From Rhodanobacter sp. 7MK24 (GTDB lineage: Bacteria > Pseudomonadota > Gammaproteobacteria > Xanthomonadales > Rhodanobacteraceae): DNA of 64,000 bases. The position numbers and the translations under genes were made by a program. The notes beneath the pieces were generated by a model that made no database searches, had not been told where the DNA came from, and worked only from the letters and a program-made list of their open reading frames with translations. Location: NCBI RefSeq assembly GCF_014842995.1, contig NZ_JACYXL010000008.1, forward strand, positions 1 through 64,000. Direction: 5' to 3'. How positions within the stretch are numbered: position 1 is the stretch's first letter; each line of letters opens with the position of its first letter. Shown piece after piece: positions 1 to 64,000 of this stretch.

Positions 1-2478
1 AGCGGCTACGACGCCAAGTACGGCCGTTCGGCCGGCGGCGTGATCAGCCAGATCGGCAAGAGCGGCACCAACGACTGGCACTTCGGTGGCCAGGTCCTGT
101 GGGCGCCGGCGTTCGCGCAGGACGGCTACAACAACTGGTACTACAGCAACCCGAGATTCACCTCGGCGAATGCCGGTGGCCCGGCAAGTGCCGGTGGCAA
201 TTACCAGCCAAACGAAGCCTATGGCCAGATGTACCAGCCCAACAAGGCGGCGGGTACCAACACGTGGAATACCGTCTACGACGCGTACGTCAGCGGTCCG
301 CTGATCCAGGACAAGCTGTTCTTCTTCCTGTCGGCCGAATCCGACAAGACGCAGTACAACAACGAGGCGGACAACGTCACGGCCGGAAAGGTCTACAGCC
401 AGCGTCAGAGCCAGCCCAAGTACTACGCCAAGCTGGACTGGAACATCAACGACAGCAACATCCTGTCGCTGACGAACATCTACAACGGGTGGACCCGTGA
501 TCCGGCCACCTACTCCGACTACAGCTACGACAACAACCAGTACACGAAGGGCGCTTTCTCGAACTACGGCCTGGAACAGAAGAACACCTTCGACATCTGG
601 ATCGGCAAGTACACCTCGTACATCACCGACGACCTGACGCTGAATCTGATGTACGGCAAGATGAGCGGCAAGTACTACACCGCGTTCGGCCCGGACTACG
701 ATGCCGACCTGCCCAATATCCTTACCGCGTCGCAGCAGGTCGGTGCGCCGTGCAGTCACGGCTGCACCAACAGCAACATCTACACCACCGTCAACAATTC
801 GAGTCATACGTCGGAAGATCGCAACCTGCGCCTCGATCTCGACTGGAAACTGGGCAACCACGACCTCCAGTTCGGTATCGACAACGACAACAGCGTGGAC
901 CGCATGGATGGCTCGGAGATGACCGGTCCGGGTTACCAGAGCGGCAACGGTTATGCCTGGACGTACGGCCCGGGCTACGTGGCCCAGTACCGGTTCAGCA
1001 CCCTCACCACGTCACTGGTGGTCAGGCAGCGTGCCCAGTACATCGAGGACAACTGGCAGGTGACGCCCAACCTGCTGTTGAACATCGGCCTGCGCGATGA
1101 CGAATTCACCAACTACAACCCGGCGGGCGAAGCCTACCTGCGCCTGACCAAGCCGCAGTGGGCGCCGCGTCTGGGCTTCAGCTGGGATGTGTTCGGCGAC
1201 TCCAGCATGAAGGTGTTCGGCAACGCTGGCCGCTACTACCTGGCGATGCCTGCCTCGGTGGCGCTGCGCGAAGCCAGCAACCCGCTGTTCACGTACACTT
1301 ACTTCACTTACACCGGCGTCAATGCCGACGGCACCCCGCAGGGTGTGGCGGCGGCACCTGTGGGGATTTGCTCTGTTGCTACCTGTGCCGGTGCCGCTGG
1401 CAACGAATTTATCGTCAACAACGAAAACGGCAGCCTGGTCAATCCGAAGGCGGCAGCAGCGGCCAACCTCAAGGCCGAATACCAGGATCAGTTCGTCCTG
1501 GGCATGCAGCAACAGTTCAAGATGTTCGACCAGAGCTGGGTGTACGGCGTCACTGGCACCGTGAACAAGCTGGGTCGTGTCATCGACGACTTCGATCCGC
1601 AGGTCTATGCGGGGATCGGTTCGGCTGACACGGCGCTTCTCGACCTGGCCAAGGCCCAGGGCGTGAGCATCAATACGGCCCTGCTCAGCGGCAGCACGCT
1701 GATCAACCCGGGCAGCAGCATGGTGCTGAACGTTCCGACCACCTCGGGTGGTTGGGCGCAGGTCACGATGCCGGGCTCCGCCTTCAACTACCCGAAGGTG
1801 AAGCGCAATTACTACTCGCTGGACCTGTACCTGGAGCACGTGTTCGACGGCAAGTGGTACGGCAAGATCGACTACGTGTTCTCGCGCAGCTACGGCGATA
1901 CCGAAGGTCCGGTGCAGTCGAACATCGGTCAGGGCGGCAGCTCGCAGTCGGGCACCGAGCAGTGGGACTTCTGGCAGATCATGCAGTACGCTAACGGCGA
2001 CCAGGCCAACGACCAGAAGCACCAGTTGCGCCTCTACGGTTCGTACAACATCACCCCGGAATGGAGGGTCGGTGCGACCTACCGCATCGCTTCGGGTACG
2101 CCGGAATCCTGCCTGGGTTGGTACGGCCCCGGCCAGACCAATTACCAGAACTACGCTTCGGTTTCGACGGGTGGCGGCGCGTACCACTGGTGCGGTGGCG
2201 TGCCGACGCCGCCGGGCACCACCGGCTTCACGCCGTGGACGCACCAGTTGGACCTGCAGCTGGATTACCGTCCGGCGTTTGCGAAGAGCCGGTTGGATTT
2301 CCAGCTGCAAATCCACAACGTGTTCAACGAGCAGAAGGTCACGCAGATCAGCCCGGAGTACGGCACGACGACGTACTCCGCGGCAAATGGCACGCCTGGG
2401 CCGATGCCGGACTATCTGTCCCCGGTTGGCATGGAAGCGCCGCGTTACGTGCAGTTCGGTATCACGTACGATTACTGA
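1..2478 (+). CDS. TonB-dependent receptor (Oar-like), 3' part
   Basis: The frame is open from the first base, so this is the C-terminal 825 codons of a larger outer-membrane receptor. The visible part begins just after the plug-barrel signature: YGRSAGGVISQIGKSGTND matches the GR(S/T)GGV motif of Oar-like receptors. The rest is the beta-barrel, rich in Tyr, Asn and Gly with alternating hydrophobic strands, ending in the aromatic outer-membrane insertion signal VQFGITYDY. Such receptors take up substrates too large for porins, using energy from TonB-ExbBD. The substrate cannot be read from the sequence. Two Cys pairs (CSHGC, and CSVATC) probably form disulfides in extracellular loops. The signal peptide, TonB box and most of the plug lie upstream of the window. 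A strong terminator follows within 50 bases. Confidence 0.92.
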   Translation, partial: SGYDAKYGRSAGGVISQIGKSGTNDWHFGGQVLWAPAFAQDGYNNWYYSNPRFTSANAGGPASAGGNYQPNEAYGQMYQPNKAAGTNTWNTVYDAYVSGPLIQDKLFFFLSAESDKTQYNNEADNVTAGKVYSQRQSQPKYYAKLDWNINDSNILSLTNIYNGWTRDPATYSDYSYDNNQYTKGAFSNYGLEQKNTFDIWIGKYTSYITDDLTLNLMYGKMSGKYYTAFGPDYDADLPNILTASQQVGAPCSHGCTNSNIYTTVNNSSHTSEDRNLRLDLDWKLGNHDLQFGIDNDNSVDRMDGSEMTGPGYQSGNGYAWTYGPGYVAQYRFSTLTTSLVVRQRAQYIEDNWQVTPNLLLNIGLRDDEFTNYNPAGEAYLRLTKPQWAPRLGFSWDVFGDSSMKVFGNAGRYYLAMPASVALREASNPLFTYTYFTYTGVNADGTPQGVAAAPVGICSVATCAGAAGNEFIVNNENGSLVNPKAAAAANLKAEYQDQFVLGMQQQFKMFDQSWVYGVTGTVNKLGRVIDDFDPQVYAGIGSADTALLDLAKAQGVSINTALLSGSTLINPGSSMVLNVPTTSGGWAQVTMPGSAFNYPKVKRNYYSLDLYLEHVFDGKWYGKIDYVFSRSYGDTEGPVQSNIGQGGSSQSGTEQWDFWQIMQYANGDQANDQKHQLRLYGSYNITPEWRVGATYRIASGTPESCLGWYGPGQTNYQNYASVSTGGGAYHWCGGVPTPPGTTGFTPWTHQLDLQLDYRPAFAKSRLDFQLQIHNVFNEQKVTQISPEYGTTTYSAANGTPGPMPDYLSPVGMEAPRYVQFGITYDY

Positions 2479-2523
2479 TGACCGCAACAACAGGCCCCTG
2501 GGGATCGGGGTTTGGAGAAACGC

Positions 2524-2551
2524 AAAGGCCGCCGGGAGACCGGCGGCCTTT
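2524..2551 (+). terminator. Rho-independent terminator of the TonB receptor gene
   Basis: A perfect 12-bp G+C-rich stem (2524-2535 with 2540-2551) with a GAGA loop, starting in AAA and ending in TTT, then TGCTTCTGCTTCT. It lies 45 bases after the receptor stop codon. The gene on the other side is convergent and ends at 2733. Confidence 0.9.
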
Positions 2552-2732
2552 TGCTTCTGCTTCTGGCTTGTCAGAAAGTGTGCGTGATAGCTCCTGTGTC
2601 AGGGCACCTGGAAGGCTTTCGATGGATTGCCAGGCGGCGCGGCCTTGTGTCGTCCGTCAAGGAGGCCATCACGCTGCAGGCCAGCAGGGCTGTGCTCTGT
2701 GAAGTCAGAGGCCCCAGAGAGTTGAGGGGCGG

Positions 2733-4304
2733 TCAGGCGATACCATGCTGTCGCAGCAGGTCGCGCAATGGATCCAGCAGGGCGCCATAGCGGGCCGAAC
2801 GGGCGGTGTCCGATCGCAGTGGTTGTCGCACCTGGGCAGCGCTGGCAGTGCTGTAGACGGGACGGGCAGTCTTGTGGAATTCCATGCAGGCCGATTCGAA
2901 TGGCAAATTGCAGAACGCCAGCAGTTCGCGGATCCTGCCTTCCGGGTCGGCCAGCATGTCTTCGTAGACGTGATCGTGGCAGCGACCAGGGAAGCGATGC
3001 TGCCAGAAACGGCTCAGGCGGTCGTAACCGACGTAGTAATGCACCATGGATTCAAGGTCGCAGCTGAAATCGGCGCCTTCGCCGAGCAACTGGCGATAAC
3101 AGGCAAAGCAGGTTTCCAGCGGGTCGCGCCGGGTATTCACCACGCGGGCGCCCGGTAGCATCGCCAGTACAGGGCCGACCAGCGACCAGTTGCCCAGATT
3201 CTTGTCAGTGAACCGGGGTTTGTCCTTGCGCCAGTGCGCGGTGCGCTCCAGGTATTCACAGCCGAGTCGATGCCAGTCTTCGGCCGTGGCCCGCGGAGCC
3301 CATCCGCCGAGCGTTTGTTGCCTGCGTCTGGATTCGCCTGCGAGGACGCTAGCCAAGTCCGGTATTTCGTTGGCGCCTTCCACCTGGGAATGGGAGGCAA
3401 GGATGTGCTCGGTAAGCGTCGATCCCGAGCGCGGCAGGCAGGCAATGAAAATGACCTCGCTGCCGAGGCCTGGGTTCACTGGAGGAGGCAGCGGCTGGGT
3501 GAAGGCTCGGATGAGATTGTCGACCCGTCGGTGTTCGGCTGCGATATCCCATGAGGTGTAGCGGCGTTTTATGGCGTTCGCCGTTTGCAGGGTATGGAAG
3601 GAGGCTGCCAGGTCGTGCTGGTCTTCAAGCAGCTTGGCCAGCGCAAAACCCAGCCACACGCGATCGTCGGCCGAGAGGCCGGGCCGTTCCAGCAGCTGCC
3701 TGATGTGCTGGACCTCGATGCTGTCGAGCTTCACTGTCTTGAGGTTGGCCAGCGAGTACCAGGCTTCGGCATGATTCGGTTGGTGCCGCAGGACGCTGCG
3801 ATAAAGCCTGGCGGCTTCGTCGATGTCACCCAGGCCGCTAAGCACGCTGGCCAGGGTCATTCGCGTCATGACGTGCGTGGGGTCAAGCGCCATCGCCTGC
3901 TCCAGTACCGGTCGCGCTTCATCGGTATGCCGTGCAATGTGCAGGGTGCGGCCGAGGTTGTACCAGGGGGCACTCACATCGGGAGCCAGTTCGCAGGCGC
4001 GGCGCATGCTTGCGAAGGCGGCCTCGGGATCCCGGCACTGGAACAGGGCACTGCCGAGATTCATGTGCGCGTTGAAATCGTCGGGTTTCAACTCCACAGC
4101 TCGTCGCAGGAACTCGAGGGCTTTGCTCGCGCTGCCGCGCATGAGCTGCACGACGCCCGAAAGTCGCTGCACCTCGGCCGACGCTGGCGCGACGCGTGCA
4201 GCCAGCTTCAGGGTTTGCTCCGCGGTTGCCAGTTTTTGCGCCGTAATGGCGCGAGACGCGCTGGCCAGCAGATCGTTCAATGAAGGGGTGTCGGTAGGGA
4301 CCAT
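2733..4304 (-). CDS. TPR-repeat sulfotransferase family protein
   Basis: 523 residues. Residues about 25-220 are tetratricopeptide repeats (helical units such as NAHMNLGSALFQCRDPEAAF and APWYNLGRTLH). Residues from about 285 form a PAPS-dependent sulfotransferase domain (Sulfotransfer_3 type), with the 5'-phosphosulfate-binding loop PRSGST near residue 290 and a 3'-phosphate-binding region around VVNTRRDPLETCFACY. The family moves sulfate from PAPS to hydroxyl groups of carbohydrates, proteins or lipids; the acceptor here is unknown. I chose the ATG at 4304 because AGGAG lies 5 bases upstream. An ATG at 4358 in the same frame overlaps the previous stop (TGATG) and would add 18 residues. The gene is downstream of the glutaredoxin fusion gene on the same strand and convergent with the TonB receptor. 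Confidence 0.88.
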   Translation of the reverse strand: MVPTDTPSLNDLLASASRAITAQKLATAEQTLKLAARVAPASAEVQRLSGVVQLMRGSASKALEFLRRAVELKPDDFNAHMNLGSALFQCRDPEAAFASMRRACELAPDVSAPWYNLGRTLHIARHTDEARPVLEQAMALDPTHVMTRMTLASVLSGLGDIDEAARLYRSVLRHQPNHAEAWYSLANLKTVKLDSIEVQHIRQLLERPGLSADDRVWLGFALAKLLEDQHDLAASFHTLQTANAIKRRYTSWDIAAEHRRVDNLIRAFTQPLPPPVNPGLGSEVIFIACLPRSGSTLTEHILASHSQVEGANEIPDLASVLAGESRRRQQTLGGWAPRATAEDWHRLGCEYLERTAHWRKDKPRFTDKNLGNWSLVGPVLAMLPGARVVNTRRDPLETCFACYRQLLGEGADFSCDLESMVHYYVGYDRLSRFWQHRFPGRCHDHVYEDMLADPEGRIRELLAFCNLPFESACMEFHKTARPVYSTASAAQVRQPLRSDTARSARYGALLDPLRDLLRQHGIA

Positions 4305-4357
4305 GAGGCTCCTGGCTGTTTCTGACCCGCTCCCGCATGAGGAGGCGGGGTTCGACA

Positions 4358-5260
4358 TCAGCGGTGTTCTTCCACCGCCAGCATCCCGCCGGCCACGTTG
4401 TGCACGTTGCTAAAACCATGCGCGGCGAAGCGCTCGGCCACGCCCTGGCTGGAAATGCCACGCGTGCAGATAAAGGCGAGTGCGGTGTCCTTGGGCAAGG
4501 TGGCGAGTGCTTCGTAGCCCTCGTCTTCGAGGATGCGTGCCTGCGGCAGCGGAGCAAGGTCCGCGCGCGCGGCGGCGGGTCGCACGTCGATCAGGGTGAT
4601 GTTGCCCGCGGCAAGACGTTGTTGCAGTTCCTGCACGGTCAGCGACTTCACTTCCTGCGCGCCGGGGAATTTCAGGCTCAGGCCTTCGCCCTGTACGGTG
4701 GACACCCAATCAATCACGATGCCCTTGGCGCGCTGGGCGCTGGCGGGGTCGAAGTGCACCTCGAGGCCGTTGGCGTGGGCCACGATGTCGTGCTCGCTGG
4801 CGGGTGCGAGCTGGAAGCCGGCGCTGTGGTCGGGGCCGATTTCCAGGTGCAGCGCAAGGCCCTGCGCGTTGGCGGTGCCTTCGCGGATGGCCTTGGCGGC
4901 GGCGTCGGTGACGGTGATTTCCGGCGGCGTGCGATCCGGCGCTGCGACGCCGAACAGCGCGTGCAGCTCGCCGCTGCCGTACATCTGGCGAATGATGTCG
5001 GCGCCGCCGACCAGCTCGCCTTCCACGTAGAGCTGCGGGATGGTGGGCCAGTCGCCGTAGGCCTTGATGCCCTCGCGGATCTCCGGGTCGTCCAGCACGT
5101 TCACCGTGTGGTAGTCCGGCAGCAGCTCGTTGAGCGTGTTGGTCGCGGCGGCGGAGAAACCGCACATCGGCTGGTGGCGATGTCCCTTCATGAACAGCAC
5201 CACGCGGTGGCTCTTGAGCAGGGATTCGATACGTTCGCGGGTGGTGGCGTCGAGGGACAT
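4358..5260 (-). CDS. Monothiol glutaredoxin / IscA-like / rhodanese fusion
   Basis: 300 residues in three parts. Residues 1-105 are a Grx4-type monothiol glutaredoxin with active site CGFS (Cys33) and the conserved WPTIPQLYVEGELVGG segment; Grx4 proteins carry and pass on [2Fe-2S] clusters. Residues about 110-200 resemble the HesB/IscA scaffold fold (LEVHFDPASAQRAKGIVIDW) but lack its three cluster-binding cysteines. Residues about 205-300 are a rhodanese domain with active-site loop CTRGISSQ (Cys265). The predicted role is cytosolic iron-sulfur or sulfur trafficking. The ATG at 5260 is preceded by GGAG 8 bases upstream; an in-frame ATG 15 bases earlier is less well placed. The TGA overlaps a possible ATG of the sulfotransferase gene, so co-transcription is likely. 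Confidence 0.88.
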   Translation of the reverse strand: MSLDATTRERIESLLKSHRVVLFMKGHRHQPMCGFSAAATNTLNELLPDYHTVNVLDDPEIREGIKAYGDWPTIPQLYVEGELVGGADIIRQMYGSGELHALFGVAAPDRTPPEITVTDAAAKAIREGTANAQGLALHLEIGPDHSAGFQLAPASEHDIVAHANGLEVHFDPASAQRAKGIVIDWVSTVQGEGLSLKFPGAQEVKSLTVQELQQRLAAGNITLIDVRPAAARADLAPLPQARILEDEGYEALATLPKDTALAFICTRGISSQGVAERFAAHGFSNVHNVAGGMLAVEEHR

Positions 5261-5324
5261 GGGAGGCTCCGGCAAAGAAGGTCAATGATACCTCCTGCCG
5301 ATATGACGCCTCCCCCGCGCGGCT

Positions 5325-5927
5325 TCAAGCCGTCAGCATTGCGCGAGCCACGGGCAGCGCGGCCTCGGTCCATAACGTGTACTGCGCGGCCGAGGGGTGC
5401 AGGCCGTCGTCGGCGAGCAGGCCGGGGTGCCGGCGCGAGATCGGCGTGATGTCCACCCAGTGCGCGCCCGCCAGCAGGGTTTCATCGCGGGCGGCAGCGT
5501 TGTACGCGTCCAGCTCGGTGGCGATGCGTGCGATGTCGCGGCCGCCGTCGCGCGCGAAGGGGGTGACGCCCCAGTCGGGAATCGACAGCACCAGCGTACG
5601 TCCGGGACGGCCGTCAGCCAGTGCGACTGCACGTTGCAGCAGGCGGCGGAACTCCCCCCGATAGTCGTCCAGACTGCGGCCGCGATACTGGTTGTTTACG
5701 CCGATCAGCAGGCTGACCAGGTCGTAACGTGGCGCGAAGGTCGCGCCATCCATTGCGCTGGAAAGCTCGTCGGTGGTCCAGCCGGTGGTGGCGAGGATGG
5801 TCGGATCAGCCAGCGCCTTGCCTTCGTCGCGCAGCATGGCAGCCAATTGCATCGGCCAACGACTTTCGGTCGGTACGCTTTCGCCTATGGTGTAGGAATC
5901 GCCGAGAGCGAGATAGGTCGATGGCAT
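5325..5927 (-). CDS. SGNH/GDSL-family hydrolase
   Basis: 200 residues. It has the SGNH blocks in order: block I LALGDSYTIGE (nucleophile Ser about residue 11), a Gly-containing block II, block III as LLIGVNNQYRG (GVNN instead of the usual GxND), and block V DDGLHPSAAQY with the Asp-His pair. These are esterases, lipases or acylhydrolases. There is no signal peptide, so a cytosolic esterase is likely; the substrate is unknown. Upstream in-frame ATGs would read through the repeat block at 5944-6101, giving low-complexity sequence, so the start at 5927 is preferred. It lies 64 bases before the glutaredoxin fusion gene on the same strand. Confidence 0.85.
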   Translation of the reverse strand: MPSTYLALGDSYTIGESVPTESRWPMQLAAMLRDEGKALADPTILATTGWTTDELSSAMDGATFAPRYDLVSLLIGVNNQYRGRSLDDYRGEFRRLLQRAVALADGRPGRTLVLSIPDWGVTPFARDGGRDIARIATELDAYNAAARDETLLAGAHWVDITPISRRHPGLLADDGLHPSAAQYTLWTEAALPVARAMLTA

Positions 5928-5943
5928 GCGAGTTTCCTGCGCT

Positions 5944-6101
5944 TCCTTCTCCCCCTCGGGAGAGGTGGCCCGGAGGGCCGGATGAGGTTCGGGGCAGAGT
6001 GTGGTGGCGAGGGTATCCGAACCCTCACCCATCCCCTCTTCCTCGCTGCTCAGAGCAGGACCATCCATGGCCCTTCCCCGCGTCCGACGGGAGAGGGGCT
6101 T
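5944..6101. repeat. REP-like intergenic repeat block
   Basis: It contains the short hairpin TCTCCCCCTCGGGAGAGG, a second small hairpin GGCCCGGAGGGCC followed by GGATGAGG, then, about 60 bases on, inverted-sense material (CCCTCACCC, CCCCTC, and GGGAGAGGGGCT near the end). This pairing of GAGAGG and GGATGAGG/GGTGAGGGG modules in opposite senses is the layout of the other three blocks in the window (12749, 37690, 38056). It separates alaA from the SGNH hydrolase gene. Confidence 0.7.
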
Positions 6102-6107
6102 TGAATA

Positions 6108-7382
6108 TCACGCCACGGCAGCGCGACGGGGCTGCTCGGCTGCCATGCGCATCAGCACCTGCTCGATGCGCGCGAACACCTCGCGCAACTGGGCGGGCTG
6201 CGGCAGCAGGGTGAGGCGCAGGTGGCGGCTGGCCGGCACGTTGAAGCTGGAGCCGGGCACCACCAGCACCGACTCCTCTTCCAGCAGGCGCAGCGCGAAG
6301 GCGTTGTCGTCAAAAGCCGGGATGGCGTCGGCGCGAACCCGCGGGAAGGCGTACAACGCACCGGCGGGCGAAACCACATCGAGGTAGGCGCTGGCGGCCA
6401 CGCCATCGAGCACGGCCTTGCGCGCTTCGTGCAGGCGTCCGCCCGGCGCGGTCAGCATGGTGATGGTGGGCGCGTCCTGCAGCGCAGGGATCACCGCCCA
6501 CTGCGCGGTGACGTTGGCGCACAGGCGCAGCGCGGCCAGCAGTTGCAGCGCGTCGCGGTAGTCGGCGCTGCGTGCGTGGTTGCCGGAAAGCGAGAGCCAG
6601 CCCACGCGGTAGCCGCAGGCGCGATGCACCTTGCTCAGGCCGCCGAAGCTCACGCAGGGAAGTTCGCCGGCGACTTCCGCCAGCGGCTGGAATGCCACGC
6701 CGTCGTAGAGGATCTCGTCGTAGATCTCGTCGGCCAGCAGCAGCAGGTTGTGCCGCGCGGCCACCGCCACGATGCGCTCCAGCAATGCGCGCGGATAGAC
6801 CGCGCCGGTGGGGTTGTTCGGGTTGATCAGTACAAGCGCGCGGGTGCGCGGTGTCACCAGTGCCTCGATCTCGTCGGCGTCGGGCACATGGCCGTTCTCC
6901 GCGAGGCAGCGGTAATAGCGTGGCTTGCCGCCGTTGAGGATGGTGGCGGCGCTCCACAGCGGGTAGTCGGGGCTGGGCAGCAGTACTTCGTCGCCGGGTT
7001 GCAGCAGGGCGCGCAGGCTGAGATCGATCAGCTCGCTGACGCCGTTGCCAATGAAGACGCGTTCCACGTCCACGTGGCGTGCGCCGCGCGCACGTTGCTG
7101 GGCGGCGATGGTTTCGCGGGCGGCTTCCAGGCCCTGTTCGTGCCCGTAGGCTTCGCTGTCGCGCAAGTGGCCGGCGATGGCCTCGCGCAGGTGCGGGGGT
7201 GTCTCGAAGCCGTAGCGGCCGGGGTTGCCGATGTTGAGCTTGATGATGTCGTGGCCGGCGGCCTCCAGCTCGCGTGCGCGCCGGGTGAGTGCGCCGCGGA
7301 TCTCGTAACGCACGTCCGCCAGATGCGTGCTGGGTTTGATCGAAGCCAACGCCGGAATCCTCGGTATCCTGGGCCGGCGCAT
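6108..7382 (-). CDS. alaA: Alanine aminotransferase (AlaA-type, PLP-dependent)
   Basis: 424 residues, class I/II aminotransferase fold. It follows E. coli AlaA closely from the N-terminus: IRGALTRRARELEAAGHDII, KLNIGNPG, FIGNGVSELIDL, PSPDYPLW, INPNNPTGAVYP and LADEIYDEILYDG. The PLP-binding lysine is Lys251 in SFGGLSK. The C-terminal Arg that binds the substrate carboxylate is in the HLRLTLLP region. The reaction is pyruvate + glutamate to alanine + 2-oxoglutarate, making this a main alanine synthesis route. The start at 7382 gives a short extension before the AlaA-like region; longer in-frame starts would overlap the divergent rsgA. The gene is followed by the repeat block at 5944-6101. Confidence 0.92.
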   Translation of the reverse strand: MRRPRIPRIPALASIKPSTHLADVRYEIRGALTRRARELEAAGHDIIKLNIGNPGRYGFETPPHLREAIAGHLRDSEAYGHEQGLEAARETIAAQQRARGARHVDVERVFIGNGVSELIDLSLRALLQPGDEVLLPSPDYPLWSAATILNGGKPRYYRCLAENGHVPDADEIEALVTPRTRALVLINPNNPTGAVYPRALLERIVAVAARHNLLLLADEIYDEILYDGVAFQPLAEVAGELPCVSFGGLSKVHRACGYRVGWLSLSGNHARSADYRDALQLLAALRLCANVTAQWAVIPALQDAPTITMLTAPGGRLHEARKAVLDGVAASAYLDVVSPAGALYAFPRVRADAIPAFDDNAFALRLLEEESVLVVPGSSFNVPASRHLRLTLLPQPAQLREVFARIEQVLMRMAAEQPRRAAVA

Positions 7383-7491
7383 GGCCGGGTTGCCGCCGAT
7401 CCTAGCAGCGTGGTGCGGTGCAGCGCGAGCCATTGCGCGGGCATTTCCGGGGCAGGGCATAATCGGGCCACTTGTCGAAGTCCCCAGTCTC

Positions 7492-8547
7492 ATGAGTGAT
7501 GCGGAAACGATAGAACGGCTACGGCGCATCGGTTGGCGCGGCGAAGCCCTGCCCGCGACCGGCCGGCGGCTGGCGCGGGTGGTGGCGCAGCACCGTGCGG
7601 GCTACGAGTTGCACGACGGCGAGCAGAGCTTCGGCGCACAGCCGGCCGGGCATTTCCTGAAACGCAGCCTCGACCCGGGCGAACGGCCGGCGGTGGGCGA
7701 TTTCGTGGAGATCGAGCCCGGCCAGCCGCCGCACATCGTCACCGTGTTGCCACGGCGCACCGTGTTGTCGCGCGCTGCCGCGGGCGAACGTTACGCGCGG
7801 CAGGTCATCGCCACCAATATCGATTGCGTGCTGGTGCTCACCGGGCTGGACGGCGACTACAACCCTGCGCGCATCGAGCGCTACCTTTCGCTGATCGAGG
7901 ACTCCGGTGCGCGGCCAGTGGTCCTGCTCAGCAAGACCGACCTGCACGAGGACGCCGCCGAACGCATCGCCGAGTTGCGTGCGCGGCTGGCGCCCGGCAC
8001 GGCGATCCACGCGATCAATGGCAAAGACGCTACCAGCGCGGCGCAACTCGCGCCCTACCTGCAGCCCGGTGACAGCGCGGTACTGGTGGGCTCCTCCGGC
8101 GCGGGCAAGTCCACGCTTACCAATACCCTGCTCGGTATCGACAGGATGGCCACCGGTGCGGTGCGCCACCACGACAGTCGCGGCCGCCACACCACCACGC
8201 ACCGCGCGCTGCTGCAACTGCCCACCGGCGGCTGCCTGATCGACACGCCGGGCATGCGCGAGCTGAAACTCACCGGCGAGGAGAACCTCGACCTGTTCGC
8301 CGACATCGAGGAACTGGCCGAAGCCTGCCGCTTCGCCGACTGCGGCCATGGCAGCGAACCCGGCTGCGCGGTGCAGGCCGCTCTGGACAGTGGCGAGCTG
8401 TCGCCCGAGCGCTGGCGCAACTACCTCAAGCTGCGCGATGAGCGCGAGGAGCAGGCCAGCACGCTGGAGGCGAAGCTGCGCCGTCAACGTGGAGGCCGTC
8501 CGGTCGAGCGGCCGCATGCGCCGCGCGGCAAGCGGGAACGGGAGTGA
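7492..8547 (+). CDS. rsgA: Small ribosomal subunit biogenesis GTPase RsgA
   Basis: 351 residues. An N-terminal OB-fold is followed by a circularly permuted GTPase domain: the TNIDCVLVLTGLDG and LLSKTDL (G4) region precedes the Walker A SSGAGKSTLTNTLLG (G1), then RHTTTHRALLQLP and DTPGMREL (G3). The C-terminal zinc-binding segment is CRFADCGHGSEPGC. RsgA binds the 30S subunit late in maturation and releases RbfA on GTP hydrolysis. The ATG at 7492 matches the family start. It is divergent from alaA with 109 bases between them. Confidence 0.95.
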   Translation: MSDAETIERLRRIGWRGEALPATGRRLARVVAQHRAGYELHDGEQSFGAQPAGHFLKRSLDPGERPAVGDFVEIEPGQPPHIVTVLPRRTVLSRAAAGERYARQVIATNIDCVLVLTGLDGDYNPARIERYLSLIEDSGARPVVLLSKTDLHEDAAERIAELRARLAPGTAIHAINGKDATSAAQLAPYLQPGDSAVLVGSSGAGKSTLTNTLLGIDRMATGAVRHHDSRGRHTTTHRALLQLPTGGCLIDTPGMRELKLTGEENLDLFADIEELAEACRFADCGHGSEPGCAVQAALDSGELSPERWRNYLKLRDEREEQASTLEAKLRRQRGGRPVERPHAPRGKRERE

Positions 8548-8551
8548 CGGC

Positions 8552-9028
8552 ATGCGGCAGACGCCAACCAGGCTCGGAATGCGCCGGCTTTCGGCCTTGG
8601 CCAAGCCGGACCATGACCGTTATTACACCCTTGCGATCTTGGGGTTCATGTTGCTGGCCATGGTGGCGGGCGGCCTTGCATGGCGCGATGGCCACACGTC
8701 GTGGCTGGCGATGCTGGGTGTCTGGTCGGCGCCGGCCATCGCGATACTCGCGACGCGCGGCCGCCGGCTGCTGGCACCCCCTGTGATCGATGAAGTCCTG
8801 GTGGAGGACGGAGACTTGCTGTTGAAGCGTGGCGAGGAGTCCGACCGCGCGCCCTTGGAGAATATCGCGATGGTGGAGGCGGAGCGTCGGAGCAACCTCG
8901 TCACGTTGGAGTTGGACCCGCCGTGCGTGTTTGGCGACCGGGTCCACTTCATCACGCGGCGCGGCGCGGCGGGCGATATTGGCGCCGAGTTGCGCCAGCG
9001 CATCGCCGAAGCGCGGCGGCACGCATGA
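8552..9028 (+). CDS. Small membrane protein of unknown function
   Basis: 158 residues. Two hydrophobic segments lie near residues 25-45 (TLAILGFMLLAMVAGGLAW) and 50-70 (LAMLGVWSAPAIAILA). They are followed by a soluble domain with a beta-rich pattern (EVLVEDGDLLLKRGEESDRA, NLVTLELDPPCVFGDRVHF) that looks like a PH-like or bPH-type fold, which is only an impression. It starts 4 bases after the rsgA stop and its stop overlaps the next start (ATGA), so it is probably translated with its neighbours. No known family recognised. Confidence 0.75.
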   Translation: MRQTPTRLGMRRLSALAKPDHDRYYTLAILGFMLLAMVAGGLAWRDGHTSWLAMLGVWSAPAIAILATRGRRLLAPPVIDEVLVEDGDLLLKRGEESDRAPLENIAMVEAERRSNLVTLELDPPCVFGDRVHFITRRGAAGDIGAELRQRIAEARRHA

Positions 9029-10290
9029 ACGACTTGAACCACGATCTGCAACACATCGCCGCGCTCGACCAGCGCCTGCTGGCCGCGGTGAAAGGGATCC
9101 GCATCCTGCCCACGGTGGCATGGCCGGCATCGTTGGAGAACCGGCTGATCGCGGATTTCGCGGCGGGCCGTTTCGCTCTACCCGAGGTGCAGTACCAGCG
9201 GCCCGACCTCGGTGCGGCGCGCACCGAACTGGAAACCATCGAGCGCGAGTCGCTTGGACAGGGCGGTGCCTTGGGTGAGTATCTGGCGCGCACGGCCGAG
9301 TCCTGGCGCATCGCGGCCGAGATGCTGGATGTGGTTGGCACGGCGCAGGTTACCGAGCCGTCGATCCTGTTGTATGGCCGCCCTGGCGACACGATTCCCG
9401 GCAGCGGGCGCAGCAACCTCGACGCGGCGCGCTATTTCGTCGAGTTGTCGGACGAGTTGGGTGCCGGCCTGGCTGTGGACGAAGCGTGCGAAGGCATGAG
9501 CGCCGAGGCCTTGCGCGACGAGATGGCACGCACGCTCGACGATTTTTTCGGTGCCGGTCGGGTAACGGTGGAGGTCGACCCCGAACTCACCGCCAAGGCG
9601 GCCGCCGGCGCCACGCGCATCCGCCTGCGTGGCGGTGCCAGTTTCAACGACTACGACCGCCACCAGTTGCTGGCGCACGAGGCGCTGGTGCACACGCTCA
9701 CCGCGCTCAACGGGCGGGAGCAGCCGCTGCTGGCTTCGCTGGCGCGCACATCGCCGCGCGTCACCGCCACGCAGGAAGGCCTGGCGGTGTTTGCCGAGCT
9801 GATGTCCGGCGCCATCGACATTGCGCGGCTGCAGCGCATCAGCCTGCGCATCCTTGCCATCGAGAAAGCATTGGACGGCGCCGACTTCGTGGAGGTATAC
9901 CGGTTCTTTCACGCAAGCGGCCAAGGCGTAGCGGACAGCTTCCACTCCACCCAGCGCGTATTCCGCGGCGTGCCCACCGGCGGTGGTGCGGCTTTCGCCA
10001 AGGACAACGTATACCTCAGCGGCCTGCTCACCGTGCATACCTTCTTCCGCTGGGCGCTGAAGGAGCGGCGGCTGGAGCTGCTGCGCTACCTGTTCGCCGG
10101 CAAGCTCACCCTGTCCGACGTGGTCGCGCTGCAGCCGCATTTCGAATCCGGTGCCATTGCGCCGCCGCGCTGGCTGCCGCCCTGGATGGGGCACGTGCAC
10201 GGTCTGGCCGGCAAGCTGGCGTTCTCGGTGTTCGTCAACGGCATCCGCATGGGCAAGGTGGATGCGGACGACCTGGCGCTGGGCGTCTAG
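9025..10290 (+). CDS. DUF1704 / QEGLA-motif protein, probable zinc metallopeptidase
   Basis: 421 residues. It carries the signature of the flavohemoglobin expression-modulating QEGLA family (DUF1704). HEALVH (His218, Glu219, His223) fits a gluzincin-type HExxxH zinc motif, and TQEGLA (Glu251) supplies a plausible third ligand. Eukaryotic DUF1704 members include the tubulin tyrosine carboxypeptidase MATCAP, so peptidase activity is the best guess; the bacterial substrate is unknown. The label about flavohemoglobin is historical. The domain occupies nearly the whole protein and no signal peptide is visible. The start overlaps the preceding stop by ATGA. Unlike many relatives, no glutamate-cysteine ligase or ATP-grasp gene is adjacent. 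Confidence 0.87.
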   Translation: MNDLNHDLQHIAALDQRLLAAVKGIRILPTVAWPASLENRLIADFAAGRFALPEVQYQRPDLGAARTELETIERESLGQGGALGEYLARTAESWRIAAEMLDVVGTAQVTEPSILLYGRPGDTIPGSGRSNLDAARYFVELSDELGAGLAVDEACEGMSAEALRDEMARTLDDFFGAGRVTVEVDPELTAKAAAGATRIRLRGGASFNDYDRHQLLAHEALVHTLTALNGREQPLLASLARTSPRVTATQEGLAVFAELMSGAIDIARLQRISLRILAIEKALDGADFVEVYRFFHASGQGVADSFHSTQRVFRGVPTGGGAAFAKDNVYLSGLLTVHTFFRWALKERRLELLRYLFAGKLTLSDVVALQPHFESGAIAPPRWLPPWMGHVHGLAGKLAFSVFVNGIRMGKVDADDLALGV

Positions 10291-10358
10291 CCGACGGCCC
10301 GGTGTTACCATGACCCGGGCCGATTCGCGGCCCCACGCCCCCACGAAAAGCCCCCTCC

Positions 10359-12625
<2,267 letters not shown>

Positions 12626-12635
<10 letters not shown>

Positions 12636-12666
12636 CAGGCTGTCTCCGGCAGCCTGCTAGTTGCGC
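12626..12666 (+). terminator. Long perfect hairpin overlapping the maeB stop codon
   Basis: A perfect 17-bp stem (12626-12642 with 12650-12666) with a 7-base loop TCTCCGG. The TAG stop of maeB (12633-12635) is inside the left arm. No T-run follows, so it is not a canonical intrinsic terminator; it may act as an mRNA 3' end stabiliser, or terminate with Rho. Confidence 0.6.
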
Positions 12667-13135
12667 GAAGAAATGAGGGCTGCGTCGAAGACGGACGTTG
12701 CCAGCCCCCGGGACGTCTGGCAGGCGAATCCGCTCACCGCGTTCGCTTCCTCTCCCTTTCGGGGAGAGGATTGAGGTGAGGGGCGGGTGCTCGCGAAATC
12801 GCGCATCGAAGCATGCTTCGTAGCCCGAGTCTCCAGCGCATCCTCCTCGCGCTGGCCCATTATCTGGCTCGTTCCGCGCCCGTAGCCCCCGGCCTTCGCG
12901 CCAGCGCTCGACGCTCGGCCATGCGCGAGCTTGAGTCAGGCAAGCAGCAAGGCTTCGCCCCGAGGGGAGAGGGAGAGAGCCAGCCGCCATGCGCCACCGC
13001 ATGGCCCACATAGACGGACGTCCAACTGGCAGCGGCCAGCCGCGAAAGCTAAACTCGGGTGTCGGCCTGCCGCTTCCCCTCGGTGGCCGCTTTCCTTTCA
13101 GGCATTGCGCCGTTCGGCGCCGCGGAGAATCCCCC
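12636..13135. other. 500-base gap between maeB and aceE
   Basis: It holds the hairpin at the maeB end, a repeat block at 12749-12796, and about 340 further bases in which I see no coding pattern. The part next to aceE should contain its promoter and leader. An in-frame ATG at 12989 upstream of aceE gives a non-conserved extension and is not used. Confidence 0.6.
12749..12796. repeat. REP-like repeat, copy 2
   Basis: The hairpin CCTCTCCC-TTTC-GGGGAGAGG is followed by ATTGAGGTGAGGGGCGGG and TGCTCGCGA. Bases 12761-12787 (27 nt) match exactly, in reverse complement, bases 38123-38149 inside lpdA. The end GGTGAGGGGCGGGTGCTC is also close to copy 3 at 37690-37756. Confidence 0.85.
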
Positions 13136-15829
13136 ATGGATCAACTCGACGACATCCTCAACCAGGATCTCGATCCCACCGAAACCCGCGAGTGGATCGA
13201 CTCGCTCAACGCGGTCATCAACCACGACGGCACCGAGCGCGCGCACTTCCTGCTTGAGCAGATGGTCGATTCGACGCGTCGCGCCGGCGGCTACCTGCCG
13301 TTCGATCCCACCACCGCCTACGTCAACACCATCGCGCCCGCCAACGAGGCGAAGATGCCGGGCGACGCGGCGATGGAATGGCGCATCCGCACGCTGATCC
13401 GCTGGAACGCGATGGCGATGGTGGTGCGCGCCAACCGCAAGCCGGGCGAACTGGGCGGCCACATCGCCAGCTTCGCTTCCTCCGCCACGCTGTACGACGT
13501 GGGCTTCAACCATTTCTGGCGCGCACCCAGCGCCGACCATCCGGGCGATCTGGTGTTCCATCAGGGCCATTCCAGCCCGGGCATCTACGCGCGTTCGTTC
13601 CTTGAAGGGCGCGTCGGCGAAGAGCAGCTCGACCTGTTCCGCATGGAAGTGGCGGGCAAGGGCCGCGGCCTGTCCTCCTACCCGCACCCGTGGCTGATGC
13701 CGGATTACTGGCAGGTGCCCACGGTGTCGATGGGCCTGGGTCCGATCCAGGCGATCTACCAGGCGCAGTTCTGGAAGTACCTCGAGCACCGCGGCCTGAT
13801 TCCGAAGAGCGACCGCAAGATCTGGTGCTTCATGGGCGACGGCGAAACCGACGAGCCGGAATCCCTCGGCGCCATCTCGCTGGCCGGCCGCGAAGGCCTG
13901 GACAACCTCGTCTTCGTGATCAACTGCAACCTGCAGCGCCTCGACGGTCCGGTGCGCGGCAACGGCAAGATCATCCAGGAACTGGAAGGCGTGTTCCGCG
14001 GCGCCGGCTGGAACGCCATCAAGGTGATCTGGGGCAGCTACTGGGATCCGCTCCTCGCGCGCGACAAGAACGGCGTGCTGCGCAAGCTGATGATGGAAAC
14101 CATCGACGGCGAGTACCAGGCCTGCAAGGCCTTCGGCGGCGCCTATACGCGCGAGCACTTTTTCAACAAGTACCCCGAAACCCGTGAGATGGTGACCAAC
14201 CTGTCGGACGACGACATCTGGCGCCTCAACCGCGGCGGCCACGATCCGCACAAGGTGTACGCCGCCTATCACCAGGCCGTGAACACCAAGGGCATGCCCA
14301 CGGTGATCCTGGCCAAGACCGTGAAGGGCTACGGCATGGGCGCGGCCGGCGAATCGCAGAACCCCACGCACCAGCAGAAGAAGCTGGATGCCGAAGCCGT
14401 GCGCCACTTCCGCGACCGCTTCAACATCCCGGTCGCCGACGACAAGCTGGGCGACGTGCCTTACTTCCACCCGGGCAAGAACTCGCCGGAAGTGGAATAC
14501 ATGATGGAGCGCCGTCGTGCGCTGGGCGGCTTCCTGCCGCAGCGCCGCCGCCATGCCGACGCCAAGCTCAAGGCGCCGGAACTCTCGGCGTTCGAGCAGA
14601 TCACCAAGGGCACGGGCGAGCGCGAGATCTCGACCACCATGGCGCTGGTGCGCGGCATGAACCTGCTGCTGCGCGACAAGCAGATCGGCGAGCGCATCGT
14701 GCCCATCGTCGCCGACGAAGCGCGCACCTTCGGCATGGAAGGCATGTTCCGTCAGATCGGCATCTACGCGCCGTTCGGCCAGAAGTACCGCCCGCAGGAC
14801 GCCGACCAGCTGCTGTACTACCGCGAAGACCAGAAGGGCCAGGTGCTGCAGGAAGGCATCTCCGAGGCCGGCGGCATGGCGGCATGGATGGCTGCGGCCA
14901 CCAGCTACAGCATCAGCAACCAGGCAATGCTGCCGTTCTTCATCTACTACTCGATGTTCGGCTTCCAGCGCATCGGCGACCTGGCCTGGGCGGCCGGCGA
15001 CATGCGCGCGCGCGGCTTCCTGATCGGCGGCACCGCGGGTCGCACCACGCTCAACGGCGAAGGCCTGCAGCACGAGGACGGCTCCTCGCATCTGATGGCC
15101 GGTGCGATCCCCAACGTGAAGTCGTACGACCCCACGTTCTCGTATGAAGTGGCGGTGATCCTGCAGGACGGTACCCGCCGCATGGTGCAGGAGCAGGAAG
15201 ACGTCTACTACTACATCACCGTGATGAACGAGAACTACAGCCACCCCGACCTGCCGCAAGGCGTCGAGGAGGACATCATCAAGGGCATGTATCTGTTCAA
15301 GGACGCCGGCAAGCCGAAGAAGGGCGAGCCGCGCGTGCAACTGCTCGGCTCGGGCACCATCCTGCGCGAAGTCATTGCCGCTGCCGAGCTGTTGGAAAAG
15401 GACTTCGGCGTCAGCGCCGACATCTGGTCCTGCCCAAGCTTTGTCGAGCTGCGCCGCGACGGTTTCGACGCCGAACGCTGGAACCGCCTGCATCCGGAAG
15501 CCGAGCAGCGCGTGCCGCACATCACCGGGCTGTTGCAGGGTCGCCAGGGTCCGGCCGTCGCCGCCACCGACTACGTGCGCGAATACGCCGACCAGATCCG
15601 CGCCTTCATCCCCGATGGCATGCGTTACACCGTGCTCGGCACCGACGGCTTCGGCCGCTCGGACACGCGCGAGCACCTGCGCGGCTTCTTCGAGGTGGAC
15701 CGCTACTGGATCGCCCACGCCGCGCTGGCCGCGCTGGCGAAGGACGGCAAGGTCAACGCCAAGGACGTCGCCCGTGCCATCCGCGAGTACAAGCTCGATC
15801 CGGAGAAGCCCAACCCGCTTACCGTCTGA
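13136..15829 (+). CDS. aceE: Pyruvate dehydrogenase E1 component (homodimeric type)
   Basis: 897 residues, close to the 887 of E. coli AceE. The thiamine diphosphate/Mg motif is GDGETDEPES ... NCN. Other AceE blocks are visible: TAYVNTIAP, GHIASFASSATLYDVGFNHF, HGSS-type segment FHQGHSSPGIYARSFLEGR, and EGMFRQIGIY. E1 decarboxylates pyruvate and acetylates the lipoyl group of E2 (aceF at 35989). The ATG at 13136 matches the family N-terminus (MDQLDDILNQDLDPTETREW). It is a single gene with its own terminator, 20 kb from aceF-lpdA instead of adjacent as in E. coli. Confidence 0.97.
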   Translation: MDQLDDILNQDLDPTETREWIDSLNAVINHDGTERAHFLLEQMVDSTRRAGGYLPFDPTTAYVNTIAPANEAKMPGDAAMEWRIRTLIRWNAMAMVVRANRKPGELGGHIASFASSATLYDVGFNHFWRAPSADHPGDLVFHQGHSSPGIYARSFLEGRVGEEQLDLFRMEVAGKGRGLSSYPHPWLMPDYWQVPTVSMGLGPIQAIYQAQFWKYLEHRGLIPKSDRKIWCFMGDGETDEPESLGAISLAGREGLDNLVFVINCNLQRLDGPVRGNGKIIQELEGVFRGAGWNAIKVIWGSYWDPLLARDKNGVLRKLMMETIDGEYQACKAFGGAYTREHFFNKYPETREMVTNLSDDDIWRLNRGGHDPHKVYAAYHQAVNTKGMPTVILAKTVKGYGMGAAGESQNPTHQQKKLDAEAVRHFRDRFNIPVADDKLGDVPYFHPGKNSPEVEYMMERRRALGGFLPQRRRHADAKLKAPELSAFEQITKGTGEREISTTMALVRGMNLLLRDKQIGERIVPIVADEARTFGMEGMFRQIGIYAPFGQKYRPQDADQLLYYREDQKGQVLQEGISEAGGMAAWMAAATSYSISNQAMLPFFIYYSMFGFQRIGDLAWAAGDMRARGFLIGGTAGRTTLNGEGLQHEDGSSHLMAGAIPNVKSYDPTFSYEVAVILQDGTRRMVQEQEDVYYYITVMNENYSHPDLPQGVEEDIIKGMYLFKDAGKPKKGEPRVQLLGSGTILREVIAAAELLEKDFGVSADIWSCPSFVELRRDGFDAERWNRLHPEAEQRVPHITGLLQGRQGPAVAATDYVREYADQIRAFIPDGMRYTVLGTDGFGRSDTREHLRGFFEVDRYWIAHAALAALAKDGKVNAKDVARAIREYKLDPEKPNPLTV

Positions 15830-15846
15830 GTCGGTTGCCGCAAACA

Positions 15847-15872
15847 GAAAGCCCGCCGGAAGGCGGGCTTTC
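15847..15872 (+). terminator. Terminator after aceE
   Basis: A perfect 11-bp stem GAAAGCCCGCC/GGCGGGCTTTC (15847-15857 with 15862-15872) with a GGAA loop, 18 bases after the aceE stop. Confidence 0.85.
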
Positions 15873-15950
15873 TCTTGGAAGGCATGGCCATCCATCGCCA
15901 GTCGCTTGATTCCGGCGATCGTGGGCGACCTCCAAAGGATTTGTGCGCGC

Positions 15951-17561
15951 TCACTCCGACAGCGTGCGCTGTATCGCCTCCAGTGCATGCCCGCGCGTCT
16001 CCACGCCGTGGCGTGCCAGTTGCCAGCCGGCCATGGCCATCGGCAATGCGATCAGCAGCGCCGACAGCGCGAAGTGCGCGAACAGCCCCAGCACGCCCAG
16101 CGCCGCGCCGAGGATGCCGCCGAACTTGGAGCTGGCGGCGATCAGGCCCGAACCGCTGCCGCGCAGGTGCACCGGATAGATCTCCGCCGCGTACGGGATC
16201 ATCGTGGCGATCACCCCGCCGCTGCTCACCAGCAACCCCGCCGTAGCGGCGACCATGGCGCCATCGGCGCTCGCTCCGACGAAGGCGAGGGTGCAGAACG
16301 TGGCCAGCGACGCCGCAGTCAGCGCGATGAACAGCACCAGGGTACGGAAGCTGCTCCAGCGCTGGTACAACCACACCACGGCCGCCGTGCCCGGCACCGC
16401 CAGCAGCGCCGAGCGTGCGAGCAGGAAGCTGGCGGCATGGGCGTCCATGCCGAGCTTGGCCAGATTGGCCGGCAGCCACAGCAGGAAGCCGAAGTTCACC
16501 AGCCCCCAGGCCAGGCCACAGGTGCACAACCCCAGCGTGAGCCTTGCATGCCGGCCGCGCAGCAACTGGCGCAGGTCGGCGGCCGGATGCGCACTTTCCA
16601 GGATCGGCGGATCGCTGTCCACGCCAGTGGGATCTTCGCGCAGCGCCGCGGGCGAACCGGCGAAGCGTGCGAGCACGGCGCGCGCTTGCGCATGCAGTCC
16701 GGCATCGGCGAGGAAGCGCGGCGACTCCGGGATATAGCGGTTGATGAACACGATCAACGCACCGGTCGGCAGGTTCAGCAGCCATAGCGCGCGCCAGCTG
16801 AAGGTCGGTTCCAGGGCGGTGGCCGCGCCCGAGGCGGCGAGATAGCCGGCTGAAGTGCCCAGGCCGCCAAGCGCCACCAGCAACCAGCCGCGATGGGCTG
16901 CGGGTACGGTCTCGGCCATCAGGGTGAAGGCGATCGGCAGCATGCCGCCAGCCGCTGCGCCCATCATGAAGCACATCGCCAGATTCCAGCCGAACGCCGG
17001 CATCGTGCCGCAGATCGCCGTACCCATGAACAACAGCGCCGAGAGCAGGATCGCCGCGCGTCGGCCGAACAGGTCGGCCATGCGGCCCCACACCAGCGAG
17101 CCGAGTGCCGTGCCGGTGAGCGCCGACAGCGCCAGCCAGCCTGCGGTCGTCATGTCGATGCCGTACTCAGTCGTCACGCCCGGCATCACGAAGGCCAGCG
17201 AGGCCGGCTTCATCACGTCGATCGCCAATGCCACCGCCAACGCAGCGGCCAGCGCCCAGTGCGCGCGGTTCAGCGGCACGCTGTCGGCGATATGCAGGTG
17301 CGGCCGGCGGCCGTGGTCGCGCCGGCTGTGACGCAATTGCGCCAGCCGCGGCATCAGCCCGTACCCGGCCAACAGCACGCCACCGGGGATCAGCACCATG
17401 CCGACCATCATGCCGGTGTCCATCGGCATGCCGGCAAGGTGGTAGTGCATCGGCGCGGCCATCAGGAACATCGGCAGGTGCAGCACCACGCCGGTCGCCA
17501 CGGCGATGCAACCCAACCAGAACGCGAGCGGATGGTGGAAGCGGAGATCTTGCGTGGACAT
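15951..17561 (-). CDS. MFS transporter (SV2/aromatic-acid symporter-like)
   Basis: 536 residues, with two extra N-terminal membrane spans (LAFWLGCIAVATGVVLHLPM, MMVGMVLIPGGVLLAGYGL) and a His-rich cytosolic stretch before the usual 12-span MFS core. Motif A is GSLVWGRMADLFGRR. WLLNLPTGALIVF and RYIPESPRFL in the middle, and YAAEIYPVHLRGSGSG in the C-half, are typical of the metabolite/H+ symporter branch that includes aromatic acid and niacin carriers. The substrate cannot be assigned. I chose ATG 17561 (MSTQDLRFHHPL), since upstream in-frame sequence is basic and non-conserved; no clear Shine-Dalgarno is seen. Confidence 0.85.
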   Translation of the reverse strand: MSTQDLRFHHPLAFWLGCIAVATGVVLHLPMFLMAAPMHYHLAGMPMDTGMMVGMVLIPGGVLLAGYGLMPRLAQLRHSRRDHGRRPHLHIADSVPLNRAHWALAAALAVALAIDVMKPASLAFVMPGVTTEYGIDMTTAGWLALSALTGTALGSLVWGRMADLFGRRAAILLSALLFMGTAICGTMPAFGWNLAMCFMMGAAAGGMLPIAFTLMAETVPAAHRGWLLVALGGLGTSAGYLAASGAATALEPTFSWRALWLLNLPTGALIVFINRYIPESPRFLADAGLHAQARAVLARFAGSPAALREDPTGVDSDPPILESAHPAADLRQLLRGRHARLTLGLCTCGLAWGLVNFGFLLWLPANLAKLGMDAHAASFLLARSALLAVPGTAAVVWLYQRWSSFRTLVLFIALTAASLATFCTLAFVGASADGAMVAATAGLLVSSGGVIATMIPYAAEIYPVHLRGSGSGLIAASSKFGGILGAALGVLGLFAHFALSALLIALPMAMAGWQLARHGVETRGHALEAIQRTLSE

Positions 17562-18007
17562 GGTGGGACCGATGGGCGGCAACGACGGCCAAGCATAAGG
17601 CTTGCGAGTACCGCAAGGTCTCCCTCGGGCGACTGCCCTGGCCGCGGCATGCCTGCGCACGATTGCGTTCGGTCAGAGGGGCCGCCATGCCGGTATTGCG
17701 CATCGGCTCGGCATGACGCAAGCCTGTCTGGAGCCGCTGCGCGCCCATGCCCGATGCGCATGGGTGCATTCAAGAAGGGCCTGCAGTCGAGACCGGCTGG
17801 ACGAGTCGGCTCGTTTGCCGTCTCGTCCAGCGCAAACTCAGTGCGGCGCAGGCGGAACGGATGTACGGCGATCGCGCCACGTGTGCACCATCGGGTCCGA
17901 TTTCGAGATGGCCGGAAGCCTATCGGTCCGTGGATCGACTAAAACGTGCTGCGCCTTGCATCGAGGTGCTTTTCACCATCCAGCGTATGGAGTGTGGCGC
18001 AACGGGT
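17562..18007. other. 446-base gap without a recognisable gene
   Basis: It lies between the MFS gene start and the 3' end of the YqjD-like gene. I see no convincing coding pattern. The only structure noted is an inverted repeat, GCTGGACGAG (17796-17805) and CTCGTCCAGC (17822-17831), with a 16-base spacer. The part near 17562 should hold the promoter of the MFS gene. Confidence 0.5.
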
Positions 18008-18325
18008 TCACTCCTCGTCGCTGCTGCGCAAAGCCCGGCGCAGCAGCAGGAAGGCACCGATGGCGCCGGCCACGATCGTGGCGGTGGCGACCGGGTGACG
18101 GTTAACCTGGCGCTTCAGCCGGCGGTAGCGATAGTTCGTTTCGTCGACGAAGTCCTCGGCGGCGCGCGCCAGCCGGCGCTGATAGCCCTCGCCATCAAAA
18201 CGCCCCGCCGCGCGCCTACCGCGGGCGATCCAGTCACGGGCGGTGGCGTTGGCGTCGTCGGCGCAATGGCGGGCGCGGTCGCCGAGTTCATCCATGCTTC
18301 GTTCGATGTTGCGGCGTGTGCTCAT
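18008..18325 (-). CDS. YqjD/ElaB-like (DUF883) membrane-anchored protein
   Basis: 105 residues. An amphipathic, charged helical N-terminal region (MDELGDRARHCADDANATARDW, basic RRLARAAEDFVDETNYRYRRLKR) is followed by a single C-terminal span HPVATATIVAGAIGAFLLLR and a short RRALRSSDEE tail. This is the DUF883 layout; E. coli YqjD and ElaB anchor ribosomes to the inner membrane in stationary phase. Whether this protein binds ribosomes is not shown. The start is supported by AGGAG 7-8 bases upstream. Confidence 0.8.
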   Translation of the reverse strand: MSTRRNIERSMDELGDRARHCADDANATARDWIARGRRAAGRFDGEGYQRRLARAAEDFVDETNYRYRRLKRQVNRHPVATATIVAGAIGAFLLLRRALRSSDEE

Positions 18326-18400
18326 GGCGGACTCCTGCGGATAACGCCTTCACGCTGCCAGCGCTGTTGTGAGCAGTGCGTAAAGGCTGCGTGGCTGCGT

Positions 18401-18964
18401 TCAGGACGAAGCCGCCCACGGACGGAATTCGTCACGCACCTGGGCGCTGTGCAGGCGACGGATGATCCAGCCGAACAGCACGCAGAAACCAAGTGCCATC
18501 AGCGTGCTGAACAGCTGGATGGCGCGCATGAATCCATGCATGACCGCGCTTGCATCCGCGGGCATGCCGGGTGCGTGCACAAAGGTGTCCATCGATCCCA
18601 TGAACCACCACTGCCATGCCAATCCGAGCAGGTGGTAAGCGATGGCGAAGCCCATCAGGCCAATGAACATGCGTCGTGCCCACTCGTGCCGGCGCAACAG
18701 GCCGATGGCGGCGATCAGGGTGAGGCTGGAGACCAGCAGGAAGGCGCGGAAGAACCAGGCCATATGCCCGAACATCCACTGCATCGGAACCGGCATCCCC
18801 TGCGGCAGCGGCGGCATGGGCTGCGCCTGCATCGCCGGCAGGAACAACCACTGCAACATCAGGTTCTGCAGCGCGGCGATCAGCGTGGCGAAGCCGGCCA
18901 TGCCGATGAACACCCACGCCAATACGGTGACGAAGGTGGAACGCAGCGGCGGTGGTACAGACAT
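18401..18964 (-). CDS. Four-span membrane protein of unknown function
   Basis: 187 residues with four hydrophobic segments: FVTVLAWVFIGMAGFATLIA, FFRAFLLVSSLTLIAAIGLL, MFIGLMGFAIAYHLLGLAW and a C-terminal FSTLMALGFCVLFGWIIRRL. The loop after span 1 is Pro/Met-rich (MQAQPMPPLPQGMPVPMQWM). The ATG at 18964 has GGAG 8 bases upstream. No family recognised. It lies downstream of the secreted esterase-like gene on the same strand with a 71-base gap, so they may be co-transcribed. Confidence 0.75.
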   Translation of the reverse strand: MSVPPPLRSTFVTVLAWVFIGMAGFATLIAALQNLMLQWLFLPAMQAQPMPPLPQGMPVPMQWMFGHMAWFFRAFLLVSSLTLIAAIGLLRRHEWARRMFIGLMGFAIAYHLLGLAWQWWFMGSMDTFVHAPGMPADASAVMHGFMRAIQLFSTLMALGFCVLFGWIIRRLHSAQVRDEFRPWAASS

Positions 18965-19035
18965 GCGCGACTCTCCGTGGTGGGCATGACGGGCGCGCGG
19001 GTTTGTGCGCACCGGGCAACAGCGTAGTCTTGCTC

Positions 19036-20658
19036 TCAGTATCGCCAGCTCTTGAGGTCCGCGTCCGCGGGCGCGTGGCTGTCGATGTAGTGGGTGATGT
19101 CTTCGATCAGCTCCTTGCCGCGCGGTCCCCAGCAATGCGGCGCCATCGGCTGATAGGTGATGCTGCCGCCGAAGGCGGGATCGCGCGCACTGTGCAGGAA
19201 GGCGTCCATTTCGCGCACGCCCATATTGAGGTTGTAGGTGTCCATGTCGCCGACATAGATGTGCAGCTTGTCGGCCAGCTTCGGCCCCAGCTCGGGCCAG
19301 TGCGTCTGCAGCAGGTAGCGCAGGTCGAAGTGCTGCTTCCAGTACTCCGCCACCGCGTGGTCGATGTCGCCGCTGCGCTTGTTCCACAAGCGCTGCGGAT
19401 AGCCGTCCGCGCCCACCGGGCCGAAGGCGGACTCCCAGATGTCCCATTGGCCGCCGGAGCGGTCGTGGTCGCCCACCGCCAGCTCGTACCAGTTCTCGTC
19501 CTTCATCATCGCCTTGATGTTGCCGTCCGGCTGGCGCATGTCCACGCGCTCGACCTTCACCCAGCCCTTGTCGATCCAGTAGGCGTTGGCGTCGTCGTAG
19601 ATGTTCACCACCTGGTGGTAGCGGAAATCCAGTGCGTCCGGACACGAGGCGAACGCGCCCCCGTAGAACGCCGGATGGAACACGGTCTGCGCCACCGTGA
19701 TCCAGCCGCCGGTGGATCCGCCCTCGAGGATGCGTGCCCAGGGTTGCTCGATGGTGCGGAAGCGCCGCGCGATCTCAGGCAGCAGTTCCTGGTGGATGGC
19801 ATCGTCGTAGGGGCCTTCGTTGGCCGAGTTCACCGCGTAGGAGTCGTCGTAGTAGGGCGAGGGATGCTGCAGGCTCACCATGATGTAGCGCGGTGTGCCG
19901 TCGGCAAGCCAGTAGTCGCGGAAGCCGCTCTTGGGGCGGTCGAAGCCGCCCGGCGCCGCGGTGGAGAAGTGGCCCTGTTCGTAGATCACCGGGTAGCGCA
20001 TGCCGGGATGCTTGTCGTAATCCTTCGGCAGCAGCACGGTCGCACCCAGGTAGATCGGGTGGCCCCACCAGGCGCTGAGCAGCTTGCTCTGAATGCGGAA
20101 GCGCTTGACCTGGGGCGTGTCCTTGGGGAACGGGATCGGCGCGATCACCTGGTCGGCGATCAGATGCAAGGGCGTCGGCGCGGCCGGGTCGTAATGCACC
20201 TTCACCGGCTTGCCGTAGAGATTGCCGGGCGAGTGCTTCCAGTCCTGGCCTTCCCACTGGTCCATGTGCAGCCATACGGTGTGGCCGTCGGCACGCTTGA
20301 ACTCGGTGTAGACGTTGACGAAGGGCTGCATCCAGTAGTCGCCGGCGGGCAGCTGGCGCAGGCTGGCCAGCGGCGCGCCGAAATCGCTGGCGTCGATCGC
20401 CACGACCTGGCCCGGCGTCAGCGCAGCCACGTCATGGCCGAACAGCGGCACGCCGGTGACGTCGGCTTCCTCGATCGGCGGCTTGTCCGCGTCGCGGCTG
20501 ATTGCCACATAGACGCGGCCGGTTACCGGCTGCGCATGTGCCTGGGCGGTGAAACTGACCAGGATGCGCGGGCCGCCGTCGGTCGCACGCGCGGCGGGTG
20601 CAAGGACGGACAGGACGAGGGCGGCGCCGGCGGCGCGGAGGATGGCGAGTGTGTTCAT
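19036..20658 (-). CDS. Secreted alpha/beta-hydrolase, putative esterase
   Basis: 540 residues with an N-terminal signal peptide (MNTLAILRAAGAALVLSVLAPAARA, cleaved after ARA). The first about 170 residues are a beta-rich domain (ILVSFTAQAHAQPVTGRVYVAI). The second part is an alpha/beta-hydrolase of the enterochelin-esterase-like type with nucleophile elbow GGSTGGW (GxSxG), a YPVIYEQGHF strand, and a late His in MAPHCWGPRG as the likely catalytic histidine. It probably acts in the periplasm or outside the cell on an ester; the substrate is unknown. Confidence 0.78.
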   Translation of the reverse strand: MNTLAILRAAGAALVLSVLAPAARATDGGPRILVSFTAQAHAQPVTGRVYVAISRDADKPPIEEADVTGVPLFGHDVAALTPGQVVAIDASDFGAPLASLRQLPAGDYWMQPFVNVYTEFKRADGHTVWLHMDQWEGQDWKHSPGNLYGKPVKVHYDPAAPTPLHLIADQVIAPIPFPKDTPQVKRFRIQSKLLSAWWGHPIYLGATVLLPKDYDKHPGMRYPVIYEQGHFSTAAPGGFDRPKSGFRDYWLADGTPRYIMVSLQHPSPYYDDSYAVNSANEGPYDDAIHQELLPEIARRFRTIEQPWARILEGGSTGGWITVAQTVFHPAFYGGAFASCPDALDFRYHQVVNIYDDANAYWIDKGWVKVERVDMRQPDGNIKAMMKDENWYELAVGDHDRSGGQWDIWESAFGPVGADGYPQRLWNKRSGDIDHAVAEYWKQHFDLRYLLQTHWPELGPKLADKLHIYVGDMDTYNLNMGVREMDAFLHSARDPAFGGSITYQPMAPHCWGPRGKELIEDITHYIDSHAPADADLKSWRY

Positions 20659-20705
20659 CCGCCGATCCTAGCCGCCCGCGACGGCGGCGCCCACTGCCGC
20701 TGGAC

Positions 20706-21980
20706 CTACACCGATTCGGCGGTACCCAGCGCCTCGTTGGCAGGTTCTTCCAGATGCAGGCTCTGGCGCCGGCGCAGGCCGGGGAACATCGCCATCCACA
20801 GGCCGACCACCACCAGCGTGCCCAGGCCGCCGACCACCGCGGAGCCCACCGCGCCCAGCCAGGCGGCGAGCATGCCCGATTCGAATTCGCCGAGCTGGTT
20901 GGAAGTGTTGATGAAGATGGAGTTCACCGCATTGACCCGGCCGCGCATTGCGTCAGGTGTGTCCAGCTGTACCAGCGAGCCGCGGATCACCATGCTCACC
21001 ATGTCGAATGCGCCCAGCGCGAACAACGCGGCCAGCGACAGCCACAGCGTGCCGGAGATCGCGAACACCAGAGTGGCCACGCCGAAGCCTGCCACTGCGG
21101 CAAACATGGTCATGCCCACGCGTCGCTGCAGGTCGTGCTTCGCCAGCCACAGCGACATCAGCAGCGCACCCACTGCAGGTGCCGCGCGCAGCAAGCCCAG
21201 TCCCCACGGTCCGGTATGCAGGATGTCGCGCGCGAAGATCGGCAACAACGAAGTGACGCCGCCCAGCAGCACGGCGAACAGGTCCAGCGAGATCACGCCC
21301 AGCACGTCCTTGCGCTCGCGGATGAAGTGCACACCCGCGAACAGCGTCTTCAGCGTGGCTGGCTCGCGCTTCGGCGGCGCCTGCTCGTAGCGCAGCATGG
21401 CCATCATGCTGGCGGCGACCAGGTACAGCGCGGCGGCACTCAGATAGACCACGCCGGGACCCGCAACGTAGAGCAGGCCGCCCACGGCAGGGCCGAGGAT
21501 CATCGCCATCTGGAACGCCGAGCCGCTCACCGCCACCGCACGCGGCAGGATCGCCGGGGGCACCAGCGCCGGCAGCAGGGATTGCATCGACGGTGACTCG
21601 AAGGCCTTGGCCACGCCGATCACGAATACCAGCAGCAGGATGCCTGCTTCGTGGACGCGGCCCAGCAGGGTCAGCACGGCCAGCAGCACGATGGCCGTCC
21701 ACTCCACGATTTGTCCGATCAGCACCACGCGTCGCCGTTCGAACTGGTCGGCCACGTGCCCGGCCGGCAGCGCCAGCAACACCGAGGGGAAGAACTGCAC
21801 CAGGCCGATGAGGCCGAGATCGAAGGCACGTCCGGTGATCGCATAGATCTGCCAGCCCACCGCCACCGACAGCATCTGGAAGCCGAAGCCGGAGGCGATG
21901 CGTGCGCACCAGAACTGCACGAAGGCACGATGACGCAGCGGGGAATCCGCGGCAGCGGAAGGGAGTGTGGGGTTCGACAT
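20706..21980 (-). CDS. MFS exporter (MFS_3, EntS-like)
   Basis: 424 residues, 12 predicted spans, of the DHA3/MFS_3 branch (FVQFWCARIASGFGFQMLSVAVGWQIYAIT, then GLVQFFPSVLLALPAGHVAD, FERRRV). EntS and macrolide exporters belong to this branch. The DNA ends its N-half with AVAVSGSAFQMAMILGPAVGG and contains NAVNSIFINTSNQLGEFESG, both typical. Two nearby ATGs compete (21986, 21980); the second is chosen because AAGGA lies 5 bases before it. No siderophore genes are nearby, so the substrate is open. Confidence 0.85.
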   Translation of the reverse strand: MSNPTLPSAAADSPLRHRAFVQFWCARIASGFGFQMLSVAVGWQIYAITGRAFDLGLIGLVQFFPSVLLALPAGHVADQFERRRVVLIGQIVEWTAIVLLAVLTLLGRVHEAGILLLVFVIGVAKAFESPSMQSLLPALVPPAILPRAVAVSGSAFQMAMILGPAVGGLLYVAGPGVVYLSAAALYLVAASMMAMLRYEQAPPKREPATLKTLFAGVHFIRERKDVLGVISLDLFAVLLGGVTSLLPIFARDILHTGPWGLGLLRAAPAVGALLMSLWLAKHDLQRRVGMTMFAAVAGFGVATLVFAISGTLWLSLAALFALGAFDMVSMVIRGSLVQLDTPDAMRGRVNAVNSIFINTSNQLGEFESGMLAAWLGAVGSAVVGGLGTLVVVGLWMAMFPGLRRRQSLHLEEPANEALGTAESV

Positions 21981-22126
21981 GGGCATCCTTGGGGTGCGCG
22001 CATTGTAGCCGCGCCGCCTGCGCCGGCAGCCGGCGCGGCTTGACGTCGCCATGCCGCGGATTTGATCCGGGCTTTCCCCGCACGCGGCTACCGTGGGAGC
22101 GGCCTTCCCCGAGGAGATATGTACCG

Positions 22127-22564
22127 ATGGGCAGGTCCGCCAGGCATGTCTATTCCGATCCGGCCGCCGTAGCGGCACTTCAAGCGATAGCGAGCAAGCT
22201 TTCCGCCAATGGGCACGTGCGCCTGACGCTGAAAGACGGCGGCATCTGCGAAGGCGTGATCGCGGAACGTGCCAGCGCGCAGGTCTATTTCGACCCTGCC
22301 GAGCAACACCTGGGCATCGACGGCGGGCTGTGGCTGGAGCGGCCCGACGAACCCGGCTGGCACTGTTGGATGTGGCTGGACGAGATCGCCAGCGTGGAGC
22401 ATCTCGACTTCCACGCTGGACAGCGAAAACCGAGCGGGTTCGCGTGCTACGTCCGCAACTGGGTGAAACCATCCGGGCTCCAGTTCTCGCTGCCGACGCC
22501 GTGGTGCACGAAGAACAGGCCGTCCGGGTCGTACTTGCGCTTCGCCGCGGCGAGGCGCGGATAG
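22127..22564 (+). CDS. DUF3247 family protein
   Basis: 145 residues. The N-terminal about 95 residues match the DUF3247 family of Xanthomonadales (ARHVYSDPAAVAALQAI, GHVRLTLKDGG, WLDEIASVEHLD). The family normally ends near residue 100; here the frame runs about 40 residues further into DNA that codes on the other strand for the end of the FAD oxidase gene, so the 3' end overlaps it by 118 bases. GAGGAG lies 10 bases before the ATG. Function unknown. Confidence 0.75.
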   Translation: MGRSARHVYSDPAAVAALQAIASKLSANGHVRLTLKDGGICEGVIAERASAQVYFDPAEQHLGIDGGLWLERPDEPGWHCWMWLDEIASVEHLDFHAGQRKPSGFACYVRNWVKPSGLQFSLPTPWCTKNRPSGSYLRFAAARRG

Positions 22565-24255
22565 TTACTGCCCCAGAAGCCCTGCTGCCAGTCATGCAGG
22601 AAGTAGTCGCTTTCCGAGACGTAGGAGCCCGCATCCGGCGCTACGGCGCGCAACGCGGCCATCGTATGTTCGATGGCTGTGGCATCGCGCCGCGCCCTGG
22701 CCAGGTCGGGCTTCCCGCCCGGCATGCCGGGAAAGGCGGGATCGCCGCCATTGGCACTGATCGCGAGGGCGAAGGCGTCAAGCACCTGTGGATGCGTGGC
22801 GGTGTCGCGGGCGCGGGCGATCACGTCCGCCGGCGCGCCAGCCAGGCCCTTGTTGAGATGCAGTGAGACGCCGAAGTGCCGCGCAGCCTCGAACAAAGCA
22901 TCCACCAACGGCGTCTGCCGTCCCGGTTGCAGTAGCGAAGCCGGCAGCCACGCGGACTGGTAGCCATAGATAAACCAGCCCGCCTGGTCGCGGTCGCCGG
23001 CCCACGCGAAGTGGTGGCGGGGCGCATCCGGCCGGTCGTCCGGCACGATGGCGTCCGGTAGGTGCTTGCGCAGGAATTCGACGTCCCAGAGATGCCGGGC
23101 CGGTGCCGCCAGCGCCTCGAATGGCTTGGTGACGCGGCAATCCCTGCGGGCCTGTACCCAGGCCAGGAAGGGTGCCCAGGTCTGTTCTGCCTGCTGCTTG
23201 GTGAGGTCTTGGAACATCATGGAAACTTCGAAGGTGTCGCCACCGTAGAATTTCAGCTGCTCGCCCCAGTGCGGATTGAACAGCGCGCGTTGATAGAAGC
23301 TCACCGCCTCGGCGATCAAGGCGCGGTAAGCCGCGTCCGAGCTGGCCTTGATGGTGAGGTTGACCGCGCCGAAGAACTCGGGCAGCTCGAAGGTGCGCAG
23401 GGTCAGTCGCGTGACGACGCCAAGGCTGCCGCCGCCGCCGCCCTTGAGACCCCAGAACAGCTCCGGGTTCGTGCGGGCATTGGCGATGCGCACCTCGCCG
23501 TCGGCGGTAACGACTTCGGCTTCCAGCAGGTTGGACGCCGCGGTGCCCCAGCGCTTCGACAGGCTGCCGAAGCCGCCACTCTGCACCAGCCCGGCCACGC
23601 CCACTGTGGTGCAGCCGCCGCCCTGTACGTAACGGCCACCCCGGGTGGTCACGGCGCTGTAGGCGTCGATCCACATGGCGCCCGCCTGCACGCTCACCGC
23701 CGCCTGCGGTGCCACGAAGCCGGCGCAGCCTTGCGGCACGAAGGCATCGTGCAGGCTCACCTGGTTCATGTGGCGCGTCCACACCAGCAACGAATCCGGT
23801 GCGTCCGAGGTGCCCTGGTAGCTGTGGCCGCCGCCTTTTACCACCAGCCGTAGGTGGTGCCGGCGCGCGAAGTCGACGGCGGCGACCACGTCGGCCGCGC
23901 TCTCCGCCGCCACTGCGTAGGCGCTGGGTTGGGAGGTCCATGCGTTGGCCCAGCCGCTGGTCTGGGTCAGTGCCGGGTTGTCGCCCACCGCGAACGGGTT
24001 GTCCAGTTGCTTGAGTGTCTGCGACGCCTCGCCATGGGCGAACGGTGGCTCCAGCTTCAGCAACCGGCCACCGACCTGCCGCTTCAGTTGCTCCCATTCC
24101 GTGGCCGTGGGCCAGCCTGGCTGGCCCGGACGTACCCGCGAGCGCAAGGTGGTCGCGAGAGCACCGGCGCCGCGCGCCAGGCTCGTGCCGCTGCGCATAA
24201 GCAAGGGCAGCAGGGGAAGGGTGGCGGCAGCCTTCAGCAAGTCGCGCCTTTTCAT
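22447..24255 (-). CDS. Tat-exported FAD-binding oxidase (BBE-like, bicovalent flavin)
   Basis: 602 residues. The N-terminus MKRRDLLKAAATLPLLPLLM is a twin-arginine signal. The FAD_binding_4 domain carries GGGHSYQG, with His144 as the probable 8-alpha-histidyl site, and GGGCTTVGVAGLVQSGGFG, with Cys215 at the position of the 6-S-cysteinyl link, so FAD may be bound by both. The C-terminus GLFFVHHGVGSENWSPDGF is the BBE domain signature. These enzymes oxidise sugars, alkaloids or phenolic compounds with O2; the substrate is not evident. GGAG precedes the ATG at 24255. The insert between about 250 and 500 is typical of the larger bacterial members. Confidence 0.88.
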   Translation of the reverse strand: MKRRDLLKAAATLPLLPLLMRSGTSLARGAGALATTLRSRVRPGQPGWPTATEWEQLKRQVGGRLLKLEPPFAHGEASQTLKQLDNPFAVGDNPALTQTSGWANAWTSQPSAYAVAAESAADVVAAVDFARRHHLRLVVKGGGHSYQGTSDAPDSLLVWTRHMNQVSLHDAFVPQGCAGFVAPQAAVSVQAGAMWIDAYSAVTTRGGRYVQGGGCTTVGVAGLVQSGGFGSLSKRWGTAASNLLEAEVVTADGEVRIANARTNPELFWGLKGGGGGSLGVVTRLTLRTFELPEFFGAVNLTIKASSDAAYRALIAEAVSFYQRALFNPHWGEQLKFYGGDTFEVSMMFQDLTKQQAEQTWAPFLAWVQARRDCRVTKPFEALAAPARHLWDVEFLRKHLPDAIVPDDRPDAPRHHFAWAGDRDQAGWFIYGYQSAWLPASLLQPGRQTPLVDALFEAARHFGVSLHLNKGLAGAPADVIARARDTATHPQVLDAFALAISANGGDPAFPGMPGGKPDLARARRDATAIEHTMAALRAVAPDAGSYVSESDYFLHDWQQGFWGSNYPRLAAAKRKYDPDGLFFVHHGVGSENWSPDGFTQLRT

Positions 24256-24412
24256 CGTATCGCTCCGGACGGGATGGACAGTGGCCAGCATGGGCCCGCA
24301 CCACTGCCAATCCCAGCGCGCGGTGACGGATCGTGGGCGGCCAGGGACGAACTGACTTCGACGCGGGACGGGGCGCATGGGGATTCCGCCGCGGCCACGT
24401 AGAATCGCCGGG

Positions 24413-25291
24413 ATGAACGAGCAGGCGGATGTCGGATACAGGGATTTTCAGCGTTGGCCCACCTCGGTCGAGGTGGCCTTCTGGGTAGCACTGTTCGCTC
24501 TCAATACGGTGTTCAACTGCATCGTTGCGCAGATCGACGATGCCCGCACGGCAGCCTGGGAGCCATGGGTGAGGGAATCGAGCAGCGCGCTGCTGGTCCT
24601 GCTGCTGATTCCCTTCGTCAAGGCGGCGGAGCGGCGCTGCCCATTCCGCTTCGATACGTGGCGCCACAGCCTGCCGTGGCATCTGCTGGCCAGCGTGGCG
24701 TTCAGCCTGGTGCACGTGGCCGGCATGGTCGGGCTGCGCAAGCTGGCTTACGGAATGGCCGGGCATCACTACCATTTCGGCGCGTGGTGGCCGAACTTCG
24801 GCTACGAGTATCTGAAGGACATCCGCAGCTATTTCACCATCGTCGCGCTGATCTGCCTGTCGCGGCTGTGGTTGCTGCGCCAGCAAGGCGAGGCGAAGCT
24901 GCTGGCCGAACCGGATGATGGGCCGCCGGTGGAGCCGGTCGAGCGGCCGGTACGTTTCCTGGTGCGCAAGCTGGGCAAGGAGTTCCTGCTCAACGCCAGC
25001 GAGATCGAGTGGCTGCAGGCCGCGGGCAACTACGTGAACCTGCACGTGCGCGGGCGCGACTATCCGTTGCGCAGCACCATGGCCGGCATCGAGGCGCGGC
25101 TGGACCCGGCGCGTTTCCTGCGCGTGCATCGCGGCTACTTCGTCAACCTCGACTACCTTGCCGAGATCGAGCCGTTGGAAAGCGGCGATGCGCGCCTGCG
25201 CCTGCGCGACGGCACGGCAGTTCCGTGCAGCCGCCGTTATCGCGCGGCCCTGCGCGAACGCTATGGCGGGCAGCCCGCCATGGGCGAATGA
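24413..25291 (+). CDS. Membrane-bound LytTR-type transcription regulator
   Basis: 292 residues. The N-half has four hydrophobic segments (VEVAFWVALFALNTVFNCIV, SALLVLLLIPFVKA, HLLASVAFSLVHVAGMVGL, YFTIVALICLSRLWLL). The C-half (about 185-285) is a LytTR DNA-binding domain: LLNASEIEWLQAAGNYVNLHV, RSTMAGIEARLDPARFLRVHRGYFVNLDYL. Such one-component membrane regulators often control adjacent genes. It is divergent from the FAD oxidase gene (157 bases between), which makes that gene a candidate target. Confidence 0.87.
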   Translation: MNEQADVGYRDFQRWPTSVEVAFWVALFALNTVFNCIVAQIDDARTAAWEPWVRESSSALLVLLLIPFVKAAERRCPFRFDTWRHSLPWHLLASVAFSLVHVAGMVGLRKLAYGMAGHHYHFGAWWPNFGYEYLKDIRSYFTIVALICLSRLWLLRQQGEAKLLAEPDDGPPVEPVERPVRFLVRKLGKEFLLNASEIEWLQAAGNYVNLHVRGRDYPLRSTMAGIEARLDPARFLRVHRGYFVNLDYLAEIEPLESGDARLRLRDGTAVPCSRRYRAALRERYGGQPAMGE

Positions 25292-25353
25292 GCTTGCGTC
25301 GCGGCTCGGGATCGTTCCAAGCTAACCGCTGGTTCCGCTCCGGATGTTCGCCG

Positions 25354-26094
25354 ATGCTCCCTGCGCCGTTTCGCTCCCGCTACGCACTCGCCGCCCTTGC
25401 CGGCACCTTGATCCTCGCGGGTTGTTCGCAGGGCGCGCCCGCGCCCGCGCCGGACGCCGCGCAACAGCAAGCGCAGGCGCAAGCCGACGAGGCGTCGCGC
25501 AACCTCGACACCTATCGCCAGTTGTTGCGCATACACAACGACCAGATGGCGGTGTCGATGGGCGAGGACATCGTGCAGCGCTTCCCCGGCAGTGCGGCGG
25601 CGAAGGAAGTGCAACAGACCCTGCCCGACATCGAGAAGCGCTGGAAGGAGAACAGCGAAAAGGCGCGCCTCGCTGCGCTGTGGCAATACCAGGTGGCGCC
25701 GATGGAAGGCGGCACCCAGTCCACCGCGGCTATCTACGAGAGCCAGCCCGCCGACGTGCGCGTGCGGCTGGTGCTGCGCCGGCACACCAGTTGGGGCCAG
25801 AGTGCCTTCCTGTACAGCGACGCCCACGGATTCGTCTGCAAGGGCGATTGCACCATCGCCGCGAAGTTCGACGACAAGCCGCACCCGATCAAGGCCTTTG
25901 CGCCGCCCACGGGTGAGCCGGCGCTGATGATCCGCGACGACAAGGGTTTCATCGCCCTGCTGGAGAAGTCGAAAAAGATCAGCCTGCCCGTCACCATGCA
26001 GGACGGCGAGAAGAAGGTGGAGCTGGTCTACGAGGTGGGCGGCTTCGTGTCCGGCCAGTGGCAGGCGCTGTCGAAGAAGGGGAGCAAGAAATAG
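25354..26094 (+). CDS. Predicted lipoprotein, unknown function
   Basis: 246 residues. The signal sequence ends in the lipobox LILAGCSQG, so Cys22-24 is the likely lipidated residue. A Pro/Ala/Gln-rich linker and a helical segment (LDTYRQLLRIHNDQMAVSMGEDIVQRFPGSAAAKEVQQT) come next, then a beta-rich domain with a Cys pair (FVCKGDCTI). The helical part resembles tetratricopeptide-like outer-membrane lipoproteins. No name is assigned. It starts 62 bases after the LytTR gene. Confidence 0.8.
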   Translation: MLPAPFRSRYALAALAGTLILAGCSQGAPAPAPDAAQQQAQAQADEASRNLDTYRQLLRIHNDQMAVSMGEDIVQRFPGSAAAKEVQQTLPDIEKRWKENSEKARLAALWQYQVAPMEGGTQSTAAIYESQPADVRVRLVLRRHTSWGQSAFLYSDAHGFVCKGDCTIAAKFDDKPHPIKAFAPPTGEPALMIRDDKGFIALLEKSKKISLPVTMQDGEKKVELVYEVGGFVSGQWQALSKKGSKK

Positions 26095-26156
26095 CGTTGG
26101 TGCACCGGCTTGCCATTCGTGCGTTCCAATGCGCATCGAAGAAAGGAGACGCAGCC

Positions 26157-26609
26157 ATGTTCCGCACAGCCTCGTGGGTGGTCGTTGTGTTGGCGATGGC
26201 AATGAGCGCCTGCTCCAGCGTGCCGTATGCGCAGCGGGTGGCCCAACGCCAAGCCGCCTACGCGGCCGCCGCCGGTGCGCCGGTACGCAGCTTTCATTTC
26301 TACGAGCTGTACTCGTGGGAGCCGTTGAGCGACGGCCAGTTGGCCGTCTATACGCAGGCCAACCGTGCGTGGCTGCTGGACGTGGGCACGTGCCCGAACC
26401 TGGAATTCGCGAACGCCATCGGGCTCACTTCCTTCGCCAACGAAGTGTCGATGAACTTCGACAAGGTGCTTACCGGTCGCGGCTATCCGCCGTGTTTCAT
26501 CACGAAGATTCGTCCGGTCGACGTCGCCAGGCTGAAGCTGGAGCAGCAGGCGCAGCGCAAGATCGACGCAGAGTCGCGGGAACAGGACTCCGTGCCCGCC
26601 GGCCGTTGA
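26157..26609 (+). CDS. DUF6491-like lipoprotein
   Basis: 150 residues. A short lipoprotein signal ends at MAMSACSSV. The mature part (PVRSFHFYELYSWEPLSDGQLAVYTQANRAWLL, TCPNLEFANAIGLTS, CFITKIRPVDVARLK) resembles the DUF6491 family of small Xanthomonadales proteins, with its two conserved cysteines. Function unknown. AAAGGAG lies 8 bases before the ATG. Confidence 0.72.
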   Translation: MFRTASWVVVVLAMAMSACSSVPYAQRVAQRQAAYAAAAGAPVRSFHFYELYSWEPLSDGQLAVYTQANRAWLLDVGTCPNLEFANAIGLTSFANEVSMNFDKVLTGRGYPPCFITKIRPVDVARLKLEQQAQRKIDAESREQDSVPAGR

Positions 26610-26616
26610 AGCCGGT

Positions 26617-27030
26617 TCAGCGCACCACCGTCACAGGCACGTGCGCGCCTGCCAGCACGTTGTCGGAAACCGAGCCGACCAGCCAGCGCGCCAGCGCGCC
26701 GCGTTCGGTGTGACCGATCACGATATGGTCGATGTCGTGCTGGGCGACCTGACTGAGCAATACGTCGCCGGGACTGCCATGGGTGAGTTCGATGTCGACG
26801 AGACGAGCGGTGTCGGGATCGAGCGCGACCAGCTCGTCGTTGAGCTCTTGCGCACGCTGGGTGCCGCTGTCGGTCATCATCAGGGCGCAAGTATCGCCGC
26901 CTTCAGCCACCTGCAGCACTGACACCACGCGCACCCGGCCGCCGCCGCAGCGCGCGAGTTCCATCGCGAACGCGAAGGCGCGCCGGGCGGCATCCGAGCC
27001 GTCGTAACCGACCAGCGAATACTTGGGCAT
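26617..27030 (-). CDS. Universal stress protein (UspA family)
   Basis: 137 residues, a single Usp domain: start KYSLVGYDGSDAARRAF, end GSVSDNVLAGAHVPVTVVR. The ATP-binding motif of the ATP-type family is G2xG9xG(S/T). Here it reads GHTERGALARWLVGS, so the second Gly is replaced by Glu, although other glycines are close by. ATP binding is therefore uncertain. It is convergent with the DUF6491-like gene (7 bases apart). Confidence 0.88.
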   Translation of the reverse strand: MPKYSLVGYDGSDAARRAFAFAMELARCGGGRVRVVSVLQVAEGGDTCALMMTDSGTQRAQELNDELVALDPDTARLVDIELTHGSPGDVLLSQVAQHDIDHIVIGHTERGALARWLVGSVSDNVLAGAHVPVTVVR

Positions 27031-27216
27031 GCCTACTCCCGCCGCGGCGAAGCCGTGTCAGGCGCAGTGTGGATCCCGTTGTGTTAGCGAAACATCAAAA
27101 TGAACGAAAGCGCGCGAGGCTCACGCCCCCATCACGATGCTGCGGTGACGCTGGATCACGCGTTCCCGCCAAAGGTTTGGCCGGGCGCAACAAGCTCGCA
27201 AACTGAGGAGACGACA

Positions 27217-27675
27217 ATGAGCAAGCGTACTCTCGCCTTGGCCGCCGCCCTGTTGCTGGGTACGGGCACTTTGGCAATCGTGCCGGCCATGCCAGCCCAT
27301 GCTGCAGAGGCGAACCTGAAATGCCACCTCGATTTCAGCCTGTCGGGTTGGTCGGCCATCTACAAGCACGCCGAAGGCAGCGGTACCGTGCGCTGCGACA
27401 ACGGCCAGCAGGCGGCGGTGAAAATCTCGATCGTGGGCGGTGGCCTCACCGCCGGCAAATACCGCATCGACCATGGCACCGGAGACATCACGCATGTGCG
27501 CGACCTCGACGATGTATTTGGCGGGTACGTGCAGGCCGGTGCCGAGGCCGGCGTGGTGAAGAGCGGCACCGTGCAGGTGTTGACCAAGGGCACTACTTCG
27601 CTGGCGCTGGCCGGCCATGGCGAAGGCATCAACCTTGGCGTGTCGGTGGGACGGTTCACCATCAGCCGTCCCTGA
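27217..27675 (+). CDS. Exported protein of unknown function
   Basis: 152 residues. It has a signal peptide (MSKRTLALAAALLLGTGTLAIVPAMPAHA). The mature protein is a small Gly-rich beta domain (LKCHLDFSLSGWSAIYKHAEGSGTVRCDNGQ, with two Cys likely disulfide-bonded, and SLALAGHGEGINLGVSVGRFTI). Similar proteins are common in Proteobacteria but I cannot name the family. GAGGAG lies 7 bases before the start. A long hairpin follows at 27691. Confidence 0.78.
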   Translation: MSKRTLALAAALLLGTGTLAIVPAMPAHAAEANLKCHLDFSLSGWSAIYKHAEGSGTVRCDNGQQAAVKISIVGGGLTAGKYRIDHGTGDITHVRDLDDVFGGYVQAGAEAGVVKSGTVQVLTKGTTSLALAGHGEGINLGVSVGRFTISRP

Positions 27676-27690
27676 GCGATCAGGTCAACC

Positions 27691-27730
27691 GTACAAGCGA
27701 AGGGCGCCCCATGGCGCCCTTCGCTTGTAC
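27691..27730 (+). terminator. 18-bp perfect hairpin, probable terminator
   Basis: Bases 27691-27708 pair perfectly with 27713-27730 around a 4-base loop (CCAT). It lies 16 bases after the preceding stop and 42 before the peroxiredoxin start. No T-run follows the stem; the right arm itself contains CTT and CTTGT. Confidence 0.6.
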
Positions 27731-27771
27731 AGCGGCGTACACTGGGGAGTGCCATTCCACGGAGTACCGCG

Positions 27772-28314
27772 ATGCGCCGCCTTTCAGTGTTGTTCGCCTT
27801 GACTTTGCTGTGCGGCCTGCTCGTCGCTCCCGCCTTTGCCGACGACGCGTTGCCGCAGGCCGGTACCGCCGCGCCGACCTTCCGCCTGCAGGACCAGAAC
27901 GGTCATTGGCACAGCCCCGCCGATTACCACGGCCACTGGCTCGTCCTGTATTTCTATCCCAAGGATTTCACGCCCGGCTGCACTACCGAGGTCTGCACTT
28001 TCCGCGACGACGTCGCCAAACTGCGGCAGGCAGGTGCGTCGGTGGTGGGCGTAAGCCTGGACGACGTGAAGTCGCATGCGGATTTTGCCGCCAAGTACCA
28101 CGTGCCGTTCCCGCTGCTCGCCGACTCGGATCGCAAGACGGCCTCCGAATATGGCGTGCTCGGCAGCATGGTGGGCATGCACTACGCCAAGCGCACCACC
28201 TTCCTGATCGACCCGCAGGGCAAGATCGCCAAGGTCTACGTCGATGTGGATCCCAAGGCGAATTCCGGCCAGGTGCTGGCCGACCTCGCCGGCCTGCAGA
28301 AGGCAACTCCCTGA
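27772..28314 (+). CDS. Periplasmic atypical 2-Cys peroxiredoxin (Bcp/PrxQ-type)
   Basis: 180 residues. A signal peptide (MRRLSVLFALTLLCGLLVAPAFA) precedes an AhpC/TSA domain. The active site is FYPKDFTPGCTTEVCTFRDD: peroxidatic Cys70 and resolving Cys75, five residues apart as in PrxQ/Bcp. It reduces peroxides, with electrons likely from periplasmic thioredoxin-like proteins. Most Bcp proteins are cytosolic, so the export signal is worth noting. The stop overlaps the next start (TGATG). Confidence 0.88.
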   Translation: MRRLSVLFALTLLCGLLVAPAFADDALPQAGTAAPTFRLQDQNGHWHSPADYHGHWLVLYFYPKDFTPGCTTEVCTFRDDVAKLRQAGASVVGVSLDDVKSHADFAAKYHVPFPLLADSDRKTASEYGVLGSMVGMHYAKRTTFLIDPQGKIAKVYVDVDPKANSGQVLADLAGLQKATP

Positions 28315-28862
28315 TGGCGGTGACGGTACGGGCCGAGGCAGGTCTAGCTCCGCGAAGCTTCGCATTTTGGCGTGTCATGGTCTGGCTGGTGTTGCTGCTG
28401 GCAGCGTTTGGCTGCGTGGTGAATCTTGGCCACGCCCAGTTGCTCTGGGCGCAGCGGGCGAATCTGTCGCCTGCGGACAGTCTCGCGATGCACCGCATGC
28501 TCGCCTGGGACATCGGCTATTTCGTGGCTGCCTTCGTGCTGATCGTGCTGTGTGCCGGTTGCATCCTGCGCCAGGGTTGGGCGCGAATACCGCTGCGCGC
28601 GGCTTGCGGCGCGCTGGTGCTGTGGGCGCTGGCCAGCGCCCACAGCATGATGCTGGCGCAGTGGCCGCAGTTCGAGCACTCGAGTGCCGACGCGCTGGCC
28701 CAGTTCGGCCACGATGCCCTCCTTAGCCAGGCCGTAGTGCATGCGCGGCGCGTCTACCGCATGACGCTGGTGTTGAAGGCCGCTGCGATCCCCGTGCTGC
28801 TGTGGCTGACGTGGCAATTGGGACTGCCGGTAGTGCGCGGACAGTTCCGCCGTCGCCGTTGA
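28314..28862 (+). CDS. Three- to four-span membrane protein, unknown
   Basis: 182 residues. Hydrophobic spans: WRVMVWLVLLLAAFGCVVNL, IGYFVAAFVLIVLCAGCIL, IPLRAACGALVLWALASAH, and AAIPVLLWLTWQLGLPVV, ending in a basic tail RGQFRRRR. It is translationally coupled to the peroxiredoxin by TGATG, so a related role is possible. No family recognised. Confidence 0.72.
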   Translation: MAVTVRAEAGLAPRSFAFWRVMVWLVLLLAAFGCVVNLGHAQLLWAQRANLSPADSLAMHRMLAWDIGYFVAAFVLIVLCAGCILRQGWARIPLRAACGALVLWALASAHSMMLAQWPQFEHSSADALAQFGHDALLSQAVVHARRVYRMTLVLKAAAIPVLLWLTWQLGLPVVRGQFRRRR

Positions 28863-29458
28863 GCAAGGGCAACTGGTTGGAGCGGATGCATTGCTGAATG
28901 GACCGGGCTCCGTGTATGGCGCTTATGGCCTGTTCAATATCTCCAATCCAGCCGTCCCCAGCCAGAGGCTTTGCGTTGTCCTAAGGAACGAGGCGTTTTC
29001 GTTTCCCTGCCGACGCCCAAGTCACCTCCCTTGGCTGACCCGCGCCACCGCAGGAGCAGCGGCACGACGAGGCCGACCCGATGGGCGCAGAACGGGCTGC
29101 CCGAGTCAAAGGGAGGTAGTCCAGAGAAGTAGACGGCCTGGTTCAACCCGCCGGGACTACCAGCAGGCCGTATCGAGGGTTTGGGAGCAACTCCCGCCGA
29201 TGGGATGGACACGGCAGCTACTCCGCGTCGTATCCGGAAACCGAGGGTGTCCAACTTGGCCATGCCAGCGGCCGTTGCCTGTTCGAGCCATAGGGAGATG
29301 GTGGACAGGCCCTTACAGCCCTGCGTGGGTTGGCATCCGTGCGCTGCATGGAAAGCGCCCCATTTGCAGGGTGTTTCCGTGGCGGCGTTGCCTATGTTCA
29401 GCAGGGGTTGCTCCGGCGGAAGGTATCGCTGCGCCATCGTGTTCCTGGAATTTCCCCG
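28863..29458. other. 596-base gap with a degenerate repeat-like block
   Basis: No convincing gene. Bases about 29010-29135 hold an imperfect inverted pair, AAGTCACCTCCCTT ... AAAGGGAGGTAGT, followed by CCAGAGAAGTAG. This arrangement (CTTC/CTCC arm, GC-rich middle with GCAGGAGC, complementary arm, then CCAGAGAA) mirrors the much better preserved hairpin at 59430-59497. The rest is unassigned; the end holds the leader of the DUF2884-like gene. Confidence 0.45.
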
Positions 29459-30211
29459 ATGCGCCTTCCACGCCTGACGTCTTTTCTGCTGCCGTTGTTC
29501 GTCGCGTTGCCGCTGCACGCACAGGATCTGGCTACCACCTGCCGTGCCACCAGCAGCTACGACGTGACGCTGCAGCCGGACAGCCTGCTGTTCGATCGCC
29601 CTTCGCCCGCACCGGTGCGGGTGGAGTTGAGCCAGGGTAACTTGCGTGTGGATGGCGTGGCGGTGAGGTTGGATGCGGAGGACCAGGACCGCCTCGCCTT
29701 GTTCGAGCGAGATCTGCGTGCGCTGGCGCCCCGTGTGCGTGCGGTGGCCCAGCGGGGCGTGGATATCGCGGTGCGGGGGCTGCATGAGGAGGCGGCGGGT
29801 ATGGGTTTGGACGCCGATACGCGCGTACAGCTCGACCAGCGGCTGGCGGCGGACGCGGCCAGCCTGAAGCAGCGCATAGCGACCAGCAACAGCACCAAGG
29901 ACTGGCAGGGCGATGCAATGAACCAGTTCGTCACCCGGATCCAAGGCGATCTGCTGCCGTTGGTCGCAGGGGATCTTGGCCAGCAGGCACTGAACGCGGC
30001 GATGAACGGCGACCTGCAGGGCGCCGCCGACCTGCGCGATCGCGCCGCGAACCTCGCGACGCAGCTGGAGCCGCGCATGCGCCAGCGGATGCAGGCGTTG
30101 CGTCCGCAGATCGCCGCCTTGTGCCCGGCGATCCAGCAGTTGTCGGCATTGCAGCAGGGTGTGCGCGACGACCATGGTCGTGCGCTGAACCTGTTGCAGA
30201 TTGGTGAGTGA
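29459..30211 (+). CDS. DUF2884 (YggN-like) exported protein
   Basis: 250 residues. A signal peptide (MRLPRLTSFLLPLFVALPLHA) is followed by a short Cys-containing beta segment (TTCRATSSYDVTLQPDSLLF) and a long helical region rich in Arg, Gln and Ala. This matches the organisation of E. coli YggN: N-terminal QVxxxxGNLxxDG segment, here LSQGNLRVDGVAVRL, then helices, then a late Cys (ALCPAIQQL). Function unknown, periplasmic. Confidence 0.72.
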   Translation: MRLPRLTSFLLPLFVALPLHAQDLATTCRATSSYDVTLQPDSLLFDRPSPAPVRVELSQGNLRVDGVAVRLDAEDQDRLALFERDLRALAPRVRAVAQRGVDIAVRGLHEEAAGMGLDADTRVQLDQRLAADAASLKQRIATSNSTKDWQGDAMNQFVTRIQGDLLPLVAGDLGQQALNAAMNGDLQGAADLRDRAANLATQLEPRMRQRMQALRPQIAALCPAIQQLSALQQGVRDDHGRALNLLQIGE

Positions 30212-30315
30212 GGGTTGGCGGAGGAGAGAATTGGTGGGCGCAGATTAATCTCCCGCTAAGTGCCTATGCACGAGGATGGCGTCATCTCTCCCAGCGCCGA
30301 TATCGGGGGGCGACC

Positions 30316-30759
30316 ATGACAACCATCCTCGCAGGCACTATCTGCAATCCACTGATCCGCCGTGGCATCGATTTGTGCCGCTTGTATCGTCGTGCTGCCT
30401 CGGCCGTGAACGAGCCTGGCCTGCGCGCGGTACTGGAGGAGGATGCGCAGACGCTTGCTGCCGTCATCGCCGACGTGCAGCACGAAGTGGAGCAGGCCGG
30501 CGGTGAGCCGCGCACACGTGGCAGTTGGCGCGCTGCGTTGCGTTGGCGGTTGTTCGAAACGATGGCGCATGCCGGCACGCGGCGCGACAGCACCTGGATC
30601 CGTGAACTGGCGCAAGACGAAGCGGCGTTGTTACGCGCCTTCGAACGAGCGATTGCCGGCCTGCCGGAGGCATTCGCCAAGGGCTTGCGTCGGCAACTGC
30701 CACGCCTGCGCGGAATTCACCTGGACATGCACGACCTGGCCAGCCACGCACGCTCCTGA
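30316..30759 (+). CDS. DUF2383/PA2169-like four-helix protein
   Basis: 147 residues, almost entirely helical: CNPLIRRGIDLCRLYRRAASAVNEPGLRAVLEEDAQTLAAVIADVQHEVEQAGG, RGSWRAALRWRLFE, TWIRELAQDEAALLRAFERAI. It resembles the PA2169/DUF2383 ferritin-like family, but the metal ligands are not obvious. Soluble, function unknown. It starts with a modest Shine-Dalgarno (GGGGGGCGACC). Confidence 0.6.
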   Translation: MTTILAGTICNPLIRRGIDLCRLYRRAASAVNEPGLRAVLEEDAQTLAAVIADVQHEVEQAGGEPRTRGSWRAALRWRLFETMAHAGTRRDSTWIRELAQDEAALLRAFERAIAGLPEAFAKGLRRQLPRLRGIHLDMHDLASHARS

Positions 30760-30889
30760 CGGCAGGCAGCTACGCGGATGCGGGCGCCGCACCCACCCGA
30801 TCCTCGGCGTGCATCTGTGTCGTTCGCCGATGCGTGCGGGCTAGTTTGCCTGACCGGGCGCGGCGCGCCCCCCGCACGAGGCGCGTGTC

Positions 30890-31213
30890 ATGCATCGCAA
30901 CCTGTTTGCCGGCTTGCTGGTGTGCCTGCTGTTCGTTGGCGCCGACAGAGTTGTCGCCACCGACAGTTTGCGCGTGGGCAGTCATGTTCTGGTGGTGGGC
31001 GACAGCGCAGCCACCGTGACCGCGCTGCTTGGCAAGCCTTCGCACAAGTCGCACGCCAAGGGACAGGACAAGGGACGCCACGGCAAACGTGCACGCCCGC
31101 TTGCCGGCAAGGCGGTTTCGGGCGAGCAATGGCAGTACCGCCACGACGGCAGGGTGATCGTGGTCACCCTGGTCGACGGCCGCGTCAGCGATATCGACGA
31201 ACGCAGCCGCTGA
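30890..31213 (+). CDS. Small exported DUF2845-like protein
   Basis: 107 residues. A signal peptide (MHRNLFAGLLVCLLFVGADRVVA) precedes a domain LRVGSHVLVVGDSAATVTALLGKP ... EQWQYRHDGRVIVVTLVDGRVSDI. The order (V G D S, L G K P, W x Y, V T L x D G x V) is that of DUF2845/SmpA-like small envelope proteins, here split by a Lys/His-rich loop (HKSHAKGQDKGRHGKRAR). Function unknown. Confidence 0.65.
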   Translation: MHRNLFAGLLVCLLFVGADRVVATDSLRVGSHVLVVGDSAATVTALLGKPSHKSHAKGQDKGRHGKRARPLAGKAVSGEQWQYRHDGRVIVVTLVDGRVSDIDERSR

Positions 31214-31282
31214 GTTGCAGTCCCGTGCGCGACGTCAGGCGCAGGAGCGTCTCGCGCAGGATGCGCTGTCGCGAGGTTCCGG

Positions 31283-34200
31283 TTATTGCACCGTCACCGT
31301 CTTGCGGTTGTCGTCCGGCACCTTGTCGACCAGTTCGTTGTACGGGTCGATGCCGGCCATCGCGGGCTTGCCGTCCACGGTCACGGTGACGGTGCTGTCG
31401 CCATCGGGCAGCATGCGCTTCTTCAGGTACAGCGGCCTGCCGTCCTTGCCGCCGCCGGGCGAAGCGGCGAACACGCCGATGTCGATGGGGATATCGGGCG
31501 CGGCAGATGCCTCCTTGCCCTTGCCGTCGGCATGAACCATGCCGGCGTGCACTTCCATCGTCACCTCGTATCTGCCGTCGGGCAGTTCCTTCGCGGTGGC
31601 GCTGAGCATGCGGTCGTCGAACAGGGTGATCTTCCAGAAAAAGTCGTCGAGCAGCGGCTGCCATTGCGGCCCAAGTCCGGCGGACAACGCATTCATGAAT
31701 TCCTTCGAGGTGGTGTAGGGCGGTTGCTGGAAGCCTTTGTCGAGCAGGAACTGCTTGAGGACAGCGTCGAGCCTGTTTTCGCCCACATAGTCCTGCAACG
31801 CGTAGAAGATCACCGAGCCCTTGTTGTAGTGAATGTACTGTTCGTTCTCCACCTTGGCCAACGGCTCCTCGGCCACCTTGTCGGTGCTGCGACCGGCTAG
31901 ATACCTGTCCAGCTCGTACTTGAGGAACTTGCGCATCTGGTCGGCGCCGTACCTTTGCTTCATCACCATCAGCGCGCTGTACTGCGCCAGCGACTCGCTG
32001 AGCATGGTCGAGCCCTGCATGTCCGCGCCGATCACGCGGTGCGCCCACCACTGGTGCGCCACTTCGTGCGCGGTCACGTAGTACACGTAGTCGATCTGGC
32101 TGGTATCGCGCAGGTCGGCGATGAAGCCGATGGACTCGGAGAACGGGATGGTGTTGGCGAAGCTCTGGGCGAACGAGGCGTAGCCGGGGAACTCCACGAT
32201 GCGCAGCTGTTTGAACTGGTACGGTGTGTAGTGGGCGTCGTAGTAGTCCAGCGAGTCCTTTACACCCTCGATCATCCGGTCGACGTTCCAGGCATGATCG
32301 GGGTTGTAGTAGATCGAGATGGCTACGCCCTTCCAGTCCACGGTCTTCACCGCGTAGCGCGCCGACAGCCAGGCGAAGAACGGCAGCATCGGCTGCTGCA
32401 TCGTGTAGTGGAAATAACGGCGGCCGCCCTGGGTCCATTCCTGCACCAGCGTGCCGGGTGCCAGCGCGATCTGGTCGGCGGCGGTGGAGACAGTGGTGTC
32501 GAAATCGATCCAGTCCGCGTCGTTGGCGATGTAGGTGTTGGCGCGCGCCTTTTCGTCGCCCAGCGGCGGCATGCGCGGCGGCTCGCCCTTCAGCCCGTAC
32601 TTGCGGCGATCGTTGCGATCGGTGAGCTGCGCGCCGGTCTGGTAGCCGAAATGCGGCAGCACCGAGCTGTTGAAGAAAGTGCCGTTGTGCACCAGGAAGG
32701 TCTCGCCGGTGCCATTGGTGAAGCCCTTGGGCGCGTAGTCGAGGTCGAAGTCGAAGGGCATCGACGCGCCAGGCGCCAACGGCGTCCTGAGCTTGTAGAT
32801 GGCCACGCCGAGGCGGTGGTCGAAGTTCTCCGTGTCGTGCGGTGCGAACGCGAGTGTCCTCGGTTCGAAACCGGCGGTGTAGTTCACCAGCAGTTCGGTG
32901 ACAGGCACGTCGTGCTTGTTGACCAAGGTGTAGTGCGCATGAATATGCAATTGCCGCCGGTACGGATGGATGTCGACCTCGGCCTTCACCGCGGTGATGC
33001 GTGGCTGCGGCAGGTCGGCGTACTTCGCGTACTGCTTTTCGTAGTCGGCGTGTTCGCGCTGCTGCACCGTGCCGTTCTCGTAATGGTTGAGCACGTTGGT
33101 GTTGTAGAAGATCCAGCCGCCGACGCCGACGAAACCCAGCAGTGCAAAAGCCAGCACCATCGCCAGGGCAGGGTGCAGGCGCGCGCGGGCTTCGCGCAGC
33201 CGCTCCGTCCAGCCTTCCCCGGTGCCGCGCACCCACAGCAGCGCGGCGAGCACCAGCAGCGCCAGCGCCAGGCAGGCCCAGTAGCCGTAGAACCACAGTG
33301 CGCCGGTCAGGAAGTGGCCGAAGCCGTTCAAATCCGAATAAGGCACGTCGGGCGCGCCGGCGTAGTTGTACAGGTTGTGGTCCCAGTGCAGCCAAGGCAG
33401 GGCGAGTTGGCTGACGAACCAGAGGATCACCAGCAGATAGCCCACATAACGGTTGTTGGTGGCTACCTGCAGGAACAGGGCCAGCACTGCCAGCAGCACC
33501 AACGGAATCGCCTGCAGCGCCAGCGTGCCGAGATAAAGCCCGGGCTCGATGTGCGTGTAGCCGTGGGTCAGCTGCCAGCCTATGCCGAACACGGCGCCGG
33601 CGAACATGTAGAGCACGATCACCGCCAGCAACGCGCCTAGCTTCGCGGCCAGCGAAATCCAGTCGGGCAAGGGAAACGCGTCGCTCACCTCGGCGCTGTG
33701 CTGGTTGCGTTCGCGCCACACGAGTTCGCCGGCATAGAACATCACGATCACGTACAGCAGCCAGTGCGTGCCGCCGATGACCATGTCCAGCACGCTGTGC
33801 GTCACCGAGTAGGTGGCGGTGCCGTAGATGCGACCGCTCAGCGCCAGCGCGAACACCAGGTTGACCAGGCCGAAGGCCACCATCACCAGGAACGGAACGC
33901 CGCGCAACACGCTGCCTGCCTCGAATACCGTCAGTTGCCGCAACTGGACCAGTCGCGCGCGCCAATCGTTGGCCAGCCGCACCTTGGGCATGGCCATCGT
34001 GCTGGCCATGAAGGCAGGGCGCAGCATCGGCGGCTCGGCGCGTTTCGCGCGGCGGCGCAGCTTGATGCCTTCGCGGTCCGGACGGAAGAGCGCGAAGGCG
34101 GTGGCGGCCAGCACCACGGCCACACCGATCCACAGCAGCCGGTTGAACAGCAGCAGGCCATCCAGCGGCGGCAACTGGTGGTTGGTCTGTTCCGGTGCCC

Positions 34201-34867
34201 AATAGCGCGTGACGATCTGCAGCGTGCGACTGCCGAATGGGTCGAGGATGGCCGCCAGCGTGTAGTGGTTCACGTCCTGGGTGAGCAGCTTGGCGATGGA
34301 CAACAGCACAATGAAGGCGATCACGCCGATCAGCGTGGCCAGCAGCGAGCGCGTGGCGGTGGCGAGCAGGAACAGCGCTGCGGCGATGAACAGCAGGTTG
34401 GGCAACACCATCACGCCGAATGCCCAGAGATAGCCGCGCCAGTCCGGCGGACCCAGCCGGGTCGCGTCAATCCACGGCATGCTGCCGCCTACGGCCAGCG
34501 CCAGCGCGCACAGCAGCATGATCGCCACCATCACCAGCAGGCCCGCAGCAAAGCGGCCGCCCAGATAGTCGCGCTTGCGCAATGGCGTGGAGAACACCAG
34601 CTCGGAGGTGCCTAGGTCGAAGTCGCGCAGCGCGGCGCCGGCCACGAAAGCGGCGGCCAGAAGCATGCACAGCGGCGCTAGCGCATTGAGCAGGCGCACG
34701 ATTACCAGCGGGGCATTGCGCAGCACATTGCCGCTGGCGCCGCCCGCCGTCACTGCGTCGGTACAGGTGAGGATGAAGGCCAGTCCGGCAAACACCGCGG
34801 CGATGATCCAGAACAGCGGCGCCTTCAGTTGCTGACGCAATTCAAAGCGGAGGATTTCGAGGAACAT
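31283..34867 (-). CDS. ABC transporter permease fused to M1-family aminopeptidase
   Basis: 1194 residues. The first about 600 residues are membrane-embedded, two ABC-2-like permease blocks of about six spans each, with a long cytosolic loop between (FRPDREGIKLRRRAKRAEPP). After the last span (VLAFALLGFVGVGGWIFYN) comes an M1 peptidase domain with zinc motif HEVAHQ (HExxH, His934) and the downstream Glu ligand in SESLAQY. The GAMEN-like exopeptidase motif is not obvious. This architecture is found in other Proteobacteria. The ATPase partner is the gene just upstream. The start at 34867 (MFLEILRFELRQQ) lies 14 bases after the ATPase stop. The likely role is export or envelope peptide processing; unproven. 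Confidence 0.87.
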   Translation of the reverse strand: MFLEILRFELRQQLKAPLFWIIAAVFAGLAFILTCTDAVTAGGASGNVLRNAPLVIVRLLNALAPLCMLLAAAFVAGAALRDFDLGTSELVFSTPLRKRDYLGGRFAAGLLVMVAIMLLCALALAVGGSMPWIDATRLGPPDWRGYLWAFGVMVLPNLLFIAAALFLLATATRSLLATLIGVIAFIVLLSIAKLLTQDVNHYTLAAILDPFGSRTLQIVTRYWAPEQTNHQLPPLDGLLLFNRLLWIGVAVVLAATAFALFRPDREGIKLRRRAKRAEPPMLRPAFMASTMAMPKVRLANDWRARLVQLRQLTVFEAGSVLRGVPFLVMVAFGLVNLVFALALSGRIYGTATYSVTHSVLDMVIGGTHWLLYVIVMFYAGELVWRERNQHSAEVSDAFPLPDWISLAAKLGALLAVIVLYMFAGAVFGIGWQLTHGYTHIEPGLYLGTLALQAIPLVLLAVLALFLQVATNNRYVGYLLVILWFVSQLALPWLHWDHNLYNYAGAPDVPYSDLNGFGHFLTGALWFYGYWACLALALLVLAALLWVRGTGEGWTERLREARARLHPALAMVLAFALLGFVGVGGWIFYNTNVLNHYENGTVQQREHADYEKQYAKYADLPQPRITAVKAEVDIHPYRRQLHIHAHYTLVNKHDVPVTELLVNYTAGFEPRTLAFAPHDTENFDHRLGVAIYKLRTPLAPGASMPFDFDLDYAPKGFTNGTGETFLVHNGTFFNSSVLPHFGYQTGAQLTDRNDRRKYGLKGEPPRMPPLGDEKARANTYIANDADWIDFDTTVSTAADQIALAPGTLVQEWTQGGRRYFHYTMQQPMLPFFAWLSARYAVKTVDWKGVAISIYYNPDHAWNVDRMIEGVKDSLDYYDAHYTPYQFKQLRIVEFPGYASFAQSFANTIPFSESIGFIADLRDTSQIDYVYYVTAHEVAHQWWAHRVIGADMQGSTMLSESLAQYSALMVMKQRYGADQMRKFLKYELDRYLAGRSTDKVAEEPLAKVENEQYIHYNKGSVIFYALQDYVGENRLDAVLKQFLLDKGFQQPPYTTSKEFMNALSAGLGPQWQPLLDDFFWKITLFDDRMLSATAKELPDGRYEVTMEVHAGMVHADGKGKEASAAPDIPIDIGVFAASPGGGKDGRPLYLKKRMLPDGDSTVTVTVDGKPAMAGIDPYNELVDKVPDDNRKTVTVQ

Positions 34868-34880
34868 GGCTGCCCGTCCG

Positions 34881-35765
34881 TCAGGCGGCACGGGTGGTGG
34901 CCTGGGCCCGCAGGCGGCCGAAGTAGACGTCTTCCAGGTCGGGTGCCACCGGCTCGAAGCCCGCCTCCGGCTGTTCGTCGGCCAGTACGTGCAGCAGGGT
35001 GCGGCCGCCGGCGAGGCGGGTGGAGAGGATGTTCATGCGGGCGCGGTAGCCGTCCAGCTCGGCCTTGTCGATGCTGCGCCGCCAGACCCTGCCCTCCAGC
35101 GCGCGGATCGCCTCGTGCGGCTCGCCGGTGAGCAGCACCTGGCCCTGGCCGATGATCGCCATGCGCTGGCAGAGGTCGGTGACGTCCTCGACGATATGGG
35201 TGGAGAGGATCACCACCACGCGCTCGCCGATCTCGGCCAGCAGGTTCAGGAAGCGGTTGCGTTCCTCCGGATCGAGGCCGGCGGTGGGCTCGTCCACGAT
35301 CACCAGCCGCGGGTCGCCGATCAGCGCCTGCGCGATGCCGAAGCGTTGGCGCATGCCGCCGGAATAGGTGCCCAGCTTGCGCTTGCGCACGTCCCACAGG
35401 TTCACCTGACGCAGCAGCGCCTCCACCAGCTCCCGACGCTCGCCCCTGGCGATGACGCCCTTGAGCACCGCGAAGTGATCCAGCATCGCTTCCGCGGAAA
35501 CTTTCGGATACACCCCGAATTCCTGGGGCAGGTAGCCGAGCAGGCGGCGGGTGGCTTCCTTGTTGGCCAGCAGGTCCAGGTCGTCCAGCCGGACGCTGCC
35601 TTCGTCCGGTTCCTGCAAGGTCGCAATGGTGCGCATCAGCGAGGACTTGCCCGCGCCGTTTGGCCCCAGCAGGCCGAACATGCCATTGGGAATCTCCAGC
35701 GAGATATCGCGCAACGCACGCACGCCATTGGCGTAGGTCTTGGACAGGCGGTTGATGCTGAGCAT
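34881..35765 (-). CDS. ABC transporter ATP-binding protein
   Basis: 294 residues. Walker [11 protein letters not shown]-loop [10 protein letters not shown], signature YSGGMRQR, Walker [13 protein letters not shown] and H-loop STHIVED are all present. This is the ABC-2/drug-type ATPase. It starts at ATG 35765; a Shine-Dalgarno is not obvious. It is the first gene of a two-gene unit with the permease-peptidase, and is divergent from aceF. Confidence 0.93.
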
Positions 35766-35856
35766 GGTTGCGGCGGCTATGGGCGATGGATGCAGTGTGC
35801 GGTGGCGAGGCAGGGGACCGCATGGGCTGCACGTCACGGGGTGCCCGTCACGCCAT

Positions 35857-35868
35857 GCATACGTATGC
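35857..35868. promoter_or_regulatory. 12-bp palindrome in the aceF/ABC divergent region
   Basis: GCATACGTATGC is a perfect palindrome within a longer imperfect one (CATGCATACGTATGCGCATG). It lies 120 bases before the aceF start and 92 before the ABC ATPase start. It could be an operator for either. It is unlike the E. coli PdhR site. Confidence 0.35.
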
Positions 35869-35988
35869 GCATGTGCAGGGGCGGCGAAAGTAGTGCTTCC
35901 GCCGGATGCCTCGTTCGCTATCATGCAAGTCTTGCGGCCGCTCTCTGTCCCCCTTTGCGGTCTGCCCTCGCCATCCGCAGGAGACACC

Positions 35989-37677
35989 ATGGCCATCCAA
36001 GAAGCCCGCGTACCCGACATCGGCGGTCACGACAACGTGCCGGTGATCGAGGTGCTGATCAAACCCGGCGACCGGGTGGAGAAGGAACAGAGCCTGATCA
36101 CGCTGGAGTCGGACAAGGCCACGATGGAGGTGCCGGCACCGTTCGCGGGCGTGGTCAAGGAAGTGAAAGTGAAGCTTGGACAGGAAGTTTCCGAGGGCGC
36201 GGTGATCGCCCTGATCGAAGCCGAGGGCGCTGCCTCGGCCCCCGCGCCGCAACCGGCGGCTGCACCCAGCCCGGCTCCCGCAGCGGCCGCGCCGGCACCC
36301 GCCCCCACTCCTGCGCCTGCCCCCCAGGCCGCCAGCAGTGGTGGTGGCGTCCGCGAAGCGCGCGTGCCCGACATCGGCGGCCACGGCGGCGTGCCGGTGA
36401 TCGAGGTGCTGGTGAAGGCGGGCGACCGTGTCGCCAAGGACCAGGGCCTGATCACGCTGGAATCCGACAAGGCCACGATGGAAGTGCCTGCGCCGTTTGC
36501 CGGCGTGGTGAAGGAAATGAAGTTGAAGCTGGGCGACGAGGTTTCCGAAGGCGCGCTGATCGCGTTGATCGAGGCCGAGGGTGCGGCCCCCGCACCCGCT
36601 GCTCCGGCTCCTGCGCCCGCCCCGGCTCCCGCTCCAAAAGCGGAAGAAAAGCCCGACCCCCAGGGGGGCCGTGGCGTGCTGCCCGGCAACCCGCCGGAGG
36701 GTGACGTACCACCGGAGGTGCGCCCGCCGTTCGACGCCAACATCGTGATGCCGGGCGACGCGCCCTACGCCAGCCCCGCGGTGCGCGCCTTCGCGCGCGA
36801 GCTGGGCGTGGACATCCAGCAGGTGAAGGGCAGTGCGCGCGGCGGCCGCATCGTGCGCGACGACATCAGCGCCTACGTCAAGCACGCGCTGGCCTCGGGC
36901 GCGCGGCCGGTGCAGGGCGGTGCGCCCGTCGCCGCCGGCGGTGGCCTCAACCTGCTGCCGTGGCCCAAGGTGGACTTCAGCAAGTTCGGCCCGGTCGAGG
37001 AGAAGGCGCTCTCGCGCATCCAGAAGATTTCCGGCGCCAACCTCGCACGCAACTGGGCGATGATTCCGCACGTCACCCAGCACGAGGACGCCGACATCAC
37101 CGAGCTGGAGGCCTTCCGCAAGAAGCTCGGCGAGGAGAACAAGGACCTCAAGATCACCCCGCTGGTGTTCCAGATGAAGGCGGTGGTGGCGGCGCTGAAG
37201 GAGTTCCCGCAGTTCAACGCCTCGCTGGACGAGACCGGCGAGAAGCTGATCCTCAAGAAGTACTTCCACGTAGGCATCGCGGTGGACACGCCCGACGGCC
37301 TGGTGGTGCCGGTGATCCGCGACGTGGACAAGAAGGGCCTGCTCGACCTCGCCCGCGAGCTGGGCGAGATCTCCAAGAAGGCGCGCGACAAGAAGCTGGG
37401 GCCGAACGACATGTCCGGCGGCTGCTTCTCCATCAGCTCGCTGGGCGGCATCGGCGGCACCGCGTTCACGCCCATCGTCAACGCGCCGGAAGTGGCCATC
37501 CTCGGCGTCTCCAAGTCGGCGATCAAGCCGGTGTGGAACGGCAAGGAATTCGCGCCGCGCCTGATCCTGCCGTTGTCGCTCTCCTACGACCACCGCGTGA
37601 TCGATGGCGCACTCGCCGCCCGCTTCGCCGCCTTCGTGGCGAAGCAGCTCGGCGACATCCGCCGCTTGCTGCTCTGA
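35989..37677 (+). CDS. aceF: Pyruvate dehydrogenase E2, dihydrolipoamide acetyltransferase
   Basis: 562 residues. Two lipoyl domains (residues about 2-75 and 122-195), each with the lipoylated Lys in [10 protein letters not shown], are joined by Ala/Pro-rich linkers. The E1/E3-binding domain is at about 258-295 ([20 protein letters not shown]), and the catalytic domain follows with [10 protein letters not shown] (His near residue 534). It transfers acetyl from lipoyl to CoA and forms the complex core. AGGAG lies 7 bases before the ATG. lpdA follows after 120 bases. The second lipoyl domain looks like a copy of the first (nearly the same DNA blocks). Confidence 0.96.
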
Positions 37678-37689
37678 CGCCCTGCTTTT

Positions 37690-37756
37690 CCCCTCTCCCC
37701 CGTAAACAAATTTGGTAAACGGGGCAGAGGGCAGGGTGAGGGGCGGGTGCTCACGG
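37690..37756. repeat. REP-like repeat, copy 3, between aceF and lpdA
   Basis: CCCCTCTCCCCCG, an A/T-rich middle with the direct repeat GTAAAC-AAATTTG-GTAAAC, then GGGGCAGAGGGCAGGG and GTGAGGGGCGGGTGCTC. The last 17 bases are shared with copy 2. The A/T-rich centre is odd for this genome. Confidence 0.8.
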
Positions 37757-37797
37757 CACCGCCTCAACAGGTAGCGAACAAGAACAAAGGATTCCCC

Positions 37798-39615
37798 ATG
37801 GCGAACACGATCGAAATCAAGGTTCCCGACATCGGCGGCCACGACAACGTGCCGGTGATCGAGGTGCTGGTGAAGGCCGGCGACACGGTGACGAAGGAAC
37901 AGAGCCTCATCACGCTGGAGTCGGACAAGGCGACGATGGAAGTGCCCTCCAGCGCCGCCGGCACGGTGAAGGAACTCAAGGTGAAGCTGGGCGACGAGGT
38001 ATCCGAGGGCACGGTCATCCTGCTTTTGGAAACCGCCGCCGAAGCCGGCGTCGCGCCCCCCTCTCCCCCCCGGGGAGAGGGCAGGGGTGAGGGGACGGCC
38101 CCGCCGAGCGCTTCCGCAAGCGCCCGCCCCTCACCTCAATCCTCTCCCCAAAGGAGAGAGGAGGCGAAAGCACCGCAGGCGGCAGCTGTTACTGGGAAAA
38201 CCGCGGACATCACCTGCCAGCTCGTCGTCCTCGGCTCCGGCCCCGGCGGCTATTCGGCCGCGTTCCGCGCCGCCGACCTCGGCCTCGACACCGTGCTGGT
38301 GGAGCGCTACGACACCCTGGGCGGCGTCTGCCTCAACGTGGGCTGCATCCCCTCCAAGGCGCTGCTGCACGCCGCCGCGGTGATCGACGAAGCCGAGGCG
38401 ATGGCCGCGCACGGCGTCACTTTCGGCAAGCCCAAGCTCGACCTGGCCAAGCTGCGCGACTTCAAGGTCAGCGTGGTGGGCCAGCTCACCAAGGGTCTGG
38501 CCGGCATGGCCAAGCAGCGCAAGGTGCGCGCGGTGGTCGGCACCGGCAGCTTCGTGTCGCCGCACGAGATGGAAGTCCAGACGCCCGAAGGCGTGAAGCT
38601 CATCCGTTTCGAGCAGGCGATCATCGCCGCCGGTTCGCAGTCGGTGAAGCTGCCTGCGTTCCCGTGGGACGACGAGCGCGTGATGGATTCCACCGGCGCA
38701 CTGGAAATGAAGGACGTGCCCGGCAAGCTGCTGGTCGTCGGTGGCGGCATCATCGGCCTGGAAATGGCCACGGTGTATGCCGCGCTGGGCAGCGAAGTGA
38801 CCGTGGTCGAGTTCATGGACCAGATCATCCCCGGCGCCGATGCCGATCTCGTCAAGCCGCTGGCCAAGCGCCTGGGCGGCAAGGTCAAGGGCATCCACCT
38901 CAAGACCAAGGTGACCGAGGCCAAGGCCGGCAAGAAGGGCATCGAGGTCAAGTACGAAGGCGAGAGCATCCCCGAAACCAGCGTGTTCGACCGCGTGCTG
39001 GTGGCCGTGGGCCGCTCGCCCAACGGCAACAAGATCGGCGCGGAAAAGGCCGGCGTGGCGGTGACCGAGCGCGGCTTCATCAACGTGGACACGCAGCTGC
39101 GCACCAACGTGCCGCACATCTTCGCCATCGGCGACATCGTCGGCCAGCCCATGCTGGCGCACAAGGCGGTGCATGAGGCACACGTGGCGGCGGAAGTCGC
39201 GGCGGGCCACAAGGCACATTTCGATGCACGCGTAATCCCGTCCGTCGCCTTCACCAATCCCGAAGTGGCGTGGGTGGGTGTCACCGAGCGCGAGGCGAAG
39301 GAGAAGGGCCTCAAGGTGGGCGTGGGCAAGTTCCCGTGGGCGGCTTCCGGCCGTGCCATCGGCATCGCGCGCACCGAAGGCTTCACCAAGCTGATCTTCG
39401 ACGAAGAGACCCATCGCATCGTGGGCGGCGCCGTGGTCGGCGTGAACGCGGGCGACCTGATCTCCGAACTGGCGCTGGCGATCGAGATGGGTAGCGAAGC
39501 CGCCGACATCGCGCTCACCGTGCATCCGCATCCCACCCTGGGCGAATCGGTGGGCATGGCGGCCGAGGTCTACGAGGGCACCATCACCGACCTCTACATT
39601 CCGAAGAAGAAGTAA
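37798..39615 (+). CDS. lpdA: Dihydrolipoamide dehydrogenase (E3) with N-terminal lipoyl domain
   Basis: 605 residues. Residues about 2-80 are a lipoyl domain ([10 protein letters not shown]). Residues about 140-605 are the flavoprotein: FAD motif [13 protein letters not shown], redox disulfide [16 protein letters not shown] motif [10 protein letters not shown], and the C-terminal catalytic His-Glu in HPHPTLGE. It reoxidises dihydrolipoyl E2 with NAD+. The linker (about residues 86-123, [13 protein letters not shown] ... [11 protein letters not shown]) is encoded by a copy of the genome's intergenic repeat. The start at 37798 matches the E2 lipoyl N-terminus. Confidence 0.96.
38056..38162. repeat. 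REP-like repeat pair inside lpdA
   Basis: Left module CCCCCTCTCC...GGGGAGAGGGCAGGGGTGAGGGG (38056-38094), a short centre with the hairpin GCGCTTCCGCAAGCGC, and an inverted right module CGCCCGCCCCTCACC...AAAGGAGAGAGG (38120-38162). Bases 38123-38149 equal the reverse complement of 12761-12787 over 27 nt. The reading frame is open through the whole pair. Confidence 0.9.
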
Positions 39616-39639
39616 GGCGCGCGTTCTTTTCCGAAACGA

Positions 39640-39664
39640 AAAGCCCGGCTTCGGCCGGGCTTTT
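39640..39664 (+). terminator. Terminator after lpdA
   Basis: Stem AAAGCCCGGC/GCCGGGCTTT around a TTCG loop (39650-39653), followed by TTTTT (39661-39665), 27 bases after the lpdA stop. The A-rich left flank lets it work for the convergent gene ending at 39695 too. Confidence 0.92.
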
Positions 39665-39694
39665 TCGTGGGCACATGGCCCGTGACAGCGATGC

Positions 39695-40387
39695 TTAGTG
39701 CGCCGGCGCGGCGGATGTCGCTGCGACGAGGCCGGGCAGCTCATGTCCGAAAGCCCGTTTCATGGAATCCAGTGCGATGACCGTGTCGCCCAGCGACGAG
39801 GCCATGGAATTCACGGTATGCATGACCTCGAGCGGCTGGAGGGTACCGGCCTTCAGGTCGGCGTCGATGTCGTTCATCCTCGAGCCTTGCAAGTTGACGC
39901 TGGTGTTGAACGAGACGCGCCGTTCGAAATCGCTCTGATAGGCGTAGATCGTGGCGTAGTGACGCAACTTTCCGGCATCGATCCAGCCGGCGGCCTGGTT
40001 GGCGACGGCCACGTCCCAGGCTTCGTGGCGCAGTTTCGGCAACTGCAGTCCAAGAGAGAAATCGCCTTCCATTTGCGTGTCGATATGCTGCGTGATCGTG
40101 GCGGCACTGGTGCCGTCCTTCACCGCCTGGACGAGGTAGTTGTCCAGTTGCGTCAGCAAGGCGAGGCGCTTTGCATCTGCATCGCGCATCCGCTGGATAT
40201 CGGCGAGGTTGGTCTGCAGTTCCGCCTCGATCTGCGCGCTGGCCGTGGCTGCTGCGTGCGTGCGATGCGCGTGCTCGATCCACGCCTCCAGCCCCAGCGC
40301 GGTAAGGATGCTGAGCACGATCATCAGATAGTGCTTGGCGAAATCCTTGAAGGATGTCAGTTCGGCGTGCGGTGGTTCGAGATGCAT
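39695..40387 (-). CDS. Single-span membrane protein, paralog A of three
   Basis: 230 residues. A short cytosolic N-terminus (MHLEPPHAELTSFKDFAKHY) is followed by one span LMIVLSILTALGLEAWIEH and about 190 mostly helical residues. The central motif LRHEAWDVAVANQAAGWID is conserved in the two paralogs at 41387 and 42156. The layout resembles DUF6090-like proteins. There is no enzyme motif; function unknown. GGAG lies 7 bases before the ATG. The DNA for the span is identical to paralog C. Confidence 0.8.
   Translation of the reverse strand: MHLEPPHAELTSFKDFAKHYLMIVLSILTALGLEAWIEHAHRTHAAATASAQIEAELQTNLADIQRMRDADAKRLALLTQLDNYLVQAVKDGTSAATITQHIDTQMEGDFSLGLQLPKLRHEAWDVAVANQAAGWIDAGKLRHYATIYAYQSDFERRVSFNTSVNLQGSRMNDIDADLKAGTLQPLEVMHTVNSMASSLGDTVIALDSMKRAFGHELPGLVAATSAAPAH
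40271..40345. repeat. 75-bp coding repeat, copy in paralog A
   Basis: These 75 bases, encoding FAKHYLMIVLSILTALGLEAWIEH and a little more, are identical to 42741-42815 in paralog C and differ at three positions from 41966-42040 in paralog B, although the rest of the three genes has diverged strongly. Confidence 0.9.
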
Positions 40388-40581
40388 GGTGGCTCCAGCG
40401 AAGGCGGGACCGCACGAGCGTAGCGGATCACCTGGTTCCGGTCTGCGCCGGTCGCGCGTCGGGCGCGGGTGGAGAGTATGACGGCGGGTGTCTGCGTGGG
40501 TACCATCGACGTCCATATTCCCGATAAGTCGATGATTGCCATGCCGCGTCCCGGCGTAGTGCATGGATCTGCGAGGTAAGC

Positions 40582-41382
40582 ATGACGCTGAAGGTATGTC
40601 TGGCAGGCGCCACCGGCTGGGCCGGCTCGGAACTGGCGTGTGGCATTGCCGCCAGTGCGGATCTGGAGCTGGTCGCCGCGGTATCGCGTCGGCACGCCGG
40701 CCAACTGCTGGGTGAAGCACTGGGTGACGCCTCGATCGCCACGCCGGTCTTCGCCAACGCGGTCGAAGCACTGGCCGCGCCCTGCGACGTGTTCGTCGAA
40801 TACACCCATCCCGATACCGCGCGGGCGAACGTGCTTGCCGCGTTGGAGCGTGGTGCACACGTAGTGGTGGGTACATCGGGGCTTGGCGACGAGGACTACG
40901 CGCAGATCGACGCGGCGGCGCGCAAGCAAGGGCGAGGCGTGCTTGCCTGCGGCAACTTCGCGCTCACCGCGGTGCTGTTGATCAAGTTCTCCGAGATGGC
41001 GGCGAAGATCCTGCCGCAATGGGAGATCATCGACTACGCCTACGCCGGCAAGCCGGACGCGCCCAGCGGCACCGTGCGCGAGCTGGCCACGCGCATGGGC
41101 AAGGTGCGCCAGCCGCGACTGGAAGTGCCGCTGGAAGAAACCCGCGGCCTGCGCGAGACGCGCGGAGGCACCCTGGCCGGCAGTCAGGTGCATGCGGTGC
41201 GCCTGCCGGGCTTCGTGCTGGGCGCCGAAACCCTCTTCGGCCTGCCCGACCAGACCCTCAGCATCCGTCACAACGCGGGCGGGAGCGCCAAGCCCTACGT
41301 GGATGGTGCGCTGCTGGCGATCCGCAAGGTGCCGGGCCTTGTCGGCCTGCACCGCGGACTGGACGCTGTGCTGGAGCTCTGA
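40582..41382 (+). CDS. DapB-like reductase lacking the catalytic histidines
   Basis: 266 residues. It follows the DapB (4-hydroxy-tetrahydrodipicolinate reductase) fold: nucleotide motif GATGWAGSEL near the N-terminus, GTSGLGDEDY, NFALTAVLLIKF, then GKPDAPSGT (Lys157, Asp159) that binds substrate. In E. coli DapB this region is HHRHKVDAPSGT; here the two His positions are Ala153 and Tyr154. The size is normal. It may be a paralog with another substrate, or the cell's only DapB with changed chemistry. GAGG lies 7 bases before the ATG. The gene is on the opposite strand to, and between, paralogs A and B. Confidence 0.75.
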   Translation: MTLKVCLAGATGWAGSELACGIAASADLELVAAVSRRHAGQLLGEALGDASIATPVFANAVEALAAPCDVFVEYTHPDTARANVLAALERGAHVVVGTSGLGDEDYAQIDAAARKQGRGVLACGNFALTAVLLIKFSEMAAKILPQWEIIDYAYAGKPDAPSGTVRELATRMGKVRQPRLEVPLEETRGLRETRGGTLAGSQVHAVRLPGFVLGAETLFGLPDQTLSIRHNAGGSAKPYVDGALLAIRKVPGLVGLHRGLDAVLEL

Positions 41383-41386
41383 GCGT

Positions 41387-42082
41387 TCAGGCGTGCCCGG
41401 CCTGCTGGACTGGCCCGTTGCCTGCGGGAGGCAGCGCCGCCTTGAGCGTGTCTTCGAAATGGCGCAGGTTCTGCGTGGTCTGGCCGAGGAGCGCACGCAT
41501 CTGGCTGATGGTGTGCAGGAAGTCGCGGGGCTGCACCTCGCCGGTGTCCAGGTCGGCGATCGTATTGACCATGCCCGAGCCGTTCATGATGAGCGCGGTG
41601 TCCTCATTGAGCAAACTGACGGACTCGCGCTGGCTGGCATAGGCCACGGAATAGCGTTGCATGTGCTCGTGATCGATCCAGCTGGCGGATTGGTCCGCCA
41701 CGGCCACGTCCCATGCCTCGTGGCGTAACTGCGGGAAGTTGAGGTCGAGGTCGAAGTTGTCCCGGGTCAGCGCCAGGATGTGCTGCCTGATCGTTTCGTC
41801 CGGCGTATGCGCCCGGAGGTCCGCGGCAATCGCATCGCGAATCGTGGCGAGTCGCTGCAGTTGGGCGGAATCCTGTTGCAGCGATTTCTCGGTCAGGTCG
41901 AGATTGGTGCGGATTTCCGCCTCAATCCGTGCGCTGGAAGCCGCGGCCGCATGCGCGCGGTGCGCATGCTCGATCCACGCCTCCAACCCCAGCGCGGTAA
42001 GGATGCTGAGCACGATCATCAGGTAGTGCTTGGCGAAATCCCTGGAGGACTCCAGCCGGGTGTTCTGGGGCTCGATATGCAT
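41387..42082 (-). CDS. Single-span membrane protein, paralog B
   Basis: 231 residues with the same layout as paralogs A and C: MHIEPQNTRLESSRDFAKHY, the span LMIVLSILTALGLEAWIEH, an Ala-rich helix, and the shared motif LRHEAWDVAVADQSASWID near residue 125. Outside the N-terminal segment and that motif the proteins differ greatly. Convergent with the DapB-like gene, 4 bases apart, and 73 bases after the paralog C stop. Function unknown. Confidence 0.8.
   Translation of the reverse strand: MHIEPQNTRLESSRDFAKHYLMIVLSILTALGLEAWIEHAHRAHAAAASSARIEAEIRTNLDLTEKSLQQDSAQLQRLATIRDAIAADLRAHTPDETIRQHILALTRDNFDLDLNFPQLRHEAWDVAVADQSASWIDHEHMQRYSVAYASQRESVSLLNEDTALIMNGSGMVNTIADLDTGEVQPRDFLHTISQMRALLGQTTQNLRHFEDTLKAALPPAGNGPVQQAGHA
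41966..42040. repeat. 75-bp coding repeat, copy in paralog B
   Basis: Same block as in paralogs A and C, with three substitutions, two of them synonymous within the span region. Confidence 0.88.
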
Positions 42083-42155
42083 GCGTTCTCCGGCGCGAGT
42101 TTGGTCGGTCGTGAAGCCTAGCGGATTACCAGGCCGGGTTTGCGTACCTGGCGAG

Positions 42156-42857
42156 CTAGGGGCTTGCGGCGTGCCCAGCTGCGGTGTCGTCATCAGCGTC
42201 CTTGCCGAGCGCGTAGAGAAGATGGCTTTCCAGTTGATGGAGATGCGATTGGGTTTCCATCGAGGTGTGCAACATTTGCCGCACGGTACTGATGAACTCC
42301 AGCGGGTCGACGGGCGCGCCTAGATCGACGCGCGTGTGCAACCGCTCCATGGCCGGTACGTCGAGCAGGGCGATACCGTCGTGCGAGACCCAGTCGGAGG
42401 TCTCGCGCAGATCGGCGTAGGCCCGCGAGTAGTGGCGTAGCCGGGCGTCATCGATCCAACTGGCGGATTGGTTGGCGACGGCTACGTCCCAGGATTGCGA
42501 AGCGAACGTCGGCCAGTTGATGCTGAGGCGGAAAGCATCCTTCTGCGCCTGGATATGCTGGTTGATCGCCGCGGCGGGCAGGTTGTCGCGTATATCGACG
42601 GTAAGGGTTTCGTCGAGGTGCTGTAGCGGGGCGATCAGCCCTTCGTTGGTCTTGATCGATTTGCGTATGTCGGCCAGGTTTGCCAGCAGCTCGGTGCGGA
42701 TGTGCTGGCTGGCTTCCTCGGCTGCGCGGGCGTGGTGTGTGTGCTCGATCCACGCCTCCAGCCCCAGCGCGGTAAGGATGCTGAGCACGATCATCAGATA
42801 GTGCTTGGCGAAATCTCTGAAGGATCCCAGCCGGGTATTCGGCGGCTCGATGTGCAT
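42156..42857 (-). CDS. Single-span membrane protein, paralog C
   Basis: 233 residues. MHIEPPNTRLGSFRDFAKHY and the shared span open the protein. A helical periplasmic part follows (EEASQHIRTELLANLADIRKSIKTNEGLIA), with the motif SWDVAVANQSASWID. Upstream gene of the tandem group, so transcription may begin at its 5' side. The three copies differ in the late region, which suggests different binding partners. Function unknown. Confidence 0.8.
   Translation of the reverse strand: MHIEPPNTRLGSFRDFAKHYLMIVLSILTALGLEAWIEHTHHARAAEEASQHIRTELLANLADIRKSIKTNEGLIAPLQHLDETLTVDIRDNLPAAAINQHIQAQKDAFRLSINWPTFASQSWDVAVANQSASWIDDARLRHYSRAYADLRETSDWVSHDGIALLDVPAMERLHTRVDLGAPVDPLEFISTVRQMLHTSMETQSHLHQLESHLLYALGKDADDDTAAGHAASP
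42741..42815. repeat. 75-bp coding repeat, copy in paralog C
   Basis: Identical at all 75 positions to 40271-40345 in paralog A. Confidence 0.9.
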
Positions 42858-43386
42858 GCTCTCTCCGGCGCAGGTTCGGTCGTGGTGAAGCGTAGCGGAT
42901 CGCTACTTCCGCAAGCGACCGGGCGGCTCTGATCTCATGCAAACAGCGCGGTCCTTTTCATTCGGCTGCCCAGGGTGATGGCAGCTGAAACAACGCCCGG
43001 GTCAGAGCATCGTCGAGGCACGATGCCGTAAGCCCCCTCAGTTCTCGGATGCGGCGCGCCATGGCCGTGTCGTCTATCGCACAGGTGAGTGTGGGCCAAT
43101 GCCCTCGGGAATGCCTGTTTGTTGTTCCGGTGGATTGAGCACGGTCATTTCCCTTCTCCTGATCGTGGCGTCTCTGCCTTCGATCCTATGGACAGACCTT
43201 GCTGCCTGCCACCGCAACTGCGATGACATGGCTTGGCAAAGGGAGCGAATCCGGCCGTCCGCAGGCGGCCGAAGCGGCCTTGATTCCTTGCCAAAGGAAA
43301 CGCCGAAGTTGACGCCCGCCCCCAACGACCGAGAGTCTGGGAGCACATCGCCGCCCAAAGGGAATGGCGAAAAGCCGGCCTGCCGA
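42858..43386. other. 529-base gap with a possible broken small gene and repeat-like block
   Basis: The part next to 42858 should hold the promoter of the paralog group. Bases 42958-43148 may be a small frameshifted gene, listed separately. Bases about 43230-43385 (CAAAGGGAGCGAATCCGG ... CCGCAGG) resemble CAAAGAGAGCGAATCC...CCGCAGG near the end of the hairpin-rich element at 59685-59705, so this may be another decayed copy. I see no other gene. Confidence 0.4.
42958..43148 (-). pseudogene. Possible frameshifted small gene
   Basis: An ATG at 43148 is preceded by a strong AGGAGAAGGGAA ribosome site and opens MTVLNPPEQQTGIPEGIG, which stops after 24 codons. A second frame, entered by losing one base near codon 16, runs TLTCAIDDTAMARRIREL and on to a TGA at 42958-42960, for a joined length of about 62 residues. 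The second part has an ordinary amino-acid mix. Either a broken small gene, or two unrelated short frames. Confidence 0.3.
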
Positions 43387-43848
43387 TCAGCCCGCCAAAC
43401 GCCGCCCCGGCCGCAATCCAAGCAGCCAGGTCGCAGCCACACATCCCCCCAGAGCCAGCAACCACTCCGTTGCAGACGAACTGGGCTGCGGCAGCAACAG
43501 ACGGAACGCAGGCAGCCAGGCAGCGCCGTAGTCGGCAGTCACCACACCAGCCGCCACGACCAGCACGACGCCGAGCAGACCCATCAGGATGAACTCGGAA
43601 CGCGAGTCCCCGATTTCGTCGCGAGCTGGCGCGGTGGCAACGCGTGCCGCCATCTGCTGCGCGAAGTCATCCGGCAATGCCGAAGGCAGCGGTTCGCGCA
43701 ACGCGCGTGCCATCAGGCGGTAACGGCGCACGCGACCGTCGCCGTTGGACGGATCGAGGCCGAGGCGCTCCGCGCGCAGGGCACGTTCCTGCGCCTGCCA
43801 TTCGCGCTCCTGCGCGGGATCGTCGAAAGGAGGGATGTCGTGATTCAT
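43387..43848 (-). CDS. Membrane protein coupled to the ECF sigma factor, putative anti-sigma factor
   Basis: 153 residues. A charged cytosolic N-terminal half (DDPAQEREWQAQERALRAERLGLDPSNGDGRV) is followed by two spans, FILMGLLGVVLVVAAGVVTA and WLLALGGCVAATWLLGL. Its start overlaps the sigma gene stop (ATGA), the usual arrangement of ECF sigma/anti-sigma pairs. No ZAS zinc motif (HxxxCxxC) is seen. Role assigned by position and layout only. Confidence 0.65.
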   Translation of the reverse strand: MNHDIPPFDDPAQEREWQAQERALRAERLGLDPSNGDGRVRRYRLMARALREPLPSALPDDFAQQMAARVATAPARDEIGDSRSEFILMGLLGVVLVVAAGVVTADYGAAWLPAFRLLLPQPSSSATEWLLALGGCVAATWLLGLRPGRRLAG

Positions 43849-44423
43849 GCCGCAACTCCTGTCCGGTTTTCCAGCGCCTCGCGCAAGCGCAGGCGTGAGC
43901 GGAACAAGTGGCTCTTGATGGTACCCCCGGCCAGCCCGGTGATGCGAGCGATCTCGGGAATGGGGAGTTCGTCCAGGTAATACAGCGTGAGCACGCTGCG
44001 CTGCACGGGCGGGAGCGCCTCGATGGCTTCGTGCAAGTGGCGCTGGGTTTCTTCGTCTGCGCAGGCGGCTTCGAGGTCGAAACCGTCGCCAATGTTTTCC
44101 AGCAGCGCGTCGCCCTCGTCGTCGACACTGGTTTCGACCAGCGGGATGCGCTTGTGTTGCAGGTGACGCAGGGCGATGGTCCAGGCCACGCGGCCTATCC
44201 ACGATTTCAGTGCGCTCTCGCCGCGGTACTGATGCAGGCACTGGTGCACGCGCAGGAAGGTGTCCTGGCACAGCTCGCGCGCGTCCTCGGGGTTGCGCAC
44301 CATGCGCTGGATGATGTGCCAGCACAGGCCCTGGTACTCGCGCACGAGGCGTTCGAACGCGCCGAGCCGGTTGGCCAGCACGGCTTCCGCCAGGGCGCGG
44401 TCGTTGGAGTGGGCGTCATCCAT
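43845..44423 (-). CDS. ECF-family RNA polymerase sigma factor
   Basis: 192 residues. Sigma region 2 is visible as FERLVREYQGLCWHIIQRMV, then NPEDARELCQDTFLRVHQCL, and YRGESALKSWIGRVAW. Region 4 is LPPVQRSVLTLYYLDELPIPEIARITGLAGGTIKSHLFRSR. It should direct transcription of a small regulon; such genes commonly control their own operon. The start at 44423 removes an upstream in-frame Met that would read through the divergent region. Confidence 0.92.
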   Translation of the reverse strand: MDDAHSNDRALAEAVLANRLGAFERLVREYQGLCWHIIQRMVRNPEDARELCQDTFLRVHQCLHQYRGESALKSWIGRVAWTIALRHLQHKRIPLVETSVDDEGDALLENIGDGFDLEAACADEETQRHLHEAIEALPPVQRSVLTLYYLDELPIPEIARITGLAGGTIKSHLFRSRLRLREALENRTGVAA

Positions 44424-44449
44424 CACGCAAGGGATACATGCAGGTGCAG

Positions 44450-44479
44450 AACGGTTGCAGCGTGCCGAATGCAACCGTT
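44450..44479. promoter_or_regulatory. Inverted repeat between the divergent ECF and membrane genes
   Basis: AACGGTTGCA (44450-44459) and TGCAACCGTT (44470-44479) are perfect complements 10 bases apart, so the half-sites' centres are about two helix turns apart. It lies 27 bases from the sigma gene start and 64 from the divergent gene start. A dimeric regulator site is the likely reading. Confidence 0.55.
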
Positions 44480-44542
44480 GGCTGCTGGCCGGTATCCATG
44501 TCTCCGAAAGCCGTCATTTCATCCATCTGCCTGGAGCTGCCC

Positions 44543-44866
44543 ATGCCTTCTGAACTGATTCCGATTTCGCTGTTCGTCTGTATCGCCTACGCCATCAAGG
44601 TATGCGTGGATGCGATGGTGCGCAAACGTATGGTGGCCACGGGCGGTTCGGCCGACCTGGTCGCCTCGGTGCTGCGCGACGAGGAACTGCGCCGTCGCCA
44701 TTCCTCGCTGCGCTGGGGCATCGTGCTGCTGTCGGTGGCGCTGGGCTTCGGCTTGATCCAGTGGTTTGGCTGGGAGGAAGTCACGCCGGGGCTGGTTGCC
44801 GTGCTGGCGGGTGCCACCGGGCTCGGCAACCTGGTGTTCTTCATGGTGTCGCGCAGGCTGGGTTGA
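44543..44866 (+). CDS. Small membrane protein divergent from the ECF operon
   Basis: 107 residues. Span 1 is IPISLFVCIAYAIKVCVDAM, a cytosolic basic segment follows (RKRMVATGGSADLVASVLRDEELRRRHSSLR), and a hairpin of spans WGIVLLSVALGFGLIQWFGW and LVAVLAGATGLGNLVFFMV closes the protein. Related two- to three-span proteins often sit beside ECF operons in this group, which is an inference from the context. GGAG lies 7 bases before the ATG. Function unknown. Confidence 0.72.
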   Translation: MPSELIPISLFVCIAYAIKVCVDAMVRKRMVATGGSADLVASVLRDEELRRRHSSLRWGIVLLSVALGFGLIQWFGWEEVTPGLVAVLAGATGLGNLVFFMVSRRLG

Positions 44867-44877
44867 AGTCCGATAGG

Positions 44878-44908
44878 AACGAAGCCCGGGACTGGCCCGG
44901 GCTTCGTT
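44878..44908 (+). terminator. Bidirectional terminator between the membrane gene and ohr
   Basis: A 13-bp perfect stem (44878-44890 with 44896-44908), AACGAAGCCCGGG, with a 5-base loop, followed by CGTTTG. It separates two convergent genes. Confidence 0.8.
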
Positions 44909-44936
44909 CGTTTGCGCGGTGGCTGACGCTGCTGGT

Positions 44937-45362
44937 TCAGGCAACGACCAGCGACACGTCGATGTTGCCGCGGGTGGCGTTGGAATAGGGGCAGACGATG
45001 TGGGCCTTTTGCACCAGCGCCTCCACTTCCTCGCGTGGCATGCCGGGCACGTGGATCTTCAGTTCGACCTCGATACCGAAACCGGTGGAGATCTGGCCGA
45101 TGCCGACCGTGCCTTCGATGCTGGTGTCGGCGGGCAACACGCGCTTGTCCTGGCCGGCGACGAATTTCATCGCGCCGAGAAAGCAGGCCGAATAGCCGGC
45201 CGCGAACAACTGCTCGGGGTTGGTGCCGGCGGCGCCGTTGCCGCCGAGCTCCTTCGGCACGGTCAGCTTGACGTCGAGCACGCCGTCGGAGGAAGTGGCG
45301 TGGCCGTCGCGGCCGCCGGTGGCCTTGGCATGGGCGCGGTACAGGACTTTTTCGATGGACAT
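44937..45362 (-). CDS. ohr: Organic hydroperoxide resistance peroxidase Ohr
   Basis: 141 residues, the full family length. The two catalytic cysteines are Cys60 in [12 protein letters not shown] and Cys124 in [13 protein letters not shown]. Ohr reduces fatty acid and peroxynitrite-derived hydroperoxides using lipoylated proteins as electron donor, which fits the lipoyl-rich dehydrogenase genes nearby only loosely. It is downstream of ohrR on the same strand, and carries its own operator 87 bases upstream. Confidence 0.95.
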
Positions 45363-45448
45363 GGTGGTTGCCTCTCGGGTGGGTGGCTGTGTCAGCCTGG
45401 GGGATGGTGGGGGAGCGTCTGGCGTGCTCAGAGTCAAAGTTCGAGCGT

Positions 45449-45469
45449 TATTGAATAGCGCGCTACTTA
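45449..45469. promoter_or_regulatory. Candidate OhrR operator upstream of ohr
   Basis: A 21-bp site with palindromic core TAGCGCGCTA flanked by A/T-rich arms (TATTGAA on one side, CTTA on the other). It matches, in the reverse sense, the site upstream of ohrR at 45974-45994, at 17 of 21 positions. It lies 87 bases before the ohr start. Confidence 0.7.
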
Positions 45470-45501
45470 AGTGGGCGATAAAATTCTGGCGGTGATCGTT
45501 T

Positions 45502-45963
45502 TCAGGAGTCGGTGGACAGGTGGGAACGGAGTCGGTCGAGATCGCGCTTGAGGCTGCGCAGTTCGTCCACCTCGCAACCAGCGGCGCACAACACTTCGTT
45601 CGGCACGGCGTTGGCGCGCTTCTTCAGCGCACGGCCTTCGGCAGTAAGGGTGATCACCACCTGACGCTCATCCTCGGCCGAACGGGCACGGTCGAGCAAG
45701 CCGGCGGCTTGCAGGCGCTTGAGCAGGGGCGTGAGCGTGGCCGAGTCCAAGTATAGCCGTTCGCCGATCTCCGACACGGTCAGGCCGTCGTGCTCCCACA
45801 GCACCAGCATCACCAGGTACTGCGGGTAGGTGAGCTCCAATGCATGCAGCAGCTTGCGGTAGAGCTTGCCCATCGCCAGGTTTGCCGCATACAGCGCAAA
45901 GCACACCTGCTGATCGAGGAGCAGGGGCGAATTGGCTTGGGCGGTGGTCTGGCGAGTGCTCAT
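45502..45963 (-). CDS. ohrR: MarR-family organic hydroperoxide sensor OhrR
   Basis: 153 residues. The sensing Cys21 lies in [14 protein letters not shown], and Cys126 and Cys130 (LCAAGC) near the C-terminus make this a 2-Cys type, as in Xanthomonas. The winged helix is [36 protein letters not shown]. It should repress ohr and itself until oxidised by organic hydroperoxides. A matching operator overlaps its own promoter. Confidence 0.94.
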
Positions 45964-45973
45964 GGCTGCAGTA

Positions 45974-45994
45974 TATATAGCGCGCTATTTAATA
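45974..45994. promoter_or_regulatory. Candidate OhrR operator upstream of ohrR
   Basis: Core TAGCGCGCTA with flanking TATA and TTTAATA, 11 bases before the ohrR start. It would allow autoregulation. It overlaps A/T-rich sequence that could be a -10 region. Confidence 0.7.
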
Positions 45995-46025
45995 GCAAGA
46001 TAAATATTCCGGCGAATGAGGGCGG

Positions 46026-47132
46026 TCAGTCGGCCATCTCGTCCCTGATGCCATCGAACAGGTCGCGCTGTACGGCATAGTTGTCGACATCGACAAAGCC
46101 CGACAAGCCCACGCCGACGAGGCGGTAGCGGCTGTCGGCGGAGTGCTCCACGCGGGTACGCAGGGCACATGCCATGTCGGCCAGTTCGCGTTCGGATTCC
46201 GGTCTTTGCGCGGGAGTGAGGCTGCGGGTGAGGGTGTGAAAGTCCGCAGTCTTCAGCTTCAGCACGACGGTGCGTGCGATGCGCCCGTCTTGCGCTTCGC
46301 GCTGGTGCGCGGCCCAGGCCTTTTCTGCAAGGCGGCGGATGTGCGGTTCCAGCTCGTCCAGGGTGAGGTCACGCTCGAAGGTGTCCTCCGCAGATACCTG
46401 CAAGGTGGGGCGGCCGGGCGTCACCGGGTGATCGTCGATGCCCAGCGACAACTCATGCAGGCGTCGCCCCCAGCGGCCGAAGCGCTGCTCCAGCTCTTCC
46501 GCCGCGAATGCTCGCAGGTCGCCCACGGTGGCCAGACCCAATGCGGTCAGCTTGCCTTCCATCACCTTGCCCACGCCCGGCAGGCGGCCGATCGGCAACG
46601 GAGCGAGGAAATCCAGCACGTCGCGTGGGCGCACCACGAACAGGCCATCGGGCTTGCGGAAGTCCGAGGCGATCTTGGCGAGGAACTTGTTCGGCGCCAC
46701 GCCGGCGGAGGCGGTGAGCTGCGTTTCCTCGCGAATCGCCGCGCGGATCGCCTCGGCGGTGGCGGTGGCCGAGGGCAGGCCGGTTCGGGTCTCGGTGACG
46801 TCGAGGTAGGCCTCGTCCAGCGAGAGCGGCTCGATCAAGTCGGTATGCCGCGCGAAGATCTCGCGCACCTGCCGCGACACCGCCTTGTAGCGCGTGAAGT
46901 CCGGCGGCACGAAGACAGCCTGCGGACACAGCCGTTCCGCGCGTACCGCCGGCATCGCCGAGCGCACGCCGAACTTGCGTGCCTCGTAGCTGGCCGCACA
47001 CACCACCGAGCGCGCGCCCCTCCATGCGACCACGACGGGCAGGCCGCGCAGCGAAGGGTCGTCGCGCTGCTCCACCGACGCGTAGAACGCATCCATGTCG
47101 ACGTGGAGGATTTTGCGCGGCGGGGTGGGCAC
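46026..47132 (-). CDS. dinB: DNA polymerase IV (Y-family)
   Basis: 368 residues, usual for DinB. The catalytic acidic residues are in HVDMDAFYASVE and SLDEAYLDVT. The steric-gate region and finger (GRPVVVAWRGARSVVCAASYEARKFGVRSAM, in slightly altered form) are present. The helix-hairpin-helix LPGVGKVMEGKL and the little-finger domain follow. It copies past lesions and lacks proofreading. No LexA box was searched for by matrix; I see none that is obvious. It is separated from the upstream ATP-grasp gene by a hairpin. Confidence 0.95.
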   Translation of the reverse strand: MPTPPRKILHVDMDAFYASVEQRDDPSLRGLPVVVAWRGARSVVCAASYEARKFGVRSAMPAVRAERLCPQAVFVPPDFTRYKAVSRQVREIFARHTDLIEPLSLDEAYLDVTETRTGLPSATATAEAIRAAIREETQLTASAGVAPNKFLAKIASDFRKPDGLFVVRPRDVLDFLAPLPIGRLPGVGKVMEGKLTALGLATVGDLRAFAAEELEQRFGRWGRRLHELSLGIDDHPVTPGRPTLQVSAEDTFERDLTLDELEPHIRRLAEKAWAAHQREAQDGRIARTVVLKLKTADFHTLTRSLTPAQRPESERELADMACALRTRVEHSADSRYRLVGVGLSGFVDVDNYAVQRDLFDGIRDEMAD

Positions 47133-47167
47133 GGTGGGATTCTAGAGAAGGTTCGATCAATCGGCCT

Positions 47168-47207
47168 TTTTGCACGTCATCCCGGCCTTTGTCGGGATGA
47201 CGTGCAA
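47168..47207 (-). terminator. 16-bp hairpin between the ATP-grasp gene and dinB
   Basis: Bases 47168-47183 pair perfectly with 47192-47207 (8-base loop). On the minus strand the stem is 13 bases after the ATP-grasp stop; no T-run follows, so its strength as a terminator is unclear. Confidence 0.5.
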
Positions 47208-47219
47208 AGCGGTGGTTCT

Positions 47220-48098
47220 CTAGGCGTTCGCGATACTTGTCAACCGTGCGACGAGCCGCTCCGCATAGCTTTCCGCCGCATCGGGTCGTATCGCGAGATG
47301 CAGGAACGGTTCGATCAACTCGGCCTCCATCAGCAGGAAGCGCCCGTCGCACATCACGCCATCGATGCGTGCATAGGCCGGGTTGGCGTGGCCGGCACGT
47401 TCCACGGCAGCCAGCACGGCCTGCGCCGCGGCGAGTGCCGGCGCGGGCGCTTCGGCCAGTTCCGCGCTGCCGCCGTGTTCGCCCTGCACGCGATAGTCGC
47501 CGGCCTTCGGCAACTTGCGCACGGCGTGGCTGAAGACGCTGTCGAAGAACAGCAGCGACCATTCGCCGTCGCGCTGGATTTCCGCCACGAACGGCTGCAC
47601 CAGCCAGTCGCCGGCGGGCAGCGCGGCGAGGGCCTGCGCGAACGCCGGATCCCCCGCAACGCCGCGCAAGGTGCGCCACGCGCCGCCGCTCACGGCCGGC
47701 TTCACCACCACGTCCTGCCCGTGCAGGGTTTGCAGCGCCGCCGGCAATTCCGCCGTGTCTGCGAGGCGCGTCGGAATGACATCCACGCCGACTTGCGCCA
47801 GTTCTAGCAGGTAACGCTTGTCGCTGTTCCAGCGCAGCAGGCGGCTGTCATTGACGGTGGGAACGCCCAGCGCGTCGAGCTGATCCAGCCAGCGCAGGAA
47901 CTGCGGATAGAGTCGAAAGTAATCCCACACACTGCGGATCAGGACGGCGTCGAAACGCGACCAGTCCACGTCCGGGTCGCTCCATATGCAGGGTACGGGC
48001 TGCACGCCGAGGCGGGTGAGTGTGGCGACGAAATGCGCGTCGTCGGGATGGACGCCGGCATGCGTGGCGTCGGTGGCAAGGGCTAGCTGGATGGACAT
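47220..48098 (-). CDS. ATP-grasp family ligase
   Basis: 292 residues. It has the layout of a RimK/glutathione-synthetase-like ATP-grasp enzyme: an N-terminal part (RFDAVLIRSVWDYF), NDSRLLRWNSDKRYLLELAQVGVDV, the ATP-lysine strand DVVVKPAVSGGAWRT, a loop VQGEHGGSAE and a metal-binding end RFLLMEAELIEP. Relatives include cycloserine DcsG and peptide-forming ligases. The substrates are unknown, and no partner biosynthetic gene is beside it. The start at 48098 (MSIQLALATDATHAG) is preferred over an upstream Met that would overlap non-coding-looking sequence. Confidence 0.82.
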   Translation of the reverse strand: MSIQLALATDATHAGVHPDDAHFVATLTRLGVQPVPCIWSDPDVDWSRFDAVLIRSVWDYFRLYPQFLRWLDQLDALGVPTVNDSRLLRWNSDKRYLLELAQVGVDVIPTRLADTAELPAALQTLHGQDVVVKPAVSGGAWRTLRGVAGDPAFAQALAALPAGDWLVQPFVAEIQRDGEWSLLFFDSVFSHAVRKLPKAGDYRVQGEHGGSAELAEAPAPALAAAQAVLAAVERAGHANPAYARIDGVMCDGRFLLMEAELIEPFLHLAIRPDAAESYAERLVARLTSIANA

Positions 48099-48324
48099 GT
48101 GGACGCTCTCGAAAGTAAGGGCGCCCTTGTCGATAAGGATCGCGTGCCGAGCGTGGCGGATGGCTCCGTCGCAGCACCCCTCGGCGCGGACTGCGCGGCG
48201 CGGATGCCAACGCAACAGGGTCGCATCGCAGGGCGATGCATGGCGCCTATTTTTTTACCGCGCTGGGCAGCTGTCAATCGGGCGTATGCTGGTTTCCTGT
48301 ATCCGTTGATGCCCTGGAGCCTTC

Positions 48325-49077
48325 ATGCCGCTCGACATGATCCATGCCGGGCCTTCGATGCTCGCCGCCTTCCTTGCTTCGCTGGTGGAATGCGTGGAAG
48401 CCTTGACCGTGGTGCTGGCAGTAGGCGCGGTGCGCGGCTGGCGCAGTGCGCTGGCAGGCAGTGCGTCGGGCTTGCTGGCGCTGCTTCTGCTGGTCGTGGC
48501 ATTGGGCCACGCGCTCACCCGCATCCCGCTGCAGAAATTGCAAATGGTGGTAGGCGCCCTGCTGCTGCTGTTCGGCATGCGCTGGTTGCGCAAGGCCGTG
48601 CTGCGCGCGGCGGGGGTGATCGCGCTGCACGACGAGACGGCGATCTACGAACGCGCGGCGCAGGCGCTGCGCGGCCAGGGCGCCGCTGCACACGCGTGGG
48701 ACAGGCTGGCCTTCGCGACAGCTTTCAAGATCACCGTGCTCGAAGGCATCGAGGTGGTGTTCATCGTGCTCGCCATCGGCGCCGGTCGTCCCGGCCTCAT
48801 GTGGCCGGCCAGTCTCGGTGCGCTGGCAGCGTTGATGGTGGTGGTGGCGTTGGGCGTGGTGGTGCACAAGCCGCTGGCGCGCGTGCCGGAAAACACCTTG
48901 AAGTTCGCAGTGGGCGTGCTGCTGTCTGCGTTCGGCACGTACTGGGCGGGCGAGGGAATGGGCTATGCGTGGCCGGGTGCTGACGGCGCCATTCCGTTGC
49001 TGGTATGCGTTTTCCTCGCAGTGGCGATGCTGTGCGTGGCCCGGTGTCGGCGCGTGGCAGGGGGAGTCGCTCAATGA
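48325..49077 (+). CDS. COG4280-type predicted membrane protein
   Basis: 250 residues, six to seven spans. The N-terminal AAFLASLVECVEALTVVLAVGAVRGW and the mid-protein TAFKITVLEGIEVVFIVLAIG repeat the same pattern (ExxEALT / LEGIEVVF) and look like the two halves of a metal-ion transport fold of the LysE/GDT1 type. This is the COG4280 family, with no assigned transport substrate. Start by position at 48325; a second M at 48337 is possible. The next gene overlaps its stop. Confidence 0.72.
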   Translation: MPLDMIHAGPSMLAAFLASLVECVEALTVVLAVGAVRGWRSALAGSASGLLALLLLVVALGHALTRIPLQKLQMVVGALLLLFGMRWLRKAVLRAAGVIALHDETAIYERAAQALRGQGAAAHAWDRLAFATAFKITVLEGIEVVFIVLAIGAGRPGLMWPASLGALAALMVVVALGVVVHKPLARVPENTLKFAVGVLLSAFGTYWAGEGMGYAWPGADGAIPLLVCVFLAVAMLCVARCRRVAGGVAQ

Positions 49078-49280
49078 GCTGGTTGCGTACGATCGCAAGC
49101 GAACTCTGGGGCTTGTTCGTCGACGACGGGCGCTATGCATTCACCATCGTGGCCTGGCTGCTGCTGGCGTGGCTGGTGTTGCCGCTGTTGCAGCTTGGCG
49201 ACGATTGGAACGCGCTGGTGTTCGCGGCCGGCCTGCTCGCGATCCTGGTCGAGAGCGTGTTGCGCCGCGCGCGACCGTGA
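49074..49280 (+). CDS. Small two-span membrane protein
   Basis: 68 residues. Spans FTIVAWLLLAWLVLPLLQL and WNALVFAAGLLAILVESVL. It overlaps the stop of the COG4280 gene (ATGA), with GGGGAG upstream, so it is almost certainly co-translated with it. Probably a small subunit or accessory of that membrane protein. Confidence 0.75.
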   Translation: MSWLRTIASELWGLFVDDGRYAFTIVAWLLLAWLVLPLLQLGDDWNALVFAAGLLAILVESVLRRARP

Positions 49281-49300
49281 GTTGCGCGCGGCGCCGGGTT

Positions 49301-49630
49301 CTAGCTGGCGTCGTCCCAGAACACCTCGACCGCATCGGGGTTCATGAACCCCCATATGGGCGTGCCCAGCCGCACGAGGCCGTTGCGGATGCGATGGGTG
49401 GTTTCGTCGTAGGCCGAGATGCGATAGATCATCTGGTACTTCGAAGTGGTGAACCACATCGACAACGGCACGGACAGCCAGAAGGTGCTGGATTTTGCAT
49501 GCAGGATGCGCAGGCCGTTGGCGCCGGCCCAGTCCTGCAACAGGGCCTTGGCGTTCTGCAAATGGCGCCAGCTCAGCCAGATCGCCACGGCGATCAACAG
49601 CACGAGCAGCAACGGTGTGGTTCTGGTCAT
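49301..49630 (-). CDS. Membrane-anchored small protein, paralog 1
   Basis: 109 residues. An N-terminal anchor MTRTTPLLLVLLIAVAIWLSW is followed by HLQNAKALLQDWAGANGLRILHAKSSTFWLSVPLSMWFTTSK and a C-terminal WDDAS end. It is a clear paralog of the gene at 50685, sharing TPLLL, LLQDWA-AN, IL, LSMWFT/LSLWFT and WDD. Function unknown. The two flank the exported DUF6624-like gene. Confidence 0.72.
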   Translation of the reverse strand: MTRTTPLLLVLLIAVAIWLSWRHLQNAKALLQDWAGANGLRILHAKSSTFWLSVPLSMWFTTSKYQMIYRISAYDETTHRIRNGLVRLGTPIWGFMNPDAVEVFWDDAS

Positions 49631-49896
49631 CTTGCCTCCATGAATTCCCTATGCGCAGCGTGAGCCGTGTTGCGCGGTTGCGCAAGCCATCCTGTCCGTG
49701 CTGGCCACGCTTCCATCCGCCTGTGCCGTTCTGCCGCACGGCAGGAGGGCACAGCAATGAACTCGTTCTGCACGACGCTGTCGGAACGTCTGGTGCGTTT
49801 GGCCGTCACATGCCGGTCTTTGCCATTGGGTGTTTGTCCCCGGCATGCCAATGCTGTTCGCGGGTCGGACAATTTGCCAGCAGAGGGAGTACGCAG

Positions 49897-50613
49897 ATGC
49901 GAAAGTCGTGGGCAGTGGCCACGGTGGTGGCGTTGATGGTGTCGGGCGGACCGGCGACGGCGCAGGCAGGAGATGACTGGGATGCGCAGATGGCCAAGCA
50001 ATGCCCGGATATGGTGGCGTGGATGCATGCGAAGGAAGCCGAGGTCACTGCGGATCGAAAGGCGCATCCCCTGGGCAAGCCCAGTGAACCGGAATTGCGT
50101 GCCGGGTTGTTGAAGATGGGCGATGCCGATCAGAAAGCGCGCAATGCAGTCATTGCCGACGGATACAAGCATCAGGAACTGGCAAAGACGGTGCTCGCTG
50201 TCGATGCCCGCAATCTCCCGCGCATCAAGCAGATCGATACCGTGCAGGGATTCCCCACGCCGGTCCAGGTGGGTAACGACGGCGTACAGGCGGCTTTCAT
50301 ACTGGTGCAGCATGCCGACCGCGATCCGGCCTTTCAGGCGCACGTGCTCGACGAATTGAAATCGCGGCCTGACCAGGGTGGTGTCGGTGCACAGGATTAC
50401 GCCCTGCTCACGGATCGTGTGTTGCTGGCGCAGCACAAGTTGCAGCGCTATGGCACGCAGTTCACGGCGACGGACGGCAAGACGCAAATGCAGCCGAGGC
50501 CCATGGAAGACCCGGCCAACGCGGACAAGCGCCGTACCGCCATCGGCCTGCCGCCGTTGGCGGACTATGCGTGCATGCTGGGGGTGACGTATCGAGTGCC
50601 GGCAAAGTCTTGA
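49897..50613 (+). CDS. Exported DUF6624-like protein
   Basis: 238 residues. A signal peptide (MRKSWAVATVVALMVSGGPATAQA) is followed by a helical domain with EVTADRKAHPLGKPSEPELRAGLLKMGDADQKARNAV, then a region QHADRDPAFQAHVLDEL ... VGAQDYALLTDRVLL and QRYGTQF that fits DUF6624. Function unknown, periplasmic. GAGGGAG lies 6 bases before the ATG. Confidence 0.7.
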   Translation: MRKSWAVATVVALMVSGGPATAQAGDDWDAQMAKQCPDMVAWMHAKEAEVTADRKAHPLGKPSEPELRAGLLKMGDADQKARNAVIADGYKHQELAKTVLAVDARNLPRIKQIDTVQGFPTPVQVGNDGVQAAFILVQHADRDPAFQAHVLDELKSRPDQGGVGAQDYALLTDRVLLAQHKLQRYGTQFTATDGKTQMQPRPMEDPANADKRRTAIGLPPLADYACMLGVTYRVPAKS

Positions 50614-50684
50614 GCGACGCCGGTGCTGCCTTGAACGGAGCGATGCAGCGTCGCGCGGCGCGTGATGCGCTGGACAGGAAACGC

Positions 50685-51005
50685 TTACGCCTCGTCGTCC
50701 CAGCGCACATCGATGGCATCGCCGTCCACCGTGCCCCAGAACGTGCCCAGTCGTATCCAGGCGTGGCGGATGCGATGAGTGGATTCGTCGAGCACTTCCA
50801 CATGGTAGAGGCTCTGGGCCCTTGATGAGGTAAACCACAGCGACAGCGGTGGGACGCCAGTCCGCTTCGTGCTCAGGATGAGCAGCTTGTTGGCGCGTGC
50901 CCAGTCTTGCAGCAGGGACTGCACGGCGCGGTAATGCTGCCATCCCCAGTAGCTGGCTATAACGGCGCCAACCGTGGCCAGCAGCAGCGGTGTGGGATGG
51001 GTCAT
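50685..51005 (-). CDS. Membrane-anchored small protein, paralog 2
   Basis: 106 residues. Anchor TPLLLATVGAVIASYWGWQHY, then SLLQDWARANKLLILSTKRTGVPPLSLWFTSSRAQSLYHVEVLDESTHRIRHAWIRLGT and WDDEA. The ESTHRIR...LGT segment corresponds to ETTHRIR...LGT in paralog 1. Function unknown. It starts 111 bases from the divergent APC permease gene. Confidence 0.72.
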   Translation of the reverse strand: MTHPTPLLLATVGAVIASYWGWQHYRAVQSLLQDWARANKLLILSTKRTGVPPLSLWFTSSRAQSLYHVEVLDESTHRIRHAWIRLGTFWGTVDGDAIDVRWDDEA

Positions 51006-51116
51006 GGCGTTCGATTTCCCCCGGAGCTCGGGATAGGGTGCGCTGGCCAGGCAGGCCGTGCGGGCCATGGCGTGGCGGGGCTGGTGGAAGTGCCGGCACA
51101 ATGGCAAGGTTGCCGG

Positions 51117-52442
51117 ATGACGAACGAAACCAGCTCCCCTGCCTACCTGCGCCGGCTCGGCGTGTGGGACGGCGCGATGATCGTGGTCGGCGGCGTGATC
51201 GGCGCCGGTATCTTCCGCACGCCGGCCACGGTGGCGGAACGCACGGCTTCCGGCCTGCCGTTGCTGGCGGTGTGGGTGCTGGGCGGCCTGCTCACGCTCA
51301 CCGGAGTGCTGTGCTACGCGGAGCTGGGTTCGCGGCGGCCGCACGCGGGTGGCATCTACCTCTACATCCGCGAAGCCTTCGGTTCGCTGCCGGGCTTCTT
51401 GTTCGGCTGGGCGATGGCGCTGATCAACTACCCCGGCAGCGTGGCCGCGGTGGCCACCACTTTCGCCGATTATTTCTGCAAGGCGCTCGACCTGCCGTTG
51501 CCGTGGGTGAAGCCGGTGGGCGTGGCCGCAATCGTGTTCATCGTGGGAGTGAACCTCACTGGTATCCGCGCCGGCGCGATGATGCAGAACATCTTCGCGG
51601 TGCTGAAGCTCGCCGCCATCGCGATGCTGGTGGCGGTGGGGCTGGCGCTGGCGCACGGCCATCTCGGCGGCGTGCTGGCGAACGACGCCACGCATCCCGT
51701 ATCCGGCGGAGCCTTCGTGGGTGCGTTGCTGCCGGTGCTGTTCACCTACGGCGGCTTCCATTATTTGAACGACCTTGCCGGAGAGGTGCGCGACCCGCAG
51801 CGGACGCTGCCGCGCGCCCTGCTGCTCGGCATGCTGGGCGTAGTGCTGGCTTATGTGCTGGCGAACGTGGCCTACCTCACCGGCCTGGGTCACGCGGGAC
51901 TGGCCAGCAGCTCCGCGCCCGCGGCCGACCTGATGCGGCGGCTGTTCGGTGAGACCGGCGCCAAGGTGATGGCGGTCGGCATCGCCTGCTCCACCTTCGG
52001 CTATTGCAGCATCGCCATCGCCGGCGGTGCGCGCGTGATGCAGACCATGGGTGCCGACGGCATGCTGTTCCGCGCGGTGGGTTACATCGACCCGCGCACG
52101 CGCACACCGCAGGTGGCGCTGGTGGCGCTGGGCGCGTGGACGGTGGTGCTGGTGCTGTGGGGCAACTTCGGTCAGCTGGTGGACTACACCGCCGTGGGCG
52201 AGTGGCTGGGCCACGCCGTCGGCATCGGCACGCTGTTCTGGTACCGCTGGAAGTTCGTGGACGAACCGGCGCCGTACCGCGTGCCGCTGTTCCCGCTGAT
52301 GCCGCTGGTGTTCGTGCTCACTGTGACCGGGGTGATCGTCGCCACTGCGATTTCCTCGCCGCGCGATGCGGGCATGAGCCTGCTCATCATCGCGTTGGGC
52401 GCACCGGTGTATTGGCTGTGGCAGCGGTGGCAGCGGCGTTGA
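51117..52442 (+). CDS. APC-family amino acid permease
   Basis: 441 residues, about 12 spans. The first-helix motif GGVIGAGIFRTPATVA and YAELGSRRPHAGGIYLYIREAFG are typical of the L-type/SteT-like exchangers. FTYGGFHYLNDLAGEVRDPQRTLPRALL marks the sixth helix and following loop. It imports or exchanges an amino acid; which one is not evident. GGATGA start with a weak ribosome site. Confidence 0.88.
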   Translation: MTNETSSPAYLRRLGVWDGAMIVVGGVIGAGIFRTPATVAERTASGLPLLAVWVLGGLLTLTGVLCYAELGSRRPHAGGIYLYIREAFGSLPGFLFGWAMALINYPGSVAAVATTFADYFCKALDLPLPWVKPVGVAAIVFIVGVNLTGIRAGAMMQNIFAVLKLAAIAMLVAVGLALAHGHLGGVLANDATHPVSGGAFVGALLPVLFTYGGFHYLNDLAGEVRDPQRTLPRALLLGMLGVVLAYVLANVAYLTGLGHAGLASSSAPAADLMRRLFGETGAKVMAVGIACSTFGYCSIAIAGGARVMQTMGADGMLFRAVGYIDPRTRTPQVALVALGAWTVVLVLWGNFGQLVDYTAVGEWLGHAVGIGTLFWYRWKFVDEPAPYRVPLFPLMPLVFVLTVTGVIVATAISSPRDAGMSLLIIALGAPVYWLWQRWQRR

Positions 52443-52575
52443 AAATGCACGCCGCTTGCTGCGTGCGTAGATCCAACGGCCGCTACCAAAGAGTCGTTTG
52501 GATCATGCCTGCCGACGCAAGCCGTTCCAGGTGCGAAAGGATCGACAACACACGAACCATGCGGGGTAGACGTGC

Positions 52576-54693
52576 ATGAAACGAGCCTGGCTGCTTGCCG
52601 TCGCGACCTTGTTTGCCGCCCCCCTGATGGCGACGGAAGTGGCCGACATGACGGCGGCCTCGGCGCACCTAGACCTGCAGCACGTCACGCGCATCGCAGC
52701 GCCGGAAACCGCGCAGGACGGCGTGAGGCAGCAGCGCTACACCTTCCAACCTGCCGTGCAGCCGCAGATCACGGTGATGCCCGCGCAAGGCACGTGGAAC
52801 TGGCAAGGGCAGGGCGAGTTGCACCTGCGTGTGCAGAACGCGATGCCGTGGGCGGTCACGCTGGCAATCGACATCGAAGGCGCGGATGCGGGATCGCACC
52901 TGCACGCCGTAGTGGCTTTGCCCGCGGGACCTGCGCAGATTTTGGCGGTTCCGCTGCGGGCGTCGTCGCCCTTGGCCTTCGGCATGCAGGTGGGTCCGAC
53001 CAGGCCGTTCGAGGACGGTGGCCGGCGCATGCTGGTGGCGACCGTGGTGGAGGGGACACTGGATCTTTCCGCCGTGCGTGACGTACGGCTCTCCATGCCT
53101 GCGCCGCAAGCGGCGCAGTCCATCCTGCTTGGCCAACTGGACGTGGTGGCGGACGAACCCGTTCTGCACGAGGCCTATACGGGCATCGTGGATCGCTACG
53201 GCCAGTACACGCGCGGGGACTGGCCGGAGAAGGTCGCCGACGATGCCACGCTGCGCGCCGCCGTGGTGCGGGTGCCGCCTGTTGCACCGGCCGGCGGCGA
53301 GGACCGCTATGGCGGAAGTCCGGGCATCCATCTGCAGGCGACGGGCTGGTTCCATGTGCAGAAGGCCAAGGGTCGATGGTGGCTGGTCACGCCGGAGGGC
53401 AACGGCTTCTTCTCGCTGGGCGTGAACACGGTGAGGAGCGATGACGTCCGCACCTACGTGCAGGGCCGCGAGTCCATGTTCCGCGACCTGCCGCCGGACA
53501 GTGGCGCGTGGGCCGCGTTCTACGGTACGGGCGACAACCGCAACGCGGAGCAGGGCGCGGGCGCCGGCCGCTGCTGCAACCATGGCCGCTGGTTCGATTT
53601 CTACGCCGCCAACCTGTATCGGGTGGATGGCCGGGACTGGCTCGCCGCATGGCGCATGCGCACCCTGGCGCGCCTGCACGCCTGGGGCTTCAACACGATC
53701 GCCAACTGGAGCGACCCCGAGCTGGATGCGATGCACCAGTTGCCGTACACGCGCTCGATGGACATCCGGGGCGACTTCGGCAACGTCGCCACCGGCTACG
53801 ACTGGTGGGGACGCATGCCCGATCCCTTCGACCCGCGCTTTGGGCAGGCGGCCGACACGGCGGCGGCCAGGGCCGCACAGGGCGTGCGCGACGACCCGTG
53901 GCTGCTGGGCTACTTCGCCGACAACGAATTGTCGTGGGCCGCGCCCGGCCCGAACGGCCGCTGGGCGCTGGCCGTCGGCACGCTGCACGGCGAGGCGCGC
54001 AGTGCGGCCAGGCAGGCCTTCGTTGCGGATCTGAAACGCGAGTACGGCACGCCGGACAAGCTCGCGAAGGCATGGGGCATCGCGCTGGCTTCATGGGGTG
54101 CACTGGATGCCGGCAATTTTCCCGCGCCAGAGCCGGACGAGGCGCATCCCGCCATCGCCGCCGACTACAGCGCATGGCTGCGCCGCTACGCCGCGCAGTA
54201 CTTCCGCATCGTGGCCGCCGCGATCCATCGCCACGATCCGCACCATCTGTATCTCGGCAGCCGCTTCGCAGTCAGCACGCCCGAGGCCATCGAGGTCTGT
54301 GCCCGGTACTGCGACGTGGTTAGTTTCAACGTCTACGCCGACGTACCGGAGCACGGTTTCGATGCGGCGGCGATGCACAAGCTCGACAAGCCCGTCATCA
54401 TTTCCGAATTCCATTTCGGCTCAAACGATCGCGGCCCGTTCGGCCAGGGCGTGGTGTCGGTGGAGAGCGAGGGACAGCGTGGAGCGGCCTACGCACGCTA
54501 CCTGCAAGCGGCCGCGGCAGATCCCGACATCGTGGGCACGCACTGGTTCGAATACGTGGACGAGCCGGTGACCGGTCGCCTGCTTGACGGCGAGAACGGG
54601 CACTTCGGCCTGGTCGGCATCACCGATATCCCCTTTGCGGGTTTCGTCGAGGCGGTGCACAAGGCGAACGCGGAGTGGCGACGAAGGCCGTGA
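52576..54693 (+). CDS. GH50-like glycoside hydrolase (agarase type), secreted
   Basis: 705 residues with a signal peptide (MKRAWLLAVATLFAAPLMA). A beta-sandwich N-domain (about 40-250) precedes a TIM-barrel. GYFADNELSW (acid/base Glu451) and KPVIISEFHFGSNDRG (nucleophile Glu611) match the GH50 pattern, with IVGTHWFEYVDEPVTGR nearby. GH50 enzymes are beta-agarases. An agar role in a soil-type bacterium is uncertain, so another galactan or beta-glycan is possible. No other polysaccharide gene or TonB receptor is adjacent. Confidence 0.82.
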   Translation: MKRAWLLAVATLFAAPLMATEVADMTAASAHLDLQHVTRIAAPETAQDGVRQQRYTFQPAVQPQITVMPAQGTWNWQGQGELHLRVQNAMPWAVTLAIDIEGADAGSHLHAVVALPAGPAQILAVPLRASSPLAFGMQVGPTRPFEDGGRRMLVATVVEGTLDLSAVRDVRLSMPAPQAAQSILLGQLDVVADEPVLHEAYTGIVDRYGQYTRGDWPEKVADDATLRAAVVRVPPVAPAGGEDRYGGSPGIHLQATGWFHVQKAKGRWWLVTPEGNGFFSLGVNTVRSDDVRTYVQGRESMFRDLPPDSGAWAAFYGTGDNRNAEQGAGAGRCCNHGRWFDFYAANLYRVDGRDWLAAWRMRTLARLHAWGFNTIANWSDPELDAMHQLPYTRSMDIRGDFGNVATGYDWWGRMPDPFDPRFGQAADTAAARAAQGVRDDPWLLGYFADNELSWAAPGPNGRWALAVGTLHGEARSAARQAFVADLKREYGTPDKLAKAWGIALASWGALDAGNFPAPEPDEAHPAIAADYSAWLRRYAAQYFRIVAAAIHRHDPHHLYLGSRFAVSTPEAIEVCARYCDVVSFNVYADVPEHGFDAAAMHKLDKPVIISEFHFGSNDRGPFGQGVVSVESEGQRGAAYARYLQAAAADPDIVGTHWFEYVDEPVTGRLLDGENGHFGLVGITDIPFAGFVEAVHKANAEWRRRP

Positions 54694-54747
54694 TACGGCC
54701 GCTGTCGGCGGGGTTATGCTGGCGGACCGATTTCTCCGGAGCAACCC

Positions 54748-55524
54748 ATGTGCTTGATCGCATTCGCCTGGCAGGCGCATCCGCGCTGGCGGCTGGTGCT
54801 GGCTGGCAATCGCGACGAGTTCCATGCGCGACCCAGCGCGGAACTGGCGCGCTGGGCGGATTTGCCCATCGCCGCCGGGCGCGATCTCGAAGCGGGAGGC
54901 ACGTGGCTGGGCGTGACCGATGCCGGTCGTTGCTGCGTGGTCACCAACGTGCGTGATCCGCGCGATCCGCAACGTGGTGCCTCGCGTGGCCTGCTCGCCA
55001 CGGACTACCTCGCGGGCGCGGCGGATGCGACAGCGCATGCGCGGGAGCTGCTGGTTTCTGCAGCGGACTATCGGCCGTTCAACCTGCTCACCTTCGATGC
55101 ACGTGCCGCGTTCTATCTCGGCAACCGCCCGGAGCCTCGCGCCGAGGCGGTGGGGCCGGGCGTGCATGGCCTGTCCAACGCCGACTTCAACACGCCATGG
55201 CCGAAGACGCGTGCATTGATGACACGCTTGCAAACATGGCTGGTCGCGAGCCCGGACGAAGATTTCGCGCCGCTGTTCGCCGCGCTCGCCGACGAGCAGC
55301 AGGCGCCCGACGCGGAATTGCCGGATACCGGCGTGGGTCTGGAGCGCGAGCGCTGGCTTTCCAGTGCTTTCATTCGCGGCGAGCACTACGGCACGCGTGC
55401 GAGCACAGTGGTGGCGATCGGCCACGATGGACTGGGCGTGATCGTCGAGCGTCGCTTCGGGCCCGAAGGCCGCTTCCTCGGCGAAAGCCGATTGGGCATC
55501 GGTCCACATGCCGCCACGGACTGA
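54748..55524 (+). CDS. NRDE (TANGO2-like) family protein
   Basis: 258 residues starting MCLIAFAWQ with the family motif NRDEFHARPSAEL. Then GGTWLGVTDAGRCCVVTNVRDP and GLSNADFNTPWPK follow the NRDE family throughout. Cys2 may act as an N-terminal nucleophile after Met removal, a guess from related Ntn hydrolases. Human TANGO2 is linked to lipid or heme handling; the bacterial role is unknown. It follows the glycoside hydrolase gene by 54 bases. Confidence 0.88.
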   Translation: MCLIAFAWQAHPRWRLVLAGNRDEFHARPSAELARWADLPIAAGRDLEAGGTWLGVTDAGRCCVVTNVRDPRDPQRGASRGLLATDYLAGAADATAHARELLVSAADYRPFNLLTFDARAAFYLGNRPEPRAEAVGPGVHGLSNADFNTPWPKTRALMTRLQTWLVASPDEDFAPLFAALADEQQAPDAELPDTGVGLERERWLSSAFIRGEHYGTRASTVVAIGHDGLGVIVERRFGPEGRFLGESRLGIGPHAATD

Positions 55525-55586
55525 GGCGCCACGCCTACACCGCACAGCGTGCCCCGCTGTCTGACCTTGCGCGCCGCGGCGATTAG

Positions 55587-57302
<1,716 letters not shown>

Positions 57303-57334
57303 AGCTTGCCCATGCCCCAGGCGCAAAGGCGTGC

Positions 57335-57736
57335 TTACAACAGCTCCCCGTCCACGTAATACCAGCGTCCGGCCTCGCGTACGAAGCGGCTGATTTCATG
57401 CTGGCGCTGGGCGCGGCCGCCGCCCAGGCGGTAGCGGGCCACGAATTCCACCGTGGCGTGATCTGCGTCGATGCGTTGCTCGTTGCCCACGTCCAGGCCA
57501 AGCCAGGTCGGCGCGGGTTGCTGCGCGGCGAGCCGCAACGAAGCGGGGCGGGTGTCGGCGTGCCAGGTGGCCAGCAGGTAATCCTCGCGCTTGAGCACGT
57601 AGGCGCTGTAGCGCGAACGCATCAGTTGCGCGGCGCTGGTGGCTACCGCACCGCCGTCGTGCAACGGACCGCAACAGAAGGCATAGCCGGCGGGATCGCC
57701 GCAAGGGCAGGGCGTGAGCGTGTCGATCGCTTTCAT
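57335..57736 (-). CDS. YchJ family protein with SEC-C motif
   Basis: 133 residues. The N-terminal CPCGDPAGYAFCCGPLH is the SEC-C type zinc motif, followed by LMRSRYSAYVLKREDYLLATWHADTRP, a UPF0225 (YchJ) signature, and a C-terminal WYYVDGELL. Function unknown; the SEC-C motif suggests metal binding. Start at 57736. Confidence 0.9.
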   Translation of the reverse strand: MKAIDTLTPCPCGDPAGYAFCCGPLHDGGAVATSAAQLMRSRYSAYVLKREDYLLATWHADTRPASLRLAAQQPAPTWLGLDVGNEQRIDADHATVEFVARYRLGGGRAQRQHEISRFVREAGRWYYVDGELL

Positions 57737-57758
57737 GCCGCGGCGGGCGGCGTATCGG

Positions 57759-57956
57759 TCAGGCTGGCCTGCCGCGCAGCACGCGGGCGGGCAGCATCAG
57801 GATCGCACCGAGGAAGGAGAAAACCGCGCTCACGGTGATGCCGACCAGCCGGAACGGCAGGCAGATCAGCCACACGATGGGGTACAGCACCAGCGCCAGC
57901 AGCGCGAGCGGCCAGCAGAAAACCAGCAGCAACAGCCAGAGCAGGAAGGCGGCCAT
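57759..57956 (-). CDS. Small membrane protein
   Basis: 65 residues, two hydrophobic segments (FLLWLLLLVFCWPLALLALVLYPIVWLICL and VGITVSAVFSFLGAILMLP) with a basic end. It ends 22 bases before the ychJ-like start, in the same direction. No family assigned. Confidence 0.65.
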   Translation of the reverse strand: MAAFLLWLLLLVFCWPLALLALVLYPIVWLICLPFRLVGITVSAVFSFLGAILMLPARVLRGRPA

Positions 57957-58045
57957 GACATGACCTCGCGGAGGAATGGATGGACAAACTTTAGCGCGGA
58001 TCTGCAGTGCCTGCGCAGTGTCTTTCGGCACCCAGGCAAGTGCAT

Positions 58046-58624
58046 TTACATCACCGGCTTCACGCCGATCAGCAGCGCATGCAGCCAGAACGCGAACAGC
58101 GCCCAGAGCACCACGCCTGCCACGACGGCGGTGGCGGTGCCTTTTAGCGTGCCGGGCGGATAGATTGTGCCCTCGCGGCGATCACGCCGGCGCGAGGCGG
58201 CGAACAGCACCACGGCCCACAGCAGGAAGGCGCCGAACAGCACCACGTCGTGCAGCATGCCGGTGGCGAGCAGATGGCCGAACGCCCACGTCTTCACTGC
58301 CAGTACCTGCGGATGGTGCAGCCGCGCCTTGATGCCGTTGCGCGGCACCCGCGCCGCGGCGAGCAGCACGAAGGCCACCAGGGTGAACAGCGCGTTGAGC
58401 CGCATCAGCCACGCCGGCGGCGAATACAGCAGCACCGGTTCGTGCCGTGCCAGTCCGAAGCCCCAGCAGATCAGCACGAAGCCGACCAGCGAGACCAGTG
58501 CGTACATGCCCTTCCAGCGTTTCTGGCCCAATCGGGCGATCTGCCGGGCACGCCAGCCGTCGGCAAAGATGCGCAGCGAATGCATGCCGAGAAACAGGAC
58601 GAGACCGAGGATCAGCACAGACAT
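58046..58624 (-). CDS. NnrU family membrane protein
   Basis: 192 residues, five to six spans. The N-terminal FLGMHSLRIFADGWRARQIARLGQKRWKGMYALVSLVGFVLICWGFG and later NGIKARLHHPQVLAVKTWAFGHLLATG are the NnrU signature, with conserved His. NnrU was found in nitric-oxide-related gene sets, but many members occur in non-denitrifiers; no denitrification gene is in view. Confidence 0.87.
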   Translation of the reverse strand: MSVLILGLVLFLGMHSLRIFADGWRARQIARLGQKRWKGMYALVSLVGFVLICWGFGLARHEPVLLYSPPAWLMRLNALFTLVAFVLLAAARVPRNGIKARLHHPQVLAVKTWAFGHLLATGMLHDVVLFGAFLLWAVVLFAASRRRDRREGTIYPPGTLKGTATAVVAGVVLWALFAFWLHALLIGVKPVM

Positions 58625-58677
58625 GGCGGGCGGCTCCGCAGATTGGTGTTGTGAAGTATAGGCAACTCAGGGTGACA

Positions 58678-59229
58678 TCACGGATGCAACTCGACGCGCA
58701 CCGCCAGGGCCAATGCACCCTCCTGCAGTACCAACGCACCGCTGCCGGGACGCCATGCGTCGCCCGTGTGCAGCAGGCCTTCGTCGGTATCGATGGTTCC
58801 CTGGGCGCAGTACACCAACGCGATGGAAGCGTCGGGTTGCCGTGTGCCGGCGCTTCGCCAGGTCTCGATGCCGCCGCGCACGCGACCACGGCGCAGCATC
58901 AGATTGAAATCCCGGCTGGGTCCGCCGGCCAGAGCGATGTCGACGCCCGTCTCGCCGGCAAACGCGAACGGCACGCACGGGGTGGTAAGCGAATGGTGGC
59001 GACCGTCCCCCATCTTCATCGTGAAGCCCTCGCCATCAAGCAAGGCGATGACGCGGTCGATGCCTGGGAATGGGGAAAACGGTGCGGCGTTTTCCACTTC
59101 GGCGATGCTCACGCGCCACTGGAAATCGTCCATGGTCGCGGTGGCGGGATGGATGACCAGTTCACGGGTGCGGCCCATGCCGTTCTTCCAAGGTTTGGCC
59201 GGGGAATCGGCGAGTCTGGTGATGGACAT
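58678..59229 (-). CDS. HutD/Ves family protein
   Basis: 183 residues. A cupin-like protein with KPWKNGMGRTRELVIHP, FQWRVSIAEVENAAPFSPFPGIDRVIALLDGEGF and PSRDFNLMLRRGRVRGG, typical of the HutD/Ves family. Linked in some bacteria to histidine use, but no other hut gene is present here. It is the first gene of a minus-strand series with the NnrU-like and YchJ-like genes (gaps 53 to 90 bases). Confidence 0.88.
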   Translation of the reverse strand: MSITRLADSPAKPWKNGMGRTRELVIHPATATMDDFQWRVSIAEVENAAPFSPFPGIDRVIALLDGEGFTMKMGDGRHHSLTTPCVPFAFAGETGVDIALAGGPSRDFNLMLRRGRVRGGIETWRSAGTRQPDASIALVYCAQGTIDTDEGLLHTGDAWRPGSGALVLQEGALALAVRVELHP

Positions 59230-59708
59230 GGCTTAGGTGTGGCTTGGCGGGTTTGTGTGAGTCGCGCATGGTAGTCATGCATTTGGCAAGGATTGTCGCA
59301 GGCTAGAGAGAGGATCAATTCGCTCGTTACCGATGAAATCCTGGTCATCGTCTGCTTGCGGGAGAGGAGCTTTTGCCCTATGCGTCATCGCAAGTTCCAA
59401 AGCGGTTTCGTGTTGCTGCAGCAGCCCAAGCTACTTCTCTTTTGTGTGCCCACGCACACGCAGGAGCGCGTGCGTGGGCACACAAAAGAGAAGTAGCCAG
59501 AGAAAAGGGCACCCCGCGGTGGCGCTTTTCGTCCATCAGTTGACGGAAAGTGCGTGAGGAGCGGCCGGGCTTTTCGTCCGGACCTCCTGCCTGGTCGAAA
59601 AGGCGAGTCCATCGGTGGACTCGCCCGCAGCGCGGCCTGATCCTCCTCGCCTCCTCAGCCCGCTTACGCAAGCGGGCAAAGAGAGCGAATCCGCCGCAGG
59701 CCGCCTCC
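59230..59708. other. 479-base gap holding a hairpin-rich repeat element
   Basis: The first about 160 bases are non-coding; the promoter of the hutD-like gene is expected near 59230-59300. Bases 59400-59705 are hairpin-dense (see the repeat entry). I see no gene; short frames that cross the hairpin are caused by its palindromic sequence. Confidence 0.6.
59400..59705. repeat. Composite hairpin-rich repeat element
   Basis: Three perfect hairpins: a 28-bp stem (59430-59457 with 59470-59497, 12-base loop), a 10-bp stem (59602-59611 with 59616-59625, TCGG loop) and an 8-bp stem (59658-59665 with 59670-59677, ACGC loop). GCTTTTCGTCC occurs twice (about 59523 and 59568). Blocks resembling its first and last parts occur at about 29010-29135 and 43230-43385. 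No transposase is attached. Confidence 0.75.
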
Positions 59709-61805
59709 CTATCTCTCGATAACCCGCCTGAACGGCGGCAACGCCCGCAGCATCCCCGCACCATAGCGCTTGGTGACCACACGCCGATCCAGCAGCACGA
59801 TGCGGCCGGTATCGCTCTCGTTGCGGATCAGGCGTCCGCAGTACTGGGTGAGCAGGCGGGTGGCCTCGGGAATGCTCACTTCGATGAAGGGATTGCGCCC
59901 CCGCGATTCCAGCCACTCCGCATAGGTGGCACCCACCGGATCGGTAGGCACGGCGAAGGGCAATTGCGTGATGACCACGGTTTCGCACAGCTTGCCGGGC
60001 AGGTCGAGGCCTTCGCCGAAGCTGGCCAGGCCGAACAACGTGCTGCCGCGGCCCGCTTCGATGTCCGCGATATGTTCGGCGATCAGTTGCGTCTTGCCCA
60101 GCGAGCCTTGCGCGCGCACTTTGCGCACCTTGTCGATGGGCAGGCGCTGCAGCACGCGGTCGAGCTTGGCGCGCGAGGTGAACAGCACGAGGTTGCCCGC
60201 GCTCCAGTCGAGGTGTTCGGCCAGCCAGTCGCTGATCGCTTGCGCGTGCTCCTCGCGTGCGTCGGGCAGGGCATCGATGGCGGGCACTTCGAGTTGTGCC
60301 TGCGCGGCGAGGTCGAAGGGCGAAGGCAGGCTGAGCGTGGCCGTGTCGTCGGGCAGGCCCACGGCATCGGCGTAACCGCGGAAGTTGCCGCCTGCGCTCA
60401 ACGTGGCGGACGTGAGCACCACGCCGCTGGCGTTGCCCCACAGCACGCTGCGCAGCAGACCCGCAGCGGACACCGACGAGGCGTGGCAGACCAGTTGCTG
60501 GTCGCCGGTAAGCGTGACCCAGCGCGCCAGTGGTGGCGCCTGGTCGGGATCTTCCGAAGCCCATGCGTGCCAGCAGGAAGCCTGCTTGCCGATGCGTTCC
60601 AGCGCGATGCCGAGCTCGCGCGACAAGGCTTCCTGGGTGGGGCCACCGTCGGTCATCTCAACCACCGCCCGACGCACGGCGGCGAGCCAGCGCTGTACTA
60701 CGGAGGTCTGCAGGCTGAGCATGCGTGCGTGTTCGACCCAGGCTGCCGGCAGGCACCCCAGCGAGCCGCGGTACATGGGTTCGGTTTCGGCAGGATCGGG
60801 CAGCCAGCCAAGGCGGATCTCCTTCTCCAGCGCCTCCAGCGCGTCGCCGAGTTCCTGCAGCTTCGTGTCGCCGGCATCCAGGGTGAGCTTGCCGAGATTT
60901 TCCTTGTCGGTGAGCGAATAGGCCGCGTGCACCTGGCGCCCGAGCCGGCTCAGCTGGCGTACGGTGACGGCCATGTGCACGTCGGAGGCACCGCGGTCGA
61001 TCGCCTTGCCTGGGATGTGGTGGGCCTCGTCGAACACGTACAGCGTTTCGTCCGGGCGCGGCAGGATCACGCCACCCCAGTTGTCGTCCTCGCCCGGCAT
61101 GGTGAGGTCGGCCAGCACCAGGTCCTGATTCGCCACGATGATGTCGGCGTCGTCCACCGCGCGGCGCGCCGCGAAAAACGGGCAGACCATGAATTGTCCG
61201 CACTTGCGGTTGGTGCAGCCGCCGGCGCTGGTGGTGAGCATGGGGCGCAGCAGATCGCCGACGGGTTCGGGTGCGGCGTCCATGTCGCCGTTCCAGGTGT
61301 TGTCGTCGAAGGCCAGCGCGAGCTTGGCCAGCGCCTGTTTCTCGCGTTCCGCGGGCGGTCTGCTCCACAGCGCGAGGTCGGCGTCGAAGCCGAAGCTGCC
61401 CTGCGTCGAGCCGGCAACGCTGTTGCGCGCCATCGCCAGGTTGCGCGGGCACAGGTAGCGGCCACGGCCCTTGGCCAGCGCGACCTTGGCCGCGTGGCCG
61501 GAGAGCTGCAGGTACAGCGGAATGTCGCGCTCCACCAGCTGTTCCTGCAACGCCACCGTGGCGGTGGCGATCAGCAGCTTCTTCTTCTGCGCGCGCGCCA
61601 CCTCGTAGCCAGCGATCAGGTAGGCCATGGACTTGCCGGTGCCGGTGGGCGCCTCGATCGCGACAACACCGCCCGTACTGGCCAGTGCCTTGGCCACCTC
61701 GGCGATCATCTTTCCCTGCGAGGCGCGCGGGCGGAAGCCGGGCAGGCCGTCTTTCAGGCGCGCATAAGCGGCGCGGATGGCATCCTTGGTGGTGTCGGCG
61801 AGCAT
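59709..61805 (-). CDS. dinG: ATP-dependent DNA helicase DinG
   Basis: 698 residues, superfamily 2, XPD-like. Walker A APTGTGKSM (residues 52-60). The iron-sulfur cluster ligands Cys119 (GRYLCPRNL), Cys197, Cys202 and Cys208 (GGCTNRKCGQFMVCPF) are all present. The DEAH box is VFDEAHH. C-terminal motifs include LFTSRAKLDRVL, LFGLASFGEGLD and QYCGRLIRNESDTG. DinG unwinds DNA with 5'-3' polarity and acts on R-loops. The ATG at 61805 is the natural start. Divergent from the GGDEF gene (109 bases). Confidence 0.95.
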   Translation of the reverse strand: MLADTTKDAIRAAYARLKDGLPGFRPRASQGKMIAEVAKALASTGGVVAIEAPTGTGKSMAYLIAGYEVARAQKKKLLIATATVALQEQLVERDIPLYLQLSGHAAKVALAKGRGRYLCPRNLAMARNSVAGSTQGSFGFDADLALWSRPPAEREKQALAKLALAFDDNTWNGDMDAAPEPVGDLLRPMLTTSAGGCTNRKCGQFMVCPFFAARRAVDDADIIVANQDLVLADLTMPGEDDNWGGVILPRPDETLYVFDEAHHIPGKAIDRGASDVHMAVTVRQLSRLGRQVHAAYSLTDKENLGKLTLDAGDTKLQELGDALEALEKEIRLGWLPDPAETEPMYRGSLGCLPAAWVEHARMLSLQTSVVQRWLAAVRRAVVEMTDGGPTQEALSRELGIALERIGKQASCWHAWASEDPDQAPPLARWVTLTGDQQLVCHASSVSAAGLLRSVLWGNASGVVLTSATLSAGGNFRGYADAVGLPDDTATLSLPSPFDLAAQAQLEVPAIDALPDAREEHAQAISDWLAEHLDWSAGNLVLFTSRAKLDRVLQRLPIDKVRKVRAQGSLGKTQLIAEHIADIEAGRGSTLFGLASFGEGLDLPGKLCETVVITQLPFAVPTDPVGATYAEWLESRGRNPFIEVSIPEATRLLTQYCGRLIRNESDTGRIVLLDRRVVTKRYGAGMLRALPPFRRVIER

Positions 61806-61914
61806 GCGGGAGTCCGGGGCGAGCCGGTCATTCTACCGGGCAGGCTTGTACGAGTCGGTGCTGTGCGCCGCCGCGGCTGGGCGCTACCATCAGGCCGGGA
61901 GAAATCATCGGCAC

Positions 61915-64000
61915 ATGAATTCATACCGCGAGCCGCATGCCACGATTCCGAGCGAGGCCGACCAACTGGTCTGGCTGGGCCGACTGATCGGTGCATCCAC
62001 GACGCAGGCCGTGGCCGAGCTGGTGGTGGAACTGCTTCGCGCCTGCCCGGCCTGCCGCGATGCCCGCGTGCTGTGGCTGGAGCGCGGCGAATGCCGCGCC
62101 ACCAGCGGCAAACCGGATGTGCGGGACACGGCGCGCATGCTGGCGGTGTTGAACGATGGGCACGGTGCGCCACCGCTTGCCGACGGCGAACTGCGGATGC
62201 GGCTGGCGCCGGATGTTCCGGCCGTGCTGTTCGTGTTGCATCGGGACGCCGCAGCCGGCCCGTCGGTGCGCACGGTGCTGGAGCGCTGCCTCGCGCTGGC
62301 CGGGCAGCAACTGCGGCAACTGCTGGCGCTGGCTGAGTTGCACGATTCGCATCACCAACTGGAGCGTTCGGAAAACCTGCTGCGCGCGCTGTTCTCCATC
62401 GCCGACCTCGCCGGTGCCGACCTCGACATGCCCGAGCTGCTGCGCGGCATCCACAGCATTGTCGGCACGCTGATGTATGCGGAGAACTTTTTCATCGTGC
62501 GGCACGATCCCGAAGGCGGCACGACGCGTTTCCTGTACTACGCCGACACCGAAGACGCCGAAGGCCCCGACATCGTGCGAGAGGATTCGCTGGAGGCGAT
62601 GCGCGGCTCGCTTACCTGGCACCTGCTCACCCTGGGCCGGCCGCTGATGGGCAGCACCGAGCAGCTGGCTGCGCAGATTGGCGTTCCGCTGAATGTGATC
62701 GGCCCTGACAGCGTGGACTGGCTGGGCGTGCCGATGCTGCGTGAGGGACGCGTGCACGGCGCACTGGTGGTGCAGAGCTATCGCCAGGGCATCGGCTACT
62801 CCGATGAGGATCGTGCGGTGCTCGGCTTCGTTGCCGAGCACGTGCTCACCGCACTGGAGCGCAAGCAGACCAAGGACGAGCTGGAAGACCGCGTATTGCA
62901 GCGCACCCGCGAGCTGGCCGCCGCCAACCGCGAGTTGCAGGAGGAGGTGCTTGAGCGCCAGCGCGCGGGACGCCTGCAGTCGGTGCTGTTCCGGTTGGCC
63001 GAACTGGGCACGGCCGACCTCGACGAGGAGGCGTTCTATCGATGCGTGCATGCCGAGGTCGGCAGTCTGCTCGACGCGTCCAATTTCTACATCGCCCTGC
63101 TGGACGAGGAAGAGCAGCAGTTGCACTTCCCCTACTACATGGATGCCGGTGTGCAGAGCGCATTCAGCCTGTCGCTGGGGCAACGCAGCATCACCGTGTA
63201 CGTATTGCGCACCGGCAAGCCCTGGTTGGGCAGTCGCCACGAACTGGATGCCTTGGCAAAGGAGGGCAAGATCGTGCGCCGCGTCATCGGCGTGCCGCCT
63301 GCCTGCTGGCTCGGCGTGCCGTTGCGCGCGGGCGATACGGTGATCGGCGTGGTCGCCGTGCAGGGTTACGACGACGAAGTGCGCTTCGGCGCGGCGGACC
63401 AGGAGCTGCTCAGCTTCGCCGCGCTGCAGATTGCCAACAGCATCCATCGCCGCCGTGCCGCCGCCGCGCTGCTGCAGGCCAACCTGCAGTTGGAGCACCG
63501 CGTGGAGGCGCGCACCCGCGAGCTGCGCGAGCAGATCGCCGAGCGCGAGCAGATGCAACGCCAGCTGCGCCACGAAGTGATGCATGACCCGCTTACCGGC
63601 CTGCCCAATCGCGGCTTCCTGCGCGAGCGGCTGGGCGAGCGGTTGGCGCGGCGGTCGTCGGACAAGCCGTGCGCGTTGCTGTACCTGGACGTGGATCGCT
63701 TCAAGGTCATCAACGACAGCCTTGGCCATCTGGCCGGAGACGCTTTCCTTCAGGCGGTGGCGAACCGCCTGCGTGCCTGCGTGAGGGTGCCGGACGTGGT
63801 GGCGCGGCTGTCGGGCGACGAGTTTGCGATCCTGCTGGACGCGGTGGTCGAACCGGCGGTCGCCGAGCGCATGGCGCACGGCGTGTTGCTGGCGCTGCGC
63901 CAGCCGCTGTCGATCGGCGGTCGTGAGCTGGAGCCCTCCGCCAGCGTGGGCATCGCGATTGCCGCGCAGCACGAGCGGGCCGACGCCTTGCTGCGCGACG
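61915..64000 (+). CDS. GAF-GAF-GGDEF signalling protein, 5' part
   Basis: 695 codons are visible and the frame is open at the window end. An N-terminal region of about 150 residues precedes a GAF domain (about 155-330, MPELLRGIHSIVGTLMYAEN), a coiled-coil stretch (QRTRELAAANRELQEEVLERQ), a second GAF domain (about 360-520) and another coiled coil. The GGDEF domain starts near 557 (HDPLTGLPNRGFL, DVDRFKVINDSLGHLAGD); its signature loop is RLSGDEF, a variant still compatible with activity. Downstream an EAL domain may follow, out of view. It would make or sense cyclic di-GMP in response to GAF ligands. No membrane span is seen. Confidence 0.92.
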   Translation, partial: MNSYREPHATIPSEADQLVWLGRLIGASTTQAVAELVVELLRACPACRDARVLWLERGECRATSGKPDVRDTARMLAVLNDGHGAPPLADGELRMRLAPDVPAVLFVLHRDAAAGPSVRTVLERCLALAGQQLRQLLALAELHDSHHQLERSENLLRALFSIADLAGADLDMPELLRGIHSIVGTLMYAENFFIVRHDPEGGTTRFLYYADTEDAEGPDIVREDSLEAMRGSLTWHLLTLGRPLMGSTEQLAAQIGVPLNVIGPDSVDWLGVPMLREGRVHGALVVQSYRQGIGYSDEDRAVLGFVAEHVLTALERKQTKDELEDRVLQRTRELAAANRELQEEVLERQRAGRLQSVLFRLAELGTADLDEEAFYRCVHAEVGSLLDASNFYIALLDEEEQQLHFPYYMDAGVQSAFSLSLGQRSITVYVLRTGKPWLGSRHELDALAKEGKIVRRVIGVPPACWLGVPLRAGDTVIGVVAVQGYDDEVRFGAADQELLSFAALQIANSIHRRRAAAALLQANLQLEHRVEARTRELREQIAEREQMQRQLRHEVMHDPLTGLPNRGFLRERLGERLARRSSDKPCALLYLDVDRFKVINDSLGHLAGDAFLQAVANRLRACVRVPDVVARLSGDEFAILLDAVVEPAVAERMAHGVLLALRQPLSIGGRELEPSASVGIAIAAQHERADALLRD

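Follow-up and report, generated by a model that had tools for sequence, protein, structure and literature searches.

The described family closest in layout to the proteins reported here is DUF6090 (Pfam PF19578), in which, compared by eye, an N-terminal single membrane span with a G/S-x3-A/G core is followed by a mostly helical body, as in our proteins; our limited search found no literature on DUF6090 or PF19578, which is no proof that none has been published. Single-span anchors are often freer to drift than the domains they hold. The second described reference is DapB (TIGR00036), whose active-site motif is His-His-x2-Lys.

The window, that is the whole stretch of 64,000 nucleotides from Rhodanobacter sp. 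7MK24 that was analysed, holds three genes for single-span membrane proteins, called here A, B and C, and a reductase-like gene on the opposite strand between A and B. Both observations had been made from the letters of the DNA by an earlier sequence-only reading, and both were confirmed: A, B and C are real, open frames with ATG starts. The features are as follows.

39695..40387, minus strand: paralogue A, single-span membrane protein of 230 aa, open frame with ATG start
40277..40330, minus strand: conserved membrane span of A, codons 20-37, 17 of 18 positions invariant (n = 56)
40388..40434, minus strand: 5' flank of A with a promoter-like TACGCT box
40582..41382, plus strand: DapB-like reductase gene between A and B, 266 aa, match to TIGR00036
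41387..42082, minus strand: paralogue B, single-span membrane protein of 231 aa, open frame with ATG start
41972..42025, minus strand: conserved membrane span of B, codons 20-37, placed by alignment
42083..42130, minus strand: 5' flank of B with a TAGGCT box
42156..42857, minus strand: paralogue C, single-span membrane protein of 233 aa, open frame with ATG start
42747..42800, minus strand: conserved membrane span of C, codons 20-37, placed by alignment
42858..42905, minus strand: 5' flank of C with a TACGCT box

Judged by their alignment, A, B and C are paralogues over full length. Protein A shares 46% of its residues with B and 43% with C, and because of this whole-length homology (43-46% against A) the bodies are not unrelated domains placed on a common anchor. 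The first 45 residues had been called near-identical, and identity there is indeed 0.80 for A-B, 0.78 for A-C and 0.87 for B-C, falling to 0.32-0.34 beyond residue 45, where W124, Y144, Y148, P185 and M195 are common to all three. The statement that the proteins differ over most of the rest holds as far as these values go, but the bodies are clearly homologous end to end; likewise, the central motif proposed from the letters is present in all three proteins, but B reads AWDVAVADQSASWID, with D where N had been given. Searches with single sequences and with a profile both found three copies in the host genome.

According to our analysis these proteins are members of an uncharacterised Rhodanobacteraceae family that has no name in Pfam or NCBIfam. 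Its alignment of 56 sequences (profile A2) comprises, besides A, B and C, 53 full-length members from 37 of 38 loci, which came from scanning genome contigs with patterns that partly overlap the span; the same scan yielded one decayed copy, in L073. Records named to genus belong to Rhodanobacter, Dyella, Fulvimonas and Frateuria, and some metagenome records are named only above genus rank. The family features are the conserved start, an 18-residue span with [S/G]xxxAxG, a WDVAVAxQ motif and Y148, all of which A, B and C possess. A tree of the bodies only, with a midpoint root used for drawing only, sets 23 C-like rows against 33 A+B-like rows, with several genera in each, and places four A-like rows on a long stem (0.99).

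A three-sequence profile matched 18 of 61 relatives, and the 56-member profile matched 66 of 197 genomes of the bacterial family at E <= 0.001. Full-length copies, at least 79, occur in 53 of these 66 genomes, the other 13 having fragments or distant relatives only. Copy number varies between genomes, with one copy in 31, two in 18 and three in 4, counts which are lower bounds since a limited number of candidates was scored per genome. In the 22 multi-copy genomes the copies lie within 5 kb of each other in 16 cases and are dispersed in six. Only three of 398 genomes sampled across the phylum match the same profile, and two of them come from the same bacterial family. As a full-length copy is present in only 53 of the 197 genomes, the role of the family is dispensable. 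Decayed copies with little beyond the conserved start and span were seen at L017/L073, L018 and L033 (L073 lies beside lpd), so copies are lost as well as gained.

The lpd gene, dinB (PolIV) or both are visible in the fetched stretch of 31 of 38 loci, which makes one chromosomal spot the usual home of the family; neither is seen in the stretches fetched for L043, L049, L050, L055, L063, L066 and L070. Read by eye, positions 35740-37677 of the window encode a dihydrolipoamide dehydrogenase that appears to bear its own N-terminal lipoyl domain, and positions 37747-39615 a pyruvate dehydrogenase E2. A search for a recurrent partner gene, in which 435 predicted genes from 39 stretches (38 loci plus the window, with family genes counted) were clustered, returned the general lpd-dinB surroundings. 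No recurring neighbour that would name a partner was found at six locations away from lpd, where inspection by eye showed only a stretch common to L063 and L066 and, at L050 and L055, genes resembling short-chain dehydrogenases; the L043 stretch ends at the end of its contig.

The part of these proteins that stands out is the membrane span. Kyte-Doolittle hydropathy shows one stretch each in A, B and C, at residues 19-37 (best 19-residue mean 1.65), with nothing above 1.3 after residue 46, which bears out the single span read earlier within the conserved start, and this one-span pattern holds in 56 of 56 family members. At the single variable position S26 is replaced by G in three members. The [S/G]xxxA packing motif is found in 56 of 56, position 26 being S or G and position 30 A; nine distant relatives all carry A at position 30, with G, A or S at position 26. 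Conservation of the family span extends to every face of the helix, exceeding the needs of one simple dimer face.

It might be argued that this frozen span is a mere footprint of recent gene conversion or an artefact of sampling and has no special role. Strict invariance is indeed partly an effect of the scan, because its patterns lay partly inside the span, and of the 79 profile-found copies, the 20 that were fetched outside the pattern scan (18 of them new, with L156 and L163 already in the set as L066 and L050) are slightly more varied: A35 becomes Q in 13 of 20, the commonest change, and G32 becomes S in two. Yet each of the 20 keeps at least 14 of the 18 span residues, so that by alignment the family span is very strongly conserved, beyond the effect of the patterns. 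Paralogues of one genome are also more alike in their 5' ends than expected (same-residue codon identity in codons 2-45 of 0.696 vs 0.530), as a conversion footprint would have it. However, between genomes the residues of this region stay while the codons vary (0.615, where the rest of the gene predicts 0.556), which points to protein-level selection as the main cause of the frozen base, and the packing motif persists in the nine distant relatives. We consider an explanation by conversion or sampling alone very unlikely.

Conversion may still contribute. In a permutation test comparing C with A/B over same-residue columns (14 pairs, 10 genomes), codons 2-45 gave a codon identity of 0.734 for pairs from one genome and 0.638 for pairs from different genomes (p 0.014), against 0.602 within and 0.56 between in codons 46-225 (p 0.22) and 0.65 within and 0.596 between in codons 116-150 alone (p 0.098). 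Part of the likeness within genomes is explained by genome-specific codon usage, as the values for codons 46-225 indicate, and the 5' end slightly exceeds its expected likeness between genomes as well (0.615 vs 0.556). The clearest case is a pair of paralogues at L061, whose DNA is 95.6% identical over codons 1-45 and 47% after. It is likely, but on this modest evidence not proven, that the 5' ends of paralogues are homogenised by gene conversion.

Beyond the span, the predicted structure of A (pLDDT 82, pTM 0.67) shows one unbroken helix over residues 13-90, followed by more helices as far as residue 223, so the body is modelled as all-helical. The mean charges of residues 1-19 (K+R 3.4, D+E 2.5) and 38-60 (K+R 1.7, D+E 3.7) suggest, from charge balance alone, a topology with the N-terminus inside and the C-terminus outside. 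A fold search of the PDB with the model returned generic helical bundles, none at E <= 0.001.

A helical body on one span invites comparison with four-helix-bundle sensors, in which the bodies would bind small ligands, with the anchor relaying the signal either to a separate kinase or to the neighbouring ECF-type sigma factor system. Weak Foldseek matches of the model were to sensor-plus-span fragments of NarQ (6xyn, probability 0.72, E 0.32; 5jgp, 0.69, E 0.73). A probable ECF-type sigma factor gene, recognised by eye, lies at 43845-44474 of the window, upstream of C and on the same strand, and has a relative in 15 of 38 loci; at L066 the gene just upstream has, again by eye, a start like that of a chemotaxis receptor. 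Nevertheless, A, B and C have neither a second span nor a cytoplasmic output domain, the sigma gene was not seen in the fetched stretch of the other 23 loci, and it also stands beside the DapB-like gene in stretches that have no family genes (L107-L110, L113, L118). A sensor of this kind is in our view improbable.

Upstream of the genes, 44 of 56 members, A, B and C included, have a hexamer TA[ACG]GCT at a distance of 31-47 nt from the start codon; mononucleotide shuffles give an expectation of 1.2, and a control window further upstream contained none. We infer that it is a -10 box, and the copies A, B and C are probably each transcribed separately. If each gene has its own conserved promoter, copies could therefore be gained or lost singly, as we propose.

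The opposing gene at 40582-41382 scores 143.7 bits against TIGR00036, above the cut-off of 122. As in DapB, its product retains DAPSGT and the nearby lysine, whereas the HH pair before that lysine is replaced by A-Y or A-S in eight of eight aligned orthologues, unlike the PDB chains 5z2e and 5kt0, which keep HH. The host genome has a canonical dapB elsewhere (G000:C32:41648-42415, 222.7 bits). On our reading of these residues, the product of the DapB-like gene would be a different enzyme from DapB.

The arrangement around this gene had been taken to hint at a joint function, that is at a functional module of three membrane proteins and a reductase which, for instance, supplies or removes a ligand sensed by their bodies. 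With 65% identity as the lower limit for a close orthologue, the DapB-like gene was found in 37 of the 197 genomes (the G007 copy is split between two contigs, and a fragment of 43 residues in G014 was left out). Both genes are present in 20 genomes; 33 have a full-length membrane gene but no DapB-like gene, 17 show the reverse, and 127 have neither. If kinship is ignored, the odds ratio for co-occurrence is 4.5 (Fisher p 1.3e-4). The two genes do recur together: 18 of the 20 genomes with both have them no more than 6 kb apart, and the DapB-like gene is present in 11 of 16 tandem-copy genomes and in 20 of 38 fetched loci, there always on the strand opposite to the family genes, which itself speaks against a common unit. 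But 17 of 37 genomes with the DapB-like gene and 33 of 53 with the membrane gene lack the other partner, and this tells against joint function. Of the 17, two (G483, G517) have one distant family relative each, and 12 were examined: the DapB-like gene is found with lpd in seven of these (L107-L112, L118), and no family match at E <= 0.1 appeared in any of the 12 stretches.

Since the DapB-like gene stays beside lpd where membrane genes are missing, it occupies the locus in its own right, loosely linked to A, B and C and most likely a mere neighbour. With such a weak link in the 197 genomes and this placement, we rejected a module as the main reading and regard it as highly doubtful.

By profile comparison, the Rhodanobacteraceae family is one branch within a wider superfamily of single-span proteins, which extends as far as DUF6090-like members. 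Common to the distant relatives are the span, the first helix, an AW(D/T)xA region and YxxQ. The same superfamily takes in the unnamed single-span proteins L019, L020, L021, L029, L076, L078, L120 and L122-L124, of which none of ten passes a Pfam cut-off and none of six an NCBIfam cut-off; their body lengths differ, and L122 is only 15-21% identical to A, B and C. Profile A2 aligns with six of the unnamed relatives by hhalign at 99.0% (E 9e-18, 137 columns, from the span to the YxxQ region), an agreement that is not independent, because family profiles had recruited those six.

A profile that includes distant relatives (A4) matched 17 of 398 genomes of the phylum. Among the doubtful matches are two proteins of 122 residues (L136, L139) and two frames of about 600 residues (L132, L140), which look unrelated beyond the hydrophobic stretch. 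The DUF6090 cut-off of 23.5 bits is passed by two of seven A4 matches scanned, L134 (24.8) and L144 (31.6), which A4 matches over the span and first helix only. With five of these matches A4 aligns by hhalign at 95.9% (E 6e-9, 123 columns), again not independently, as A4 itself had recruited them. Searched directly, DUF6090 gave no match to A, B or C at E <= 10 and matched two of the 56 family members at E <= 1 (best 0.084). It had no match in 200 genomes, but none in its 14 controls either, so that this last search carries no information. Its layout, a single span and then a helical body, is seen in the family by hydropathy in 56 of 56 members and, for the helical part, in the model of A only.

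Among other described systems, the 2TM effector of PADLOC defence systems was tried and rejected: it has two spans where our proteins have one, and its matches were weak (E 0.0016-0.025). PHROGs gave weak matches only, and a plasmid search with B gave none. Separately, an Acidisarcina plasmid (NZ_CP030843.1:99180-99308) matches residues 1-44 of a distant relative at 54.5%, which covers the anchor part only.

One genome from another family of the phylum, G204, contains seven A4 matches (L127, L142, L147, L149-L152). Six of them, leaving aside L152, whose start lacks the common peptide, have a near-constant start (M/L/V)(D/E)IHKP... and span followed by diverged bodies, with 66% identity in residues 1-40 (pairs 50-88%) and 23% after (18-29%). 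This set is largely dispersed, two members lying about 4 kb apart and the others on different contigs. A conserved base with a diverged body is thus no peculiarity of the window.

The idea of a common base with a diversified helical body, already present in the sequence-only reading, has held up well, with the span nearly frozen, the model of A all-helical and the same pattern in G204. We propose, at a probability of about one in two and on the grounds of sequence and model, that A, B and C work through a shared docking helix and a diversified periplasmic helical bundle. They would sit in the inner membrane, a short N-terminus in the cytoplasm leading into one membrane helix and then into an all-helical periplasmic body some 190 residues long. 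Together, the N-terminal peptide and the helix, whose packing face is [S/G]xxxAxG, would form a common docking element that keeps each copy in one homo- or hetero-oligomer or against one conserved membrane partner; the outer bodies could then diverge while the docking element stays. Purifying selection, together with gene conversion between tandem copies, would keep the base uniform, and the DapB-like gene, resident beside lpd, would have no part in the function of A, B and C. Both the docking of the helix and a common partner are inferred.

We may even suggest, tentatively and with less conviction, a plug-in membrane system, in which a frozen cytoplasmic peptide and docking helix, kept uniform through selection and conversion limited to the 5' end, would mount interchangeable, quickly diverging periplasmic bundles on a single membrane partner common to all. 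Two or more proteobacterial lineages would have expanded this architecture independently of each other. A near-invariant anchor joined to a variable body makes it possible to study by clean genetic means what is recognised by a single helix. As the wider superfamily, DUF6090 included, is listed in Pfam as of 'unknown function', identifying a partner here would shed light on many proteins that lack annotation.
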